From Arthrobacter saudimassiliensis (GTDB lineage: Bacteria; Actinomycetota; Actinomycetes; Actinomycetales; Micrococcaceae), in assembly GCA_900016675.1 (NCBI GenBank), contig LN483070.1, positions 1,240,001-1,304,000 on the forward strand: DNA of 64,000 nt. The letters run 5' to 3'. The notes under the pieces were generated by a model. That model did no database searches and was not told the DNA's origin. It saw only the letters and a program-made list of their open reading frames with translations. A program made the position numbers and the translations under genes. This document shows positions 1 through 64,000 of the stretch, piece by piece; the stretch's first letter is position 1, and the number at the start of each line of letters is the position of its first letter.

Positions 1-117
1 GCGGAGGCCAACGCCGCGAAGGCCAGGGCGCTCCAGGCCCTGCTCGGCATGCCGGAGCAGGATCCTCCCGTGAAGACCTACGACGTCACCGCTCCCAACC
101 GGCCGGCGGTGCGGTGA
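1..117 (+). CDS. ftsQ: Cell division protein FtsQ, C-terminal end (partial)
   Basis: Only the last 38 codons are present; the frame is open from base 1 to a TGA at 115-117. The visible protein is a short Ala-rich helix-like stretch followed by a polar tail that ends in PNRPAVR. The identification rests mainly on position: in actinobacteria ftsQ (POTRA-domain divisome protein) directly precedes ftsZ, and a 229-bp promoter gap of the kind seen here separates them. No diagnostic motif falls inside the fragment, so this is an inference from gene order. Confidence 0.7.
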   Translation, partial: AEANAAKARALQALLGMPEQDPPVKTYDVTAPNRPAVR

Positions 118-235
118 GGCGCGGGACGGCCTGCAGGGAGGGCCGGCATCGGGAACGGCAAACTTTGCCCGACACGCGGGGGCGGTGTTTGCGCCGCTTC
201 CTCCGGACCCATAGCGTCTGGAGATAGAGATTTAC

Positions 236-289
236 TTGACATAACTATAACCCTCAACCAGAGGGTTAAGGTTGTTCGGGTTGAAGGTT
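236..289 (+). promoter_or_regulatory. ftsZ control region with repeated GGGTT-aa-GGTT motifs
   Basis: The 118-346 gap is much more AT-rich than its surroundings. It contains TTGACA (236-241) and TATAAC (246-251), both promoter-like, but they are too close to each other to form one promoter, so the start site is not settled. Three related motifs follow: AACCCTCAACC (249-259, which reads GGTTGAGGGTT on the other strand), GGGTTAAGGTT (263-273) and GGGTTGAAGGTT (278-289). The first two also form an inverted repeat, AACCCTC/GAGGGTT, with a 5-nt loop at 249-267. This looks like an operator or leader structure controlling ftsZ. Confidence 0.5.
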
Positions 290-346
290 AGGCCGGAGCC
301 CGGCCGCAATTGATCAGTGCACAGATTCGAACAAGGGACACAGGAC

Positions 347-1546
347 GTGGCAGCACCGCAGAATTACTTGGCCGTCATCAAGGTCGTGGGCATCGGCGGC
401 GGCGGCGTAAACGCCGTCAACCGGATGATCGACGTCGGCCTGCGCGGGGTGGAGTTCATTGCGATCAACACCGACGCCCAGGCGCTGCTGATGAGCGACG
501 CCGACGTCAAGCTCGACGTCGGCCGCGAACTGACCCGCGGCCTCGGCGCCGGCGCTGATCCGGAGGTCGGCCGCAAGGCCGCCGAGGACCACGCCGAGGA
601 GATCGAAGAGGTTCTGCGCGGAGCCGACATGGTCTTCGTGACCGCCGGCGAAGGCGGCGGCACCGGCACCGGCGGCGCGCCCGTCGTGGCCCGGATCGCC
701 CGCTCCCTCGGAGCCCTGACCATCGGCGTGGTGACCCGTCCCTTCACCTTCGAAGGCCGGCGCCGCTCCAACCAGGCCGAGTCCGGCATCGACACGCTGC
801 GCGACGAAGTCGACACCCTGATCGTCATCCCGAACGACCGCCTGCTTTCCATCAGCGACCGCAACGTGTCCATGCTCGATGCGTTCCGCTCCGCCGACCA
901 GGTGCTGCTCTCCGGTGTCCAGGGCATCACCGACCTGATCACCACCCCGGGCCTGATCAACCTCGACTTCGCCGACGTGAAGTCCGTGATGCAGGGCGCC
1001 GGCTCCGCGCTGATGGGCATCGGTTCCGCCCGCGGCGAGGACCGCGCCGTCAAGGCCGCCGAGCTTGCCATCGCCTCGCCGCTGCTGGAAGCCTCCATCG
1101 ACGGCGCCCACGGCGTGCTGCTGTCCATCCAGGGCGGCTCCGACCTCGGCCTGTTCGAGATCAACGAGGCGGCCCGCCTGGTGCAGGAAGTCGCCCACCC
1201 CGAGGCCAACATCATCTTCGGCGCCGTCATCGACGACGCCCTGGGCGACGAGGCCCGCGTCACCGTCATCGCCGCAGGCTTCGACCAGGTGGACGTCACC
1301 TCCCAGCCGGCCGCGGCCGCGCAGAAGCCGGCCGAGCCGGCCGTTCCGCCGACGGCCGCAGGTGCCGCTCCGGCCTACGCGGCCCCGGCCTCCGCCGGAC
1401 TGTCCGCCTGGTCCCAGCAGCGCAGCGCGCAGCACAGCGATGTGCCGGCCGACGCCGGGTTTGACATCGACCTGCCCGCCGTCGTCGAGTCGGACCTGCC
1501 CGGCAGCCGCCGGGACGACCTGGACGTGCCCGACTTCCTCAAGTAG
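347..1546 (+). CDS. ftsZ: Cell division GTPase FtsZ
   Basis: A 399-residue tubulin-like GTPase that polymerises into the Z ring. The glycine-rich [13 protein letters not shown] lies at residues 15-27, the tubulin signature GGGTGTG at 103-109 and the catalytic T7 loop NLDFADVK at 205-212. After about residue 315 there is a variable Ala/Pro linker, and the protein ends in DLDVPDFLK, the conserved tail peptide that binds SepF or FtsA-type anchors; sepF is encoded 1.6 kb downstream. The GTG at 347 was chosen over the in-frame GTG at 317 because AAGGGA/ACAGGA lies just before it and the family starts at this point. First gene of the ftsZ-pgeF-yggS-sepF run. Confidence 0.97.
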
Positions 1547-1554
1547 GCCGGCCG

Positions 1555-2280
1555 GTGAGTGCCGGATTCCGGTGGCGCCAGGAGGTCGGCGACGGCCTCC
1601 TGGCGGCCTTCACCGGAACGGACGAAGGCAACCTCGCCCTCCATGTGGGAGATGACCGGGAGGCGGTCCTGGCCCGCCGCCGAAACCTGGAACAGGACAT
1701 GGGCGTGCCCCCAGGCAGCCTGCGCTTCATGGACCAGGTCCACTCCGCCCTGGTCGCCGACGTCAGCCGCGACGACCCGCCCGGACCGGCCCCGTCCGTC
1801 GACGCGCTGGTCAGCGCGGACGGCGGCGTGCCGCTGGCGGTCATGGTCGCCGACTGCGTGCCCGTCCTGCTGGCCGGGAAGCGTGCGGGCGGATCCGTTA
1901 CCGCCGCCGCCCACGCAGGGCGCGCAGGGCTGCTCGACGGCGTCCTGCCCGCCACCGTGCAGCGAATGCAGGCACACGGGGCGCAGGCCCTGCACGCCTG
2001 GATCGGGCCGGCCATCTGCGGACACTGCTACGAGGTTCCCGAGCAGATGCAGGCCGGGGCGGCCGCGGCCCTGCCCGGCATCCCCGAGCTGATCAGCACC
2101 ACCCGTGCCGGGACCCCCGGCCTCGACCTGCCCGCCGCCGCCGCTGCGCAGCTGACTGCGCTGGGCGTGGAAGTGCACCGCGTCGGGCCCTGTACGCTCG
2201 AAACGGAAGGCCTGTACTCGCACCGGCGCAGCAACCGCTCCGGCCGCTTCGCAGGCCTGATCTGGCGCCCCGGCCCCTGA
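1555..2280 (+). CDS. pgeF: Peptidoglycan editing factor PgeF / YfiH family (DUF152)
   Basis: A 241-residue member of the YfiH family, once called polyphenol oxidase or laccase-domain proteins. E. coli YfiH is known as a muropeptide amidase that removes wrongly incorporated L-Ser from UDP-MurNAc precursors. The metal-site residues are present in the usual motifs: H63 in DQVHS, C101 in ADCVPV and H120 in AAHAGRAG. The GPAICGHCYEVP block near 151-162 is also typical. It begins 8 bp after the ftsZ stop with a GTG and no clear ribosome-binding site, so it is probably translated by coupling. The placement between ftsZ and yggS is conserved in actinobacteria. The family is certain; the exact substrate here is inferred. 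Confidence 0.9.
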   Translation: MSAGFRWRQEVGDGLLAAFTGTDEGNLALHVGDDREAVLARRRNLEQDMGVPPGSLRFMDQVHSALVADVSRDDPPGPAPSVDALVSADGGVPLAVMVADCVPVLLAGKRAGGSVTAAAHAGRAGLLDGVLPATVQRMQAHGAQALHAWIGPAICGHCYEVPEQMQAGAAAALPGIPELISTTRAGTPGLDLPAAAAAQLTALGVEVHRVGPCTLETEGLYSHRRSNRSGRFAGLIWRPGP

Positions 2281-2309
2281 GCCCCGCGCCCGGCACGCAA
2301 GGACACGCA

Positions 2310-3077
2310 ATGACTGAACACCCCCTTCCCTCCGGCGACCGCCGGGGGGAACTCGCCGCCCGCCTGGAACGGGTCCGGGGACGGATCGACGCAGCGGCGC
2401 GGAACGCCGGTGCCGTCCCGCCGCAGCTGATCGCCGTCACCAAGTACTTCCCGGCCGACGACGTGCGGCTGCTGGCCGGACTGGGCGTCACCGACGTCGG
2501 CGAGAACAAGGACCAGGAGGCGTCCGCCAAGGCCGCCGACGTGGACGATCCCGGCCTGCGCTGGCACTTCATCGGCCAGCTGCAGACCAACAAGTCACGC
2601 TCGGTGGTCCGCTACGCGCACGCGGTGCACTCCGTGGACCGTCCCGGGCTGGTCACCGCCCTGGGCAAGGCCATGGCCGCCGAGCAGATCCGACGCGACG
2701 GGCAGGGGCAGCCGCCGCGGCCTGCCCTCGAGTGCTTCCTGCAGGTGGACCTGCGCACCGTCCGCCCCGCCGACGCCTCCGGGCCCGCCGCGCGCGGCGG
2801 CGCGGACCCGGCTGGGCTCACCGCCCTGGCGGACGCGGTGGCGGCAACGGAAGGCCTGGAACTGCGGGGACTGATGGCCGTCGCGCCGCTGGGGGAGGAC
2901 CCCGCCGACGCCTTTGCCCGGCTCCGGGAGCTCTCCGACCGGCTGGTCGCCGACCACCCCGGCGCCGACCGGCTGTCGGCGGGCATGAGCGCCGACCTGG
3001 AGGCCGCCGTCGCCCACGGAGCGACACACCTGCGGATCGGCTCGGATATTCTCGGTCCCCGGCCCTCGCTGCGGTAG
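2310..3077 (+). CDS. YggS/PLPBP family pyridoxal-phosphate-binding protein
   Basis: A 255-residue single-domain alanine-racemase-fold protein of the PLP homeostasis family (YggS, YlmE, PROSC). The PLP lysine is K45 in AVTKYF; GENKDQE and [14 protein letters not shown] are family hallmarks. These proteins carry PLP but lack a known enzymatic reaction and influence B6 and amino-acid pools. It is slightly longer than usual because of an Ala/Pro/Arg-rich insertion at about residues 130-165, probably a surface loop. An AAGGA motif precedes the ATG. It belongs to the ftsZ-sepF transcription unit, 29 bp after pgeF. Confidence 0.93.
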
Positions 3078-3165
3078 CGTCGGAACCGGGACCCGGAGGA
3101 TGCCGGGCCCGTCCCGGATCAGGCCCCGGGGACCCGGGCACGCTGGAAGACAAGAAGGAGCAGCC

Positions 3166-3726
3166 ATGGCTGGCGCTATGCGCAGGACGATGATTTACCT
3201 TGGGCTCGCCGACGGCGATGAGCAGTACGAGTCCGAGCAGAAGAACCTGCGCGAGGCGCCCGGCCGTGACGAGGACTTCGAGCCGGAGCAGGAGCGCCGC
3301 GCCGAGCGCGCCCCCCAGCCGGAGCCCGAGCGTACCCGTCCGGAGCCTGCCGCCCCGGCGCCGAAGAGCACCGCCGTCGAGGAGTACCGGGCACCCGTGA
3401 CCCCCATCAAGCGCGCGCCCTCCTCCCGCGAGGATGTCGCCGGCCTTCGCCAGATCACGACCGTGCACCCCCGGTCCTACAACGACGCGAAGATCATCGG
3501 TGAGAGCTTCCGCGACGGCATCCCCGTCATCATGAACGTCACCGACATGAGCGAGGCCGACGCCAAGCGGCTCGTGGACTTCTCCGCCGGCCTGGTGTTC
3601 GGCCTGCGCGGCTCGATCGAACGGGTCACCAACAAGGTGTTCCTGCTCTCCCCGGCCTACATCGAGGTCCTCGGGGATGATAAGAAGGTCAGTGAGTCCC
3701 AGTCCATGTTCTTCAACCAGAGCTGA
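3166..3726 (+). CDS. sepF: Cell division protein SepF
   Basis: A 186-residue FtsZ-membrane anchor. The N-terminus ([14 protein letters not shown]) is the amphipathic membrane-targeting helix. An acidic, Pro/Arg-rich linker follows at roughly residues 17-75, and the conserved DUF552 fold occupies about 90-180 ([41 protein letters not shown]). In actinobacteria that lack FtsA and ZipA, SepF binds the C-terminal FtsZ tail, which is intact in this genome. The ATG at 3166 is chosen because AAGAAGGAG ends 5 bp before it and the family begins with this helix; the open frame runs further upstream without homologous content. Confidence 0.96.
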
Positions 3727-3771
3727 CCTGCCTGACAGCCAGGCGGGCGGCACGGAAATGAAACCCAGCGC

Positions 3772-4068
3772 GTGAGTATCATCCTTTCCCTTCTGTACCT
3801 GGTCCTGATGCTGTTCCAGCTGGCCCTGATCATCAGGATCGTGTTTGACGCGGTGCAGATGTTTGCCCGGGGCTGGCGGCCGCGCGGGATCTCCCTGGTG
3901 CTCGCTTCGGCAATCTACGGCGCGACCGACCCGCCGATCCGCGCCCTGCGCCGGGTGGTGCCCCCGCTGCGGCTCGGCGGCGTCTCGCTGGACCTGGCGT
4001 TCCTCATCCTGTTCATCGTGGTCGGAATCCTGATGCAGGTGGTGGCCGCAATCGGGTTCCGTGCCTGA
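3772..4068 (+). CDS. YggT family small membrane protein
   Basis: 98 residues with two hydrophobic segments (about 2-25 and 72-95) flanking a conserved cytoplasmic loop with ATDPPIRALRRVVPPLRLGGVS. YggT proteins sit between sepF and divIVA in most Gram-positive bacteria and are thought to assist the divisome or membrane organisation; no biochemical role is firmly assigned. GTG start, with only a weak purine stretch (CGGAAATG) upstream, 45 bp after sepF, so it is probably co-transcribed with it. Confidence 0.9.
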   Translation: MSIILSLLYLVLMLFQLALIIRIVFDAVQMFARGWRPRGISLVLASAIYGATDPPIRALRRVVPPLRLGGVSLDLAFLILFIVVGILMQVVAAIGFRA

Positions 4069-4225
4069 TCAGCGGCGCCTGCGCCCCGGCGGCAGGTTAG
4101 TTTTCAGTAGGCAAAAGTTGTAGTGTGAAAACGAATGAACGCCTGATTTTTTCTGTTCGAAATTCTGTACGAAGAACCGCCGGCGCTTCGCGGGCGGGTC
4201 TCTATGAACCATATGAGGTGACCAG

Positions 4226-4873
4226 ATGGCTCTGACGCCAGAAGATGTAGTCAACAAGCGGTTCCAGCCGACCAAGTTCCGCGAGGGCTACGACCAGGAC
4301 GAGGTTGACGATTTCCTTGACGAGATCGTCGTCGAACTCCGCCGCCTGAACGCGGAAAACGAGGACCTGCGCCGCCAGCTGGCCGAAGCCGTCGCCGACG
4401 GCCCCCGTGAAGCAGCCGTCCCGGCCCCCGTCGCGGCCTCTCCGAAGACGGAGGCGGTCGAGTCGCCCAAGGAGGAGCCGGTCCGCGAAGAGCCGAAGCC
4501 GCAGCCCGCTGCGCCGGCTCCCGCTCCGGAGCCCGTCCAGGCCAAGTCCGAGAACACGGCCGAGAACGCCGCCGGCATCCTCGCCATGGCCCAGAAGATG
4601 CACGACGACTACGTCGGCGCCGGCATCGAACAGCGTGACAAGATCATCGCGGAAGCCCAGATCGAGGCCAGCGGCCTGGTCAACGAGGCACAGGAGAAGA
4701 GCCGCAAGGTCCTCAGCTCCCTCGAGCAGCAGAAGGCCGTGCTGGAGCGCAAGGTCGAGCAGCTGCGAGTCTTCGAGCGTGACTACCGCAGCCGCCTGAA
4801 GGCCTACATCGAGGGCCAGCTGCGTGACCTCGACGCCCGCGGCTCCGTCGCCTCGGAGACCGCCGACGCCTGA
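4226..4873 (+). CDS. divIVA: DivIVA (Wag31-like) polar growth scaffold
   Basis: A 215-residue coiled-coil protein that marks negatively curved membrane and directs apical peptidoglycan synthesis in actinobacteria. The N-terminal DivIVA domain (residues 1-60) contains LTPEDVVNKRFQPTKFREGYDQDEVDDFL, broken here as LTPEDVVNKRF and FREGYDQDEVDDF. A Pro/Ala/Glu linker (about 65-110) separates it from a C-terminal coiled coil with the EKSRKVLSSLEQQKAVLERK region. A GAGGTGACC ribosome-binding site precedes the ATG. The 157-bp gap before it is AT-rich around 4095-4170 and probably holds its own promoter, but I could not fix the hexamers. Confidence 0.95.
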   Translation: MALTPEDVVNKRFQPTKFREGYDQDEVDDFLDEIVVELRRLNAENEDLRRQLAEAVADGPREAAVPAPVAASPKTEAVESPKEEPVREEPKPQPAAPAPAPEPVQAKSENTAENAAGILAMAQKMHDDYVGAGIEQRDKIIAEAQIEASGLVNEAQEKSRKVLSSLEQQKAVLERKVEQLRVFERDYRSRLKAYIEGQLRDLDARGSVASETADA

Positions 4874-4934
4874 TCAGGCGGAAGCACGGCGCCGCCCACG
4901 GCCAGGCGGCGTGGCATAGACTGGAGAACAGAGA

Positions 4935-4976
4935 CCACGGGCCGGTGGCCGGGCAGCCCCGGCCGCCGGCCCGTGG
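4935..4976 (+). other. 19-bp GC-rich hairpin between divIVA and lspA
   Basis: CCACGGGCCGGTGGCCGGG (4935-4953) pairs with the segment 4958-4976 through 19 base pairs, one of them T-G, around a CAGC tetraloop. No T-run follows. A TAGACT hexamer at 4917-4922 would place a transcription start near 4929, so the hairpin would form the very 5' end of an lspA mRNA. Otherwise it could be a tail-less terminator for divIVA. Confidence 0.6.
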
Positions 4977-5022
4977 TGTGTCCGCCACCAGGTCCGCCCG
5001 ACCGGACGAGAACGAAAGCACC

Positions 5023-5697
5023 ATGACTGATTCCTCCCCGGCGGGGCCCGTCCCCGCGAGCACCGGCACCATCCGTTCCGGCCGCCGCTTCGCCGTCCTG
5101 ATGGCCCTGTGCGCAGTGCTGGCGCTGGTCCTGGACCAGCTGACCAAGTGGCGGGTCGAGTCCACCATGGCCGAAGGCCAGGTCATCGATGTGTTCCCGC
5201 CCCTGCTGCGGTGGCACTTCATCCGCAATCCCGGCGCCGCGTTCTCCATCGGCACCGACTACACCTGGGTCTTCACCATCATCATGGTCGGTGTCTCGGG
5301 TTTCCTGATCTACCTGCTGTTCAAGGTCCGCTCCATGGCCTGGGCCGCGGCGCTTGGCCTGGTGCTCGGCGGCGCGCTCGGCAACCTGACCGATCGGCTG
5401 TTCCGGGAACCCTCCTTCGGGCAGGGGCACGTGGTTGACTTCATCGCCCTGCCCAACTTCGCCATCTTCAACATCGCCGACTCCTGCGTGGTCTCCGGCG
5501 TCATCCTGGTCTGCCTGCTGACCCTGCGCGGCATCGGCCTGGATGGCAGGCGCGAGGAGCTGCCGCCGCGCCGCGCGGCCCGCCGCACGGGCGTTCCCGC
5601 CGACGGGCCGGAAACCGGCGGCGGCACCGAAGCCGCCGGTGCGGGATCCGACGCCGCGGACGGCGGGGCCGGGGGCACCGACGGGAAGCGGAGCTGA
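5023..5697 (+). CDS. lspA: Lipoprotein signal peptidase (signal peptidase II)
   Basis: A 224-residue membrane aspartyl protease that cleaves prolipoprotein signal peptides after lipid attachment. Four hydrophobic segments lie at roughly residues 25-45, 84-105, 112-130 and 155-180. Family motifs are all visible: [29 protein letters not shown], and the VVDF and FNIAD motifs that carry the catalytic aspartates. The C-terminal 40 residues are a hydrophilic Arg/Gly/Ala tail not needed for activity. The ATG at 5023 is preferred over the upstream frame because the upstream codons encode the stem of the 4935-4976 hairpin. The TGA overlaps the rluD ATG by one base. Confidence 0.95.
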
Positions 5698-6632
5698 TGG
5701 AGGCGCTGCACACCCGGCTGGACATCACCGACGCCGACGCCGGCTCCCGGGCAGACGCCGTGCTCGCCCGCCTGCTGGGCGTCTCACGCTCCACCGCCGC
5801 GGCCTGGTGCGGCCAGGGCTACGTGACCGCCGGCGGCCGGCCGGTGGGCAAGTCCGACCGCCTCACGGCCGGTGCCGCGCTCGACGTGGATGTGCCCGAG
5901 CAGCGCGACCCGCTGGCCGTGGTTCCCGAAACCGTCGACGGCCTGGGCATCCTGGCCGACGACGACGAGTTCGTGGTGATCGACAAGCCCGTGGGCGTGG
6001 CCGCGCATCCTTCGCCCGGCTGGGTCGGGCCCACGGTCGTGGGCGCCCTCGCCGGGGCGGGCTTCCGCATCTCCACCTCCGGCGCCGCCGAACGGCAGGG
6101 CATCGTGCACCGGCTCGACGTCGGCACCTCCGGAGTCATGGTCGTGGCCAAGACCGAACACGCCTACACCCTGCTCAAGCAGGCGTTCAAGGAGCGCACG
6201 GTCGAGAAGACGTACCACGCCGTCGTCCAGGGCCTGCCGGATCCGCTTACCGGAACCATCGACGCGCCCATCGGCCGGCATCCGGGCTACGACTGGCGGT
6301 TCGCCGTCATCGAGGACGGCCGGCCGTCGGTGACGCACTACGAGGTGCTCGAGGCCTTCGGACGCGCCTCCCTCGTCGAGGTGCACCTCGAGACCGGCCG
6401 CACGCACCAGATCCGCGTGCATTTCTCCGCCCTGCGCCACCCCTGCGCCGGGGACCTCACCTACGGCGCCGATCCCCGGATGGCCGCCGAGCTGGGACTC
6501 ACCCGGCAGTGGCTGCACGCCCAAAAGCTGGGCTTCCACCACCCCCGCACGGGGGAGTGGACGGAGTACGCCAGCACCTACCCCGATGACCTGCGCTACG
6601 CCCTGGATGCGCTCCGGGAAGGCCGCGGCTGA
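5697..6632 (+). CDS. rluD: RluD-type ribosomal large-subunit pseudouridine synthase
   Basis: A 311-residue RluA-family pseudouridine synthase. An S4 RNA-binding domain (about residues 15-75) precedes the catalytic domain. Motif [14 protein letters not shown] (135-146), carries the catalytic Asp at 141, and GRTHQIRVH is motif III. It is predicted to modify helix 69 of 23S rRNA or related uridines; the exact target cannot be read from sequence. ATG overlaps the lspA stop (TGATG), an arrangement widely conserved for lspA-rluD pairs and suggesting translational coupling. Confidence 0.93.
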
Positions 6633-6725
6633 GCGGTTCGGCGGCGTCGGGCGGTGCCGGGCCGGTGTGACGGGCGAGGCTCCGCCGCGCCGCGCCGCCT
6701 GGCCTGCGCGCCCTGCGCCGCGGCC

Positions 6726-6731
6726 TAGAAT
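6726..6731 (+). promoter_or_regulatory. -10 hexamer TAGAAT, leaderless dnaE
   Basis: TAGAAT ends 6 nt before the GTG of dnaE, which puts the expected transcription start on the start codon. There is no ribosome-binding site. No convincing -35 is visible. Confidence 0.6.
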
Positions 6732-6737
6732 GGGCAG

Positions 6738-10286
<3,549 letters not shown>

Positions 10287-10328
10287 GCTGCGCCGGTGTA
10301 ACCGGGGCGGAGGCCGCCGCGCGGAAAG

Positions 10329-10334
10329 TAGAAT
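10329..10334 (+). promoter_or_regulatory. -10 hexamer TAGAAT, leaderless hisD
   Basis: TAGAAT ends 6 nt before the hisD GTG, the same geometry as dnaE. No ribosome-binding site is present, so a leaderless mRNA is likely. Confidence 0.6.
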
Positions 10335-10340
10335 GTCGGT

Positions 10341-11684
10341 GTGAGCACCTCTGATACCTTCTCCGCATTCCGCACCATCGACCTGCGCGGCCGCCGGCTG
10401 GACGCCGGCGAGCTGAAGGCGGCGATGCCCCGGGCGGAGACCACGTTCGATGTGGCCTCCGACGCCGTGGCCGACATCATCGCCGCCGTCCGGCAGGGCG
10501 GCTTCACCGCCCTCGGCGCGCTGGCGGAGCGGTTCGACGGGGTCGCGCAGCAGCATCCCCGGGTGCCCGCCGCGGCCCTCGACACCGCCCTGGCGGAGCT
10601 GGACCCGGCCGTCCGCTCGGCGCTGGAGGAGTCCATCCGCCGCGCCCGCATGTTCGCCGAGGCGCAGCGGCCCGCCGATGTCGTCCTGGAGATCGGCCCC
10701 GGCGCGCGGCTGACCCACCGCTGGCAGCCGGTCAACCGGGTCGGGCTGTACGTACCCGGGGGTCTGGCGGTCTATCCGTCCTCGGTGATCATGAACGTGG
10801 TGCCCGCGCAGGCCGCCGGCGTCGCGTCCCTGGCACTGGCCTCCCCGCCGCAGAAGGAGCACGGCGGGCTGCCGCACCCGACCATCCTCGCCGCGGCCAA
10901 GCTGCTGGGCATTGACGAGGTCTACGCCATCGGCGGCGCCCAGGCCATCGCCGCATTCGCGTACGGCGTGCCGGCCTCCGACGCCGGGCCCGCCCTGGCG
11001 CCCGTGGACGTGGTGACCGGGCCGGGCAACGTCTTCGTCGCCACCGCGAAGCGGCTGGTGAAGGGCGTGGTCGGCATCGACTCCGAGGCCGGACCCACCG
11101 AGATCGCCGTCCTGGCCGACGCCGCGGCCGACCCCCGGCTGATTGCCGCGGACCTGATCAGCCAGGCCGAGCACGATCCCAACGCCGCCTCGGTGCTGGT
11201 CACCGACTCCGAGGAGCTGGCCGCGGCGGTCCGCCGCGAGCTGGCCGTACAGGTGCCCGCGACCAAGCACTCCGAACGGGTCCGCACCGCGCTCTCCGGG
11301 CCGCAGTCCGGCGTCGTGCTGGTCTCCGACCAGGAGCAGGGCATCGCCGTCTGCAATGCCTACGGCGCGGAGCACCTGGAAATCCACACCGCCGACGCCG
11401 GGGCGGTCGCCGGGCGCATCCACTCCGCCGGTGCGGTCTTCGTCGGGCCGTACAGCCCGGTCAGCCTGGGGGATTACTGCTCGGGTTCCAACCATGTCCT
11501 GCCGACGTCGGGCACCGCGGCGTTCGCCTCCGGGTTGAACGTGACCACCTTCCTCAAGGCCGTCCAGGTCATCGAGTACACCGAAGCGGCCCTCGCCGAA
11601 GTGCGCGGGCACGTGGTGGCCCTGTCCACCGCTGAGGACCTTCCGGCGCACGGCGACGCGGTGCAGGTCCGCTTCGCCGGCTGA
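10341..11684 (+). CDS. hisD: Histidinol dehydrogenase
   Basis: A 447-residue enzyme that catalyses the last two steps of histidine synthesis, L-histidinol to L-histidine with two NAD+. Conserved blocks include the GLYVPGG nucleotide-site motif, [29 protein letters not shown] and the C-terminal [12 protein letters not shown]. In actinobacteria hisD normally leads a his operon. Here the next gene on the strand is nrdR after 193 bp with its own promoter, so hisD stands apart from other his genes in this window. Confidence 0.96.
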
Positions 11685-11686
11685 AC

Positions 11687-11720
11687 CTACATGTAGTACT
11701 ACCCACCACTACATGTAGTG
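11687..11720 (+). promoter_or_regulatory. Paired NrdR-type boxes upstream of nrdR
   Basis: CTACATGTAG occurs at 11687-11696 and again at 11709-11718. The second copy extends to a perfect 14-bp palindrome, CACTACATGTAGTG (11707-11720). The copies start 22 bp apart, two helical turns. The sequence resembles the NrdR box of the CACTATATATAGTG type, and NrdR boxes usually occur as helically phased pairs. A further palindrome, GTAGTACTAC (11693-11702), overlaps the first copy. The likely role is autoregulation of nrdR. Confidence 0.65.
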
Positions 11721-11728
11721 TCACTTGG

Positions 11729-11758
11729 TTGTTGCCGGCAGTCTCGGACCCCTACAAT
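11729..11758 (+). promoter_or_regulatory. Promoter of nrdR
   Basis: TTGTTG (11729-11734) and TACAAT (11753-11758) are separated by 18 bp. The predicted start near 11765 gives a leader of about 110 nt before the nrdR ATG. The paired palindromes lie directly upstream of the -35. Confidence 0.5.
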
Positions 11759-11877
11759 GGCAGCGACCGGTCAGGGGCTTGATCAGCCCCGATCATCCCC
11801 GGCCGGGCCAGCCAGACACCCCCGACCAGCCGTCTGCGGGACACCCCCCGGGCGGCGGTACGGCGAAAGGACTACGC

Positions 11878-12375
11878 ATGTACTGCCCGTTCTGCCGCAA
11901 CGCGGATTCCCGCGTCGTGGACAGCCGGCTCGTCGACGACGGCTCGGCCATCCGGCGCCGGCGGCAATGCCCCGACTGCGGCCGGCGCTTCAGCACGGTG
12001 GAGACCACGAGCCTGTCCGTGATCAAGCGGTCCGGTGTCGCCGAGCCCTTCAGCCGCAGCAAGGTCATCAACGGCGTGCGCAAGGCCTGCCAGGGCCGGC
12101 CGGTCAGCGAGGACGACCTGGCCATGCTGGCCCAGGAGGTCGAGGAGAACATCCGGGCCAGCGGCGTCGCCGAAATCGATGCCCACGAGGTGGGCCTGGC
12201 CATCCTCCAGCCGCTGCAGCGGCTGGACCAGGTGGCGTATCTGCGCTTCGCGAGCGTCTACCAGGCGTTCGAATCCCTTGAGGACTTCGAAACCGCCATC
12301 CGGCAGCTGCGCGAGGAGGCCGCGCGCGGCACCGCCCTGCCCGCGGGGGCACAGCGGCCGCTGAGCGCCCGCTAG
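11878..12375 (+). CDS. nrdR: Transcriptional repressor NrdR
   Basis: A 165-residue ATP-cone regulator of ribonucleotide reductase genes. The zinc ribbon has cysteines at 3, 6, 31 and 34 (CPFC and CPDC). The ATP-cone follows from about residue 45 ([24 protein letters not shown]). It senses ATP/dATP ratios and represses nrd operons. No ribonucleotide reductase gene is in this window, so its targets are elsewhere, apart from its own promoter. The ATG at 11878 is preceded by CGAAAGGA and starts exactly with the zinc ribbon. Confidence 0.95.
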
Positions 12376-12418
12376 GACCCGCACCGGGCCTGCCGGGGCC
12401 CGAGACATAGCGAACAGC

Positions 12419-12452
12419 GAAGGGCCGGACTCCGCCAGGAGTCCGGCCCTTC
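12419..12452 (+). terminator. Bidirectional terminator between nrdR and ppgK
   Basis: A 15-bp perfect stem (12419-12433 with 12438-12452) around a GCCA loop sits between two convergent genes. A short T-rich tail (TTCTTAT) follows on the plus strand. Confidence 0.85.
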
Positions 12453-12484
12453 TTATGTGGTGGTGCAGCTGCGTCCTGTCCGGT

Positions 12485-13285
12485 TCAGTCCAGGAGGTCG
12501 AAGTGCACGGCCGCCTGCAGGGCCGCGCCCACGATCCCGGCGTTGTTCTTCAGGTTGGCGGTGACCATGGGGGTCCGCAGGTCCAGCAGCGGCATGAAGT
12601 CCTCGCTGCGCTTGGAGATGCCGCCGCCGACGATGAACAGGTCGGGGGAGAAGAGGAACTCGACGTGCGAGAAGTAGCGCTGCAGGCGCTGCGCGTATTC
12701 CTCCCAGCCGATGCCGTCGCGTTCCCTGGCCGAGGCGGAGGCCCGCGACTCGGCGTCGACGCCGTCGACCTCCAGGTGGCCCAGTTCGGCGTTGGGCACC
12801 AGTCGGCCCTGGGAGATCAGCGCGGACCCGATGCCGGTGCCCAGCGTGATCACCAGGACCGTGCCGTCGATGCCCTTGCCGGCACCGTAGCGGGCCTCGG
12901 CCAGGCCGGCCGCGTCGGCGTCGTTCATGACCTGCACCTCGCGGCCGAGGGCCTTGGTGAGCAGCGCGTCGACGTCGGTATCCACCCAGCTCTTGTCCAC
13001 GTTCGCCGCGGAGCGGGCCACGCCGTGCTGGATGATGGCCGGGAAGGTGACGCCGACCGGCACCTCGGGGCCGGGGCCGTCGGGACGCGAGGACAGCTCG
13101 GCGACGATCTGCGCGACGACGCCGGCCACCGCCTCCGGAATCGCGGGCTGCGGCGTCGGAATCCGGTACCGCTCGCCGATCAGCTTGCCCTTGTCCAGGT
13201 CGACGATGCCGCCCTTGATGCCGGTGCCCCCGATGTCGATGCCGATGACCGCCCTGGCGTGCTTGCTCTTGTGTTTCTTGGCCAT
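12485..13285 (-). CDS. ppgK: Polyphosphate glucokinase
   Basis: A 266-residue ROK-family kinase that phosphorylates glucose with inorganic polyphosphate (and usually also ATP), characteristic of actinobacteria. The phosphate-binding loop is GIDIGGTGIKGG near residues 15-26. VMNDADAAGLAEARYG and VLVITLGTGIGSALI supply the catalytic Asp and second phosphate loop, and AELGHLE is the family block after that. The basic N-terminus (MAKKHKSKHARA) is typical. GGGGAGAAGC precedes the ATG. It lies 42 bp downstream of map on the same strand. Confidence 0.93.
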   Translation of the reverse strand: MAKKHKSKHARAVIGIDIGGTGIKGGIVDLDKGKLIGERYRIPTPQPAIPEAVAGVVAQIVAELSSRPDGPGPEVPVGVTFPAIIQHGVARSAANVDKSWVDTDVDALLTKALGREVQVMNDADAAGLAEARYGAGKGIDGTVLVITLGTGIGSALISQGRLVPNAELGHLEVDGVDAESRASASARERDGIGWEEYAQRLQRYFSHVEFLFSPDLFIVGGGISKRSEDFMPLLDLRTPMVTANLKNNAGIVGAALQAAVHFDLLD

Positions 13286-13327
13286 GCTTCTCCCCTGCTT
13301 GCTTGTCGTGGCTGGCGCGTCTGCTCG

Positions 13328-14206
13328 TCAGGGCAGGGTCAGGATTTCGGCACCCGAATCCGTCACCAGCAGCGTGTGTTCGAACTGGGCGGTGCGGCGG
13401 CGGTCCTTGGTCAGCACGGTCCAGTTGTCGTCCCACATGTCCCACTCGATGGTGCCGAGCGTCAGCATTGGCTCAATGGTAAACACCATTCCCGGTTCGA
13501 TGAGCCGGTTGTAGGCCGGCGCGGCGTCGTAATGCGGAATGATCAGCCCGGTGTGGAAGGCCTCACCGACTCCGTGGCCGGTAAAGTCGCGGACCACGCC
13601 GTAGCCGAAGCGCCTGGCGTAGGACTCGATGGTGCGTCCGATGACGTTGATTTCCCGGCCCGGGGCGACGGCTTTGATGGCCCGGCGCAGCGATTCCCGG
13701 GTCCGCTCGACCAGCAGGCGCGACTCCTCGTCCACATCGCCCACCAGGAAGGTGTAGTTGGTGTCGCCGTGCACGCCGTCCTTGTACGCGGTGATGTCGA
13801 TGTTGATGATGTCCCCGTCCGCCAGCACCGTGCTGTCCGGGATGCCGTGGCAGATCACTTCGTTCACCGACGAGCACAGCGACTTGGGGAAGCCGCGGTA
13901 CCCCAGGGTCGACGGGTAGGCGCCGTGGGCGATGAGGAAGTCGTGGCCGATGCGGTCCAGTTCGTCGGTGGTGACGCCGGGGCGGATGTGCCGGCCCACT
14001 TCCTCGATGGCCTGGGCCGCGATGCGGGACGCGGTGCGGATCCGGGCGATCGTCTCCGGCGTCTTGACCTCGGACCCGGTGAACTTGGCCGGCGCCGGGC
14101 GGTCGACGTACTCGGGCCGGGGGATCGAGGCGGGAACCGGGCGGCGGGGGCTGACGGTGCCGGGCTGCAGGCGGCCGACTGGTGCGGTGGCGACGTTGTG
14201 GGGCAT
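13328..14206 (-). CDS. map: Methionine aminopeptidase, type I
   Basis: A 292-residue metalloprotease that removes N-terminal Met. An N-terminal extension of about 40 residues precedes the pita-bread fold, like mycobacterial MapB-type enzymes. Metal ligands lie in [31 protein letters not shown] and FTIEPMLT. The ATG at 14206 is preferred over a longer upstream frame because TAAGAT lies 7 nt upstream and the extra codons overlap the divergent SPOR-like gene. It is not next to secY/infA here, so it is probably a second or relocated map copy. Confidence 0.94.
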
Positions 14207-14213
14207 ACGATCG

Positions 14214-14219
14214 ATCTTA
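14214..14219 (-). promoter_or_regulatory. -10 hexamer TAAGAT, leaderless map
   Basis: Read on the minus strand, TAAGAT ends 7 nt before the map ATG, with no ribosome-binding site between them. Confidence 0.55.
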
Positions 14220-14309
14220 TCGCCAGCGGCAGAGCCCGCGGCATGGGACCGGCTTCCCGGAAGCCGGGAGCCCAGGTCCGACTGTCCCCGAGCTTTACGG
14301 AGGTTCCGC

Positions 14310-14486
14310 ATGGCGGAGTACTGGTACAACGTCGTCACGCACGAGGTCGAGAAGGGGCCGCAGTCCGACTGGCGGAAGCTGATCGGCCCCTACCCCACCC
14401 GCGAGGAGGCGGAGCAGGCCCTGGAGAAGGTGCGCGCCCGCAACGAGAAGTGGGACGAGGAGGACGAGGAGAACCGGTTCTTCTAG
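14310..14486 (+). CDS. Small SPOR-domain-like protein
   Basis: A 58-residue acidic protein (starts [14 protein letters not shown], ends EENRFF). The middle, [18 protein letters not shown], is like the second half of a SPOR repeat, the peptidoglycan-binding fold, and actinobacterial homologues are annotated as SPOR-domain proteins. There is no signal peptide or membrane segment, so a periplasmic glycan-binding role is doubtful. ACGGAGG lies 6 bp before the ATG. It is divergent from map and convergent with panB. Confidence 0.8.
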
Positions 14487-14561
14487 CTCCGCTGCGTCCG
14501 GCGCCCCGTCCCGCCGGGAGCCGCGCCCCGCGGCGCCCGGCGCGGCTCCCGGCCGGGCGCG

Positions 14562-15425
14562 CTAGAAGCTGTGCTCCGGGCCCGGGAACGTGCCGGAGCG
14601 CACCTCGTCCGCGTAGCTGCGGGCTGCGTCGGTGAGCAGGGTGCGCACATCCGCGAACTGCTTGACGAACCTGGGCGTGCGGCCCCCGCCCATCCCGGCC
14701 ATGTCCTGCCAGACCAGCACCTGCCCGGTGGTGGCGTTGCCGGCGCCGATGCCGATCGTGGGCACCGGGACGGCGGCGTCGACGGCGGCCGCGACGTCGG
14801 CGGGCACCATCTCCATCAGCACGCAGAAGGCCCCGGCCTCGGCCAGGGCGACGGCGTCGTCGATGACCTGCTGCGCGGCGTCGCCGCGGCCCTGGACGCG
14901 GTAGCCGCCCAGGGAGTGTTCGCTCTGCGGGGTGAAGCCCACGTGGGCCATCACCGGGATGCCGGCAGCCGTCATGGCCCGGACGTGGCCGGCGTAGTGC
15001 CGGCCGCCCTCCATCTTCACGGCGTGCACCAGGCCCTCCTTCATCAGCCGCACCGACGACCCGATGGCCTGGGCGGGGGAGACCTCGTAGCTGCCGAACG
15101 GCAGGTCGGCGACGACCAGCGCCCGGGAGGCGCCGGCGGTCACCGCGCGGCAGAACACCAGCATCTCGTCCAGGGTGATGGGCAGGGTGGTGGCGTGGCC
15201 CATCACGTTGTTCGCGGCCGAGTCTCCGACCAGCAGCACTTCGATGCCGGCGGCGTCGAAGATGCCGGCCGTGTACTGGTCATAGGAGGTCAGCATGGCG
15301 AACCGGCCGCCGCTGTCCTTGATCTGCTGCAGGTGGAAGGTGCGCACACGGCGCGGGGCCGCGGCGGATCCCGCGGGCGCACCCTGCGCGCCTGAATAGG
15401 GTGCGGGCTGTTCTTGGCTGCTCAT
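14562..15425 (-). CDS. panB: 3-Methyl-2-oxobutanoate hydroxymethyltransferase
   Basis: A 287-residue enzyme that makes ketopantoate from alpha-ketoisovalerate and methylene-tetrahydrofolate, the first committed step of pantothenate synthesis. Conserved blocks: [21 protein letters not shown] (Mg2+ Asp), [24 protein letters not shown] and ALMEMVPA-like [12 protein letters not shown]. The first 25 residues (Ser/Gln/Ala/Pro-rich) are a non-conserved extension. The start at 15425 is supported by the -10 hexamer 7 nt upstream. No panC or panD is adjacent. Confidence 0.95.
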
Positions 15426-15432
15426 GCTGCCC

Positions 15433-15438
15433 AGCCTA
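15433..15438 (-). promoter_or_regulatory. -10 hexamer TAGGCT, leaderless panB
   Basis: On the minus strand TAGGCT ends 7 nt before the panB ATG and no ribosome-binding site is visible. Confidence 0.55.
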
Positions 15439-15599
15439 GCGGCCCGGGACGCCCCCGCGGCCTTCGCGCGGTGTAACCTGCGGTCGCCGCGGGAGCCGGC
15501 GGCATGATCCGGCCGGTCCCGCCGGTAGAGTGAGGACAGGTTGAGCACGCCGGATCTGCCGGCGCCTCGGGAAGACGATTCAGACGGAAAGAGGTAGGG

Positions 15600-16940
15600 A
15601 TGAACCGCCAGCAGGAGTTCGTTCTGCGCACCATCGAAGAGCGCGATGTCCGGTTTGTGCGGTTGTGGTTCACCGACGTCGTCGGCTCGCTGAAATCGGT
15701 GGCGTTGGCGCCGGCCGAAGTCGAGGGCGCCTTCGAGGAAGGCCTCGGCTTCGACGGATCCTCCATTGAGGGCCTGGCCCGCGTGTTCGAATCGGACATG
15801 CTGGTGGAACCGGATCCCTCCACGTTCCAGATCCTGCCCTGGCGCGGCGAGCAGGAGCAGACCTCGCGCATGTTCTGCGACATCCTCACCCCCGACGGGC
15901 AGCCCTCGGCGGCGGATCCCCGCAACGTCCTCAAGCGCCAGCTGGCCAAGGCCGCCGATATGGGCTTCACCTGCTACACCCATCCCGAAATCGAGTTCTA
16001 CCTGCTGCGCTCCGATGCGATCGGGCCCAACGGCGAACCGGAGCCGGTGGACCAGGGCGGCTACTTCGACCACGTTCCCGGCGGCGTCGCCCAGGACTTC
16101 CGCCGCCGCGCGGTCTCGATGCTGGAGGCCGTGGGGATCTCCGTGGAGTTCAGCCACCACGAGGCCGGTCCCGGCCAGAACGAGATCGACCTGCGCTACG
16201 CCGACGCCCTGCAGACCGCCGACAACATCATGACCTTCCGCACGGTGATCAAGGAGGTGGCGCTGATGACCGACTGCTACGCCACCTTCATGCCCAAGCC
16301 GTTCTCGGACCACCCCGGTTCGGGCATGCACACCCACTTCTCGCTCTTCGAAGGAGACACCAACGCCTTCTTCGAAGCCGGCGCGGAGTACCAGCTCTCC
16401 AAGACCGCCCGCCAGTTCATGGCCGGGATCATGCGGCACGCGCCGGAGTTCACCGCCGTCACCAACCAGTTCGTGAACTCCTACAAGCGGCTCTGGGGCG
16501 GCGGGGAAGCCCCCAGCTACGTGTCCTGGGGCCACAACAACCGCTCCGCACTGCTGCGCGTGCCGCTGTACAAGCCGAACAAGGGCCAGTCCGCCCGCAT
16601 CGAGTACCGCGGCATCGACTCCGCCGCGAACCCGTACCTGTCCTACGCGGTGCTGCTGGGCGCCGGGCTGAAGGGCATCGAGGAAGGCTACGAGCTGCCG
16701 CCGGGCGCCGAAGACGACATCGACAGCCTCTCGCCGGCCGAGCGCCGCGCCATGGGCCACGACCCGCTGCCGGCGAGCCTGCACGACGCCGTCCGCACCA
16801 TGGAGGACTCCGAGCTGGTCGCCGGAATCCTCGGCGAGCAGGTCTTCGAATCCTTCCTGCGGAACAAGCGCGCCGAGTGGAACGAATACCGGCACCACGT
16901 CACCCAGTTCGAGCTGAAGAAGAACCTGGGCATCCTCTAG
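15600..16940 (+). CDS. glnA2: Glutamine synthetase, GlnA2-type (GSI-alpha)
   Basis: A 446-residue type I glutamine synthetase, shorter than GlnA1 in this window (474). Active-site blocks are present: [45 protein letters not shown] and [15 protein letters not shown]. It lacks the adenylylation loop: where GlnA1 has [10 protein letters not shown], this protein has [15 protein letters not shown] without a Tyr. It is therefore not an obvious GlnE substrate, although glnE begins 11 bp downstream. A GAAAGAGGTAGGG stretch precedes the ATG. Confidence 0.93.
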
Positions 16941-16951
16941 GAGGAGCGACC

Positions 16952-19900
16952 ATGAGCCTGACCAGGCGCCTGATTGCGGCCGGATTCGCCGACCTCGACA
17001 AGGGCTCGCGGTTCCTTGCCGCGCCCGAGCTGGAAGGCGTCGACGACGAGGCCCTGTTCGCCGGGCTGGCCTGCGCGGCCAGCCCGGACGCCGCACTGTT
17101 CGGGCTGGTGCGCCTGCTGGAGCGCCGCCCGGACCTCGCGGCCGTGGTGAACGCGGGCGTGGACGAATCCGAGGCCCTGTTCCGGGTGCTCGGCGCCTCC
17201 GAAGCCCTGGGCGAGTTCATGGTCCGCCACCCCGAAGCGGCCGACGCCGCCCTGGTCCCGCTGCGCGCCGAACCGTCCGCAGTGCCTGCGGACCGGCTCC
17301 GCGCCTCGCTGCTGCACGCCGTCCAGGCGCGCGTGGTGCCCAACCCCGTGGCAGGCGCCTCCGGGCCGGAGGCGTGGGCGGCCCTGCGCACCGCCTACCG
17401 CAGGCACCTGGTGGACCTGGCAGTGCGGGACCTGGGCGCGGCCTCGCCCACGGACGCGATGCCCGCCGTCGGGCAGGAGCTGGCCGACCTGGCCGCCGCC
17501 GCCCTCGAAGCCGCCCTCGCGGTGGCGCGGGCCGAACTCGCCGGCCAGTACGATCCGCAGGAGATCGCCGCGGTGCGCCTGGCCGTGATCGGCATGGGCA
17601 AGTGCGGGGCCGGGGAGCTGAACTACATCTCCGACGTGGATGTCATCTACGTCATCGACGCGCCCGGGCTGGACCCGACCCTCGCCGCACGCATCGGCAC
17701 TGCCCTGGCCTCCGGAATCGCCCGGGTGATCAACTCCCCGGCCGCGGAACCCGGGCTCTGGGAGGTGGACGCGAACCTGCGGCCGGAGGGGCGTGACGGG
17801 CCGCTGGTGCGCACCCTCGACTCCCACCTGAACTACTACCGGCGCTGGGCCCAGACATGGGAGTTCCAGGCCCTGCTGAAGGCCCGCACGGTCGCCGGCG
17901 ACCTGGAGCTGGGCCGGCGCTACGAGGAAGCGGTCGCGCCGCTGATCTGGTCCAGCTCCGAACGTGAGGGCTTCGTCGACTCGGTGCGCGCCATGCGCCG
18001 CCGCGTCACCGAGCACATCCCGCCGGCCGAGGCGTCGCGGCAGCTGAAGCTGGGCACCGGCGGGCTGCGGGACGTTGAGTTCACCGTCCAGCTGCTGCAG
18101 CTGGTGCACGGCCGGGTGGACGAGTCCCTGCGGCTGCGCAGCACCACCGCGGCGATCGCCGCCCTGAACGAGGGCGGGTACATCAGCCGCGAGGACGCTG
18201 TCGATTTCGACGCGGCCTACCGGTGGCTGCGCGTGCTCGAACACCGCATCCAGATGACGCAGATGCGCCGCACCCACCTGATGCCTGAGAGCGAGGAGGC
18301 CCTGCGCGCCCTGGACAAGGCCGCCTCCGGTTCGCTCAGCCGGGTGCGTCCTTCGGCCCGGCGGCTCACCGAGGAATGGATGCGCATCCGCCGGCGGGTC
18401 CGCGGCCTGCACGAGAGCATCTTCTACCGCCCGCTGCTGAACACGGCGGCCAACCTCAGTGACGACGAAGTGCGGCTCACCCCGGAGGCCGCCCAGGCGC
18501 GGCTTGCGGCCCTCGGCTACGCGGACCCCAGGGGCGCCATGCGGCACATCGAGGCGCTGACGAACGGCGTCACCCGCCGCGCCCGGCTCCAGCGGCACCT
18601 GCTGCCGGTGCTGCTGGGCTGGCTGGCCGACGGCGTGGACCCGGATGCGGGCCTGCTCGGCTTCCGGCGGCTCAGCGAATCCCTGGGGGACTCCCACTGG
18701 TATCTGGGCATGCTCCGCGATTCCGCTGCCGCCGGGGAGCGGCTGTGCAGCATCCTGTCCTCCAGCCGGTTCATCACCGATCTGCTGGAGGTCTCGCCCG
18801 AGGCGGCGGCCTGGTTGGGAACGGACAAGGACCTGGTTCCGCGGTCCTTCGACGCGCAGTGGCAGGAAATCCGCGCCAAGGTCGCCCGCCACCCGGAAGC
18901 GGGGGAGGCCATCCGGCTGGTCCGGCTGATCCGACGCCGGGAAATGCTGCGCATCGCCATTGCCGACAGCGCCCGGCTGCTGACCCAGGAGGAGGTGGGC
19001 CGGGCCCTTTCGGACGCCGACCGGGCCGCCGTCACGGGAGCCCTGCACATCGCCGAGCTCGAGGAATACCGCAGCACGCCCGCCCTGACCGACCTGCTGG
19101 TGGTGGCCATGGGCCGCCAGGGCGGGCGGGAGATCGGCTACGGGTCCGACGCCGACGTGCTCTTCGTGCACCGGCCGCACCCCGGCGCCGACGCCGCAGC
19201 GGCCCAGGCGCAGGCCGAACGGCTGGTGACCCGGCTCTCGGCCCTGCTGCAGCAGCCGGTCAGCCCCGCCGTGCTGGCCGAACGGACCCTGAGCCTGGAC
19301 GCCGCGCTGCGTCCGGAGGGCCGCAACGGACCGATGGTGCGCTCCCTGGCGTCGTACCGCGAGTATTACCAGCGGTGGTCCCTGATCTGGGAAGCCCAGG
19401 CCCTCCTGCGGGCACGGCAGATGGCCGGCAACGACGACCTGGGCGCGGATTTCCTGAAGATGGTGGATCCGGTGCGGTATCCGGAGCGCCTCTCGGAGGA
19501 GGACGTCCGCGAAATCCGGCGGGTGAAGGCCCGGGTGGAGGCCGAGCGCCTGCCCCGCGGCGCGGACCCCTCGCGGCACCTGAAGCTCGGCCGCGGCGGG
19601 CTGACCGACGTCGAGTGGCTGGTGCAGCTGCTCCAGCTGCAGTATGCCCACGCCCGGCCCGCGCTGCGGACCACCGCCACGCTTCCGGCGCTGGACGCGA
19701 TCGAGGACGCGGGGCTGCTGCCGGCCGAGGACGTGCAGACCCTGCGGGAGGCCTGGCAGCTGGCCGGGCGCATTCGTAGCGCAAATGTTATCCGGGGCGG
19801 GCGGAACCCCGATGTGCTGCCCGCATCCCGCCGCGACCTGGACGCCGTCGCCCGCTGGTGCGGTTACGCCGCAGGTCAGGGCGGGGTTTTGGAGGAGGAC

Positions 19901-19957
19901 TACCTCCGCCTCACCCGCCGGGCCCGGCACGTGTTCGAGGAGCATTTCTACGGCTGA
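16952..19957 (+). CDS. glnE: Glutamine-synthetase adenylyltransferase / adenylyl-removing enzyme
   Basis: A 1001-residue bifunctional enzyme. Two nucleotidyltransferase domains are visible, each with the GELNY-SDVD type signature: the N-terminal (AR) one has [16 protein letters not shown] near residue 225, the C-terminal (AT) one has [16 protein letters not shown] near 728. Both are followed by [11 protein letters not shown] or [11 protein letters not shown] and by the helical GlnE domain ([24 protein letters not shown]). It controls GlnA1 by adenylylating the Tyr in its KDLYELP loop. GGAGGAG overlaps the glnA2 stop and serves the ATG at 16952, so the two genes form an operon. Confidence 0.96.
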
Positions 19958-20076
19958 GCGGCCGTGCGGGCAGGCCCCGCGGCGCCGCCGGTTCGTTGCA
20001 GCGGCCTTCGGCTCGGTAGGCTCTAGGAGGTTTTTCAGCGGTCCACCGACCGCGATCCAGAGCTAGGAGAAACACT

Positions 20077-21537
20077 TTGCACAGCGGAAAACGGGCCCTG
20101 ACCGGCCCGGCACGCCTGGCTGCGCCGCTGGTTGCCGTTCTGGCCGCCTTCGCGCTGCTGCTGGGACTGCCGGCACCAGGGGCACACGCCGCCGAGACAG
20201 CCGAAGGCAAAACCTTCGTCATCGGCACCGACACCACGTTCGCTCCCTTCGAGTTCCGCCAGGACGGCGAGCTCGTGGGCATCGACATGGACCTGATCAA
20301 CGAGATCGCCGAGAACCAGGGCTTCAACGTGGAAGTCCGCTCGCTTGGCTTCGACGCCGCGCTGCAGGCACTGCAGTCCAACCAGGTCGACGGCGTGATC
20401 GCCGGCATGTCGATCACGGACGAGCGCCGGCAGATCTTCGACTTCTCGGATCCCTACTTCGAGTCCGGCGTCCAGATGGCCGTGGCCGAGAGCAACGACG
20501 AGATCGGCGGGTACGAGGACCTCGAGGGCAAGCGGGTGGCGGTCAAGACCGGCACCGAGGGCCAGACCTTCGCCGAGTCCATCGCGGATGACTACGGCTT
20601 CGAAGTCATCGCCTTCGCCCAGTCGGCGCAAATGTACGACGACGTGAAGTCCGGCGCCTCCGTGGCCGTCTTCGACGACTACCCGGTGCTGGCCTACGGC
20701 ATCAAGTCCGGCAACGGCCTGAAGACCGTCACCGACAAGGAAGCCGGCAGCTCCTACGGCTTCGCCGTCAACAAGGACGCCAACCCGGAACTGCTGGCGG
20801 CCTTCAACGAGGGCCTCGCCGAGCTGCAGGAGAGCGGGCGCTACCAGGAGATCCTGGACACCTACCTCGACGCCGGAGCCGCCGACACGAGCTTCTGGGC
20901 CCTGCTCAAGGACAACGCCCCGGCCTTCGCCAAGGGCCTGGGACTGACCCTGCTCGCCACGGCCCTCTCGCTGCTCTTCGCCCTGATCCTGGGCGTGATC
21001 TTCGGCTTCTTCAAGGTCAGCGCCAACCGCGTCCTGCGCGGCGTGGCCACCACGTACGTGAGCATCTTCCGCGGCACCCCGGTGCTGGTGCAGGCCTTCT
21101 TCTTCTACTTCGGCCTGCCGCAGATCATCGGCCAGCCGGTGGACGTGCTGACGGCCGGCGTGCTGACCCTGAGCCTGAACGCCGGCGCCTACATGACCGA
21201 GATCGTGCGCGGCGGCATCCAGTCCGTCGATCCGGGCCAGATGGAAGCGGCCCGCAGCCTGGGCCTCGGTTACGGCAAGACCATGCAGAAGGTCATCATT
21301 CCGCAGGCCGTGAAGATCATGACGCCCTCGTTCATCAACCAGTTCGTCATTACCCTGAAGGACACGTCGCTGCTGGCCGTCATCGGCTTCGCGGAGCTGA
21401 CCTACCAGGCCCAGCAGATCTACGCGGTCAACTTCCGCACCGCCGAGGTCCTGCTGATCATCGCAGCCCTGTACTTCATCGTCATCACGCTGCTCACCCA
21501 GCTGGCGAACGTGCTGGATAAGAGGTTCAACAAGTGA
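20077..21537 (+). CDS. Polar amino-acid ABC transporter, fused binding protein and permease
   Basis: 486 residues joining two functions. Residues 1-45 are a signal peptide with a hydrophobic core ([18 protein letters not shown]) and AHA cleavage site. Residues 48-270 are an SBP_bac_3 solute-binding domain ([30 protein letters not shown]). Residues 283-486 are a five-helix HisM/GlnP-type permease with the EAA loop [18 protein letters not shown]. It is probably specific for glutamine or another polar amino acid; the specificity is not readable. TTG start behind AGGAGA. The stop overlaps the ATPase gene. Confidence 0.9.
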
Positions 21538-22262
21538 ACAAGATCGACGTCCGAGGGCTCAAGAAGTCCTACGGATCCAATGAAGTCCTCAAGGGCATCG
21601 ACGCGGCCGTGGCCGAGGGCGAGGTTGTCTGCGTGATCGGCCCCTCCGGCTCGGGCAAGTCGACCTTCCTGCGCTGCCTGAACAAGCTGGAGGACATCAC
21701 CGCCGGCACGGTCCTCGTCGACGGGTTCGACCTGACCGACCCGAAGGTGGACCTGAACAAGGTCCGCCAGCACATCGGCATGGTCTTCCAGCACTTCAAC
21801 CTGTTCCCGCACATGACCGTGCTGGAGAACATCATGCTGGCGCCGGTGGAGCTGAAGAAGGCCCCGAAGGCGGAGGTCCGCCAGCGGGCCCTGGACCTGC
21901 TCGACCGGGTAGGACTGGCGGACAAGGCCGATGCCCGTCCCGCGCAGCTCTCCGGCGGCCAGAAGCAGCGCGTGGCGATTGCCCGTGCCCTGGCCATGCA
22001 GCCGGACATCATGCTCTTCGACGAAGCCACCAGCGCGCTGGACCCGGAGATGGTCGGCGAGGTGCTGCAGGTCATCCGCGACCTGGCCCGGGAAGGCATG
22101 ACCATGGTCGTGGTCACCCACGAGATGGGCTTCGCCCGGGAAGTGGCGGACCGCGTGATCTTCATGGCGGACGGCTACATCGTGGAGGAGAACGCCCCCG
22201 CGGAGCTGTTTGACCACCCGCAGGCGCCCCGCCTGCAGGACTTCCTGGCCAAGGTGCTCTAG
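21534..22262 (+). CDS. glnQ: Polar amino-acid ABC transporter ATP-binding protein (GlnQ-like)
   Basis: A 242-residue ATPase with Walker [10 protein letters not shown] (around residue 39), Q-loop [13 protein letters not shown], signature [15 protein letters not shown] and Walker [14 protein letters not shown], then the H-loop VVTHEM. The GTG overlaps the permease stop codon by 4 bp (GTGA), so the pair is translationally coupled. The PAAT-family sequence features match GlnQ/HisP. Near glnA2-glnE and glnA1, a role in glutamine uptake is plausible but unproven. Confidence 0.93.
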
Positions 22263-22278
22263 GCCTGAGGCCATACCA

Positions 22279-22323
22279 ACGACGGCGGCGCGTTCCCAGA
22301 CCAAGGGGGCGCGCCGCCGTCGT
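22279..22323 (+). terminator. Terminator-like hairpin after the ABC transporter
   Basis: A 14-bp perfect stem (22279-22292 with 22310-22323) around a 17-nt loop lies 17 bp after the glnQ stop. There is no T-run, as is common in high-GC actinobacteria. Confidence 0.6.
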
Positions 22324-22351
22324 ACCGGGACCACCGGCAGGACTCCGCCGA

Positions 22352-22381
22352 TTGGGAGATCCGGCAGGAGGATGGTAGAGT
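22352..22381 (+). promoter_or_regulatory. Promoter of tRNA-Lys
   Basis: TTGGGA (22352-22357) and TAGAGT (22376-22381) are 18 bp apart and end 30 bp before the mature tRNA, leaving room for a short 5' leader. Confidence 0.5.
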
Positions 22382-22411
22382 TATTCGTCGTTGCGGTTCG
22401 CCGCAAAGCAT

Positions 22412-22484
22412 GCGCCTCTAGCTCAACTGGCAGAGCAATTGACTCTTAATCAATGGGTTCCGGGTTCGAGTCCCGGGGGGCGCA
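22412..22484 (+). tRNA. tRNA-Lys (anticodon CTT)
   Basis: A 73-nt cloverleaf. The acceptor GCGCCTC pairs with GGGGCGC (one T-G), the anticodon arm ATTGA/TCAAT holds the loop CTCTTAA with CTT at 22445-22447, and the T arm is CCGGG-TTCGAGT-CCCGG. The discriminator base is A; the CCA is not encoded (the following bases are CAC). Confidence 0.96.
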
Positions 22485-22492
22485 CACATCGT

Positions 22493-22530
22493 AAGGACCC
22501 CGTCACGGCAGCAGCCGGGCGGGGTCCTTT
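22493..22530 (+). terminator. Terminator of tRNA-Lys
   Basis: AAGGACCCCG (22493-22502) pairs with CGGGGTCCTT (22520-22529), followed by a short T-run. It begins 9 nt after the tRNA. Confidence 0.75.
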
Positions 22531-22573
22531 GTTGTCGGCGGGTGTTGTCGGCGGCGTGCCGGCCGCCGACAAC
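22531..22573 (+). repeat. Two direct and one inverted copy of GTTGTCGGCGG
   Basis: GTTGTCGGCGG occurs at 22531-22541 and 22544-22554, and its complement CCGCCGACAAC at 22563-22573. The third copy can pair with either of the first two, giving alternative 11-bp hairpins. It lies between the tRNA terminator and the glnA1 terminator. No gene is present in the rest of 22485-22696. Confidence 0.6.
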
Positions 22574-22618
22574 GGCCGCGTGCCGATCCGGCCGCGGCCC
22601 GGGAAGCCGGATGCGGAA

Positions 22619-22657
22619 AGTCCCCGCCTCCCGCCGTGAGGGCGGGAAACGGGGACT
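22619..22657 (-). terminator. Terminator of glnA1
   Basis: On the minus strand an outer 8-bp stem (AGTCCCCG/CGGGGACT) and inner 6-bp stem (CCCGCC/GGCGGG) are separated by a 3x3 internal loop, and the transcript then runs into TTTCC. It lies 40 bp beyond the glnA1 stop. Confidence 0.75.
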
Positions 22658-22696
22658 CTCCGTGGCTCTCAGCGCCGGCCGGGGGCCGGGCCGGGA

Positions 22697-24121
22697 TCAG
22701 CAGCCGTAGTAGAGCTCGAACTCGTAGGGGTTCGGACGCAGCAGCAGCGGCTTGATCTCGTTCTCGCGCTTGTATTCGATCCAGGTGTCGATCAGGTCCT
22801 GGGTGAACACTCCGCCGGCCTGCAGGAACTCGTTGTCGGCCTCGAGGGCGTCCAGCGCCTCCTCGAGCGAGCCCGGGGCCTTCTTGATGTTCTTGGCCTC
22901 TTCAGCGGGCAGCTCGTAGAGGTCCTTGTCGATCGGGGCCTCCGGCTCGATGCGGTTGCGGATGCCGTCCAGGCCGGCCATCAGCTGGGCTGCGAAGGCC
23001 AGGTACGGGTTGGAGGAGGGGTCCGGTGCGCGGAACTCGATGCGCTTGGCCTTCGGGTTGGAACCGGTGATCGGAATCCGGATGCCGGCCGAACGGTTGC
23101 CCTGCGAGTAGACCATGTTCACCGGAGCCTCGAAGCCCTTGACCAGGCGGCGGTAGGAGTTGACCGTCGGGTTGGTGAAGGCCAGCACGGCGGAGGAGTG
23201 GGCCAGCAGGCCGCCGATGTACCAGCGGGCGATGTCGGAGAGCCCGGCGTAGCCCTTCTCGTCGTAGAACAGCGGCTCGCCGCCGTTCCACAGCGACTGG
23301 TGGCAGTGCATGCCGGAGCCGTTGTCGCCGAAGATCGGCTTCGGCATGAAGGTGGCGGACTTGCCCCAGGCGTTGGAGACGTTCTTGACGATGTACTTGA
23401 ACTTCAGCAGCGCATCCGCGGCGTGGGTCAGGGTGGTGAACTTGTAGTTGATCTCCGCCTGGCCGGCGCCGCCGACCTCGTGGTGGGACCGCTCGACCTC
23501 AAGGCCCGCCTTGTCCAGCTCGACGCAGATCGCGTCGCGGAGGTCGGCCTGCTTGTCAACGGGGGAGACAGGGAAGTAGCCGCCCTTGAAGGGGGTCTTG
23601 TTGCCCAGGTTTCCGCCCGCTTCCTCGCGGCCGGTGTTCCACGGAGCCTCGATGGAGTCGACCTTGTAGAAGCTGCCCTCCGGCTTGGACTCGTACTGGA
23701 CGTTGTCGAAGATGAAGAACTCGGCCTCGGGGGCGAAGAAGGCGGTATCGGCAATGCCGGTCGACGCCAGGTACGCCTCGGCACGCTCGGCCACGCCGCG
23801 CGGGTCACGGTGGTAGGGCTCGCCGGTGCGCGGGTTCACGATGGAGAAGTTCAGGGCCAGGGTCTTCTCGACGCGGAAGGGGTCGATGAAGGCGGTGGTC
23901 ACATCGGGAATCAGCTGCATGTCCGACTCGGCGATGCCCTGGAATCCGCGGATGGAGGACCCGTCGAAGAGCTGGCCGTTCACGAAGAAGTCCGCGTCAA
24001 CGGTCTTGGCAGGGACGTTGAAGTGCTGCTGCACGCCCGGCAGGTCGGTGAACCGGATGTCGACAAACTTCACATCTTCTTCGGCGATGAACTGGAGGAC
24101 CTCGTCCGCGTTCTTGAACAT
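22697..24121 (-). CDS. glnA: Glutamine synthetase, GlnA1-type (GSI-beta)
   Basis: A 474-residue dodecameric glutamine synthetase, the main ammonium-assimilating enzyme. Active-site blocks: [49 protein letters not shown] and [16 protein letters not shown]. The adenylylation loop [10 protein letters not shown] has the Tyr that GlnE modifies. The ATG at 24121 follows AAAAGGAG. Upstream, a GlnR box (24232-24269) and a TAGAGT -10 (24216-24221) give a leader of about 88 nt. Control is therefore both transcriptional, by GlnR, and post-translational, by the glnE product encoded 4.6 kb away. Confidence 0.97.
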
Positions 24122-24231
24122 CGTTTCTGTGCTCCTTTTACCTGTATGGGTGGAGGTGCGCCCGTGGCGGGCCCTCCGGCGACCGGACGTGGCGGCCGCC
24201 CTGCGCTTGAACAGCACTCTATGGGCCGCCG

Positions 24232-24269
24232 ATTTCCCATCCATGACGCATTTGTTTCCGGGACGTTAC
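24232..24269 (-). promoter_or_regulatory. GlnR box upstream of glnA1
   Basis: Read on the minus strand the sequence is GTAAC-N6-GAAAC-N6-GTCAT-N6-GAAAT. This matches the actinobacterial GlnR consensus gTnAC-n6-GaAAC repeated twice, with all three 6-nt spacers exact. The first pair is perfect and each half of the second differs by one base. It overlaps and extends upstream of the -35 position relative to TAGAGT (24216-24221), where an activator would bind. Confidence 0.88.
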
Positions 24270-24368
24270 GGTGAACCGGGTTCTTTTTCCACCCTATCGC
24301 GGAACCGGCAGCAACCTGATAAAGAGTCGCCGGCCCGGCCCGGGCGGCCCCGCCGCGCCCATCGCGGG

Positions 24369-24374
24369 TAGGCT
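24369..24374 (+). promoter_or_regulatory. -10 hexamer TAGGCT, leaderless RDD gene
   Basis: TAGGCT ends 6 nt before the GTG at 24381, with no ribosome-binding site. Confidence 0.55.
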
Positions 24375-24380
24375 TAAACA

Positions 24381-24830
24381 GTGGTTGACAGAAGAGATAT
24401 CGGCTCCTGGCTGCAGGGCCCGCCGACAGATGAATCGCAATGGCCCGGCCGCCGGCTCGGCCTGCCGCCCTCCGGCCCCGGATCAATCGCCCGGGTAGGG
24501 CCCCGGGTGGGAGCGCTGGCCGTGGACTGGGCACTGGCCTCCCTGATCGCCTACGCCTTCTTCGGCGGAACCGAGATCTCCATCCTCGTGGTCTTCGCGG
24601 TGGAGCAGATCCTGCTGGTCGGCCTGCTGGGCTTCAGCGTCGGGCACCGGATCTTCGGCATGCAGGTGCAGAAACTCAGCGGCGGGCCGGCCGGCCCCCT
24701 GGCCGGCGTCGTCCGCGCGCTGCTGCTCTGCCTCGTGGTGCCGGCGCTGATCTTCGACGCCGACCAGCGCGGCCTGCATGACCGGGCGATGGGAACGGTG
24801 CTCGTGAAGGTCGACTTCCGGCGCCGCTGA
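24381..24830 (+). CDS. RDD family membrane protein
   Basis: 149 residues. A hydrophilic N-terminus with RRDIGSWLQGPP leads into an RDD-type domain with PRVGALAVDWALAS (first helix with the Asp) and three hydrophobic segments at about 48-68, 70-92 and 108-125. GHRIFGMQV and DADQRGLHDRAMGT are recognised RDD motifs. The function of the family is mostly unknown; some members act as ion antiporters. It faces away from glnA1 and is convergent with the DUF4191 gene. It starts with GTG at the predicted transcription start. Confidence 0.88.
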   Translation: MVDRRDIGSWLQGPPTDESQWPGRRLGLPPSGPGSIARVGPRVGALAVDWALASLIAYAFFGGTEISILVVFAVEQILLVGLLGFSVGHRIFGMQVQKLSGGPAGPLAGVVRALLLCLVVPALIFDADQRGLHDRAMGTVLVKVDFRRR

Positions 24831-24892
24831 CACCCCTCGGCGGCCCGGAGCAGGCCGTCCGCATCGCACGGACAGAGAGCACGGACCGAGAG

Positions 24893-24932
24893 ACAGGAAA
24901 GCCCCCCGGATTCATCCGGGGGGCTTTCCTGT
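24893..24932 (+). terminator. Bidirectional terminator, RDD gene / DUF4191 gene
   Basis: An 18-bp perfect stem (24893-24910 with 24915-24932) around a TTCA loop contains AAAG/CTTT at its base, so it ends in T-rich sequence in both directions between convergent genes. Confidence 0.88.
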
Positions 24933-24955
24933 CTGACGGGACCTTGGTCCGATGC

Positions 24956-25705
24956 TCAGCGGCCGCGCATGGCCCGGCGGTCGGGACGGGCCTTGTACGG
25001 GTCGACGCCCTTGGGGATCGGCAGCTTGCTGCCCAGGGCGGCCAGGCGCTTGTTGACGGCCTGGACCTCCTGCTTGGTCAGGGCCTTGTCCATCTTCTTC
25101 ATCTTCTTGGCCACCTGCTGCAGCGGCACCTGGTTCTCGCCGCGGCCGGTCTGGATGACATGGACCGGAACGTTGGGCACGATGCGGGACAGGCGGCGCC
25201 GTTCGCCGTCAACCAGGGTCCGCACGCGGGTTGCCGGCCCTTCGGTCACCAGGACGATGCCCGGGCGGCCGATGGCGCGGAAGACCGCGTCCTGGCTGCG
25301 CGGGTTGACCGCCACGGGCTGTTCCTCCACGATCCAGCCGCGGCGCAGCACGCTCAGCGAAGCGCCGGCGGCGCCCGGACGGCCTTCAAGCTGGCCGAAG
25401 GCGGCGCGTTCGGCGCGGCGGGAGAGCACCAGCAGGGCACCGAGCAGGCCCAGCGGGATCGCGATGATGAGCATCGTGATCCAGTTGTTGATCAGCAGGC
25501 CAATCAGCAGGCCCACGGCGACGACGGCAAGGAACACGCCCACCATGATCCAGACCAGGTTCGGGTCGTTCCGGCGCGTCATCCGGAAGATGTCGCCCAT
25601 CTGCTTGAACCGGCCCGGTTCCTTGTTCTTCTTCTCCTTGGGCTTGCGGGAGAAGACGCCGCGGCGGGGAGTCTTGGATGCGTCGGGGTCAGTGCTGTTG
25701 GCCAT
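24956..25705 (-). CDS. DUF4191 domain membrane protein
   Basis: 249 residues. A basic N-terminus (KPKEKKNKEPGRF) precedes KQMGDIFRMTRRNDP and two transmembrane helices (about 50-70 and 73-93). A cytoplasmic domain then contains GWIVEEQPVAVNPRSQD and GRPGIVLVTEGPATRVRTLV, and a basic C-terminal tail. The function is unknown; the gene is almost always next to lipA in actinobacteria, which hints at a link with lipoate or respiratory metabolism. TAGAAT lies 9 nt before the ATG, suggesting a very short leader. It is 140 bp downstream of lipA. Confidence 0.85.
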   Translation of the reverse strand: MANSTDPDASKTPRRGVFSRKPKEKKNKEPGRFKQMGDIFRMTRRNDPNLVWIMVGVFLAVVAVGLLIGLLINNWITMLIIAIPLGLLGALLVLSRRAERAAFGQLEGRPGAAGASLSVLRRGWIVEEQPVAVNPRSQDAVFRAIGRPGIVLVTEGPATRVRTLVDGERRRLSRIVPNVPVHVIQTGRGENQVPLQQVAKKMKKMDKALTKQEVQAVNKRLAALGSKLPIPKGVDPYKARPDRRAMRGR

Positions 25706-25845
25706 AATGCGTCAATTCTACGTGATGGTGCCCGGGCCCGACGGCAGCGTAAGGCCGGCGCAGGGCCCGACGGCGGGGGCGGGCGAAACGGTCAGGAGGG
25801 GAGGACCGGAGACGGCGGGCCGTCCCGGCGTGGAGCCGGGCGGAC

Positions 25846-26850
25846 TCAGCGGCGGGCCAGGACCGAGGAGGCCTCCTGCAGGGTGGTGCCGGCGTCCTCG
25901 ATGTGGGCCAGATGCGCGGGCAGCTCCAGGCCCTTGCGGCGCATCGCGGTGGCCCAGAGACGGCCGGCGCGGTAGGACGAACGCACCAGGGGCCCGCTCA
26001 TGACGCCGAGGAAGCCCATGTCCAGGGCCTCGTCGCGAAGGTCGACGAACTCCTCGGGCTTCACCCAGCGGTCCACCGGCAGGTGCCGTTCGCTCGGCCG
26101 CAGGTACTGGGTGATGGTGAGCAGGTCGCAGCCGGCCTCGTGCAGGTCGCGCATCGCTTCGGAAAGCTCTTCGCGGGTCTCGCCCATGCCCAGGATCAGG
26201 TTGGACTTGGTGACCATGCCCAGCTTCTGTCCCTGGGTGATGACGTCCAGGGAACGTTCGTAGCGGAACGCGGGCCGGATGCGCTTGAACAGCCGCGGCA
26301 CCGTTTCGACGTTGTGGGCGAAGACCTCCGGGGCGGCGGCGCAGATGGCCTCAATGTGCTCGGGACGTCCGGAGAAGTCCGGAATCAGGATCTCGACGCC
26401 GGTGCCGGGGTTCAGTTCGTGGATCTTGCGGATGGTCTCGGCGTAGAGCCAGACGCCTTCATCGGCCAGGTCGTCGCGGGCGACGCCGGTGACCGTCGCG
26501 TAGCGCAGGTTCATGGACTGCACGGAGCGGGCCACCTTCAGCGGCTCCAGCAGGTCGACGGGGGAGGGCTTGCCGGTGTCGATCTGGCAGAAGTCGCAGC
26601 GGCGCGTGCATTCGGACCCGCCGATGAGGAACGTGGCCTCCCGGTCCTCCCAGCATTCGAAGATGTTGGGGCAGCCTGCCTCCTCGCAGACCGTGTGCAG
26701 GCCTTCCTGCTTCACCTGCTGCTTGAGTTCGACGTACTCCGGGCCCAGGTGCACCTTGGCCTTGATCCACTCCGGCTTGCGTTCCACCGGCACGGCGGAG
26801 TTGCGCTGTTCAATCCGCAGCATGCGGCGGCCCTCGGGGGCGATGGTCAT
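25846..26850 (-). CDS. lipA: Lipoyl synthase
   Basis: A 334-residue radical-SAM enzyme that inserts two sulfurs into protein-bound octanoate. Both iron-sulfur sites are visible: the auxiliary cluster [12 protein letters not shown] (CX4CX5C) and the radical-SAM CTRRCDFC (CX3CX2C). The C-terminal SSYRAG motif that supplies the Ser ligand is present. The ATG overlaps the lipB stop by 4 bp (ATGA), so lipB-lipA is a coupled pair. Its product activates the lipoyl domains of the E2 protein encoded at 34088-35845. Confidence 0.97.
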
Positions 26851-27524
26851 GGCGTGGCTCCTTCCAGCGGCGCGGCGGCGCCGGTGAGCCGCGCGCTGCG
26901 CAGGCTCAGTTCGTGTTCGACCCGGGGGAGGACGTCCGCCGGGGTGACGGTGCGGCCGAGCTCGGCCGACAGGGAGGTGGTGCCGGCATCGGTGATGCCG
27001 CAGGCGATGATCTGGGCGTACGGTGCCAGGTCGTTGCTGCAGTTCAGCGAGAACCCGTGCATGGTCACCCCGTGGTCGATCCGGATGCCGATGGCGGCGA
27101 TCTTGCGGTCCGCCGCGCCGTCGGCTCCCCGGATCCACACGCCGGAGCGCCCGGCTATCCGTTCACCGGCCACGCCGTAGCCGGCCAGCACCGCGATGAG
27201 GGCGTCTTCCAGCGTATCGACGTAGTCGGCGACCCTGGCCGGGTCCGCCAGCCGCACGATCGGGTAGCCGACGAGCTGGCCGGGACCGTGCCAGGTGAGC
27301 TTGCCACCCCGGTCGACGTTGACCACCGGTGTGCCGTCAAAGGGGCGCTCATGCGGCTCGGTCCGCCTGCCTGCCGTGTAGACGGCGGCGTGCTCCAAAA
27401 GCAGCACAGTGTCGGGGGCGTCGCCGGCCAGCACGGCGGCATGCAGCCGCCGCTGGTGTTCCCAGCCCTCCAGGTAATCCACGAAGTTCGGATCCAGCCC
27501 GATGTGCGAGAACTCCAATGCCAT
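26847..27524 (-). CDS. lipB: Octanoyl-[acyl-carrier-protein]:protein N-octanoyltransferase
   Basis: A 225-residue transferase that moves octanoate from acyl carrier protein to lipoyl domains, the step before LipA. Family blocks are present: [17 protein letters not shown], the catalytic Lys in [11 protein letters not shown], and the Cys in SLNCSNDL (the Cys/Lys dyad). The start at 27524 agrees with TAGGCT 7 nt upstream. It is divergent from the kinase gene at 27639. Confidence 0.96.
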
Positions 27525-27531
27525 GCGCAAC

Positions 27532-27537
27532 AGCCTA
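27532..27537 (-). promoter_or_regulatory. -10 hexamer TAGGCT, leaderless lipBA
   Basis: On the minus strand TAGGCT ends 7 nt before the lipB ATG, and no ribosome-binding site is visible. Confidence 0.55.
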
Positions 27538-27638
27538 GACCCCTTTGCGGCATGGATCACCCTTCTTACGCTGTGCCGCGCCCGGCCTACTTGTGGACAG
27601 GCCCGGCAACGCGGAAAACGATGCGCTAAACATGGCGC

Positions 27639-29420
27639 ATGGACTCTCCCGGACACCGTTCCCACGCTGCTTCGGCCGGGGCAGGTCGGCCGCCGGCGGA
27701 GGCTTCCGCCGACGCCGCCGATACCCCGGCGCCGCCCGATCCCGGCCCGGGGCTGCGGGTCCGCCGGTACCTGGGGGCGGGGTCGGCCGGCCGGGTCTGG
27801 CTCGTGGAGGGCCCCGGCGGACCGGCCGCCCTCAAGGTGGGGCTCCGGACGGCGGAGGAAGCGGCGACGTTCGAAATCCGCCGCGAGGCCAACGTCCTGT
27901 CCCGGTACCGGCACGAAAACCTGCTGCGCATCGAGGGCATCCTCGACACCGACCAGGGCCCGGCCCTGCTGCTTGAATACGCTGCGGGCGGCAGCGCGGC
28001 AGCCATGGTGGCCGCGCGCGGGTCCCTGCCGGTGGGTGAGGCCGTGACGGTGCTGGTGGGCATCGCCCAGGCGCTTGCCTGCCTCCACGGGCAGGGGGCG
28101 GCGCACGGCGACGTCTCGCCGTCGAACGTGCTTTTCGACGCCGAGGGCCGCCCGCTGCTGGCTGACCTGGGGTCCGTGCGCCTGCTCGGAGCCGGACACG
28201 CCCCGGCGGGCACCCCGGGGTTCGAGGATCCGGCGGCGCAGGACGGACCCGTGCTGAACCTCTCCTCCGACGTTTTCGCCCTCTGCGCGGTGGGCTGGTA
28301 CCTGCTCACGGGTGCGCCGCCCCCGTCGGAGCGGCGCAGGGCCCCGCTGCCCGTGCTGCGGCCCGACGTGCCGGTCCAGCTGGCCACCGCCCTTGAAGTG
28401 GGCCTGGCCGAGGATCCGCGGCAGCGGCCCGGCGCCGATGAACTGGCCCGCCTGATCTACGCCGCGGCGCCGCCGGCGCCGCTGGACCTGGTTCCCGGAG
28501 CCCACGCGAGCGAACTGCCGATCCTGCGGACCCGGCACCGGCGCCCCTCGCCGGAACCGCGACGGCGGGGCCTGCGCCGGCTGCGGGAGCGGCTGGCCGG
28601 GTACGGCGGCGTCCCGCACCCGTGGCGGAGGGGCCGGCGATGGGGGCGGCGATGGGGGCGGCGACCGTCCGCGGCGCGGCCGGGCGGCCGTGTGCTGCTG
28701 GCAGCGGCAACGGGCGTGGCCGCTGCCACGGCGCTCCTGGCCGTCGTCGCGGTGGCTGCCCCCGGTCTGCTGGGCGGTCCCGGCCACTCCAGTGCCCCGG
28801 ATGCCGCGCAACCCCGTCCGGCGGCAGCGACGGGAGCCGCCGGGCCGGGGCCGGGGGCGCCGCCGGCCGGGGAAGCGCCCGAGGCCGGGCCGCGCGACGT
28901 CGGCCCGGATGCCCGGGGCTCCACAGCCGCCGAAGTCGGCATGCAGGGGGAGGGCGCCGCTGCAGGCCGCGCACCGGAGGAGCTTCCCCTGGAGGGTGCC
29001 GGCCCGCCGACGGGCGGTTCCTCCGGGATGCCGGACGATCCCGGCGGCGCGGTGGCCGAGCTGGCACGGCTCCGGATGGAGGCGCTGGCCCTTGCGGATG
29101 CCGCCGCGCTTGGCCGGGTCAATGAGCCGGACTCGCCCGCGATGAAAGCCGACGCCGCGCAGGTGGACCGGCTGCTGGCCGCAGGCCGCCGCCTCGTTCC
29201 CGCCGGCGAGCCGGAGGTCCTGGCCACCGAGGTGCTCCAGTACGACGCCGGTTCGGCGCTGGTCCGCCTGGAACTGTCCCTCCCGGGCTGGGTGGAGCGG
29301 GACATGGCCGGAGCCGCGGTACGGGCCGTGGAGGGCCCGGTCACGCAGCGGATCGTGCTGCAGCTGGTGCGGGGGGAGAGCGGCTGGCTGATCCGGGAGG
29401 TGCTTCCGGACGCGCCCTGA
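27639..29420 (+). CDS. Membrane-anchored serine/threonine protein kinase
   Basis: 593 residues. After a 40-residue Ala/Pro-rich start, the kinase domain (about 40-285) has the glycine loop [12 protein letters not shown], the lysine in [13 protein letters not shown] as the catalytic loop (HGD instead of HRD, Asp and Asn kept), ADLGS in place of DFG, and GTPGFEDPA in place of GTPxYxAPE. All catalytic residues remain, so activity is plausible. A basic stretch with WGRRWGRR precedes one transmembrane helix at about 345-370. The extracellular part (370-593) is low-complexity up to about 460, then a folded region without PASTA repeats. The tricorn protease gene follows 37 bp downstream. Confidence 0.8.
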
Positions 29421-29444
29421 CCGGGACGCGGGGGCACCGGCCGA

Positions 29445-29450
29445 TAGGAT
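29445..29450 (+). promoter_or_regulatory. -10 hexamer TAGGAT, leaderless tricorn gene
   Basis: TAGGAT ends 7 nt before the ATG at 29458 and no ribosome-binding site is visible. Confidence 0.55.
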
Positions 29451-29457
29451 CGGTTCC

Positions 29458-32400
29458 ATGAGCCCACTTCCCTATCTGCGATACCCGCACCTGCACGACG
29501 GCCTGGTGACCTTCGTGGCCGAGAACGACGTCTGGCTCGCACCGGTGGACGGCGGACGCGCCTGGCGCCTCTCGGCCCTGCAGCTTCCGGCCGCGAACCC
29601 GCGCTTCTCGCCGGACGGCAGCACGATCGCGTGGACGGTCGTCCAGGGCAGCGCCCCGGAGGTGGTCTCAGCCGACGTTGAAGGAGGGCAGTTCCGCCAG
29701 CTCACGTTCTGGGGCACCCAGAACACCCGGGTCAGGGGCTTCACCCCGGACGGCCACGTCCTGGCCACCAGCCCGGCCGGCCACGAGGACCGCCGGCTGC
29801 CGCGGGCCTACGAGGTCCCGCTGGACGGCGCCGCGCCGCGCCTGCTGCCCTTCGGGCCCGCGGACACCGTGGTGCACGGCCCGGCGGTGGGCGATGAGCG
29901 TCCCGTCCTCGTGGGCACCGTCATCACCCGCGAGCAGGCCTGGTGGAAGCGCTACCGCGGCGGAACCGCCGGGCGGTTCTGGATTGACCGCGACGGCAGC
30001 GGCGAGTTCGTCCGGCTGGTGCCCGAACTCGACGGCAACCTCTCCGACCCGATGTGGATCGACGGCAGGATCGCCTTCCTGTCCGACCACGAGGGCTACG
30101 GCAACCTCTATTCCGTGACGCCGCAGGGCGGGGACCTGCGGCGGCACACCGACTTCGACGGCTTCTACGCACGCCACGCGGCGACCGACGGCCACCGCAT
30201 CGTCTTCGAGTCCGCAGGCCGCATCTGGCTGCTTGACTCGCTCGATGACGAGGCCCGCGTACTCGATATCCGCCTCGGCTCCGCAGCCACCGGGCGCCGG
30301 CCCAGGCCGCTGGACGTGGCCGCGCACCTCGCCGGCGTGGTACCGGCAGCGGATGGAACGGCCAGCGTGGTGGAAAGCCACGGCACGCTCCACTGGCTGA
30401 CCCACCGCGACGGTCCGTCCCGCACCATCGAGGCGACCCCGGGGGTACGGGCCCGGCTGGGCCGGCCCCTCGGCGCAGACCGCACCGTGTTCGTCTCCGA
30501 CCACGACGGCGTCGAAACCCTGTCCATAGCGCCCCTGTTCGACGCCGCGCCCGCACGGCCGGCCACTGCGGCCGACACCGCCGTCCAGGCGCCGTCCGCA
30601 CCGGTGGAGGAACCCGGGGAGGATGAGGCGCTGCCGCTGCCCAAGCCGGTTGCCGCTTCCTCCGGGCTGTCGCGCAGCCTGCCGGCCGCGGAAGCCGCAG
30701 CCGGGCCCGGTTCGGCGGCGGACGCCGGCCAGGCCGGCTCCGATGACGCCCCGGCAGGGCAGGCGGCGGAAGCCGACGGGGCCACCGGCTCCGAGGCACA
30801 GCAGCCGCAGGGCACGCGCCGGTTCCCGCTGCCGGCGCCCACCCGGATCGCCGCGCTGGCGGTAGCCCCGGATGCCTCCCGGGTGGCTGCCGGCACCGAG
30901 CAGGGCCAGGTGCTGCTGCTCGACGTCGCCGACGGAGCCATCACCGAACTGGCCGCAACCTCCGGGGGAGCGGTCACCGACCTGGCGTTCTCGCCGGACG
31001 CCCGGTGGCTGGCGTGGGCCGAGCCGGTGGCGGGCACCGAGCGGACCCGGATCCGGCTGCAGCCGGTGGACGGCTCCGGCGACGCCGTCGACGTGACGGA
31101 CGGCCGGTTCGCAGACCATTCCCCGTCGTTCACCCGCGACGGGAAGTTCCTGGCCTTCCTCTCGGAGCGCAGCTTCGATCCCGTGTACGACACGCACCGG
31201 TTCGACCTGAGCTTCCCCTCCTCCACCAAGCCCTACCTGGTGGCCTTGGCAGCGGACACGCCGTCGCCGTTTGGTCCCTCCGTCCACCCGGCACCGCCGG
31301 CGGTGCAGGAACCGGGTGCCGCCTCCGACGACCCCGCCGACGCCGGGGACGGGAAGCCGGAGCCGGTGCGGGTGGATCCCGGCAACATCGCCGACCGCAT
31401 CATCCCCGTGCCCGTTGCCCAGGGACACTACGACAGCCTCACCGCAGTGGACGGCGGACTGCTGTGGCTGGCGCGCGAGAGCAGCGGCACCACCGGTGAA
31501 GGGCGGGCGCGCCCGCAGGACCAGGACCCCGCGGCCCGGCTCGAACGCTTCGACCTGGCCCGCCGCGAAACCACCGTCCTGGTGCCGGCCGCGGACTCCT
31601 ACGAAGTGAGCGCGGACGGAAAGACCGTCGTGCTCGTCCACGAGCGCCGGGTCCGCGCCGTACCGGCCGCCGCCCCGGTCGACGGGGATTCACCGGAGAA
31701 CGTCAACGTCGACCTGGGCCGCATCCGGGTCCTGCTGGACCCGGCCGCCGTCTGGGCGCAGGAGTTCGACGAGGCCTGGCGCCTGCAGCGGGACTTCTTC
31801 TGGGCCGACGACATGGCCGGCATCGACTGGGACGGCGTCCGCGACCGCTACCGCCCGCTGCTCAAGCGGATCGGTTCTCACGACGACCTCGTCGACGTGC
31901 TCTGGGAGATGCACGGAGAACTCGGTACCTCGCACGCCTACGTCACTCCCCGCCCGGCCGGGGAGCGGGGCTACACCGGCCAGGGCTTCCTCGGGGCCGA
32001 CCTGCGCCGCACCGGGCGCGGCTGGGAGGTGCGGCGGGTCCTGGCCTCCGAGGGCTCCGACCCCCAGGCCGTGTCGCCGCTGAGCGCCCCGGGGGCGGAC
32101 GTCCACCCGGGCGACGTCATCGAGGCCGTCGACGGCGTGGCCGTCCCCGCGGCCCAGGGCCCTGCCGCCCTGCTGGTCAACGCCGCGGGGCGCACCGTGG
32201 AGCTGACCGTCCGGCGCCCGGAGGACGGGAGCGTCCGCCGGATCGCGGTGGTGCCGATCGGCAGCGAGGAGCGGCTGCGGTACCAGAACTGGGTCCACGG
32301 CAACCGGCGCGTGGTCCGCGAGGCCTCCGACGGCAGCTTCGGCTACCTGCACATCCCGGACATGACCGCCAACGGGTGGGCCCAGCTGCACCGCGACCTC

Positions 32401-32979
32401 GACGCGGAGACCGCCAAGGATGCCCTCGTCATCGACGTGCGCCGCAACCGCGGCGGACACACCTCCCAGCTGGTGGCGGAGCTGATCGGCCGCAAGGTCA
32501 ACGCGTGGACCTTCCCGCGCGGGCAGGAACCGACATCCTACCCCTCGCACGCCCCGCGCGGGCCCGTCGTCGTCCTGGTCGACGAGTTCGCCGGCTCCGA
32601 CGGCGACATCATCACCCAGATCGTGAAGCTGCGCGGCATCGGCCCGGTCATCGGCACCCGCACCTGGGGCGGCGTCGTCGGCATCGACAACCGCTTCGCA
32701 CTGGCGGACGGCACGGTGGTGAACCAGCCCCGCTATGCCTACTGGTTCAGCGGCGGAGCCGGCTTCGGCGTGGAGAACCGTGGCGTGGAACCGGATATCG
32801 AAGTGGCGTTCCCGCCGCATGCCTGGGCGGCGGGGGAGGATCCCCAGCTGGAGCAGGGGGTGGCCATCCTCAAGGAAATGCTCTCGGAACTGCCGACCGA
32901 CCGTCCGCCGGCACGTTCGGGGTATCCGTCGCTGCGGCCGCCGGCACTTGGGCCGCGGCCGCAGGACGGCGGCGCCTAG
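29458..32979 (+). CDS. Tricorn protease homologue (S41 family)
   Basis: 1173 residues. Two N-terminal beta-propeller regions ([46 protein letters not shown]-like) are followed by a C1 helical region, a PDZ domain (about 845-930; [20 protein letters not shown]) and the catalytic C-terminal domain. The expected catalytic residues are His826 in TSHAYV and Ser1047 in AGSDGD. Tricorn degrades peptides released by the proteasome. Two low-complexity Ala/Pro/Glu inserts, about residues 360-460 and 605-640, interrupt the propellers. It ends in a 4-bp overlap with the convergent OsmC gene. Confidence 0.93.
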
Positions 32980-33404
32980 GACTCGAGGCTGGCGTCGAGC
33001 GTGATCTCGACGCCGGCCAGGGCCTGGGAGACGGGGCAGCCGGCCTTGGCGTTCTCGGCCAGGTCGAGGAACTGCTCCGCGCTGATGCCCGGGACCACGG
33101 CCGAGACGGTCAGGTGGCTGCCGGTGATGCCCGTGCCCGGCACGAAGCTGACCTTGGCGTCGGTGGTGATCCGCTCGGCCGTCTTGCCGGCTTCGGCCAG
33201 TGCGTTGCTGAACGCCATCGAGAAGCAGGCCGAGTGGGCGGCGGCGATCAGCTCCTCCGGGCTGGTCTTCCCGCCGGACTCCTCGGCGCGCGCCTTCCAG
33301 GTGACGTCGTAGGTGCCCAGGCCGGAGCTGTCCAGGGTGACGTCGCCCTTGCCGTTGAACAGGTCGCCGTTCCAGACGGTGTGGGCTGATCGGACTGTAG
33401 CCAT
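32976..33404 (-). CDS. OsmC family peroxidase-like protein
   Basis: 142 residues. OsmC-family proteins reduce organic hydroperoxides through a Cys pair; here C60 in AHSACFSMAFS and C123 in KAGCPVSQ are both present, with GGKTSPEELI ahead of the first. Subfamily (OsmC rather than Ohr) is inferred from TSPEELIAAAHSACF. The ATG follows AAAGGAGCATC. Its TAG and the tricorn TAG are made from the same CTAG palindrome at 32976-32979. Confidence 0.92.
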   Translation of the reverse strand: MATVRSAHTVWNGDLFNGKGDVTLDSSGLGTYDVTWKARAEESGGKTSPEELIAAAHSACFSMAFSNALAEAGKTAERITTDAKVSFVPGTGITGSHLTVSAVVPGISAEQFLDLAENAKAGCPVSQALAGVEITLDASLES

Positions 33405-33533
33405 GATGCTCCTTTATCGGGGGACGTGGTGCCGGCACCGCGACCGGCGTCACATTTCATCCTAGGGGCGCCGCCGGCGGGGCATCCAGCCCGACCGCCC
33501 GGAAGCGGCGGCCGCGGCGCATGCCGTTTACGG

Positions 33534-33568
33534 CTCGGGGCCCCTGCCGCAGCGGCAGGGGCCCCGAG
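33534..33568 (-). terminator. Terminator of the 33583-33933 gene
   Basis: A 16-bp perfect stem (33534-33549 with 33553-33568) around a CAG loop lies 15 bp beyond the stop codon. Confidence 0.8.
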
Positions 33569-33582
33569 ACAATCCGGATGGA

Positions 33583-33933
33583 CTAGTTCCACATGGTGGC
33601 CAGCGCAACGTTGACCACGGTGAGGATCCCGACGCCGTTGGCCAGGCCCTTGCCGACGGGCTGGTCCTTCTTGTGGCGGCGCTGGCCGATGAAGGCCATG
33701 ACGGCGATGACCAGGGCAATCAGGAGCTTGACGCCCACCTTCATGTGGTTGACAGCGCCGTCGCCCATCTCGTTCAGGCCCACGAGCAGGATGCCGGTCA
33801 CCAGCTGCAGCAGTGCGGCGTGGAACTGGCCGGGGACCACGGTGGGGTTCTTGATGCGGGCAATCCAGAGGCCGACGATGAGGCCGGCACCGAGGATGTG
33901 CAGGAAGACAAGGAAGCTGTGAAGGAAGTCCAT
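33583..33933 (-). CDS. Four-helix small membrane protein of unknown function
   Basis: 116 residues with four predicted transmembrane segments at roughly 4-24, 36-54, 66-85 and 94-113. Several potential ligands occur: His5 in FLHSF, His12 in FLHILG, His39 in QFHAAL and His63 in VNHMK, a spacing compatible with a haem or metal protein, but no family signature is recognised. A basic loop QRRHKKDQ separates helices 3 and 4. It is monocistronic, with its own terminator, a TAAGCT -10 hexamer 6 nt before the ATG, and the same TTCTAC-N5-GTAGAA operator found before cydA. Confidence 0.8.
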   Translation of the reverse strand: MDFLHSFLVFLHILGAGLIVGLWIARIKNPTVVPGQFHAALLQLVTGILLVGLNEMGDGAVNHMKVGVKLLIALVIAVMAFIGQRRHKKDQPVGKGLANGVGILTVVNVALATMWN

Positions 33934-33939
33934 GACTCC

Positions 33940-33945
33940 AGCTTA
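33940..33945 (-). promoter_or_regulatory. -10 hexamer TAAGCT, leaderless membrane-protein gene
   Basis: On the minus strand TAAGCT ends 6 nt before the ATG at 33933. The operator at 33986-34002 lies about 53-69 bp upstream of this start. Confidence 0.5.
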
Positions 33946-33985
33946 CCGACGCGGTGTTGGCATTTCCGAATCCGGCGGATAACAG

Positions 33986-34002
33986 TTCTACAACACGTAG
34001 AA
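33986..34002. promoter_or_regulatory. TTCTAC-N5-GTAGAA operator (distant copy)
   Basis: TTCTACAACACGTAGAA is a 17-bp inverted repeat with perfect 6-bp arms, identical in its arms to the three sites between blaI and cydA. It is the only other copy I found in the window, and it lies in the upstream region of the 33583-33933 membrane-protein gene. Confidence 0.7.
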
Positions 34003-34023
34003 GTCCGCGGGGACGGTACGGAA

Positions 34024-34069
34024 AAGGGCCGGCCGGACGCTCCCGTGGGGGAGTGCCCGGCCGGCCCTT
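34024..34069 (-). terminator. Terminator of sucB
   Basis: A long stem, 13 bp (34024-34036 with 34057-34069), continues after an A-C mismatch through 7 more pairs to a GTGG loop. On the minus strand it ends in CCCTTTTCC, 18 bp beyond the stop codon. Confidence 0.85.
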
Positions 34070-34087
34070 CGACCGTGCCCGGGAAGG

Positions 34088-35845
34088 CTACAGGCCGAGG
34101 TCCGCGGAGAAGTTGCCCTCCTCCAGGCGTGCCTTCAGCGTCTGCAGGAACCGGCCCGCATCCGCCCCGTCCACCAGGCGGTGGTCGTAGGTCAGCGAGA
34201 GGTACATCATCGAGCGGATGGCGATCGTGTCGTTGCCGTCCGCGTCGGAGATGACCATCGGACGCTTGACGATGGCACCGGTGCCGAGGATGCCGACCTG
34301 CGGCTGGTTGATGATCGGGGTGTCGAACAGGGCGCCGACACTGCCGATGTTGGTGATCGTGAAGGTGCCGCCGGAGAGCTCGTCCGGGCCGATCTTGTTG
34401 CTGCGGGTGCGCGCTCCGACGTCGGCGATCTTCTTCGCCAGGCCGGTGATGTTCAGGTCGCCGGCGTCGTTGATGACCGGAACCAGCAGGCCCTTCTCGG
34501 TGTCCACCGCAATGGCCAGGTGCTCGGCGTCGTGGTAGGTGATCTCCTGGCTCTCGGCGTCGTAGGACGCGTTGAGCTTCGGGTGCTGCTTCAGGGCTTC
34601 CACCACGGCCTTGGCGATGAACGGAAGGAAGGTCAGCTTCGCGCCGTTCTGCGCCTGGAAGTTCGCCTTGGCGGCGTCGCGCAGCTTGGCGATGCGGGTC
34701 ATGTCGACCTCGTGCACCTGGGTCAGCTGGGCGGACTCCTCAAGGGACTCCATCATGCGGCGGGCGATGGTCTGCCGGATGCGCGGAGCCTTGACCGTGG
34801 TGCCGCGCAGCTTCGAGGCCTCGGCGCTCGGAGCGGCTGCAGCCGGAGCCTTGGCCCCCGCGGCGGGGGCCGGCTCGGCCTGCTTGGCCTTGGCGGCTTC
34901 GGCGGCGTCCAGCACGTCCTGCTTGCGGATGCGGCCGGCCACGCCGGAGCCCTTGACGGTGGACAGGTCCACGCCGTGCTCGTTGGCGAGCTTGCGTACC
35001 AGCGGGGTCACGTAGGTGCCCTCCGACCGATCGCCGGAGTCCTGCTTGGGGGCTTCCTGCTTGGGAGCCTCCTGCTTGGGGGCTTCCTGCTTCGGCGCCT
35101 CCTGCTTGGGGGCCTCCTGCTTGGGGGCTTCCTGCTTGGGCTCGGGCTCGGCGGCAGGAGCCTCGCGGTCCCCGGAGGGAGCCGCGGCAACCGGTTCGGC
35201 GCTCTTCGGCTCGGCCTTCGCGGGAGCGGCTTCGCCGGAACCGATCACGGCGAGGACGGAACCGACCTCGGCCGTCTCGTCCTCGGCGACCTTGATCTCC
35301 AGCAGCTTGCCCGCCACGGGGGAGGGGATCTCGGTGTCGACCTTGTCGGTGGAGACCTCCAGCAGCGGCTCGTCGACGGCGACGTCGTCACCGACCTGCT
35401 TCAGCCAGCGGGTCACGGTGCCCTCGGTCACCGACTCGCCCAGTGCGGGCAGGGTGACGTCGGTGCCTTCGGCGGAGCCGGACGCGGGTTCCTCCTGCGC
35501 CGGAGCCTCTTCCGCAGCGGGCTCGGGAGCCTCCTCGGCGGGGGCCTCCTGGGCGGGGGCCTCCTGGTTGGCAGCGCTGCCGCCGTCGTCCTTGGCCGCG
35601 GAGCCGGAGCCGTCGCCGATGCGCACCAGCGGGGCGCCGACCTCGGCGGTCTCGTCCTCCGCCACCAGGATTTCCTCGATGACGCCGGCCACGGGGGACG
35701 GAATCTCGGTGTCGACCTTGTCGGTGGATACCTCCAGCAGCGGCTCGTCGACCTCGACGCGGTCGCCGACCTGCTTCAGCCAGCGGGTGACGGTGCCTTC
35801 GGTGACGCTTTCACCAAGGGCGGGCAAGTTCACGGTTTCAGACAT
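34088..35845 (-). CDS. sucB: 2-Oxoglutarate dehydrogenase E2 (dihydrolipoamide succinyltransferase)
   Basis: 585 residues. Two tandem lipoyl domains (about 1-77 and 128-204) each carry the lipoyl Lys in [12 protein letters not shown]; they are joined and followed by Ala/Pro/Glu linkers, one of which is a KQEAP repeat. The peripheral-subunit-binding domain lies around 290-325 ([23 protein letters not shown]). The catalytic domain (355-585) ends with [14 protein letters not shown], the His/Asp active site. Actinobacterial E2 of this type serves both the pyruvate and 2-oxoglutarate complexes. It is 108 bp downstream of lpdA. Confidence 0.93.
35040..35144 (-). repeat. 15-bp tandem repeat coding for KQEAP linker of SucB
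   Basis: Seven consecutive 15-bp units of the form TCCTGCTTGGGGGCT (minus-strand sense KQEAP) fill this stretch, with variation only in the last four bases of most units. Together they encode six KQEAP units and one start of a diverged unit. Confidence 0.9.
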
Positions 35846-35953
35846 TTCGTCCCCGTCTCTCCTTGTGTAGATCTTCTGTCACCAGCCGTGGCGCTGGTGG
35901 CGGTGGTCCTGCAGCCGGCCGGATCGGGCTGATCCGGCCGGCAAACGTCTGTC

Positions 35954-37336
35954 TCAGCCGTGCAGCGGCTTGCCGGCGAGGGCCATGGCGGCCTCTCCGA
36001 GAGCCTCGTTCTGCGTCGGGTGGCCGTGGATCAGCCCGGCGATGTCCTCAGGGTACGCTTCCCAGTTCACGATCAGCTGGGCCTCGCCCACCTGCTCGCC
36101 CATCCGGCCGCCGATCATGTGCACGCCCACGATCGGGCCGTCCTTTTCACGGACCAGCTTGACCAGCCCGGAGGAGCCGAGGATCGAGGTCTTGCCGTTG
36201 CCGGCCAGGTTGTATTCCTGGACCTCGACGTTGCCGTCGCCGTACTTTTCCTTGGCCTTGGGCTCGGTCAGGCCGACGGAGGCGATCTCGGGCTCGCAGT
36301 AGGTCACCTTCGGGATGTTGACGTCCTCGACGATCACCGGGTTCAGCCCGGCGATCTCCTCGGCGACGAAGATGCCCTGCTGGAAGCCGCGGTGCGCCAG
36401 CTGCAGGCCCGGAACGATGTCGCCGACGGCGTAGATGTTGCCGACGCCGGTGTGCAGGCGCTCATTGGTGATAACGAATCCGCGGTCGATGGTGATCCCG
36501 GCTTCCTCGAAGCCCAGGTTCGCCGTGACCGGGCCGCGGCCGACGGCGACCAGCAGCAGGTCGGCTTCGAAGGTCTTGCCGTCGGCCAGGGTGACGACGA
36601 CGCCGTCCTCGGTCTGCTTGACGTTGTCGAAGAAGATGCCGGTGCTGAACTTGATGCCGCGCTTCTTGTAGGCGCGCTCCAGGTTCTTGATGATCGCCGG
36701 GTCCTCGTTGGGGACCAGGGAGGGCAGGCCCTCGACGATGGTCACGTCGACGCCGAAGGAGTTCCACACCGAGGCGAACTCGACGCCGATGACGCCGCCG
36801 CCGAGGATGACCGCGCTCTTGGGCACGTAGTCCAGGGTCAGGGCCTGGTCGGAGGTGATGACCCGGCCGCCGATTTCGAGGCCCGGCAGGGTGCGGGAGT
36901 AGGAGCCCGTGGCCAGGATGATGTTCCTGCCGCGGTAGGCGGTGCCGGCGACCTCGATGGTGTCCTTGCCGGTCAGGCGGCCCTCGCCCTCGATGACGGT
37001 GATGCCCTTGGACTTCACCAGGCCCTGCAGGCCGCGGAACTTGCCGGCAATGATGCCGTCCTTGTACGCGTTCACTGCAGCCATGTCGACGTCGAGGAAG
37101 TTGGCCTTGATGCCGTACTTCTCAGCGGACTTGGCGTTCTCGGCGATCTCCGCCGAGTGCAGGAGCGCCTTGGTGGGGATGCAGCCGTTGTGCAGGCAGG
37201 TGCCGCCCAGCTTGGCTTTTTCCACAAGGCCCACGGACATGCCGAGACCGGCGGCGCGCAGCGCGGCCGCGTAACCGCCGCTGCCTCCCCCGAGGACCAA
37301 AATATCGAATTCCTGCTCTGCTGCCTTATCGGCCAC
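35954..37336 (-). CDS. lpdA: Dihydrolipoyl dehydrogenase (E3)
   Basis: A 460-residue flavoprotein that reoxidises the E2 lipoyl groups with NAD+. The FAD fold begins LVLGGGSGGYAAALRAA; the redox disulfide is GGTCLHNGCIPTK; the NAD-binding site is AVILGGGVIGVEFASVW; VGDIVPGLQLAHRG is the second FAD block; and the C-terminal HGHPTQNE provides the active-site His/Glu. GTG start behind GAGGGAG. It lies upstream of sucB on the same strand and downstream of pepA. Confidence 0.96.
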   Translation of the reverse strand: MADKAAEQEFDILVLGGGSGGYAAALRAAGLGMSVGLVEKAKLGGTCLHNGCIPTKALLHSAEIAENAKSAEKYGIKANFLDVDMAAVNAYKDGIIAGKFRGLQGLVKSKGITVIEGEGRLTGKDTIEVAGTAYRGRNIILATGSYSRTLPGLEIGGRVITSDQALTLDYVPKSAVILGGGVIGVEFASVWNSFGVDVTIVEGLPSLVPNEDPAIIKNLERAYKKRGIKFSTGIFFDNVKQTEDGVVVTLADGKTFEADLLLVAVGRGPVTANLGFEEAGITIDRGFVITNERLHTGVGNIYAVGDIVPGLQLAHRGFQQGIFVAEEIAGLNPVIVEDVNIPKVTYCEPEIASVGLTEPKAKEKYGDGNVEVQEYNLAGNGKTSILGSSGLVKLVREKDGPIVGVHMIGGRMGEQVGEAQLIVNWEAYPEDIAGLIHGHPTQNEALGEAAMALAGKPLHG

Positions 37337-37538
37337 GGAAACGCTCCCTCGCGTAATCGAACGACGCGCCGAGGGGCGCGCCTGGTGATTGGTGGGTGGT
37401 GATGATCTCGTCTCACCCTATCGCCACGGCCCGGCCTGCTCCACTTGCTGCAGGCCGGGCAGCGGCGATTGTAATGAGAAACACGCGCCTCATGCGGCGC
37501 ACAGGTTGCAGGAGTGCCTGCAGTTGGCGTAACGCGTG

Positions 37539-39062
37539 CTACTCGGAGCGCGCGACGACGTCCTCCGCGTACGCCACGAGGGTGCGCACCGCGACGCCGG
37601 TTCCCTCCTTGGGGGTGTAGCCGTACGGGGCACCCTCGTTGAAGGCCGGGCCGGCAATGTCCAGATGCGCCCACGGGATCGGGCTGCCGCCGGACTCGCC
37701 CACGAATTCCCGCAGGAAGCTGGCCGCGGTCATCATGCCGCCGAAGCGTTCACCGTGGTTGGAGATGTCGGCGACCTGCGAATCCAGGCTGGCCCGCAGC
37801 TCCTCCGGGATCGGCATGGTCCAGAACAGCTCGCCGGCGCGGTCCGCCGCCGCCTTGACGGCGTCGCGCACCCCTTCGTCGCCCATGACCGCGCTGACCC
37901 GGTTGCCGAGGGCGATCATCTGGGCGCCGGTGAGGGTCGCGACGTCGATCAGGGCGTCGGGCTCCTCCTGGCTGGCGGCGACCAGGCCGTCGGCCATGAC
38001 CAGCCGGCCCTCGGCGTCGGTGTTCAGCACCTCGACGGTCTTGCCGCCGTACATGGTGAGCACGTCGGAGGGCCGCTGGGCCGTTCCGGAGGGCATGTTC
38101 TCGGCAAGGCAGAGCCATGAGGTCACCTTGACGGGCAGCCCGAGCGCGGCGACGGCGAGCACGGCGTTGAGGACGACGGCGGCCCCGGCCATGTCGCACT
38201 TCATGGTCTGCATGCCGGCCGCGGGCTTGAGGGAGAGTCCGCCCGAGTCGAAGGTGATGCCCTTGCCGACCAGGGCCAGCTTGGCCTTGGCCTTGGCCGG
38301 CGCGTACTCGACCTTGACCAGGCGCGGCGGGCGGGAGGAACCCTTGCCCACGCCGAGGATGCCGCCGAAGCCCTCGCGTTCGAGCTTCTTTTCGTCCCAG
38401 ACGGTGACCTTGACCGGCAGGCCGCGGGCGGCTTCACGGGCCGCCGCAGCGAAGGTTTCGGGGTAGAGGTGGCTGGGGGGCTGGTTGACCAGCGTGCGGG
38501 TGGAGTTCACGGCCCGGGCCAGGATCCGCGCACGGTCCAGGGCCTCGGGCAGGCCGCGCTCGTCCGCGGCCGGGGTGATGACCGTGATGTCCCGGACCGG
38601 GGCAGCGGAGGCGGCGGAGCTGCTGCGGTGCTCGGTGTAGCTGTAGGCGCCGAACAGGGCGCCTTCGGCGATTGCCGCGGCGTCGGCGACGGTGCCGGCG
38701 GGCAGGGCCAGGGCGACGGAACCGGTGCCGGCCAGCTGCCGCACGGCGGAGCCTGCGGCCCGGCGCAGTGCCTCGGGGCTCAGCTGCACGCCGTTGCTGA
38801 CGTCGCCCACGCCGACCAGGACGAGCATTTCGGCGTCGATCTCGGGCAGCCCGGGGAGGCGGTGGACCTGGTCAACGGCGCCTGTCACGCCCAGCAGGGC
38901 GAGCGAGCCGGAGAGGGCGGCCGAGGCCTTGGGGGGCAGCGGGCTGTCAATCAGCGCCGGCCCGCCTGCGGCCTTGCCGACGCCGACCACCAGCGCCTGC
39001 GCCGGAACCCGGCGGACGTCTTTGGCGGTGACGGACAGAACCGGCTCGTTGGCTTTGCTCAC
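37539..39062 (-). CDS. pepA: Leucyl aminopeptidase (M17)
   Basis: A 507-residue cytosolic metallo-aminopeptidase. The N-terminal domain (1-170) is variable; the catalytic domain has VGKGITFDSGG, KCDMAGAAVV, and the M17 signature NTDAEGRLVMADGL with the metal and bicarbonate ligands. GTG start behind GAGGAAG. In actinobacteria it regularly precedes lpdA and sucB, as here, 202 bp apart. With the tricorn protease at 29458 it could finish peptide breakdown to amino acids. Confidence 0.95.
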   Translation of the reverse strand: MSKANEPVLSVTAKDVRRVPAQALVVGVGKAAGGPALIDSPLPPKASAALSGSLALLGVTGAVDQVHRLPGLPEIDAEMLVLVGVGDVSNGVQLSPEALRRAAGSAVRQLAGTGSVALALPAGTVADAAAIAEGALFGAYSYTEHRSSSAASAAPVRDITVITPAADERGLPEALDRARILARAVNSTRTLVNQPPSHLYPETFAAAAREAARGLPVKVTVWDEKKLEREGFGGILGVGKGSSRPPRLVKVEYAPAKAKAKLALVGKGITFDSGGLSLKPAAGMQTMKCDMAGAAVVLNAVLAVAALGLPVKVTSWLCLAENMPSGTAQRPSDVLTMYGGKTVEVLNTDAEGRLVMADGLVAASQEEPDALIDVATLTGAQMIALGNRVSAVMGDEGVRDAVKAAADRAGELFWTMPIPEELRASLDSQVADISNHGERFGGMMTAASFLREFVGESGGSPIPWAHLDIAGPAFNEGAPYGYTPKEGTGVAVRTLVAYAEDVVARSE

Positions 39063-39333
39063 GAAACTACTTCCTCACTTCGTTCGGTGTCTGGTTGCCT
39101 TCCCTTCCCGATCGTAGTCCCTCCCCAGGGGCGGCCCGCAGCCGGGCCGCCCCTCGCCCGCGCACCCGCTCCGCCCGTCCGGCGGGGGGATGGAATGAAA
39201 GGCGGCACCGGCGGCGTTTACTCTGTAATGGAGCGATCAGCAGGCCCGGGAAGCTTTCCGGGCGCGGATTTCGGGAGCGGCTGCGCCGCCCGCATGGACC
39301 ACGTACAGGCACGAACGCCGGAAAGGGGTAGGA

Positions 39334-40374
39334 ATGCTTGATCCGCAGACCCTGTTCAACATTGATCCGGCAGCGGTCGGTGCCGCCGGCGACCTGCGCG
39401 GAGCGCCGCTGCTGGCCGGGTTCACCGGATTCGCCGACGCCGGCCACGTGGTTTCGCAGATCCGCGACGAACTGTTCGAAAACCTTGAGCACGAGCTGGT
39501 GGCCACGTTCGACGCCGATCAGCTCATCGACTACCGCTCCCGCCGCCCGACCATCACCTTCCTCGAGGACCACCTCGAGGAGTACGAGGCGCCGCGCATC
39601 GAACTGCACCGCATGTCCGACGGGCTCGGTGAACCGTTCCTGTTCCTGACCGGGTTCGAGCCGGACCTGCAGTGGGAACGCTTCGCGGCAGCGGTCCTGG
39701 AGCTGGTGCGCACCCTCGACGTCGGACTCGTCGCCTGGATCCACTCGGTGCCCATGCCGGTGCCGCACACCCGCCCGATCGGCGTGACCGTGCATGGCAA
39801 CCGGCCCGACCTCATCGAGGGAATCAGCTCCTGGCGGCCGACAGCGCAGATCCCGGCGTCCGTCGGACACCTGCTGGAACTGCGGCTCGCGGCGGCCGGG
39901 ATCGACGTCGTCGGGCACGTGGTGCATGTGCCCCATTACCTCGCCGAAGCCGAGTTTCCGCCCGCCGCCGTGGCGGGCCTGGAATACCTCGGCGCGACCG
40001 CGTCCGTGGTGCTGCCGACCGACCGGCTGCGCGAAGCGGGCCGGGAGATCGAGCGGCAGATTGCGGAGCAGGTGGAGGCCTCGGCCGAGGTCAAGGGCGT
40101 GGTCACCACCCTCGAGCGGCGCTACGACGAATACACGGAAAGCACCGTGCGGCGTAGCCTGCTGGTGAAGGACAATGACGAAATCGCCGACGCCGAGGAA
40201 CTCGGCGCCGCCGCCGAGGCCTTCCTGGCCAGCGCGGCGGGCACGGCGGAAGCGGAAGCGGAAACGGCGGACGACGGCGGCGACGCCTCCGCCCCGGCTA
40301 CGGAGGATACGGACAGCAGTGGACAGGCGGACAGGGCACACCACGGACCGCACCGCGGAGACCGGGAGCACTGA
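39334..40374 (+). CDS. PAC2 family protein (proteasome-assembly-chaperone-like)
   Basis: 346 residues. The PAC2 domain (about 18-225) shows PLLAGFTGFADAG, ATFDADQLIDYRSRRP and LFLTGFEPDLQWERF. A helical stretch (230-275) and an acidic Ala/Glu/Asp tail with His-rich end (AHHGPHRG) follow. The family shares its fold with eukaryotic proteasome chaperones; in actinobacteria its role is not established, and it may act with ATP-grasp partners rather than the proteasome. TACTCT (39219-39224) is a possible -10, leaving a leader of about 100 nt. The MFS gene follows 21 bp downstream. Confidence 0.9.
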   Translation: MLDPQTLFNIDPAAVGAAGDLRGAPLLAGFTGFADAGHVVSQIRDELFENLEHELVATFDADQLIDYRSRRPTITFLEDHLEEYEAPRIELHRMSDGLGEPFLFLTGFEPDLQWERFAAAVLELVRTLDVGLVAWIHSVPMPVPHTRPIGVTVHGNRPDLIEGISSWRPTAQIPASVGHLLELRLAAAGIDVVGHVVHVPHYLAEAEFPPAAVAGLEYLGATASVVLPTDRLREAGREIERQIAEQVEASAEVKGVVTTLERRYDEYTESTVRRSLLVKDNDEIADAEELGAAAEAFLASAAGTAEAEAETADDGGDASAPATEDTDSSGQADRAHHGPHRGDREH

Positions 40375-40395
40375 CGGCTTCCACGGAGCCCGGCC

Positions 40396-41727
40396 TTGAA
40401 CACCCGCCGCGCCTGGCTGGTCTGGGGGATCGGCGTCCTGGCCTACATGGCCGCCGTCACCCAGCGCACCAGCTTCGGCGTCGCGGGCATCGCCGCCACT
40501 GAACGGTTCGAGGCCTCGGCCTCCGTCCTGTCCGTCTTCACGGTTGTCCAGCTGCTGGTCTACGCCCTGCTGCAGGTGCCGGTCGGCGTCATGGTCGACC
40601 GCTACGGGCCGCGGCTGCTGATTGCGGCCGGTGCGGCGCTCATGTTTGCCGGCCAGTTCCAGCTGGCCGCCGCCGAGACGATCGGCGGCGGGATTACCGG
40701 ACGGCTGCTGGTCGGAGCCGGCGACGCGCTGACCTTCATCTCCGTCCTGCGCCTGGTGCCCGCCTGGTTCTCCGGCCCGCGGGTGCCGATGCTCACGCAG
40801 TGGACCGGGATCATCGGCCAGCTGGGCCAGGTGCTCAGCGCCGTCCCGTTTGCGATGCTGCTGCAGCGCTCCGGCTGGAGCAGCGCGTTTATCAGCGCCT
40901 CGGCCCTGTCACTGCTGGCCCTGGTGCTGGTGGCGGCGCTGGTACGCAACCGCCCCCCGGCCGCCGAGGCCCCCGTGCCGATGCCGCTGCGCCAGACGGG
41001 CTCGTCGCTGCTGGCGGCCTGGCGCCATCCGGGCACCCGGCTGGGCCTGTGGACCCACTTCACGATCCAGTTCCCCGGGACCGTGTTCGTCATGATGTGG
41101 GGCTACCCCTATCTGGTCAGTGCCGAGGGCGTCCAGCCGTCTACCGCGTCGGCCCTGATGACCGTCTTCGTCATCGTGAGCATCCTCTGCGGCCCCTGGC
41201 TGGGCTCATGGGTGGCACGGCATCCGCTCCGCCGCTCCACCATGGTGCTGCTGATCGCCGGTGCCATGTCGGCCGCGTGGATTGCGGTGCTGCTCCAGCC
41301 CGGGCCGGCACCCCTGTGGCTGCTGACCGTGCTGGTGGCGATGCTCGCCGTCGGCGGTCCCGGCTCAATGATCGGCTTCGACTTCGCGCGCACCTACAAC
41401 CCGGCCAGCCGGCTGGGAACGGCCACCGGCATCGTCAACGTGGGCGGGTTCTTTGCGTCCCTGGTCTCGATGTACCTGATCGGGCTGGTCCTTGACCTGC
41501 TGCTCGCCTCCGGCTTTTCCGGCGGCGATCTCTATGAGCTGACCTCCTTCCGGATGGCGATGGCCGTGCAGCTGGCGGTTCTCCTTGCGGGAGCCGTCGG
41601 CGTGCTGACCACCCGGGGCAAGGTCCGCCGGGCGATGGCGGCGGACGGGCTGCGGCTGCCCCCGCTGCGTGAAGCGCTGGCACGTGAGCGGGCACGACGG
41701 CGCCAGGCCAGGCTCGGCACCGACTGA
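40396..41727 (+). CDS. Major facilitator superfamily transporter
   Basis: 443 residues with twelve hydrophobic segments. The loop between helices 2 and 3, VPVGVMVDRYGPRLL, is the MFS signature. A conserved NxxA-type helix 1 (GIGVLAYMAAVTQRTSFGVAGIAA) resembles nitrate/oxalate-type or unknown MFS members, so no substrate is assigned. TTG start with ACGGAG 9 bp before it. It is probably co-transcribed with the PAC2 gene, 21 bp upstream. The C-terminal 40 residues are basic and cytoplasmic. Confidence 0.88.
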   Translation: MNTRRAWLVWGIGVLAYMAAVTQRTSFGVAGIAATERFEASASVLSVFTVVQLLVYALLQVPVGVMVDRYGPRLLIAAGAALMFAGQFQLAAAETIGGGITGRLLVGAGDALTFISVLRLVPAWFSGPRVPMLTQWTGIIGQLGQVLSAVPFAMLLQRSGWSSAFISASALSLLALVLVAALVRNRPPAAEAPVPMPLRQTGSSLLAAWRHPGTRLGLWTHFTIQFPGTVFVMMWGYPYLVSAEGVQPSTASALMTVFVIVSILCGPWLGSWVARHPLRRSTMVLLIAGAMSAAWIAVLLQPGPAPLWLLTVLVAMLAVGGPGSMIGFDFARTYNPASRLGTATGIVNVGGFFASLVSMYLIGLVLDLLLASGFSGGDLYELTSFRMAMAVQLAVLLAGAVGVLTTRGKVRRAMAADGLRLPPLREALARERARRRQARLGTD

Positions 41728-41845
41728 GGACGGGCGGCTGCCCCTCGTCCTCCACAGCACACGTACCCGCGCCGGGGGCCTGGCCCAACCCACAATGCCG
41801 ACGCAGCGGCCGCCGGCGGCCGGTTGAAGCCGCAGACTCCTTCGC

Positions 41846-43324
41846 ATGAGCCAGATCTCCCACGGCGAAGCCCCCGGACTGCGCATCCGTGCCGCAGAGG
41901 ACGTGCTCGCCCTCGTACCCCACCTCCTCGGCTTCACCCCGGAGCGCTCGCTCGTGCTCCTGGCCCTGCGCGGGCAGCACCTCGGCGCGGCCGTCCGGAT
42001 CGACCTGCCCCGCGGGGCGCTGAGCGGCCGTTTCCTCAGCGAGGCCGTGCAGCTGCTGGGCACCGACCGGCAGGCCGACGGCATGCTCCTGGTCCTCTAC
42101 GCGCCCGAGGCCCTGACCGGGCCCGGCGGCGCCCTGGAACAGCTGCCGGACCGCCTCGCCGAGGAGGCGGGCAGAACGGGACTGCCCGTCCGGGACGGCT
42201 GGACGGTCGGGGCCGGCTACTGGCGGAGCAGCTTCTGCGCCGATCCTTACTGCTGCCCGCTGCCCGGGCGCCCGACCACGGACCTGGCCTCGGCGGCCCT
42301 CGGCGCCGAACTGGTCTTCCGTGGAAGCGTGGCGGCCGAAACCGTCGCCCACGCCCTTGGCCGGGAGCTTGCCGAGGCGGCGGCCCGGCTCCGGGCCCCC
42401 GGGCCGGATCCTGCGGAGCACGGTGCCCCGGTGCAGCCTGCAGCCGCCGGGCCGGATCCCGCGGCGGAGCACGGTGCCCCGGTGCAGCCTGCAGCCGCCG
42501 GGCCGGACGCACCCGCAGGTGAGCACCCGGCCGGCCTGTTCCGCGGCTGGTGGCAGCATGCCGTCGTGCTGCGCCATGTACTGGGGGCATGGGAGACGGC
42601 ACTGAACCGCGCCGCCCGGGGACTCGCTCCGGCGCCGGCGGACGCGGCCCTGCTGGCGGCGAGCCTCGCCAGCCGGACAGTGCGGGACCTGCTGCCGGTG
42701 CAGGCGGCCGTCGGCCTGATTCCGGCCCTGCGGGGAGCCGAGGCAGCGGGGCTGCTGGTCGACGGCCCGGTGCCTGCGGCCGTGCTCATGAACCTCCCGG
42801 CCCTCCCGGCCGACGTCCGGACGGCACTGCGCGTGGCGGCCGGAGGCGGCACGGGCGCCGACGGCGGGGGACCAGTGCGGGGACAGGGCGCGCCGGTTCC
42901 GGGTCCCCGGCTGCCCGGGCTGGGGGAGGTCCTCACGGGGCAATGGGACGGAGCGCCGGACTGGGGCCGCCTGGACACCGCCTTCCGGCTGCTGGCATGG
43001 TTTGCCCGCATGTCCACCGGGGCAGCCGCGGCCGTCGGACCCGCCGCCGCGCCGCCGGAGGCCCCGGCCGACGCCGCTCCCGGCTGCCCGCCGCCGGGCA
43101 CCGGCAGCCTGGTGTCCGCCGCGGAGCCCGCGGTCCCGACCCTGCTGGCGTGGATCGAATGGGCACGCGGCCGCGGGTCGCGTGCCAGGCTGCTGCTCGA
43201 GGAGGCCTTGGCGGAGCATCCCGGCTACCGACTCGCCGTGCTGATGTCGGAGCTGTTCGCCGGGGGAACGGTGCCCCGATGGACCCGGCGGCCGGCCACC
43301 GCCTGGAGCCCCGGCCACCCCTGA
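41846..43324 (+). CDS. DUF4192 domain protein
   Basis: 492 residues. The N-terminal domain begins [32 protein letters not shown], the DUF4192 hallmark, split here as [13 protein letters not shown] and [12 protein letters not shown] middle section contains a duplicated Ala/Pro segment at residues 186-220, and a second helical domain runs from about 235 with [16 protein letters not shown]. The C-terminus has a TPR-like [25 protein letters not shown]. The function is unknown, but the gene is regularly just upstream of the principal sigma factor in Micrococcaceae. No ribosome-binding site is clear. Confidence 0.88.
42400..42510 (+). repeat. 48/51-bp tandem duplication inside the DUF4192 gene
   Basis: The segment starting CGGGCCGGATCC at 42400 recurs at 42448 with near identity and begins a third time at 42499. 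It encodes [16 protein letters not shown], then [17 protein letters not shown], then a diverged partial unit. Unit lengths of 48 and 51 bp keep the reading frame. Confidence 0.9.
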
Positions 43325-43608
43325 TTTCCCGGGTGCCGCCGGACCTCCCGCCCGCGGGCGGGGGCGGCGTGCTGTCCGCCGCCCGGAATCCATGCGACAA
43401 TGGGAACCGAGACCCGGTCGGGTTCGTGTATCAAGTGTCACGTTTTCTCCGGCGCCGCAGGCGCAGGGAACAATGCGTGCACGGCAGTTGTTGCAGCTTG
43501 GGCAGCAGCGCTGCCGGCCACTTGGTTGCAAAACACGGACTTGACAGGGTCATAGTGGTGTTGCGACCGATGGTGACGCCACAACCCGCCGTATGTGAAA
43601 GGTTTTCT

Positions 43609-44937
<1,329 letters not shown>

Positions 44938-44970
44938 GTCCGCTCCGCCGGAGCGCGGAACGGTCCGACC

Positions 44971-45007
44971 ATGAAAAAGGCACCCCGCCACGGGGTGCCT
45001 TTTTCAT
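44971..45007 (+). terminator. Terminator of sigA
   Basis: A 17-bp perfect stem (44971-44987 with 44991-45007) around a CCA loop contains AAAAAGGCACCCCG/CGGGGTGCCTTTTT, so it ends in five T residues. It lies 33 bp after the stop codon. Confidence 0.92.
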
Positions 45008-45099
45008 GATCGGGTCACGCGGTCGGTTACGACCCGGTGATGGCCCGGCAGATCATCCGCCGGGCCGCCCCGCGTGGATCGTCTCCGCGCGGATAGGGA

Positions 45100-45133
45100 A
45101 AAGGCCCCTTCCGCAGATGCGGAAGGGGCCTTT
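45100..45133 (-). terminator. Terminator of the DUF7455 gene
   Basis: AAAGGCCCCTTCCGC (45100-45114) pairs with GCGGAAGGGGCCTTT (45119-45133) around a short AGAT loop. On the minus strand it ends in CCTTTTCCC. It lies 46 bp beyond the 45179 stop. Confidence 0.85.
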
Positions 45134-45178
45134 CCAAGCTCGTTCAGGGCGTCGGCCCCGCCGGGATGGTCCCGTCGA

Positions 45179-45391
45179 TCAGGCCTCTGCCTTCTCATGC
45201 AGACGGGAGGTCTCGTCCTGCCATTCCGAAGTCAGCGGGCGCAGGTTCGCCTCCACTGCGCGGGCGTGGTGCCCGCAGAAAAGCAGTTCCCCGCCGGAGG
45301 ACTCAAGCACGGCCCGAACATACGCCTGGGCTCCGCAGCGGTCGCAGCGGTCCAGCGCAGTCAACGTACGATTAGCTACTGCAGCTGTCAT
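45179..45391 (-). CDS. DUF7455 small zinc-ribbon-like protein
   Basis: 70 residues. Cysteines in DRCDRCGA and the FCGHHAR motif further on form a CX2C...CXHH pattern typical of a small metal-binding ribbon. Homologues are found next to sigA or topoisomerase genes throughout Micrococcales. The function is unknown. GAGGAGG sits 8 bp before the ATG at 45391, which is preferred to the upstream GTG or ATG options. It is convergent with sigA and divergent from parE. Confidence 0.88.
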   Translation of the reverse strand: MTAAVANRTLTALDRCDRCGAQAYVRAVLESSGGELLFCGHHARAVEANLRPLTSEWQDETSRLHEKAEA

Positions 45392-45638
45392 TGGATGCCT
45401 CCTCAAGGGTGTTGATACTTCATTCAACCACCTTTGCCGTCAGGGTCTTTCCGGACGCGCCCCGCTTTCGCTCAGCGCGTACGGCGCGTGTGGAGCCGGA
45501 CACGTCGCCACGTCGCTGGCCCGTTCCGGGGGCGCCGGGCACTAACCTTGAGGAAGGTCCCCTCCCGTGGACCGTCAGCACCCCGGCCGGCAGCCCCGGC
45601 CGCCGATCGGCCCTGCGGCCGGAGGAGTTCCAACACAC

Positions 45639-47744
45639 GTGGCGCCCAGTTCTGAGTACACCGCCCGGCACCTGTCCGTTCTGGAAGGGCTCGAAGCGGT
45701 ACGGAAGCGTCCCGGCATGTACATCGGGTCCACCGACTCCCGCGGCCTGATGCACTGCCTCTGGGAGATCATCGACAACTCCGTGGACGAAGCCCTGGCC
45801 GGCTTCGGGCAGAGCATCAAGGTCATCCTGCACGCCGACGGGTCGGTGGAAGTGCACGACGACGGCCGCGGCATCCCGGTCGACGTCGAACCGCGCACCG
45901 GCCTCAGCGGCGTCGAAGTGGTCTTCACCAAGCTGCACGCCGGCGGCAAGTTCGGCGGCGGCTCCTACGCCGCCTCCGGCGGCCTGCACGGCGTGGGCGC
46001 CTCGGTGGTCAACGCGCTGTCCTCCCGCCTCGACGTCCAGGTGGACCGTGCCGGCAAGACGTACCAGATGTCCTTCCGCCGGGGCGAGCCCGGAACCTTC
46101 GACGACGGTTCCCGCCCGTCGCCCGACGCCGCCTTCTCGCCGTTCCTGGAAAGCTCCCGGCTCGAGGTGGTCGGCAAGGCCAAGCGCGGCGTCACCGGAA
46201 CCCGCATCCGGTACTGGGCGGACCGGCAGATCTTCACCCCCGACGCCAAGTTCTCCTACACCGAACTCCAGGCCCGTGCCCGCCAGACCGCCTTCCTGGT
46301 GCCCGGGCTGCGCATCACCCTGCGGGACGAGCGGCGCCTGCCCGGCACGGCCGGCGAAGAGGGCCCGGTAGAGGAGGTCTTCCACTACGACGGCGGCATT
46401 TCCGAGTTCGTGGAGTTCCTCGCCGCCGACGCGCCGGTCACCGACACCTGGCGCTTCCAGGGCTCCGGCCGCTTCACCGAGTCCGTGCCGGTGCTCGACG
46501 AGTCCGGTCACAGCCGGATCGCCGACGTCGAGCGGGAATGCGAAGTCGACATCGCCCTGCGCTGGGGCATCGGCTACGACACCTCGGTGCGTACCTTCGT
46601 CAACATCATCGCCACCCCCAAGGGCGGCACCCACCTGGCCGGGTTCGAACAGGCGCTGCTGAAGACCTTCCGCAAGACCGTCGAAGCCAACGCCCGCAAG
46701 CTCAAGGCCGGCAACGACAAGCTGGAAAAGGACGACGTCCTCGCCGGGCTCACCGCGGTGCTGACCGTCCGGCTGGCGGAACCGCAGTTCGAAGGCCAGA
46801 CCAAGGAGGTCCTGGGCACCTCCGCCGTCCGCTCCATCGTGGCCAAGGTGGTCGAAAAGGAGCTGACCGCCCGCCTGAACGCCTCGTCCAAGGCGGACAA
46901 GCACCAGGCCTCGCAGCTGCTGGACAAGGTCGTCGCGGAAATGAAGTCCCGCATCTCGGCCCGCGTCCACAAGGAGACCCAGCGGCGCAAGAACGCCCTC
47001 GAGACCTCATCCATGCCCGCCAAGCTGGCGGACTGCCGGCTGGACGATCCGGAGCGCTCCGAGCTGTTCATCGTCGAGGGCGACAGCGCGCTCGGCACCG
47101 CGAAGATGGCGCGGTCCTCCGACTACCAGGCGCTGCTGCCCATCCGCGGCAAGATCCTGAACGTGCAGAAGGCCTCCATTTCCGACATGCTGTCCAACGC
47201 CGAATGCGCGGCGCTGATCCAGGTGGTCGGCGCCGGGTCCGGGCGCAGCTTCCAGCTGGAGGCCGCCCGCTACGGCAAGGTGATCTTCATGACCGACGCC
47301 GACGTCGACGGCGCCCACATCCGCACCCTGCTGCTGACCCTGTTCTACCGGTACATGCGCCCGCTGGTGGAGGCTGGACGTGTCTTCGCCGCCGTCCCGC
47401 CGCTGCATCGGGTGGAGATCATCAACCCGGGTTCGAAGGCCAACGAGACCGTGTACACCTACAGCGACAAGGAGCTCCACCAGCTGCTCACCAGGCTGGA
47501 ACAGGAGGGGCGGCGGTACAAGGAGCCGATCCAGCGCTACAAGGGCCTGGGCGAGATGGACGCCGATCAGCTGGCGGAGACCACCATGGACCCCCGGCAC
47601 CGGATGCTGCGCCGGGTGCGGATCGGTGAGGCGGCGGCCGCCGAACAGGTCTTTGAGCTGCTGATGGGCTCCAACGTCGCTCCGCGCAAGGACTTCATCG
47701 TGGCCGGAGCATCCATGCTGGACCGGGACCGCATCGACGCCTGA
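45639..47744 (+). CDS. parE: Type IIA topoisomerase subunit B (ParE/GyrB-like)
   Basis: A 701-residue ATPase subunit. The GHKL domain has RPGMYIGSTD, DNSVDEALAG (Mg2+ Asn), DDGRGIPVD and GGLHGVGASVVNALS; the QTK loop is QTKEVLG; the TOPRIM domain has EGDSALGTAK and DADVDGAHIRTLL. Sequence such as KFGGGSYAASGGLHG and its distance from dnaA suggest the topoisomerase IV-type subunit rather than gyrase, with its A partner at 60437-62917. The GTG at 45639 is 11 bp after GGAGGAG; upstream codons are non-conserved. Confidence 0.92.
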   Translation: MAPSSEYTARHLSVLEGLEAVRKRPGMYIGSTDSRGLMHCLWEIIDNSVDEALAGFGQSIKVILHADGSVEVHDDGRGIPVDVEPRTGLSGVEVVFTKLHAGGKFGGGSYAASGGLHGVGASVVNALSSRLDVQVDRAGKTYQMSFRRGEPGTFDDGSRPSPDAAFSPFLESSRLEVVGKAKRGVTGTRIRYWADRQIFTPDAKFSYTELQARARQTAFLVPGLRITLRDERRLPGTAGEEGPVEEVFHYDGGISEFVEFLAADAPVTDTWRFQGSGRFTESVPVLDESGHSRIADVERECEVDIALRWGIGYDTSVRTFVNIIATPKGGTHLAGFEQALLKTFRKTVEANARKLKAGNDKLEKDDVLAGLTAVLTVRLAEPQFEGQTKEVLGTSAVRSIVAKVVEKELTARLNASSKADKHQASQLLDKVVAEMKSRISARVHKETQRRKNALETSSMPAKLADCRLDDPERSELFIVEGDSALGTAKMARSSDYQALLPIRGKILNVQKASISDMLSNAECAALIQVVGAGSGRSFQLEAARYGKVIFMTDADVDGAHIRTLLLTLFYRYMRPLVEAGRVFAAVPPLHRVEIINPGSKANETVYTYSDKELHQLLTRLEQEGRRYKEPIQRYKGLGEMDADQLAETTMDPRHRMLRRVRIGEAAAAEQVFELLMGSNVAPRKDFIVAGASMLDRDRIDA

Positions 47745-47813
47745 TTCCGGCGGACCGGCCAGCGGATCCGGCCGGCGGCCGGCCGGTGCCACGCTTCGAT
47801 AGGGTTCGGCGGC

Positions 47814-48782
47814 TCAGCGCCAGGGCACCAGCTGGGGTGCAAGCAGCAGGACGGTGGGAACCGCAACCAGCGCCAGGGCCGCCAGCAGCACCAGGGCCCG
47901 CTGCCAGGCCGCCAGCGGCGGCCGGGGAGTCAGCAGCCGGCCCAGCCGGCGTGCGGCGTCCACCGGTTCCGAGGACTGTGCTCCGCCGAGCGCGGGCGGG
48001 CCGTCGGGAGCGGTGTCGGGCGGCAGCGGCGCCGAGCCGTTCGCGACGAGGGCCAGCGCCCGCACCATGGTGGGCCGGTCCACTTCACGCAGCGCCTCGT
48101 CGTCGGCGAGCATTTCTATGAGTTCATGCACGGCCTGCTGGGCCAGCTGCGACGTCGGCAGCCAGGGCAGGGCGGCCCGCCAGGCGGCGAACGCCCAGAG
48201 CAGCAGGTGGTGGCGCTGCAGCAGGTGGGCGCGTTCATGCGTGAGGACGGCCTGGAGCTCGCCCGGGGTCAGCATCTCCAGCAGCCCGTCGGACAGGACC
48301 GTGACGGCGCGGCCGCCCCCGGGCAGGCAGTAGGCCACGGGCGCGGCATAGGGCACGACCACCGTCGCGCCGTAGTCGGGGGAGGGGGAGCTGAGCAGCT
48401 GCAGCATGGAGCGGTGGCGCCGCCGATCCCTGGTGATGCGGTAGTACGTGAGCAGCAGCGTAAAGACCAGATGCGCACCCAGCAGCAGCGCGGCGCTGAG
48501 GGCGAAGACGTGGACCAGGCCCAGCGTGGTGGCCGGCTCGCCGTGGATCAGGATGCCCCACAGGCTGCGGAAGGCCGCCGGCAGGTTCCCGCCGAGCGGC
48601 TCGAGGCCCCAGGTGAGCATGGCGCCGATCATGGACAGGCCGCCGGCCAGCGCGATCGCCTGCCACAGCACCAGGGCGGCAAACGGGGACCGGGCGGTCC
48701 AGGCGGCCCGGGACAGCAGGATCGGCACGGGCCAGGCCAGGACGATGGCCAGGGCGGCCAGCAGGTAGGAGGCCAGGAACAC
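47814..48782 (-). CDS. M56 (BlaR1-type) membrane metalloprotease without sensor domain
   Basis: 322 residues. Transmembrane helices lie at about 3-23, 36-58, 88-112 and 297-318. The protease motif is HERAH at 182-186, followed by HELIEMLADDEALR, the distal Glu/Asp block. BlaR1 and MecR1 use this domain to inactivate BlaI/MecI after beta-lactam binding, but this protein stops after the fourth helix and has no penicillin-binding domain. GTG start 12 bp after blaI on the same strand, so the two are an operon. Its signal is unknown. Confidence 0.9.
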   Translation of the reverse strand: MFLASYLLAALAIVLAWPVPILLSRAAWTARSPFAALVLWQAIALAGGLSMIGAMLTWGLEPLGGNLPAAFRSLWGILIHGEPATTLGLVHVFALSAALLLGAHLVFTLLLTYYRITRDRRRHRSMLQLLSSPSPDYGATVVVPYAAPVAYCLPGGGRAVTVLSDGLLEMLTPGELQAVLTHERAHLLQRHHLLLWAFAAWRAALPWLPTSQLAQQAVHELIEMLADDEALREVDRPTMVRALALVANGSAPLPPDTAPDGPPALGGAQSSEPVDAARRLGRLLTPRPPLAAWQRALVLLAALALVAVPTVLLLAPQLVPWR

Positions 48783-48794
48783 CTGGGCGGAGCC

Positions 48795-49163
48795 CTACGG
48801 CGCGACGGCGCCGAGCAGGCGGCGCAGCGTCTGCGCCTCGCTCTCGGAGACCGAGCCGATGAACCGGGCCAGCACGGCCTCGCGGTCACTGGCGGAGCCG
48901 AGGGCCTCATGCATGAGCTCGGCGGTGTGCTCGGCCCTGGTGGTGACGGCCCGGTAGCGGTGCGGTCGGGTGTCCCGCTCACGCTCGACCAGGGACTTCT
49001 TCTCCAGCCGCGAAAGCACGGTGAGCACCGTGGTCACGGCGAGGTCCTTGCCTTCCCCGCCCCGGGCGGCGAGCTGTTCACGCAGCTCGTTGGCGGTGGC
49101 CGCTTCGGCCGAATCCCACAGCAGGTCCATCATTGCCCGCTCAAGCTCGCCGAGGGTTGCCAT
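48795..49163 (-). CDS. blaI: BlaI/MecI/CopY family repressor
   Basis: A 122-residue winged-helix repressor. The N-terminal DNA-binding domain (1-75) contains LGELERAMMDLLWDS, a recognition-helix region TTVLTVLSRLEKKSLV and the wing PHRYRAVTT. The C-terminal dimerisation helix region runs from RAEHTAELMHEAL. AAGGACGGAAG precedes the ATG. It is divergent from cydA across 265 bp holding three TTCTAC-N5-GTAGAA inverted repeats, its most likely operators. The adjacent M56 protease is its expected inactivator. Confidence 0.92.
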   Translation of the reverse strand: MATLGELERAMMDLLWDSAEAATANELREQLAARGGEGKDLAVTTVLTVLSRLEKKSLVERERDTRPHRYRAVTTRAEHTAELMHEALGSASDREAVLARFIGSVSESEAQTLRRLLGAVAP

Positions 49164-49195
49164 CTTCCGTCCTTACGTCTATCCGGTCGTGCTGT

Positions 49196-49219
49196 GTTCT
49201 GCATGTTGTTCTGCATGTT
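49196..49219. repeat. Tandem 12-bp repeat GTTCTGCATGTT upstream of blaI
   Basis: GTTCTGCATGTT occurs twice without interruption (49196-49207 and 49208-49219), 33-56 bp before the blaI start codon. It may mark the blaI promoter region. Confidence 0.85.
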
Positions 49220-49323
49220 CCGCGTGTCCTGCCGTGCTCCGTACCCGGCCAGGTGTCCGGCGCGGAGACCGGGCCCCGGGGCACGAAACAGTACCACCAA
49301 ATGTACCGTGTTTTCCGATGTGA

Positions 49324-49340
49324 TTCTACGAACCGTAGAA
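49324..49340. promoter_or_regulatory. TTCTAC-N5-GTAGAA operator 1 (cydA upstream)
   Basis: TTCTACGAACCGTAGAA, perfect 6-bp arms. It lies just upstream of the TTGACG -35 of the cydA promoter. Confidence 0.75.
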
Positions 49341-49343
49341 AAT

Positions 49344-49372
49344 TTGACGCACGTGTTCTACGATCTGTAGAA
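49344..49372 (+). promoter_or_regulatory. Predicted cydABDC promoter
   Basis: TTGACG at 49344-49349 is followed, after 16-18 bp, by TGTAGA/TAGAAG at 49366-49373. The spacer and -10 coincide with operator 2. The start would be near 49379. Confidence 0.5.
49356..49372. promoter_or_regulatory. TTCTAC-N5-GTAGAA operator 2 (over cydA -10)
   Basis: TTCTACGATCTGTAGAA, perfect 6-bp arms, begins 32 bp after operator 1 and covers the spacer and -10 region of the predicted promoter. Confidence 0.75.
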
Positions 49373-49380
49373 GAAGATAG

Positions 49381-49397
49381 TTCTACACAAGGTAGAA
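49381..49397. promoter_or_regulatory. TTCTAC-N5-GTAGAA operator 3 (cydA leader)
   Basis: TTCTACACAAGGTAGAA, perfect 6-bp arms, begins 25 bp after operator 2 and ends 31 bp before the cydA start codon. Confidence 0.75.
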
Positions 49398-49428
49398 GTT
49401 CTGTTTCTTCCTGTTCGAAGGATCCCGC

Positions 49429-51048
49429 GTGGACGCTCTAGACATCGCACGGTGGCAGTTCGGCATCACCACCGTTTACCACTTCCTCATGGTTCCCCTC
49501 ACCATCGGCCTCGGGCTGGTGGTGGCTACGCTGCAGACCGTCTGGGTCCGCACCGGCAAGGACGTATACCTGAGGATGACCAAGTTCTGGGGCAAGCTCT
49601 TCCTCATCAACTTCATCCTCGGCATCGCCACCGGACTGGTCCAGGAGTTCCAGTTCGGGCTCGCCTGGAGCGAGTACAGCCGCTTCGTGGGCGACGTGTT
49701 CGGCGCCCCGCTGGCTCTGGAATCACTGCTCGCCTTCTTCACGGAGTCCGTGTTCCTGGGCCTGTGGATCTTCGGCTGGAAGCGCCTGCCGAAGAAGATC
49801 CACCTGGCCACCATCTGGGCCGCGGTGCTGGCCTCGGTCGTCTCCGCCTACTTCATCCTCGCCGCCAACTCGTGGATGCAGCACCCCGTCGGCACGGAGA
49901 TCGTGGACGGCCGCGCCCGGCTGACCGACATCTGGGCGGTGCTCACCAACAACACCCTCCTGGTCGCCTTCCCGCACACCATTACGGGCGCCCTCGCCGT
50001 TGCCGGCGGCTTCCTGCTCGGCATCGCCTGGTACCACCTGTGGAAGCGGCGGAAGGACGGCATCGACACCGTGGACGCGTCGGGCCGCGTGGTGGTGGGC
50101 GAGGTTCCCGGCACCGGCCGTGACAAGGCCGACCACAGGGTCTGGTTCCGCTCGCTGCGGATCGGCGCCTGGATCGCCGTCATCGCCTTCGCCGGAGTCG
50201 CCGTCACCGGTGACCTCCAGGCCAAGCTGATGTTCGAGCAGCAGCCGATGAAGATGGCCGCGGCCGAATCCGCCTGCCACGACGGCACCGGCTTCTCCGT
50301 GCTCGCCGTCGGCGACGTCGGCTCCACGGACTGCAACGACGTCACCAACCTCATCGAGGTTCCGGGCCTGCTCTCCTTCCTGGCCAACGGCGACTTCAAC
50401 ACCGAGGTCAAGGGCGTCAACACCCTCATCCCGGAATACCAGGAGGCCTACGGCGAGTTCCTGCCCGAAGGCGAGATGTACGGCGACTACTCCGGTGCAC
50501 CCGTCAACTACGTGCCCGACCTTGCGGCCACCTACTGGGCCTTCCGCATCATGATCGGGTTCGGCGCCATTGCCGCCGCGGCGGCTGCCGCAGCGCTCTG
50601 GGTCACCCGGAAGGGCACGGTCCCGCAGTCCAAGTGGCTGATGCGCCTGGCCGTCTTCGGCATCCTGGCTCCCTTCGGCGCCAACGCCGCCGGCTGGGTC
50701 TTCACCGAGCTGGGCCGCCAGCCCTTCGTGGTGGCGCCCAACCCGGCCGCGCTGGCCTTCGGCGGCAACGACGGGGTCTTCATGTTCACCGCCGCCGCCG
50801 TCTCGCCGGGCGTCGAGCTGAGCGAGCTGCTCTTCTCCGTCATCGCGTTCACGCTGGTCTACTTCGCCCTGCTGGTGGTGGAGGTGCGCCTGCTGGTCAA
50901 ATTCGTCCGCGGCGGCGTGCCGTCCTCGATGCCGGGCCTGCTCCACGGCGGCGACGACGGCCCGTCCGGCGGCCTCGACTCCGCCGGCGGCGACGAGCCG
51001 GAGAACGGCCGGAAGAAGGCCGACGACGTCCTCGACTTCGCGTACTGA
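49429..51048 (+). CDS. cydA: Cytochrome bd oxidase subunit I
   Basis: 539 residues, nine predicted membrane helices. The haem-ligand His is H18 in TTVYHFLMVPLTIG, and GWVFTELGRQPFVV is the conserved block near the quinol site. The Q-loop region (around 250-355) is of the short type common in actinobacteria. It forms the quinol-oxidising, oxygen-reducing terminal oxidase with CydB. GTG start behind GAAGGAT. First gene of cydA-cydB-cydDC; control probably by the operators upstream. Confidence 0.96.
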   Translation: MDALDIARWQFGITTVYHFLMVPLTIGLGLVVATLQTVWVRTGKDVYLRMTKFWGKLFLINFILGIATGLVQEFQFGLAWSEYSRFVGDVFGAPLALESLLAFFTESVFLGLWIFGWKRLPKKIHLATIWAAVLASVVSAYFILAANSWMQHPVGTEIVDGRARLTDIWAVLTNNTLLVAFPHTITGALAVAGGFLLGIAWYHLWKRRKDGIDTVDASGRVVVGEVPGTGRDKADHRVWFRSLRIGAWIAVIAFAGVAVTGDLQAKLMFEQQPMKMAAAESACHDGTGFSVLAVGDVGSTDCNDVTNLIEVPGLLSFLANGDFNTEVKGVNTLIPEYQEAYGEFLPEGEMYGDYSGAPVNYVPDLAATYWAFRIMIGFGAIAAAAAAAALWVTRKGTVPQSKWLMRLAVFGILAPFGANAAGWVFTELGRQPFVVAPNPAALAFGGNDGVFMFTAAAVSPGVELSELLFSVIAFTLVYFALLVVEVRLLVKFVRGGVPSSMPGLLHGGDDGPSGGLDSAGGDEPENGRKKADDVLDFAY

Positions 51049-51075
51049 CCCGCGACCGACTTCTGGAGAACTGAC

Positions 51076-52092
51076 GTGACGCTTCCCACTTTGTGGTTCA
51101 TCATCATCGCCTTCCTGTGGATGGGCTATCTCTTCCTGGAAGGCTTCGACCTTGGCGTCGGCATGCTCATGAAGCTCATGGCACGCAACGACAAGGACCG
51201 CCGGGTGATGCTCAACACCATCGGCCCGGTGTGGGACGGCAACGAGGTCTGGCTGGTCACCGCCGGCGCCATGACCTTCGCCGCCTTCCCGCTCTGGTAC
51301 GCCTCGCTGTTCTCGACCCTGTACCTGCCCCTGGTGCTGGTCCTGCTCGGACTGATCTTCCGGGCGGTTGCGGTCGAGTACCGCGGCAAGCACGACGACG
51401 ACCGGTGGCGCAGCCGCTGGGACTGGGCACTGTCCCTGGGCTCCTTCGTCTCCGCGTTCGGCGTGGGCGCCGCGCTGGCGCTGACCAGCACGGGCCTGCC
51501 GCTGAACGAGAACGGCGACCGGGTGGGCGGACCGTTCGCCTGGTTCAACGGGTGGGCGGTCATCGGCGGCCTGGCCGTGGTCGGCTTCGCCCTCGTGCAC
51601 GCCCTGGCGTTCCTCATGCTCAAGACCGACGGCGAGATCCGCCTGCGGGCCCGCCGCGCCCTGGTGCGCTGGCTTCCGCTGGGCATCGCGCCGATGGCCG
51701 TCTGGGCGGTGGGCGTCAACCTGGACAGCGGCAGCCTGGCCTCGCTGGTGCTGCTCGCCGTCGCGGTGGTGGCGGTCGCCATGGCCTGGGACTTCGCCCG
51801 GCGGGAACGTGAAGGGTTCGCCTTTGCCGCCCTGGGGACGTTCCTGGTGGCCGGCGCGGCGTCGATCTTCACCGCCATGTACCCCGTGGTGCTGCCCAGC
51901 AGCCTTGACGCCGCGTGGGACCTGACGGTCCAGAACGCCTCCTCCGGCTCCTACACCCTCACCGTGATCAGCTGGGTGTCGCTGCTCGGCCTGCCCATCG
52001 TGATCCTCTACCAGGGGTGGACCTACTGGGTGTTCCGCAAGCGCGTCTCCGCGGACTCCATCCCGGCGGCCCACACCTTCAGCGCCCAGTGA
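51076..52092 (+). CDS. cydB: Cytochrome bd oxidase subunit II
   Basis: 338 residues with eight to nine membrane helices. Family features include FLWMGYLFLEGFDLGVGM at the N-terminus and VWDGNEVWLVTAGAMTFAAFP. It stabilises the haem-bearing CydA. GTG start, 27 bp after cydA. The final TGA overlaps the GTG of cydDC by 4 bp (GTGA), so the three genes are one coupled operon. Confidence 0.96.
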   Translation: MTLPTLWFIIIAFLWMGYLFLEGFDLGVGMLMKLMARNDKDRRVMLNTIGPVWDGNEVWLVTAGAMTFAAFPLWYASLFSTLYLPLVLVLLGLIFRAVAVEYRGKHDDDRWRSRWDWALSLGSFVSAFGVGAALALTSTGLPLNENGDRVGGPFAWFNGWAVIGGLAVVGFALVHALAFLMLKTDGEIRLRARRALVRWLPLGIAPMAVWAVGVNLDSGSLASLVLLAVAVVAVAMAWDFARREREGFAFAALGTFLVAGAASIFTAMYPVVLPSSLDAAWDLTVQNASSGSYTLTVISWVSLLGLPIVILYQGWTYWVFRKRVSADSIPAAHTFSAQ

Positions 52093-55000
52093 AGCCGGTC
52101 CTGCCCGTCAGTGCCGCCAGCCGCCGCGCACTGTACCTGCTGGGCCTCGTGGCCGCGGTCAAGGCCGTGGGCCTGGTGCTCCTGGCCGGCGGCGCCGCCG
52201 AGGCGATCGCCGGCCTGGCCGCCGGCGGCGTCGACTGGGCGCACGCCCTCGGCACCGGCGCGGCGGGCGCCGTGCTGCGGTCGCTGGCCATGTGGGCGCA
52301 GGAATCGGTGTCCCAGCGCGCCGCCGTCGGCGTCAAGGACGAGCTGCGGGCCCGGCTCACGGACCGCATCCTGGCCGAGGGCGGGTCCGTGCCGGGCATG
52401 GGCAACGGCGCGCTGAGCGTCCTGCTCACCCGCGGGCTGGACGGCCTGGACACCTACTACTCCAAGTACCTGCCGGCCCTGGTCACCTGCGCCGTCGTGC
52501 CCGCCCTGGTGGGCCTGCGGATCCTGGCTGCGGACTGGGTCAGCGCCGTCGTCATCGTGCTCACCGTTCCGCTGGTGCCGGTGTTCATGATCCTGATCGG
52601 GCTGCACACCGGCGACCGCACCGCCAAGGCGATCGACGCCCTGCACCGCCTCTCCGACCACATGCTGGAACTGGTCCGCGGCCTGCCCGTACTGGTGGGC
52701 CTCGGCCGCGCCCGGGCGCAGGCCCGCGCCCTGCGCGACGTCGCCGACCAGTACCGGAAGACGACGCTGCAGACCCTGCGCGTGGCCTTCCTGTCCTCGC
52801 TGGCCCTGGAGCTGATCTCGACCATCTCGGTGGCCGTGGTGGCCGTCTTCATCGGCATCCGGCTGGTCAACGGCGACATGTCCCTCGAGCTGGGCCTGCT
52901 GGCCCTCATCCTGGCCCCCGAGTGCTACCAGCCGCTGCGCGACCTCGGCACGGCCCACCACGCCAGCGAGGACGGACTGGAGGCGCTGCGGCGCACCGAC
53001 GAGGTCCTGGCGGCGCCGGCCGCCACGCCGCTGGTGCCCGCCTCCGGCGCCGGACCCGCCGCCGCCCCCCGGGACCTCACGGTCAGCGGACTGACCGTCC
53101 GCTATCCCGCCCGGGAGGGCGCCGTGGTCCAGGACCTCGGCTTCACGGTCCCCGCCGGCCGCATCGCCGCGCTCACCGGCCCCAGCGGCACCGGCAAGAC
53201 CACCGTGCTCGAGGTCCTGGCCGGCCTGCGCCGGGCCGTACCCGCCGGGGAGCCCGGCGCTGCGCCCGCTTCGTCCGACGGCACCTCCGTCATCACCGGC
53301 ACCGTGACCGGCGCGTCCGCGGCCACCACCGCCTGGATTCCGCAGCATCCGGTGCTCGTCGAGGACACCGTGGCCGCCGAAATCGCCCTCTACGCCGGCG
53401 CCGCCACAGCCGAAGCCGGACGTGCAGCCGCCGCCCAGGCGCTGGCCGACATCGACGCCGGCCACCTGATCGACGCCGCCACCGGAGACCTCAGCCCCGG
53501 CGAACAGCGCCGCGTGGCGGTGGCCCGCGCCCTGGCCCGGCTGGCGCACCGGCCGGAGGTTGCCCTGCTGCTGGCCGACGAACCCACCGCCCACCTCGAC
53601 GCCGCCAGCGCCCGCTCCGTCATCGCGGCCCTGCAGCGGCTGCGGGGGAGGGCCACGGTGCTGCTCGTGGCCCACGACGCGGCCACCGCCGCCGCGGCGG
53701 ACCTGCATATCCCGGTGCATCCGGGCGCCGCAGCGCCGGAGGTCTCCATCGTCGACCCGGCCGAAACGGTCGCCGCCTACACGGCGGCCAGCGCGGCGAC
53801 GGACATCGTCGAGGTCCCGGAGCAGGCCCCGGCCCGGCAGCCGTTCCGGCTCAACCTGCTGGTCCTGCGGCCGTGGAGCCCGCAGTTCCTGCTGGCCCTG
53901 TTCCTGGGCACGGGAGCCACGCTCTTCGCGGTCGCGCTGTCCTCGCTCTCCGGCTGGCTCATCGTCCGGGCCAGCGAACAGCCGCCGATCCTCTACCTGC
54001 TCACCGCCATCGTCGGCGTCCGCTTCTTCGGCATCGGCCGGGCCGTCCTGCGCTACCGCGAACGGCTGCACCTGCACGACGCCGTCTTCCGCGCCACCAA
54101 CGCCCTGCGGATCCGGCTCTGGAACGGACTGCTGGAGCGCCCGGCCGGCTGGCGGCGCCTGGCCCGCGGCGGCGGCGCCCTGGAACGCCTGGTCGGCGAC
54201 GTCGACGAGCTGCGCGACATCGCACCGCGGGTGGTCTTCGCCCCGATGACCGGCCTGCTGACCGCGGCGGTTGCCTGCCTCGTCACCGGGATCCTGATGC
54301 CGTCGGCCCTGCCCGGGGTCCTGCTGCTCTGCCTGTTCGGGCTGGTCCTCTCCCCGCTGCTTGCGCTGGCCGCGGACGCCGCCGCCCGGGCCCGGACCGT
54401 GCGCCTGCAGTCCTCCGCCATGGCCGCGATGGCCCGACTGCTCGCGGCCGCTCCCGACCTGGAAGCCAACGGCTCCGCCGGCCCGGTGCTGGCCCGGCAG
54501 CGCGCGCTCGAGGCGCAGGCCTCCGCCGCCGTGCGCCGCAGCGCCTGGGCCGAAGGGCTGGCCAACGCCCTCACCGCGCTGGCCTGCGCCGCCTCCGCCC
54601 TCTGGGCCTGCCTGCACACCGGCGGCACCGCGCCGTCGATCGCAGCGGTCATCATCCTCATGCAGCTGGCCCTGATCGAACCCTTCGTGGCCGTCAACGG
54701 CTCCATCCAGCAGCTCAGCGCCTGGCGCACCCTGGGGGACCGGGTACTGCCCGACCTGGGCAGCGCCGACGTCGACGATCCGCTGTCGACCCGGGACGGC
54801 GGCACCGCCGACGCCGAGTCCCATGCGGCAGCCGAAGGCCAGCCGGTCCGCACCCTGGAGCTCGCCGGCATCGGCTACCGCTACCCGGGCGCACCGGCAC
54901 CCACCCTGCAGGGCATCGACCTGACCCTGGAGCGTGGGGACTGGCTGGCCGTCACAGGGCCCTCCGGCAGCGGAAAGTCGACGCTGCTGGGCGTCCTGCT

Positions 55001-55532
55001 CGGCTTCCTGACGCCGGAGGAAGGGCGGATCCTGATCAACGGCGGCCCCGCCGACGATCTGCCCCCGGCGGCCCGCCGGATGGCCTGGTGCCCCCAGGAG
55101 GCCCACCTCTTCGACTCCACGCTGCGCGGCAACCTGCTGCTGGCACGCGACCGCGGGCACGCCCCCACGGAGCCGGAGCTGGAGCAGGCGCTGCAGGCAG
55201 TGGGCCTCGGCCCACTGCTCGAGCGGCTGCCCGAAGGGCTCGACACCCGGGTGGGCGCCGGCGGCCACTTCCTCTCCGGCGGCCAGCGGCAGCGCGTCGC
55301 GGTGGCCCGCGCGCTGCTCACGGACGCCGACGTCGTACTGCTGGACGAACCGACCGCGCATCTCGATGCCGACGCCGGCCGGCAGCTGATGGCCGACCTG
55401 CGCAGCGGCCTGGCCGGGCGGACCGTCGTCATGGTCACCCACAACCCGGACGACGCGGCCTGGTGTGAGCGTCGAATGCACCTGGAGCACGGCCGAATGG
55501 AGCCCCCGGCGGAGGTTCTGGCTACGCTGTAG
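52089..55532 (+). CDS. cydDC: Fused thiol-reductant ABC exporter CydDC
   Basis: 1147 residues containing two complete exporter halves. The first has membrane domain about 1-315 and an ATPase with Walker A GPSGTGKTT (K370), signature LSPGEQRRVAVARAL and Walker B LLLADEPTAHLD. The second has membrane domain about 600-870 and ATPase with GPSGSGKST (K963), signature LSGGQRQRVAVARAL and VVLLDEPTAHLD. CydDC exports cysteine/glutathione-type reductants and is needed to assemble cytochrome bd. The start at 52089 is set by the overlap with cydB. Many actinobacteria have the fused form. Confidence 0.94.
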   Translation: MKPVLPVSAASRRALYLLGLVAAVKAVGLVLLAGGAAEAIAGLAAGGVDWAHALGTGAAGAVLRSLAMWAQESVSQRAAVGVKDELRARLTDRILAEGGSVPGMGNGALSVLLTRGLDGLDTYYSKYLPALVTCAVVPALVGLRILAADWVSAVVIVLTVPLVPVFMILIGLHTGDRTAKAIDALHRLSDHMLELVRGLPVLVGLGRARAQARALRDVADQYRKTTLQTLRVAFLSSLALELISTISVAVVAVFIGIRLVNGDMSLELGLLALILAPECYQPLRDLGTAHHASEDGLEALRRTDEVLAAPAATPLVPASGAGPAAAPRDLTVSGLTVRYPAREGAVVQDLGFTVPAGRIAALTGPSGTGKTTVLEVLAGLRRAVPAGEPGAAPASSDGTSVITGTVTGASAATTAWIPQHPVLVEDTVAAEIALYAGAATAEAGRAAAAQALADIDAGHLIDAATGDLSPGEQRRVAVARALARLAHRPEVALLLADEPTAHLDAASARSVIAALQRLRGRATVLLVAHDAATAAAADLHIPVHPGAAAPEVSIVDPAETVAAYTAASAATDIVEVPEQAPARQPFRLNLLVLRPWSPQFLLALFLGTGATLFAVALSSLSGWLIVRASEQPPILYLLTAIVGVRFFGIGRAVLRYRERLHLHDAVFRATNALRIRLWNGLLERPAGWRRLARGGGALERLVGDVDELRDIAPRVVFAPMTGLLTAAVACLVTGILMPSALPGVLLLCLFGLVLSPLLALAADAAARARTVRLQSSAMAAMARLLAAAPDLEANGSAGPVLARQRALEAQASAAVRRSAWAEGLANALTALACAASALWACLHTGGTAPSIAAVIILMQLALIEPFVAVNGSIQQLSAWRTLGDRVLPDLGSADVDDPLSTRDGGTADAESHAAAEGQPVRTLELAGIGYRYPGAPAPTLQGIDLTLERGDWLAVTGPSGSGKSTLLGVLLGFLTPEEGRILINGGPADDLPPAARRMAWCPQEAHLFDSTLRGNLLLARDRGHAPTEPELEQALQAVGLGPLLERLPEGLDTRVGAGGHFLSGGQRQRVAVARALLTDADVVLLDEPTAHLDADAGRQLMADLRSGLAGRTVVMVTHNPDDAAWCERRMHLEHGRMEPPAEVLATL
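55523..55528 (+). promoter_or_regulatory. -10 hexamer TACGCT, leaderless GNAT gene
   Basis: TACGCT ends 6 nt before the ATG at 55535 and lies inside the 3' end of cydDC. A GTAGGA stretch fills the gap and is too close to act as a normal ribosome-binding site. Confidence 0.45.
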
Positions 55533-55534
55533 GA

Positions 55535-56524
55535 ATGACGGCACCCATCGACCCCCGCCGCCCCGGCCCGGAGACCGGCCTGCGCTGGCGCGCCCTTGAA
55601 CCCGCCGACGTCCCGGCCTGGCACGCGCTGCTGCAGCGCATGGCGGCGGTCGACCGTCCGCCGTGGACCGACACCACGGCGGACCTCGAACACGCACTGG
55701 CCAACAGCAGCAACGACCCCGCGCGGGACACGCTGGCAGGCTTCGACCGGACCGGCACCCTGCGGGCGTTCGGCCGGGTGGCGCTGAACCGCGGGTCCGA
55801 AACGGCCGACGGATTCGGCGGCGTGGACCCCGAGCTGCGCGGCCGGGGGATCGGCCGGGAGGTGCTGCGCTGGCAGCTGGAGCGCGCCCGGCAGCGCCTG
55901 CACGGCCCCGGCCACCGCCGGCCCGTGCTGCGCGTCTACGCCGAGGAGGCCAACGCCGGACACGTCGGGCTGCTGGCCGCCGCCGGAGGAACAGTGTCCC
56001 GGTACTTCACCGAAATGACCCGGCCGCTGGACGCCGCGCCGCCCGAGGCGCCGCTGCCGCAGGGGATGAGCTTCGCGACCTTCAGCAACCGGCTCTCCGA
56101 ACCCATCCGGCAGGCGCACAACGAGGCTTTCCGGGACCACTGGGGCAGCGAACCGCGGGACCTGGAGCGCTGGAAGTTCACCACCACGCACCCGCACTTC
56201 CGGCGGGACTGGAGCTTCGCCGTCATCGACGGCGAGGGGCAGGTCGCCGGCTACCACCTGGCCAGCTACGACCCGGAATGCGAACGGATCCACGGACACA
56301 CCGAGGGCTACACCGAACTGCTCGGCGTGCGCCGCGGCTGGCGCGGCCAGGGCCTGGCGCCCGCCATGCTGGCAGAGGCCATGCGGCGCTACGCCGCGTC
56401 GCAGATGCAGAAGGCGGCACTGGCCGTGGATACGGAAAACCCCTCAGGCGCCCTGGCCCTGTACGAGAACCTCGGCTACCGGCCCACGCACCGCGAGGTG
56501 GTGTTCGACTTCCCGCTGCGCTGA
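55535..56524 (+). CDS. Two-domain GNAT family N-acetyltransferase
   Basis: 329 residues made of two GNAT folds. The first (about 8-160) has GGVDPELRGRGIGREVLRW, the acetyl-CoA P-loop R-G-R-G-I-G. The second (about 175-329) has LLGVRRGWRGQGLAPAMLAEAM and VDTENPSGALALYENLGYRPTHRE. The substrate is unknown; this tandem layout occurs in actinobacterial enzymes related to mycothiol synthase (MshD), but I cannot decide between those and other GNAT pairs. It starts 2 bp after the cydDC stop and ends 18 bp from the convergent DtxR gene. Confidence 0.85.
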   Translation: MTAPIDPRRPGPETGLRWRALEPADVPAWHALLQRMAAVDRPPWTDTTADLEHALANSSNDPARDTLAGFDRTGTLRAFGRVALNRGSETADGFGGVDPELRGRGIGREVLRWQLERARQRLHGPGHRRPVLRVYAEEANAGHVGLLAAAGGTVSRYFTEMTRPLDAAPPEAPLPQGMSFATFSNRLSEPIRQAHNEAFRDHWGSEPRDLERWKFTTTHPHFRRDWSFAVIDGEGQVAGYHLASYDPECERIHGHTEGYTELLGVRRGWRGQGLAPAMLAEAMRRYAASQMQKAALAVDTENPSGALALYENLGYRPTHREVVFDFPLR

Positions 56525-56542
56525 GAAAGCCGCCGACAGCGG

Positions 56543-57235
56543 TCAGTCGACGGCGGCCGGATCCGCGGCGCGCGGAACCACCCAGATGGCTTCGGCCGCG
56601 GGCAGGCCCAGGTCGAGCCGCTTCCCGGCCGCCAGCAGGGTCACCGTTCCCGCGTAGGCCTGCCGCTCCAGCACCTCAAGCCCCACATCCAGGTTCAGGC
56701 CCAGCCCGGCCAGGTAGCGCAGCAGCTGGGGGTCGGTGTCCGAAACACGTGCCACCTGCACCTGCTCGCCCGGTTCGCAGCGGCTGAGCCTGCGGGCGTC
56801 CAGGGGCGGAAAGCTGCCGTCGCGGCCCGGGATGGGGTCGCCGTGCGGATCCCGCAGCGGATGGCCGAGACGTTCGGCCAGCGCGTCGACCATCTTGTCG
56901 GAGACGGCGTGTTCGAGCTGCTCCGCCTCGTCATGCACCTCGTCCCACCCGTAGCCGAGGTATTCCACCAGGAACGTCTCGATGAGCCGGTGCCGACGGA
57001 CCATGGCGACGGCCGCCCGGTGCCCGGCCTCGGTGAGCGCAATGGAGCCGTAGCGGGCGTGCTGCAGCAGGCCCTGCCGGGTCAGGCGCTTCACCGCCTC
57101 GGACACCGAGGACGGGGAGAAGCCCATATGGGCGGACAGGGCCGAGATGGTCACCGGCGCACTGGTCCACTCCTGCGCTGTCCAGATGACCTTCAGGTAG
57201 TCCTCAGCGGCGGCTGAAAGCTGGATATCGGGCAC
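56543..57235 (-). CDS. DtxR-family metal-dependent regulator (IdeR/MntR-like)
   Basis: 230 residues. An N-terminal helix-turn-helix (about 10-65; AEDYLKVIW, VSEAVKRLTRQGL) is followed by the dimerisation and metal domain (70-140; HRLIETFLVEYLGYGWDEVHDEAE, HAVSDKMVDALAERLGHP) and a C-terminal SH3-like FeoA domain (155-230). It represses uptake genes when Fe2+ or Mn2+ is bound; which metal is not clear from sequence. GTG start with TATGGT 6 nt upstream. It faces away from csoR across a 141-bp gap. Confidence 0.92.
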   Translation of the reverse strand: MPDIQLSAAAEDYLKVIWTAQEWTSAPVTISALSAHMGFSPSSVSEAVKRLTRQGLLQHARYGSIALTEAGHRAAVAMVRRHRLIETFLVEYLGYGWDEVHDEAEQLEHAVSDKMVDALAERLGHPLRDPHGDPIPGRDGSFPPLDARRLSRCEPGEQVQVARVSDTDPQLLRYLAGLGLNLDVGLEVLERQAYAGTVTLLAAGKRLDLGLPAAEAIWVVPRAADPAAVD

Positions 57236-57241
57236 CCGTCC

Positions 57242-57247
57242 ACCATA
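57242..57247 (-). promoter_or_regulatory. -10 hexamer TATGGT, leaderless DtxR-family gene
   Basis: On the minus strand TATGGT ends 6 nt before the GTG at 57235. Confidence 0.5.
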
Positions 57248-57288
57248 CGCCAGAGCCTGCGGAGCCTGTCGGAGGCGGGCCGGGTGGA

Positions 57289-57329
57289 TACCCCTAGGGG
57301 GTACTTGACGTATACCCGTGGGGGGTATA
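57289..57329 (+). promoter_or_regulatory. Two CsoR boxes and csoR-copZ-copA promoter
   Basis: TACCCCTAGGGGGTA (57289-57303) and TATACCCGTGGGGGGTATA (57311-57329) are two copies of the G-run-flanked TACCC/GGGTA operator recognised by CsoR. Between them is TTGACG (57305-57310), and TAGGTT (57328-57333) follows after 17 bp, so the second box fills the promoter spacer. The start near 57340 leaves a 37-nt leader to the csoR ATG. Confidence 0.88.
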
Positions 57330-57376
57330 GGTTAGCGCTGTTGACCCCGACAGCCGATCTCACCGAGGAGCCCGCC

Positions 57377-57718
57377 ATGGACACCGATCTGCAGCCCGAC
57401 GCCCCGGCCGGCACCACCGGGCACGGCTACGGCTACTCCGAGGACAAAGAGGCCTATCTGCGGCGCCTGCGCCGCATCGAGGGGCAGGTCCGCGGCATCG
57501 CGCGGATGGTCGAGGAGGACAAATACTGCATCGACATCCTCACGCAGGTCGCAGCCATCAACAAGGCGCTGCATGCGGTGAGCCTGGGCCTGGTCCGCGA
57601 CCATATGTCGCACTGCGTGGTGGGGGCCGCCGAGCAGGCGCAGGCCACCGGCGACCGCACCGTCGTCCAGGAGAAGGTCCAGGAAGCCGCCGACGCCATC
57701 GGCCGCCTGCTGCGCTGA
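57377..57718 (+). CDS. csoR: Copper-sensing repressor CsoR
   Basis: A 113-residue four-helix regulator. The Cu(I) ligands have the expected spacing: C51, H76 and C80 (YCIDIL; DHMSHC), 25 and 4 residues apart as in M. tuberculosis CsoR. RRLRRIEGQVRGIARMV is the conserved helix 1. The ATG at 57377 is the only start downstream of the promoter and CsoR boxes; the longer frame to 57284 begins upstream of them. Derepression by copper would switch on copZ and copA, which follow on the same strand. Confidence 0.95.
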   Translation: MDTDLQPDAPAGTTGHGYGYSEDKEAYLRRLRRIEGQVRGIARMVEEDKYCIDILTQVAAINKALHAVSLGLVRDHMSHCVVGAAEQAQATGDRTVVQEKVQEAADAIGRLLR

Positions 57719-57775
57719 ACGCGCCGCGCCTCACCGAACCAGTCCAACCCCGTGATCCAACCGAAAGGCAGCACC

Positions 57776-57994
57776 ATGGAAACCGTTCTCAACATCACCG
57801 GCATGACCTGCGGCCACTGCGTCTCCTCCGTCACCGAGGAGCTCACCGCAGTGCCCGGCGTCGAAGGGGTGGATGTCACCCTCAACAGCGGGCAGGCCTC
57901 CGCCGCCGTCGTCCGCCATGATCCCAACGTCACCCGGCAGCAGCTGAGCGAGGCCGTCGCCGAAGCCGGGTACACCGTCGTCGCCGGCTCCTGA
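57776..57994 (+). CDS. copZ: Copper chaperone CopZ (HMA domain)
   Basis: A 72-residue single heavy-metal-associated domain with the Cu(I) site MTCGHC (C12, C15). GAAAGG lies 7 bp before the ATG. It is 57 bp after csoR and 33 bp before copA, and is expected to hand copper to the CopA N-terminal domain or, when excess, to CsoR. Confidence 0.94.
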   Translation: METVLNITGMTCGHCVSSVTEELTAVPGVEGVDVTLNSGQASAAVVRHDPNVTRQQLSEAVAEAGYTVVAGS

Positions 57995-58027
57995 GCCCGG
58001 CGCTCCGCCCCGAAAGGAGGGGTTCCG

Positions 58028-60331
58028 ATGACCACCGAAGAACTGTTGAACCAACGTCCCGCCCGGGTCCTGGAACTGGACATCGAGGGTATGACCTGCG
58101 CCTCCTGCGTGGGGCGGGTGGAGCGCAAACTGGGCCGGATCGAGGGCGTCTCCGCCACCGTGAACCTGCCGCTGGAGTCCGCGGTGGTGCAGGCCCCCGA
58201 CCACGTGACCGATGAGCAGGTCGTCGAGGCGGTCAACTCCGCCGGCTACCGCGCCCGCCTCCGGCGGCCCGCACCCGCACCGCACGCCCACGACGCGGGG
58301 GAGACGGACCATGACGGGCACGCCGGGGCAGGACCCGCGCACGAGGACCACATGGCCCACGGCGGCACCGCCGCCGACCTGCGACCCCGGCTGATCACCG
58401 CCGCCGTGCTGTCCCTGCCGGTGCTGCTGATCAGCATGGTGCCGGCGCTGCAGTTCCCGCAGTGGGGCTGGGCGGTGGCCGCCCTGGCCACTCCCGTGGT
58501 GACGTGGGCGGCCTGGCCCTTCCACCGTGCCGCCGCCGTCAACGCCCGGCACGGGGCGTCCACCATGGACACGCTGGTATCCATCGGAGTGAGCGCGGCC
58601 TACCTCTTCTCACTGACCGAACTGCTGCTCAACCCCGCAGCAACCGCCGATCCCGGCATGGACGGGATGGGCGACGGCGTGGAGCTCTACTTCGAAGTGG
58701 CCGCCGTCGTCGTCACGTTCCTCCTGCTGGGACGCTGGCTGGAGGCAGGCGCCAAGGCGCGCGCCTCCTCGGCCCTGCGCGCCCTGCTCAGCCTCGGCGC
58801 CCGTGAGGCGGCGGTGCTGCGCGACGGCCGCGAGCTCATGGTGCCCGCCGAACGCCTGGCGGTGGGCGACGTGTTCGTCGTCCGCCCCGGCGAGAAGGTG
58901 GCAACCGACGGGATCGTGCTCGAGGGCCGGTCCGCCGTCGACGCGTCACTGCTGACCGGCGAGAGCGTACCGGTCGAGACCGGCCCCGGAGACACCGTCA
59001 CCGGCGCCACCCTGAACACCTCCGGGCGCCTGATCGTGGAAGCCACCCGCGTGGGCTCGGAGACCACGCTGGCCCAGATGGGGCGCCTGGTCAGCCAGGC
59101 GCAGTCCGGCAAGGCCCCGATCGCCCGCCTCGCGGACCGGATCAGCGCCGTGTTCGTCCCCGTGGTCCTGGGCATCGCCGTGGCGACCTTCGCGCTCTGG
59201 ATGCTGTTCAGCGGCGACCTGCAGGCGGCCTTTACCGCCGCCGTGGCCGTCCTCGTCATCGCCTGCCCATGCGCCCTGGGGCTGGCCACGCCCGTGGGCC
59301 TGCTGACCGGCACCGGCCGCGGCGCCCAGCTGGGGATCCTGATCAAGGGCCCGCAGGTCCTGGAAGACACCCGGACCGTGGACACGATCGTGCTGGACAA
59401 GACCGGAACGGTCACCACCGGGCGGCTCTCCCTGGCCCACGTGCGGGCCTTCGACGGCCGGGACCTCGACGACGACGTCCTGCTGCGGCTCGCCGCGGCG
59501 GTCGAGGCCGCCAGCGAACACCCCATCGCCCGGGCCATCGCCGAAGCCGCCCCGCAGCCCGCCCCGGTCACGGGATTCGAATCCGCTCCGGGCGGCGGCG
59601 TCCGCGGCACGGTCGAGGGCCGCGCCGTGGTGGTCGGCCGGACCGGCTGGCTGGAGGAAAACGGCATCGACCTGGACGAGGCGGCCCGCGCCGCGCTGCT
59701 GCGCGAGCAGGAGGCCGGGAACACGGCGGTGCTCATCGCCGTCGAGGGCCGGGCCGCAGGCATCCTCAGCCTGCAGGACACGATCAAGGACAGCTCCGCC
59801 GCGGCGGTCGCCCGGTTCCGGGAACTGGGCCTGCGCCCGGTGCTGCTGACCGGCGACAACGCCGCCGTCGCGGCCAAGGTCGCCGCCGCCGTGGGCATCA
59901 CCGATGTGCACGCCGACGTGCTGCCCAGCCGCAAGGTGGAGGTGGTCCGCGAGCTGCAGGCCGGGGGTGCGACCGTGGCCATGGCCGGCGACGGGGTGAA
60001 CGATGCCGCCGCCCTGGCACAGGCCGATCTGGGCATCGCCATGGGATCGGGTACCGACGTCGCCATCGAAGCCGCCGACCTGACCGTGATGGGGTCGGAC
60101 CTGTTCCAGGTGGCCGGCGCCATCGAACTGTCCCGCAGGACCCTGGCCACCATCAAGACCAACCTGTTCTGGGCCTTCTTCTACAACGCGGTCGGCATCC
60201 CGGTGGCCGCACTCGGGCTGCTCAATCCGATGATCGCCGGCGCCGCCATGGCTGCCTCCTCGGTCCTGGTCGTGGCCAACTCGCTGCGCCTGCGCCGGTT
60301 CACGCCCCGGGGGGCCGCCGCCGGCCGGTGA
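58028..60331 (+). CDS. copA: Cu(I)-exporting P-type ATPase CopA
   Basis: 767 residues. An N-terminal HMA domain has MTCASC (C24, C27). A His/Asp-rich linker (about 85-120, with HAHDAGETDHDGHAG) precedes eight membrane helices. The transport site CPC is at 413-415, the phosphorylated Asp is D457 in DKTGT, and GDGVND is the hinge. Helix 7-8 motifs FFYNAVGIP and MAASSVLVVANSLRL are the Cu(I) PIB-1 signature. AAAGGAGG precedes the ATG. It is the end gene of csoR-copZ-copA. Confidence 0.96.
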   Translation: MTTEELLNQRPARVLELDIEGMTCASCVGRVERKLGRIEGVSATVNLPLESAVVQAPDHVTDEQVVEAVNSAGYRARLRRPAPAPHAHDAGETDHDGHAGAGPAHEDHMAHGGTAADLRPRLITAAVLSLPVLLISMVPALQFPQWGWAVAALATPVVTWAAWPFHRAAAVNARHGASTMDTLVSIGVSAAYLFSLTELLLNPAATADPGMDGMGDGVELYFEVAAVVVTFLLLGRWLEAGAKARASSALRALLSLGAREAAVLRDGRELMVPAERLAVGDVFVVRPGEKVATDGIVLEGRSAVDASLLTGESVPVETGPGDTVTGATLNTSGRLIVEATRVGSETTLAQMGRLVSQAQSGKAPIARLADRISAVFVPVVLGIAVATFALWMLFSGDLQAAFTAAVAVLVIACPCALGLATPVGLLTGTGRGAQLGILIKGPQVLEDTRTVDTIVLDKTGTVTTGRLSLAHVRAFDGRDLDDDVLLRLAAAVEAASEHPIARAIAEAAPQPAPVTGFESAPGGGVRGTVEGRAVVVGRTGWLEENGIDLDEAARAALLREQEAGNTAVLIAVEGRAAGILSLQDTIKDSSAAAVARFRELGLRPVLLTGDNAAVAAKVAAAVGITDVHADVLPSRKVEVVRELQAGGATVAMAGDGVNDAAALAQADLGIAMGSGTDVAIEAADLTVMGSDLFQVAGAIELSRRTLATIKTNLFWAFFYNAVGIPVAALGLLNPMIAGAAMAASSVLVVANSLRLRRFTPRGAAAGR

Positions 60332-60374
60332 CCGCCGGGACAGCGTAGGGCTGAGCCACGGGCCGAAAGACGAC

Positions 60375-60414
60375 ACGGGCCGGCCGCCACCTTTGCAGGT
60401 GGCGGCCGGCCCGT
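60375..60414 (+). terminator. Bidirectional terminator, copA / parC
   Basis: An 18-bp perfect stem (60375-60392 with 60397-60414) around TTGC separates the convergent genes, followed by TGTCC without a long T-run. Confidence 0.85.
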
Positions 60415-60436
60415 TGTCCGTCTTCGGCCGGTCGGG

Positions 60437-62917
60437 CTACCCGAGGCTGGGCCCGACGGCGTCGACCTGGCTGGCCAGCGGCACTCCCGAACCGTCGCGC
60501 CGGCCATGCTCGGTGGGCAGCGCGCGGGCCACGCCGTTGGCGGCGGCGGCCTTGGCGGGGCCGTGCCCGGCCCAGGCCAGCGAGACGGTGTCCTCGCCCT
60601 TCAGGAACCGGTGCGCACGTACACCGGCCGTGGCGCGGCCCTTCACCGGGTACTCCTGCAGCGGGGTGACCTTCACCGAGCCGCCGGGCGTGCCGGGCAG
60701 GGTCTCGGCGCCGGTGGACACCGTCACCACCACCGCCTCCGGATCCTCGGTGGACACCACGCCGAAGAACACGACCTGGTCGCCGTCGGCGAGCCTGATG
60801 CCCGCCATGCCTCCCGCGGTCCGGCCCTGCGCCCGCACCGCTGCGGCGGGGAAGCGCAGCAGCTGACCGCCGGAGGTGACGAACACGAGCTCATCGCTGT
60901 CCTCGGCGGCGACGGCCGCGCCCACCACTTCGTCGCGGTCCTTGAGGGCGATCGCCTCCCACTCGTCGCGGTTCAGCGGATAGTCGGGATTGACCCGCTT
61001 CACCACTCCGTTGCGCGTGCCCAGGGCGAGGACCTGGTTCAGCGGGACCAGGGCCACCAGGCGTTCGTTCTTCCCAAGGGAGAGGAACTCCTTGACCGGC
61101 ACGCCGCCGGCCAGGTTCGGCAGGCCGATGCCCGGCGCCAGCACGGGCAGGTCCATGACCTGCACCCGCACCATCCGGCCGGTGGAGGTCAGGGCGGCGA
61201 TTTCACCGCGCGCGGTGGCCCGCACGACGGAGCGGAACGCGTCGTGGCGCGCCCGCTTGCCCGATTCGACCAGCTCCTGCTGGTCCGCGGTCCGCGCCAC
61301 CTGGCCGGAGGTCGACAGGATCACCCAGCACGGGTCGTCGGCGATCTCCAGCGGCAGGACGGCCTTGGCCGCCTTGCCCTTCGCGGTGAGCGAGGCGGCG
61401 GCCGCCGCGCCGTCGGCCTCCGATTCCAGCAGCAGGGTCCGGCGGGGCGTCGCGTATTTGTCGGCGATCTCGGCCAGCTCGTCGGAGACCAGGGCGCGCA
61501 GCCGGGTATCGGAGGCCAGGATCTCCTCGAGTTCGGCGATGTCGCGGCGCAGCTCCTCCTGCTCCTTTTCCAGCTCGATCCGCGAATAACGGGTGAGCTG
61601 GCGCAGCCTCAGCTCCAGGATGTGGTTGGCCTGCACCTCGGAGAGGTCGTAGATCGCCATCAGCCGCTCCCGGGCCTGGGCGGTCTCGTCGGAGGACCGG
61701 ATGATCTGGATGACCTCGTCGATGTCCATGATGGCCACCAGCAGGCCCTCGACCAGGTGCAGCCGGTCCTTCTTCCGGCCCAGGCGGAAGGCGGTGCGGC
61801 GGCGTACCACGCCGAGGCGGTGGGCGACGTACACCTGCAGCAGCTCCAGCAGGCCCAGGGTGCGCGGCTGGCCGTCGACCAGGGCAACATTGTTGATGCC
61901 GAAGGAGTCCTCCAGCGGCGTGTACCGGTACAGCTGGGCCAGCACCGCCTGCGGATTGAAGCCGTTCTTCAGCTCGATGACCAGCCGCAGCCCGTTGGTG
62001 CGGTCGGTCAGGTCCACGACGTCGGAGATCCCGGCGAGCTTCTTGGAGGTGACGGCGTCCTTGATCTTCTCGATCACCTTTTCCGGGCCCACCATGTACG
62101 GCAGTTCGGTGACCACCAGGCCGGTCCGCCGGGGGCTGATCTGTTCGATCTCCACCTTCGCGCGGGTCCGAAACGAACCGCGCCCGGTGGCGTAGGCGTC
62201 TCGGATGCCGTCCAGGCCCACGATCCGTCCGCCGGAGGGCAGGTCCGGCCCGGGCACGAAGCGCATGACGTCTTCCAGCGTGGCGTCCGGGTGCAGGATC
62301 AGGTGCCGCGCGGCGGCAATGACCTCGCCCAGGTTGTGCGGGGCCATGTTCGTGGCCATGCCGACGGCGATGCCGGAGGCGCCGTTGACCAAAAGGTTCG
62401 GGAAGGCGGCCGGCAGCACCTCGGGCTGCTGCAGCTGGTTGTCGTAGTTCGGAACGAAGTCCACGACGTCTTCGTCGAGGTGGCTGGTCAGGGTCAGGGC
62501 CGGGGCGGCCAGGCGTGCCTCGGTGTACCGGGCGGCGGCCGGGCCGTCGTCGAGCGAGCCGAAGTTGCCGTGGCCGTCGATCAGCGGCAGCCGCAGCGCC
62601 CAGTCCTGCGCCATGCGGACCATCGCATCGTAGATGGCGGTGTCGCCGTGGGGGTGCAGCTTGCCCATCACCTCGCCCACCACGCGGGCGCTCTTGACGT
62701 GTCCGCGGTCCGGGCGCAGGCCCATCTCCGCCATCATGTACAGGATGCGCCGCTGCACCGGCTTCAGGCCGTCACGGGCGTCGGGAAGCGCACGCGAGTA
62801 GATCACCGAGTAGGCGTACTCCAGGAAGGAGCCCTCCATCTCGCTGGTCACGTCGATATCGACGATGTTCTCAGCGATCTGCTCGGGAGGATTGGACGGG
62901 GAGGAGCGCCGGGCCAT
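60437..62917 (-). CDS. parC: Type IIA topoisomerase subunit A (ParC/GyrA-like)
   Basis: 826 residues. The N-terminal winged-helix domain has the quinolone-resistance region [24 protein letters not shown] (shown in parts: [13 protein letters not shown]), with Thr93 and Asp97 at the positions of E. coli GyrA Ser83 and Asp87. The catalytic Tyr is Y131 in ARYTEARL. The C-terminal beta-pinwheel is partial, with [16 protein letters not shown] and related repeats. The ATG at 62917 follows AAGGACACA; upstream codons are non-conserved. Its partner is the subunit B gene at 45639. Confidence 0.92.
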
Positions 62918-63056
62918 GCTGGGGTTGTGTCCTTGCGGTCGGTTGGGCGGCCCCGCCGGCGCCGGCCCGACATGCGCCGCGGCCCGCGGCGGCACGCCGG
63001 GGCCAGGCTGACGGACCCGCCCGGCAGGTTTGCTGACAGTGCGGGAAAAATCCCAC

Positions 63057-63062
63057 TACCCT
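63057..63062 (+). promoter_or_regulatory. -10 hexamer TACCCT, leaderless acetyltransferase gene
   Basis: TACCCT ends 6 nt before the ATG at 63069. TGACAG lies 17 bp upstream of the hexamer, giving both promoter elements. Confidence 0.6.
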
Positions 63063-63068
63063 GAGTCT

Positions 63069-64000
63069 ATGGCGGACCAGGGACAGTACCCCGAACATTG
63101 GGAAGCGGACATCGTGTTGCGCGACGGCGGCACGGCCCACCTCCGGCCGGTGCATCCCGACGACGCCGAAGCGCTGCAGGCCTTCCACATGCGCCAGTCG
63201 CAGAACTCCATCTACCTGCGCTTTTTCACCTACAAGGCCAAGCTGAGCAGCCGGGAACTGGCCCGCTTCACCAAGGTCGACCACCGGGACCGGGTGGCGC
63301 TGGTGGTGACCATCGGCTCCGAGATCGTCGGCATCGGCCGGTATGACCGCCTCGACGACCCGGCCGAGGCCGAGGTTGCGTTCAATATCTCAGACGACCA
63401 CCAGGGCCGGGGCCTGGGCTCCATCCTGCTGGAGCACCTGGCCGACGCCGCCCGCGAAAACGGGATCCGCCGGTTCTCCGCCGAGGTGCTGCCCGAGAAC
63501 CGGAAGATGATCGGCGTCTTCGCCGACGCCGGCTACGAGGTGCGCCGCCACTTCGACGACGGCGTGATCGCCCTCGACTTCAACATCGACCCCACCGAGA
63601 AGTCCCGGGCGGTGATGGAAGCCCGCGAGCACCGCGCCGAGGCGCGCAGCGTCGCGGACCTGCTGGCGCCGTCGTCCCTGGCCGTGATCGGCGCCAGCCG
63701 GGAATGGGGCACGGTGGGCTACCAGCTGCTGGAGCACATCGTGGAGGGCGGCTTCAACGGCCCGGTCTACGCGGTCAACCCGGAGGCCTTCGAGCTGGCC
63801 GGCATGGTCTCCTACGCGCGGATCGCCGAAGTGCCGGAGCCGGTGCAGCTGGCCGTCATCGCGGTGCCCTATGAGCAGGTCCTGCCGGTCGTCGATGAGT
63901 GCGCCGCGGCCGGCGTGAAGGGCCTGCTGGTGGCCACCGCGGGATTCGCCGGCGACGGCGAACGCGGCCTGGCGCGGCAGCGGGAGCTGGTCCGGCGGGC
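63069..64000 (+). CDS. GNAT / acyl-CoA synthetase (ADP-forming) fusion, N-terminal part
   Basis: 311 codons run to the window edge without a stop. The first 175 residues are a GNAT domain (TAHLRPVHPDDAEAL, SIYLRFFTYK, SDDHQGRGLGSILLEHLADAAR). From about residue 195 a CoA-binding domain of NDP-forming acetyl-CoA synthetase begins (SVADLLAPSSLAVIGASREWGTVGYQLL, VYAVNPEAFELAGM, VIAVPYEQVLPVVDECAAAGVKGLLV). The order GNAT then ACS matches actinobacterial protein acetyltransferases of the AcP/Pat type, which can acetylate lysines. The ATG is at the predicted transcription start. Truncation is due only to the window end. Confidence 0.88.
   Translation, partial: MADQGQYPEHWEADIVLRDGGTAHLRPVHPDDAEALQAFHMRQSQNSIYLRFFTYKAKLSSRELARFTKVDHRDRVALVVTIGSEIVGIGRYDRLDDPAEAEVAFNISDDHQGRGLGSILLEHLADAARENGIRRFSAEVLPENRKMIGVFADAGYEVRRHFDDGVIALDFNIDPTEKSRAVMEAREHRAEARSVADLLAPSSLAVIGASREWGTVGYQLLEHIVEGGFNGPVYAVNPEAFELAGMVSYARIAEVPEPVQLAVIAVPYEQVLPVVDECAAAGVKGLLVATAGFAGDGERGLARQRELVRR

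Follow-up and report, generated by a model that had tools for sequence, protein, structure and literature searches.

A predicted BlaI operator shared by cytochrome bd and other respiratory and haem genes in Arthrobacter and its family

BlaI and BlaR1 form the textbook switch of penicillin resistance. In the window, by which we mean the whole stretch of 64,000 nt analysed here, a repressor gene of this type and the gene of a membrane protease diverge from the genes of cytochrome bd oxidase, and the question is whether such a switch governs a respiratory enzyme. The original prediction started from three exact copies of the inverted repeat TTCTACN5GTAGAA between cydA on the forward strand and the blaI and M56-type genes on the reverse strand. 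A sequence match located all three copies, and the gene arrangement was as described (Table 1). A fourth exact copy, overlooked at that time, precedes the gene of a 116-aa membrane protein (p116) and holds the same position before this gene in 7 of the 25 genomes chosen for the analysis of targets. The CydD- and CydC-like halves of the exporter are held by one single open frame.

Table 1. Predicted operators and genes around the blaI-cydA locus and the fourth repeat (positions in the window).
Feature	Position	Strand	Remarks
BlaI operator site 1 (predicted)	49324..49340		TTCTACGAACCGTAGAA; exact match and family-wide link with BlaI
BlaI operator site 2 (predicted)	49356..49372		TTCTACGATCTGTAGAA; exact match and family-wide link with BlaI
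BlaI operator site 3 (predicted)	49381..49397		TTCTACACAAGGTAGAA; leader, 31 bp before cydA start
Fourth exact operator (predicted)	33986..34002		TTCTACAACACGTAGAA; 53 bp before p116 gene
p116, 116-aa membrane protein, predicted target	33583..33933	-	no family found
blaI, 122 aa, Penicillinase_R repressor	48795..49163	-	PF03965, 79.4 bits (cut-off 22.6)
BlaR1-like membrane zinc protease (M56/M48 type), HERAH motif	47814..48782	-	without penicillin-binding domain
Candidate -35 element TTGACG, between sites 1 and 2	49344..49349	+	sequence; not found by the promoter scan
cydA, cytochrome bd subunit I	49429..51048	+	PF01654, E 2.8e-149
cydB, cytochrome bd subunit II	51076..52092	+	PF02322, E 4.4e-101
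Fused cydDC-like ABC exporter	52092..55532	+	two ABC_tran and two ABC_membrane stretches

The exact repeat occurs six times in the 3.55-Mb genome, against a single occurrence of a reversed control pattern, and by base composition 0.012 copies would be expected in a genome of this size and 0.0002 in the window. The two remaining copies precede hemQ, identified by its NCBIfam match, and the gene of a 139-aa membrane protein (p139). All 29 genomes of the genus carry the repeat, in 3 to 7 copies each (control 0 to 2). The site coordinates of one of these genomes (G004) agree with those of A. citreus DSM 20133 (L042), which identifies the genus as Arthrobacter. A chance palindrome was ruled out, since the counts in the genome, the genus and the family exceed those of the reversed control. 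Only one gene of the genome, blaI, was found in a profile search with PF03965. This domain covers residues 4-117 of the window BlaI, whereas the match to the NCBIfam model of CopY (TIGR02698, E 2.6e-6) reaches 27.7 bits against a cut-off of 121.95. The protein has no cysteine and therefore no CxC motif of the CopY type, and for this reason a role as a CopY-type CxC copper sensor was rejected.

Repeat counts were cross-tabulated with the presence of BlaI and CydA in 149 genomes of the window's family. The association of the repeat with blaI-M56 expected by the original prediction was found: at least one copy is present in 130 of the 131 genomes with BlaI and in 2 of the 18 without it, and at least two copies in 123 of the 131 against none of the 18. 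Genomes with BlaI hold 5.24 copies on average (control mean 0.46), and the two positive genomes without BlaI hold one copy each, the control pattern being found once in 3 of the 18. The lone genome with BlaI and no exact copy (G115) has a one-mismatch copy between blaI and cydA. Fisher's test for repeat and BlaI gave 2e-17, a value that ignores kinship, BlaI being absent in three genera (wholly in g3, in part in g6 and g15). Inside g6, a single copy is present in each of the two genomes with BlaI, and the five without BlaI have none.

The genomes in which the two genes part company show which of them the repeat follows. All seven genomes with BlaI and no CydA match at E 1e-30 carry the repeat (15, 5, 5, 5, 9, 9 and 3 copies), and among the 11 genomes with CydA and no BlaI, ten have no copy and one has a single copy. 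A cydA-specific site of another regulator was rejected, since the repeat stays with BlaI where CydA was not found. As to scoring, G069 and G092 count as CydA-minus in the cross-table despite distant CydA-like frames (E about 1e-78) and lie outside the seven; the presence of BlaI in G068, G091 and G113 is based on PF03965; the BlaI match of G112 spans 70 residues only and that of G039 has an E of 2.1e-11; G168 was placed among the genomes without BlaI by elimination. A PF03965 search of the 18 BlaI-less genomes gave no match in 13 and partial matches at E 1.5e-4 or worse in five, three of them just above the Pfam cut-off, which we read as other winged-helix proteins.

Genus g12 looked at first like an exception and in the end supplied support. 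Its four genomes have CydA without an adjoining BlaI, yet an exact repeat starts 121-122 bp before cydA, from which a BlaI encoded elsewhere was predicted. In each of these genomes the PF03965 search detected a diverged, unlinked BlaI (E 1e-13 to 2e-12), of which the one in G039 had already given the weak match mentioned above; beside each of them lies a weak M56 match (27-30% identity). For the other 11 CydA-bearing genomes without BlaI, no site with fewer than three mismatches was found in the 500 bp before cydA. The two genes are divergent neighbours, 132-454 bp apart, in 114 of the 122 genomes scored for both, and one could suppose that an unlinked regulator binds the repeat and that blaI is merely a conserved neighbour of cydA. 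Binding of the repeat by BlaI is a prediction from sequence, and at least four of the eight genomes with another arrangement keep the repeat before cydA; this supposition is nevertheless scarcely credible, given that the repeat persists with BlaI in genomes without a CydA match and disappears together with BlaI, that the unlinked diverged BlaI turned up where the repeat predicted it, and that operator arms and recognition helix co-vary, as described below. The comparison of genomes, from which the pairing of operator and BlaI is drawn, strongly supports the repeat as operator of BlaI and cydA as one of its targets, and the tracking of BlaI, not of CydA, by the repeat in the 149 genomes speaks for control by BlaI. 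Four genomes that lack a CydA match carry predicted sites 54-87 bp ahead of blaI, which supports the control of blaI by its own product that had also been suggested.

The promoter proposed for cydA was confirmed only in part. TTGACG does lie 3 bp after site 1, but the case for a -10 element under site 2 is weaker than first proposed: the sole nearby candidate (TAGAAG, 49368-49373) is poor, has an 18-bp spacer and overlaps the end of site 2, and a consensus promoter scan found no promoter. As no clear promoter was found, repression is proposed by analogy. With promoter elements this weak and a direction of control that is not readable from sequence, BlaI might be thought to activate cydA instead, which we consider highly improbable because the predicted operators lie 12-54 bp before cydA in the loci examined, a blocking position, and the characterised relatives are repressors according to the relevant parts of PMC12565901, PMC5473688, PMC7253601 and PMC8457756. 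The blaI-cydA gap also contains a weak terminator-like hairpin on the forward strand (49188-49205; one found against 0.3 expected).

The predicted targets were analysed in 25 chosen genomes, namely six from the genus itself, six lacking a CydA match and one from each of 13 other repeat-bearing genera. We examined 128 of their 142 exact sites, in 111 loci; 13 of the other 14 sites lie between blaI and cydA by coordinates and one is near a contig end. Names were taken from Pfam and NCBIfam, and copies were recognised by tblastn to the named proteins. cydA is a target in all 19 chosen genomes with a CydA match (13 by locus, 6 by coordinates), followed by hemQ in 17 of the 25 genomes, flavohaemoglobin in 11, p139 in 11 and p116 in 7. 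Rarer targets are CopC (5 genomes), SufR with a divergent ABC transporter (4), PNPOx (4), ResA/TlpA-like proteins (3), small globin-like proteins (3), CopD, CtaC, CtaB, SURF1 and SdhC (2 each), QcrC (1) and hemA with hemE (1). The flavohaemoglobins score 342 and 334 bits against an NCBIfam cut-off of 432, and their globin, FAD and NAD domains pass those of Pfam. The small globin-like targets give sub-threshold Bac_globin matches (E 0.014 and 0.092), so that the label truncated haemoglobin is given by eye only. Sites mostly lie within about 120 bp of the projected start codons, and in 35 of 60 pairs of adjacent sites the starts are 24 or 25 bp from each other (45 distinct blaI or cydA loci).

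Sorted by hand, the 111 loci comprise 72 of respiratory, haem, copper or globin type (three of them counted as copper through a CopC match further downstream), one with sucC, four with blaI alone and 34 other or unassigned. From this comparison, which also underlies the target list, the predicted regulon is wider than cydA and includes hemQ and flavohaemoglobin, and in some genera ctaC, ctaB, SURF1, qcrC, sdhC and sufR. The original target set, cydABDC, was supported for cydA and too narrow in scope, as haem, flavohaemoglobin, aa3/bc1 and copper-protein genes also carry the repeat.

Several loci are recorded here as separate observations. The p116 and p139 proteins (window 33583-33933 and L006 5035-5454) are recurrent small membrane-protein targets, and neither family has a Pfam match over the cut-off or any match in NCBIfam. 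Exact sites are found about 300-370 bp from a MarR-like 155-aa gene (L089 1520; L100 1565), and between aceA (isocitrate lyase, by eye) and the gene of a 141-aa membrane protein in the g13 genomes G040 and G131 (L185, L186). Others precede genes for YceI, PNPOx, PPK2, a universal stress protein and CarD/p194 (L215, L216, L245, L254, L184, L234, L208), which have no clear tie to respiration. Profile searches gave no family name for p141 and p194. A family of membrane proteins of about 200-250 aa lies 3' of the operator in L229, L256, L259 and L267, the first three with CopC downstream.

The second component of the predicted switch is the protease of 322 aa, in which H182, E183, H186 and E223 are invariant among 12 sequences. 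Pfam places it above the cut-off for M48 (42.3 vs 20.3) and below that for M56 (22 vs 31), and phmmer against the PDB gave no match up to E 1. In its predicted model (pLDDT 87.4, pTM 0.82) the best Foldseek match is S. aureus BlaR1 (E 7.3e-4), with a TM-score of only 0.36; VIA-align to the same protein gave Z 12.0 and rmsd 5.0 over 212 residues. Ste24-type proteases rank next (Z about 10), and the class is therefore stated at the sequence level as M56/M48. The structural alignment ends at BlaR1 residue 292 (of 531-556), so that the match covers residues 1-292 at most and the penicillin-binding domain is missing; likewise, no penicillin-binding Pfam domain was found in the 322 aa. According to the model, the protease resembles a BlaR1-like fold minus the sensor domain. 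A cysteine (C152, in the segment VAYCLP) is also invariant in the 12 sequences, and the thought that it could serve redox or NO chemistry is only an idea.

Two other readings accept BlaI and its operator and differ on what is sensed. One of them holds that the signal, like that of the classical BlaI-BlaR1 pair, is cell-wall damage or beta-lactams and that the targets form an envelope-stress response. Passages of PMC5473688 state that blaI-blaR and cydAB transcripts of M. tuberculosis go up under a beta-lactam given with clavulanate, and they tie BlaI to cytochrome bd; the modelled BlaR1 fold of the protease would fit as well. We regard this as unlikely, however, because the protease has no penicillin-binding domain, because no beta-lactamase or penicillin-binding protein is named among the genes at the four genome operator loci or the 111 loci with exact sites (some neighbours being unnamed), and because flavohaemoglobin, hemQ, ctaC, ctaB, SURF1 and qcrC point toward respiration. 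The other reading, in which BlaI itself senses haem, metal or redox state without any action of the M56 protease upon it, could draw on direct copper sensing by the relative CopY (stated in the part of PMC7253601 on CopY) and on the haem and copper proteins among the targets. It is distinctly unlikely in view of the cysteine-free window BlaI and of the M56 gene, which adjoins blaI in most loci from named genomes (see below) and in 5 of 5 inspected loci from genomes without a CydA match.

In a wider set of named genomes, M56 and cydA both adjoin BlaI in 46 of 50 BlaI loci. The hosts are Arthrobacter, Cryobacterium, Ruania, Jiangella, Nocardioides, Phytoactinopolyspora and several MAGs, among them one of Dietzia and one labelled Acidobacteria. 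The operator arms are of the TTC type in Arthrobacter, Cryobacterium, Ruania and the Dietzia MAG, and of the TAC type (TACTAC or TACGAC, also with N5) in Jiangella, Nocardioides and Phytoactinopolyspora. Loss of the repeat from relatives that keep blaI, M56 and cydA had been named as evidence against control by BlaI; the exact repeat is indeed absent in these last three genera, but the gap there holds a related inverted repeat, whose differences parallel those in the recognition helix of BlaI. In an alignment of 49 BlaI rows, from which two weak non-actinobacterial matches (L085 and L086) were left out, all 28 rows with TTC-type operators combine V43, T43 or K43 with S51 or G51, and all 20 with TAC-type operators have Y43 and D51; the Nocardiopsis row (L084) has no operator. 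A metagenome locus without cydA (L065) also fits the pairing. By this comparison operator arms and residues 43 and 51 change together, and as the rows form essentially two clades the change of arm and helix may be one event.

In whole-genome searches, six Nocardioides genomes have exactly one TACTACN5GTAGTA each, assigned by its spacer to the blaI-cydA gap, and no TTC-type copy. TTC-type copies number 4 and 6 in two Arthrobacter genomes (control 1 in each) and 2 and 3 in two Cryobacterium genomes (control 1 and 2), with no TAC-type copy in any of these four; Cryobacterium MLB-32 has one extra site. One Jiangella and one Phytoactinopolyspora genome contained no exact copy of either type, their arms being mixed. 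Hardly any exact repeat outside the family lies elsewhere than between blaI and cydA, so that the wide regulon may be family-specific.

Taken as a whole, the data make it probable that BlaI represses cydABDC, its own gene and unlinked genes, and that the M56 protease inactivates BlaI upon respiratory trouble. A BlaI dimer would bind TTCTACN5GTAGAA, at three operators around and after the cydA promoter region, and would repress cydABDC, blaI and unlinked respiratory, haem and haemoprotein genes, which in this genome would be hemQ and the two small membrane-protein genes. Trouble in the aerobic respiratory chain, such as that caused by nitric oxide, low oxygen, or shortage of haem or copper, a signal guessed from the target list, would prompt the sensor-less BlaR1-like protease to inactivate BlaI, probably through cleavage. 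Bd oxidase and the haem it needs would then rise, and in many relatives flavohaemoglobin too. Both proteins, bd oxidase and flavohaemoglobin, are of benefit to cells under NO or low oxygen. We infer BlaI binding, repression as the direction of control, proteolysis of BlaI and the nature of the signal.

A broader reading, which we offer tentatively, is that actinobacteria use BlaI, together with a sensor-less M56 protease, to detect failure of the respiratory chain (NO, oxygen or haem status). The divergent blaI-M56/cydAB arrangement in Arthrobacter, Cryobacterium, Ruania, Jiangella, Nocardioides and Phytoactinopolyspora suggests that cytochrome bd is the older BlaI target. If this reading is true, the regulon has grown in the window's family to terminal oxidases, haem synthesis and NO-removing globins, and the beta-lactam role known elsewhere is one branch of a respiratory switch. 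In several actinobacterial genera, cytochrome bd has as neighbours a repressor of the penicillin-resistance type and a protease with only catalytic and membrane parts; within one family the repeat extends over genes of haem synthesis, oxidase assembly and NO defence. The operator code, in which TTC or TAC arms pair with BlaI residues 43 and 51, is a further outcome, and a predicted BlaI regulon can be obtained for each genome of the family. What the sensor-less M56 protease detects is the question raised here, for which the family offers non-pathogenic hosts, and PMC5473688 leaves the same question for mycobacterial BlaR, which lacks the beta-lactam sensor domain according to that paper.

Among the matches listed in searches of open-licence papers, we found no description of a respiratory or haem regulon of BlaI outside mycobacteria. 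The nearest solved relative of the window BlaI is 2g9w (E 9.8e-21), which we take to be M. tuberculosis BlaI (Rv1846c). The abstract of Sala 2009 reportedly lists rv1456c and rv3921c among the BlaI targets and not cydA; rv1456c presumably sits in the SufR-ABC-ctaA region and, if so, a SufR/ABC target would be common to both organisms, which is a lead only. Passages of PMC5473688, citing Sala 2009, say that M. tuberculosis BlaI binds the cytochrome bd and ATP synthase promoters, and an EMSA described in PMC12565901 has it bound to the ATP synthase operon promoter. Like the window protease, the mycobacterial BlaR has no sensor domain, and the mycobacterial BlaI is said to bind cytochrome bd promoters (PMC5473688), which tempers the earlier view that BlaR-type control of a bd oxidase would be unusual. 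The two systems differ in that the beta-lactamase gene blaC is also repressed by BlaI in M. tuberculosis (same passages of PMC5473688). In Arthrobacter and its family the blaI-M56 pair and cydAB are divergent, and the repeat is also found before hemQ, flavohaemoglobin and the genes for oxidase subunits and their assembly.

The S. aureus pairs BlaI-BlaR1 and MecI-MecR1 share the PF03965 repressor with an adjoining membrane zinc protease, but the window protease is without the penicillin-binding domain and the predicted targets are respiratory. The S. aureus-type operator of 10 bases, TACANNTGTA, taken from the consensus given in PMC7253601, was rejected for the window, where the sites (TAC-N5-GTA) have one base more between TAC and GTA. 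As a BlaI of Clostridium thermocellum has an N5 operator in the account of PMC8457756, this mismatch is compatible with membership of the BlaI family. That protein, BlaI_0696, is similar in its GTCTAT half-sites five bases apart, two operators per target and self-control, and different in its three target operons of mostly sensory genes, for which respiratory targets are not named in the relevant part of PMC8457756. CopY/CopR belong to the same repressor superfamily, but the window BlaI scores far under the CopY cut-off and is cysteine-free, and the operator spacing differs from that in the part of PMC7253601 on CopY. The link of BlaI to cytochrome bd was already stated for M. tuberculosis in PMC5473688, and the predicted family regulon and operator code are added here.
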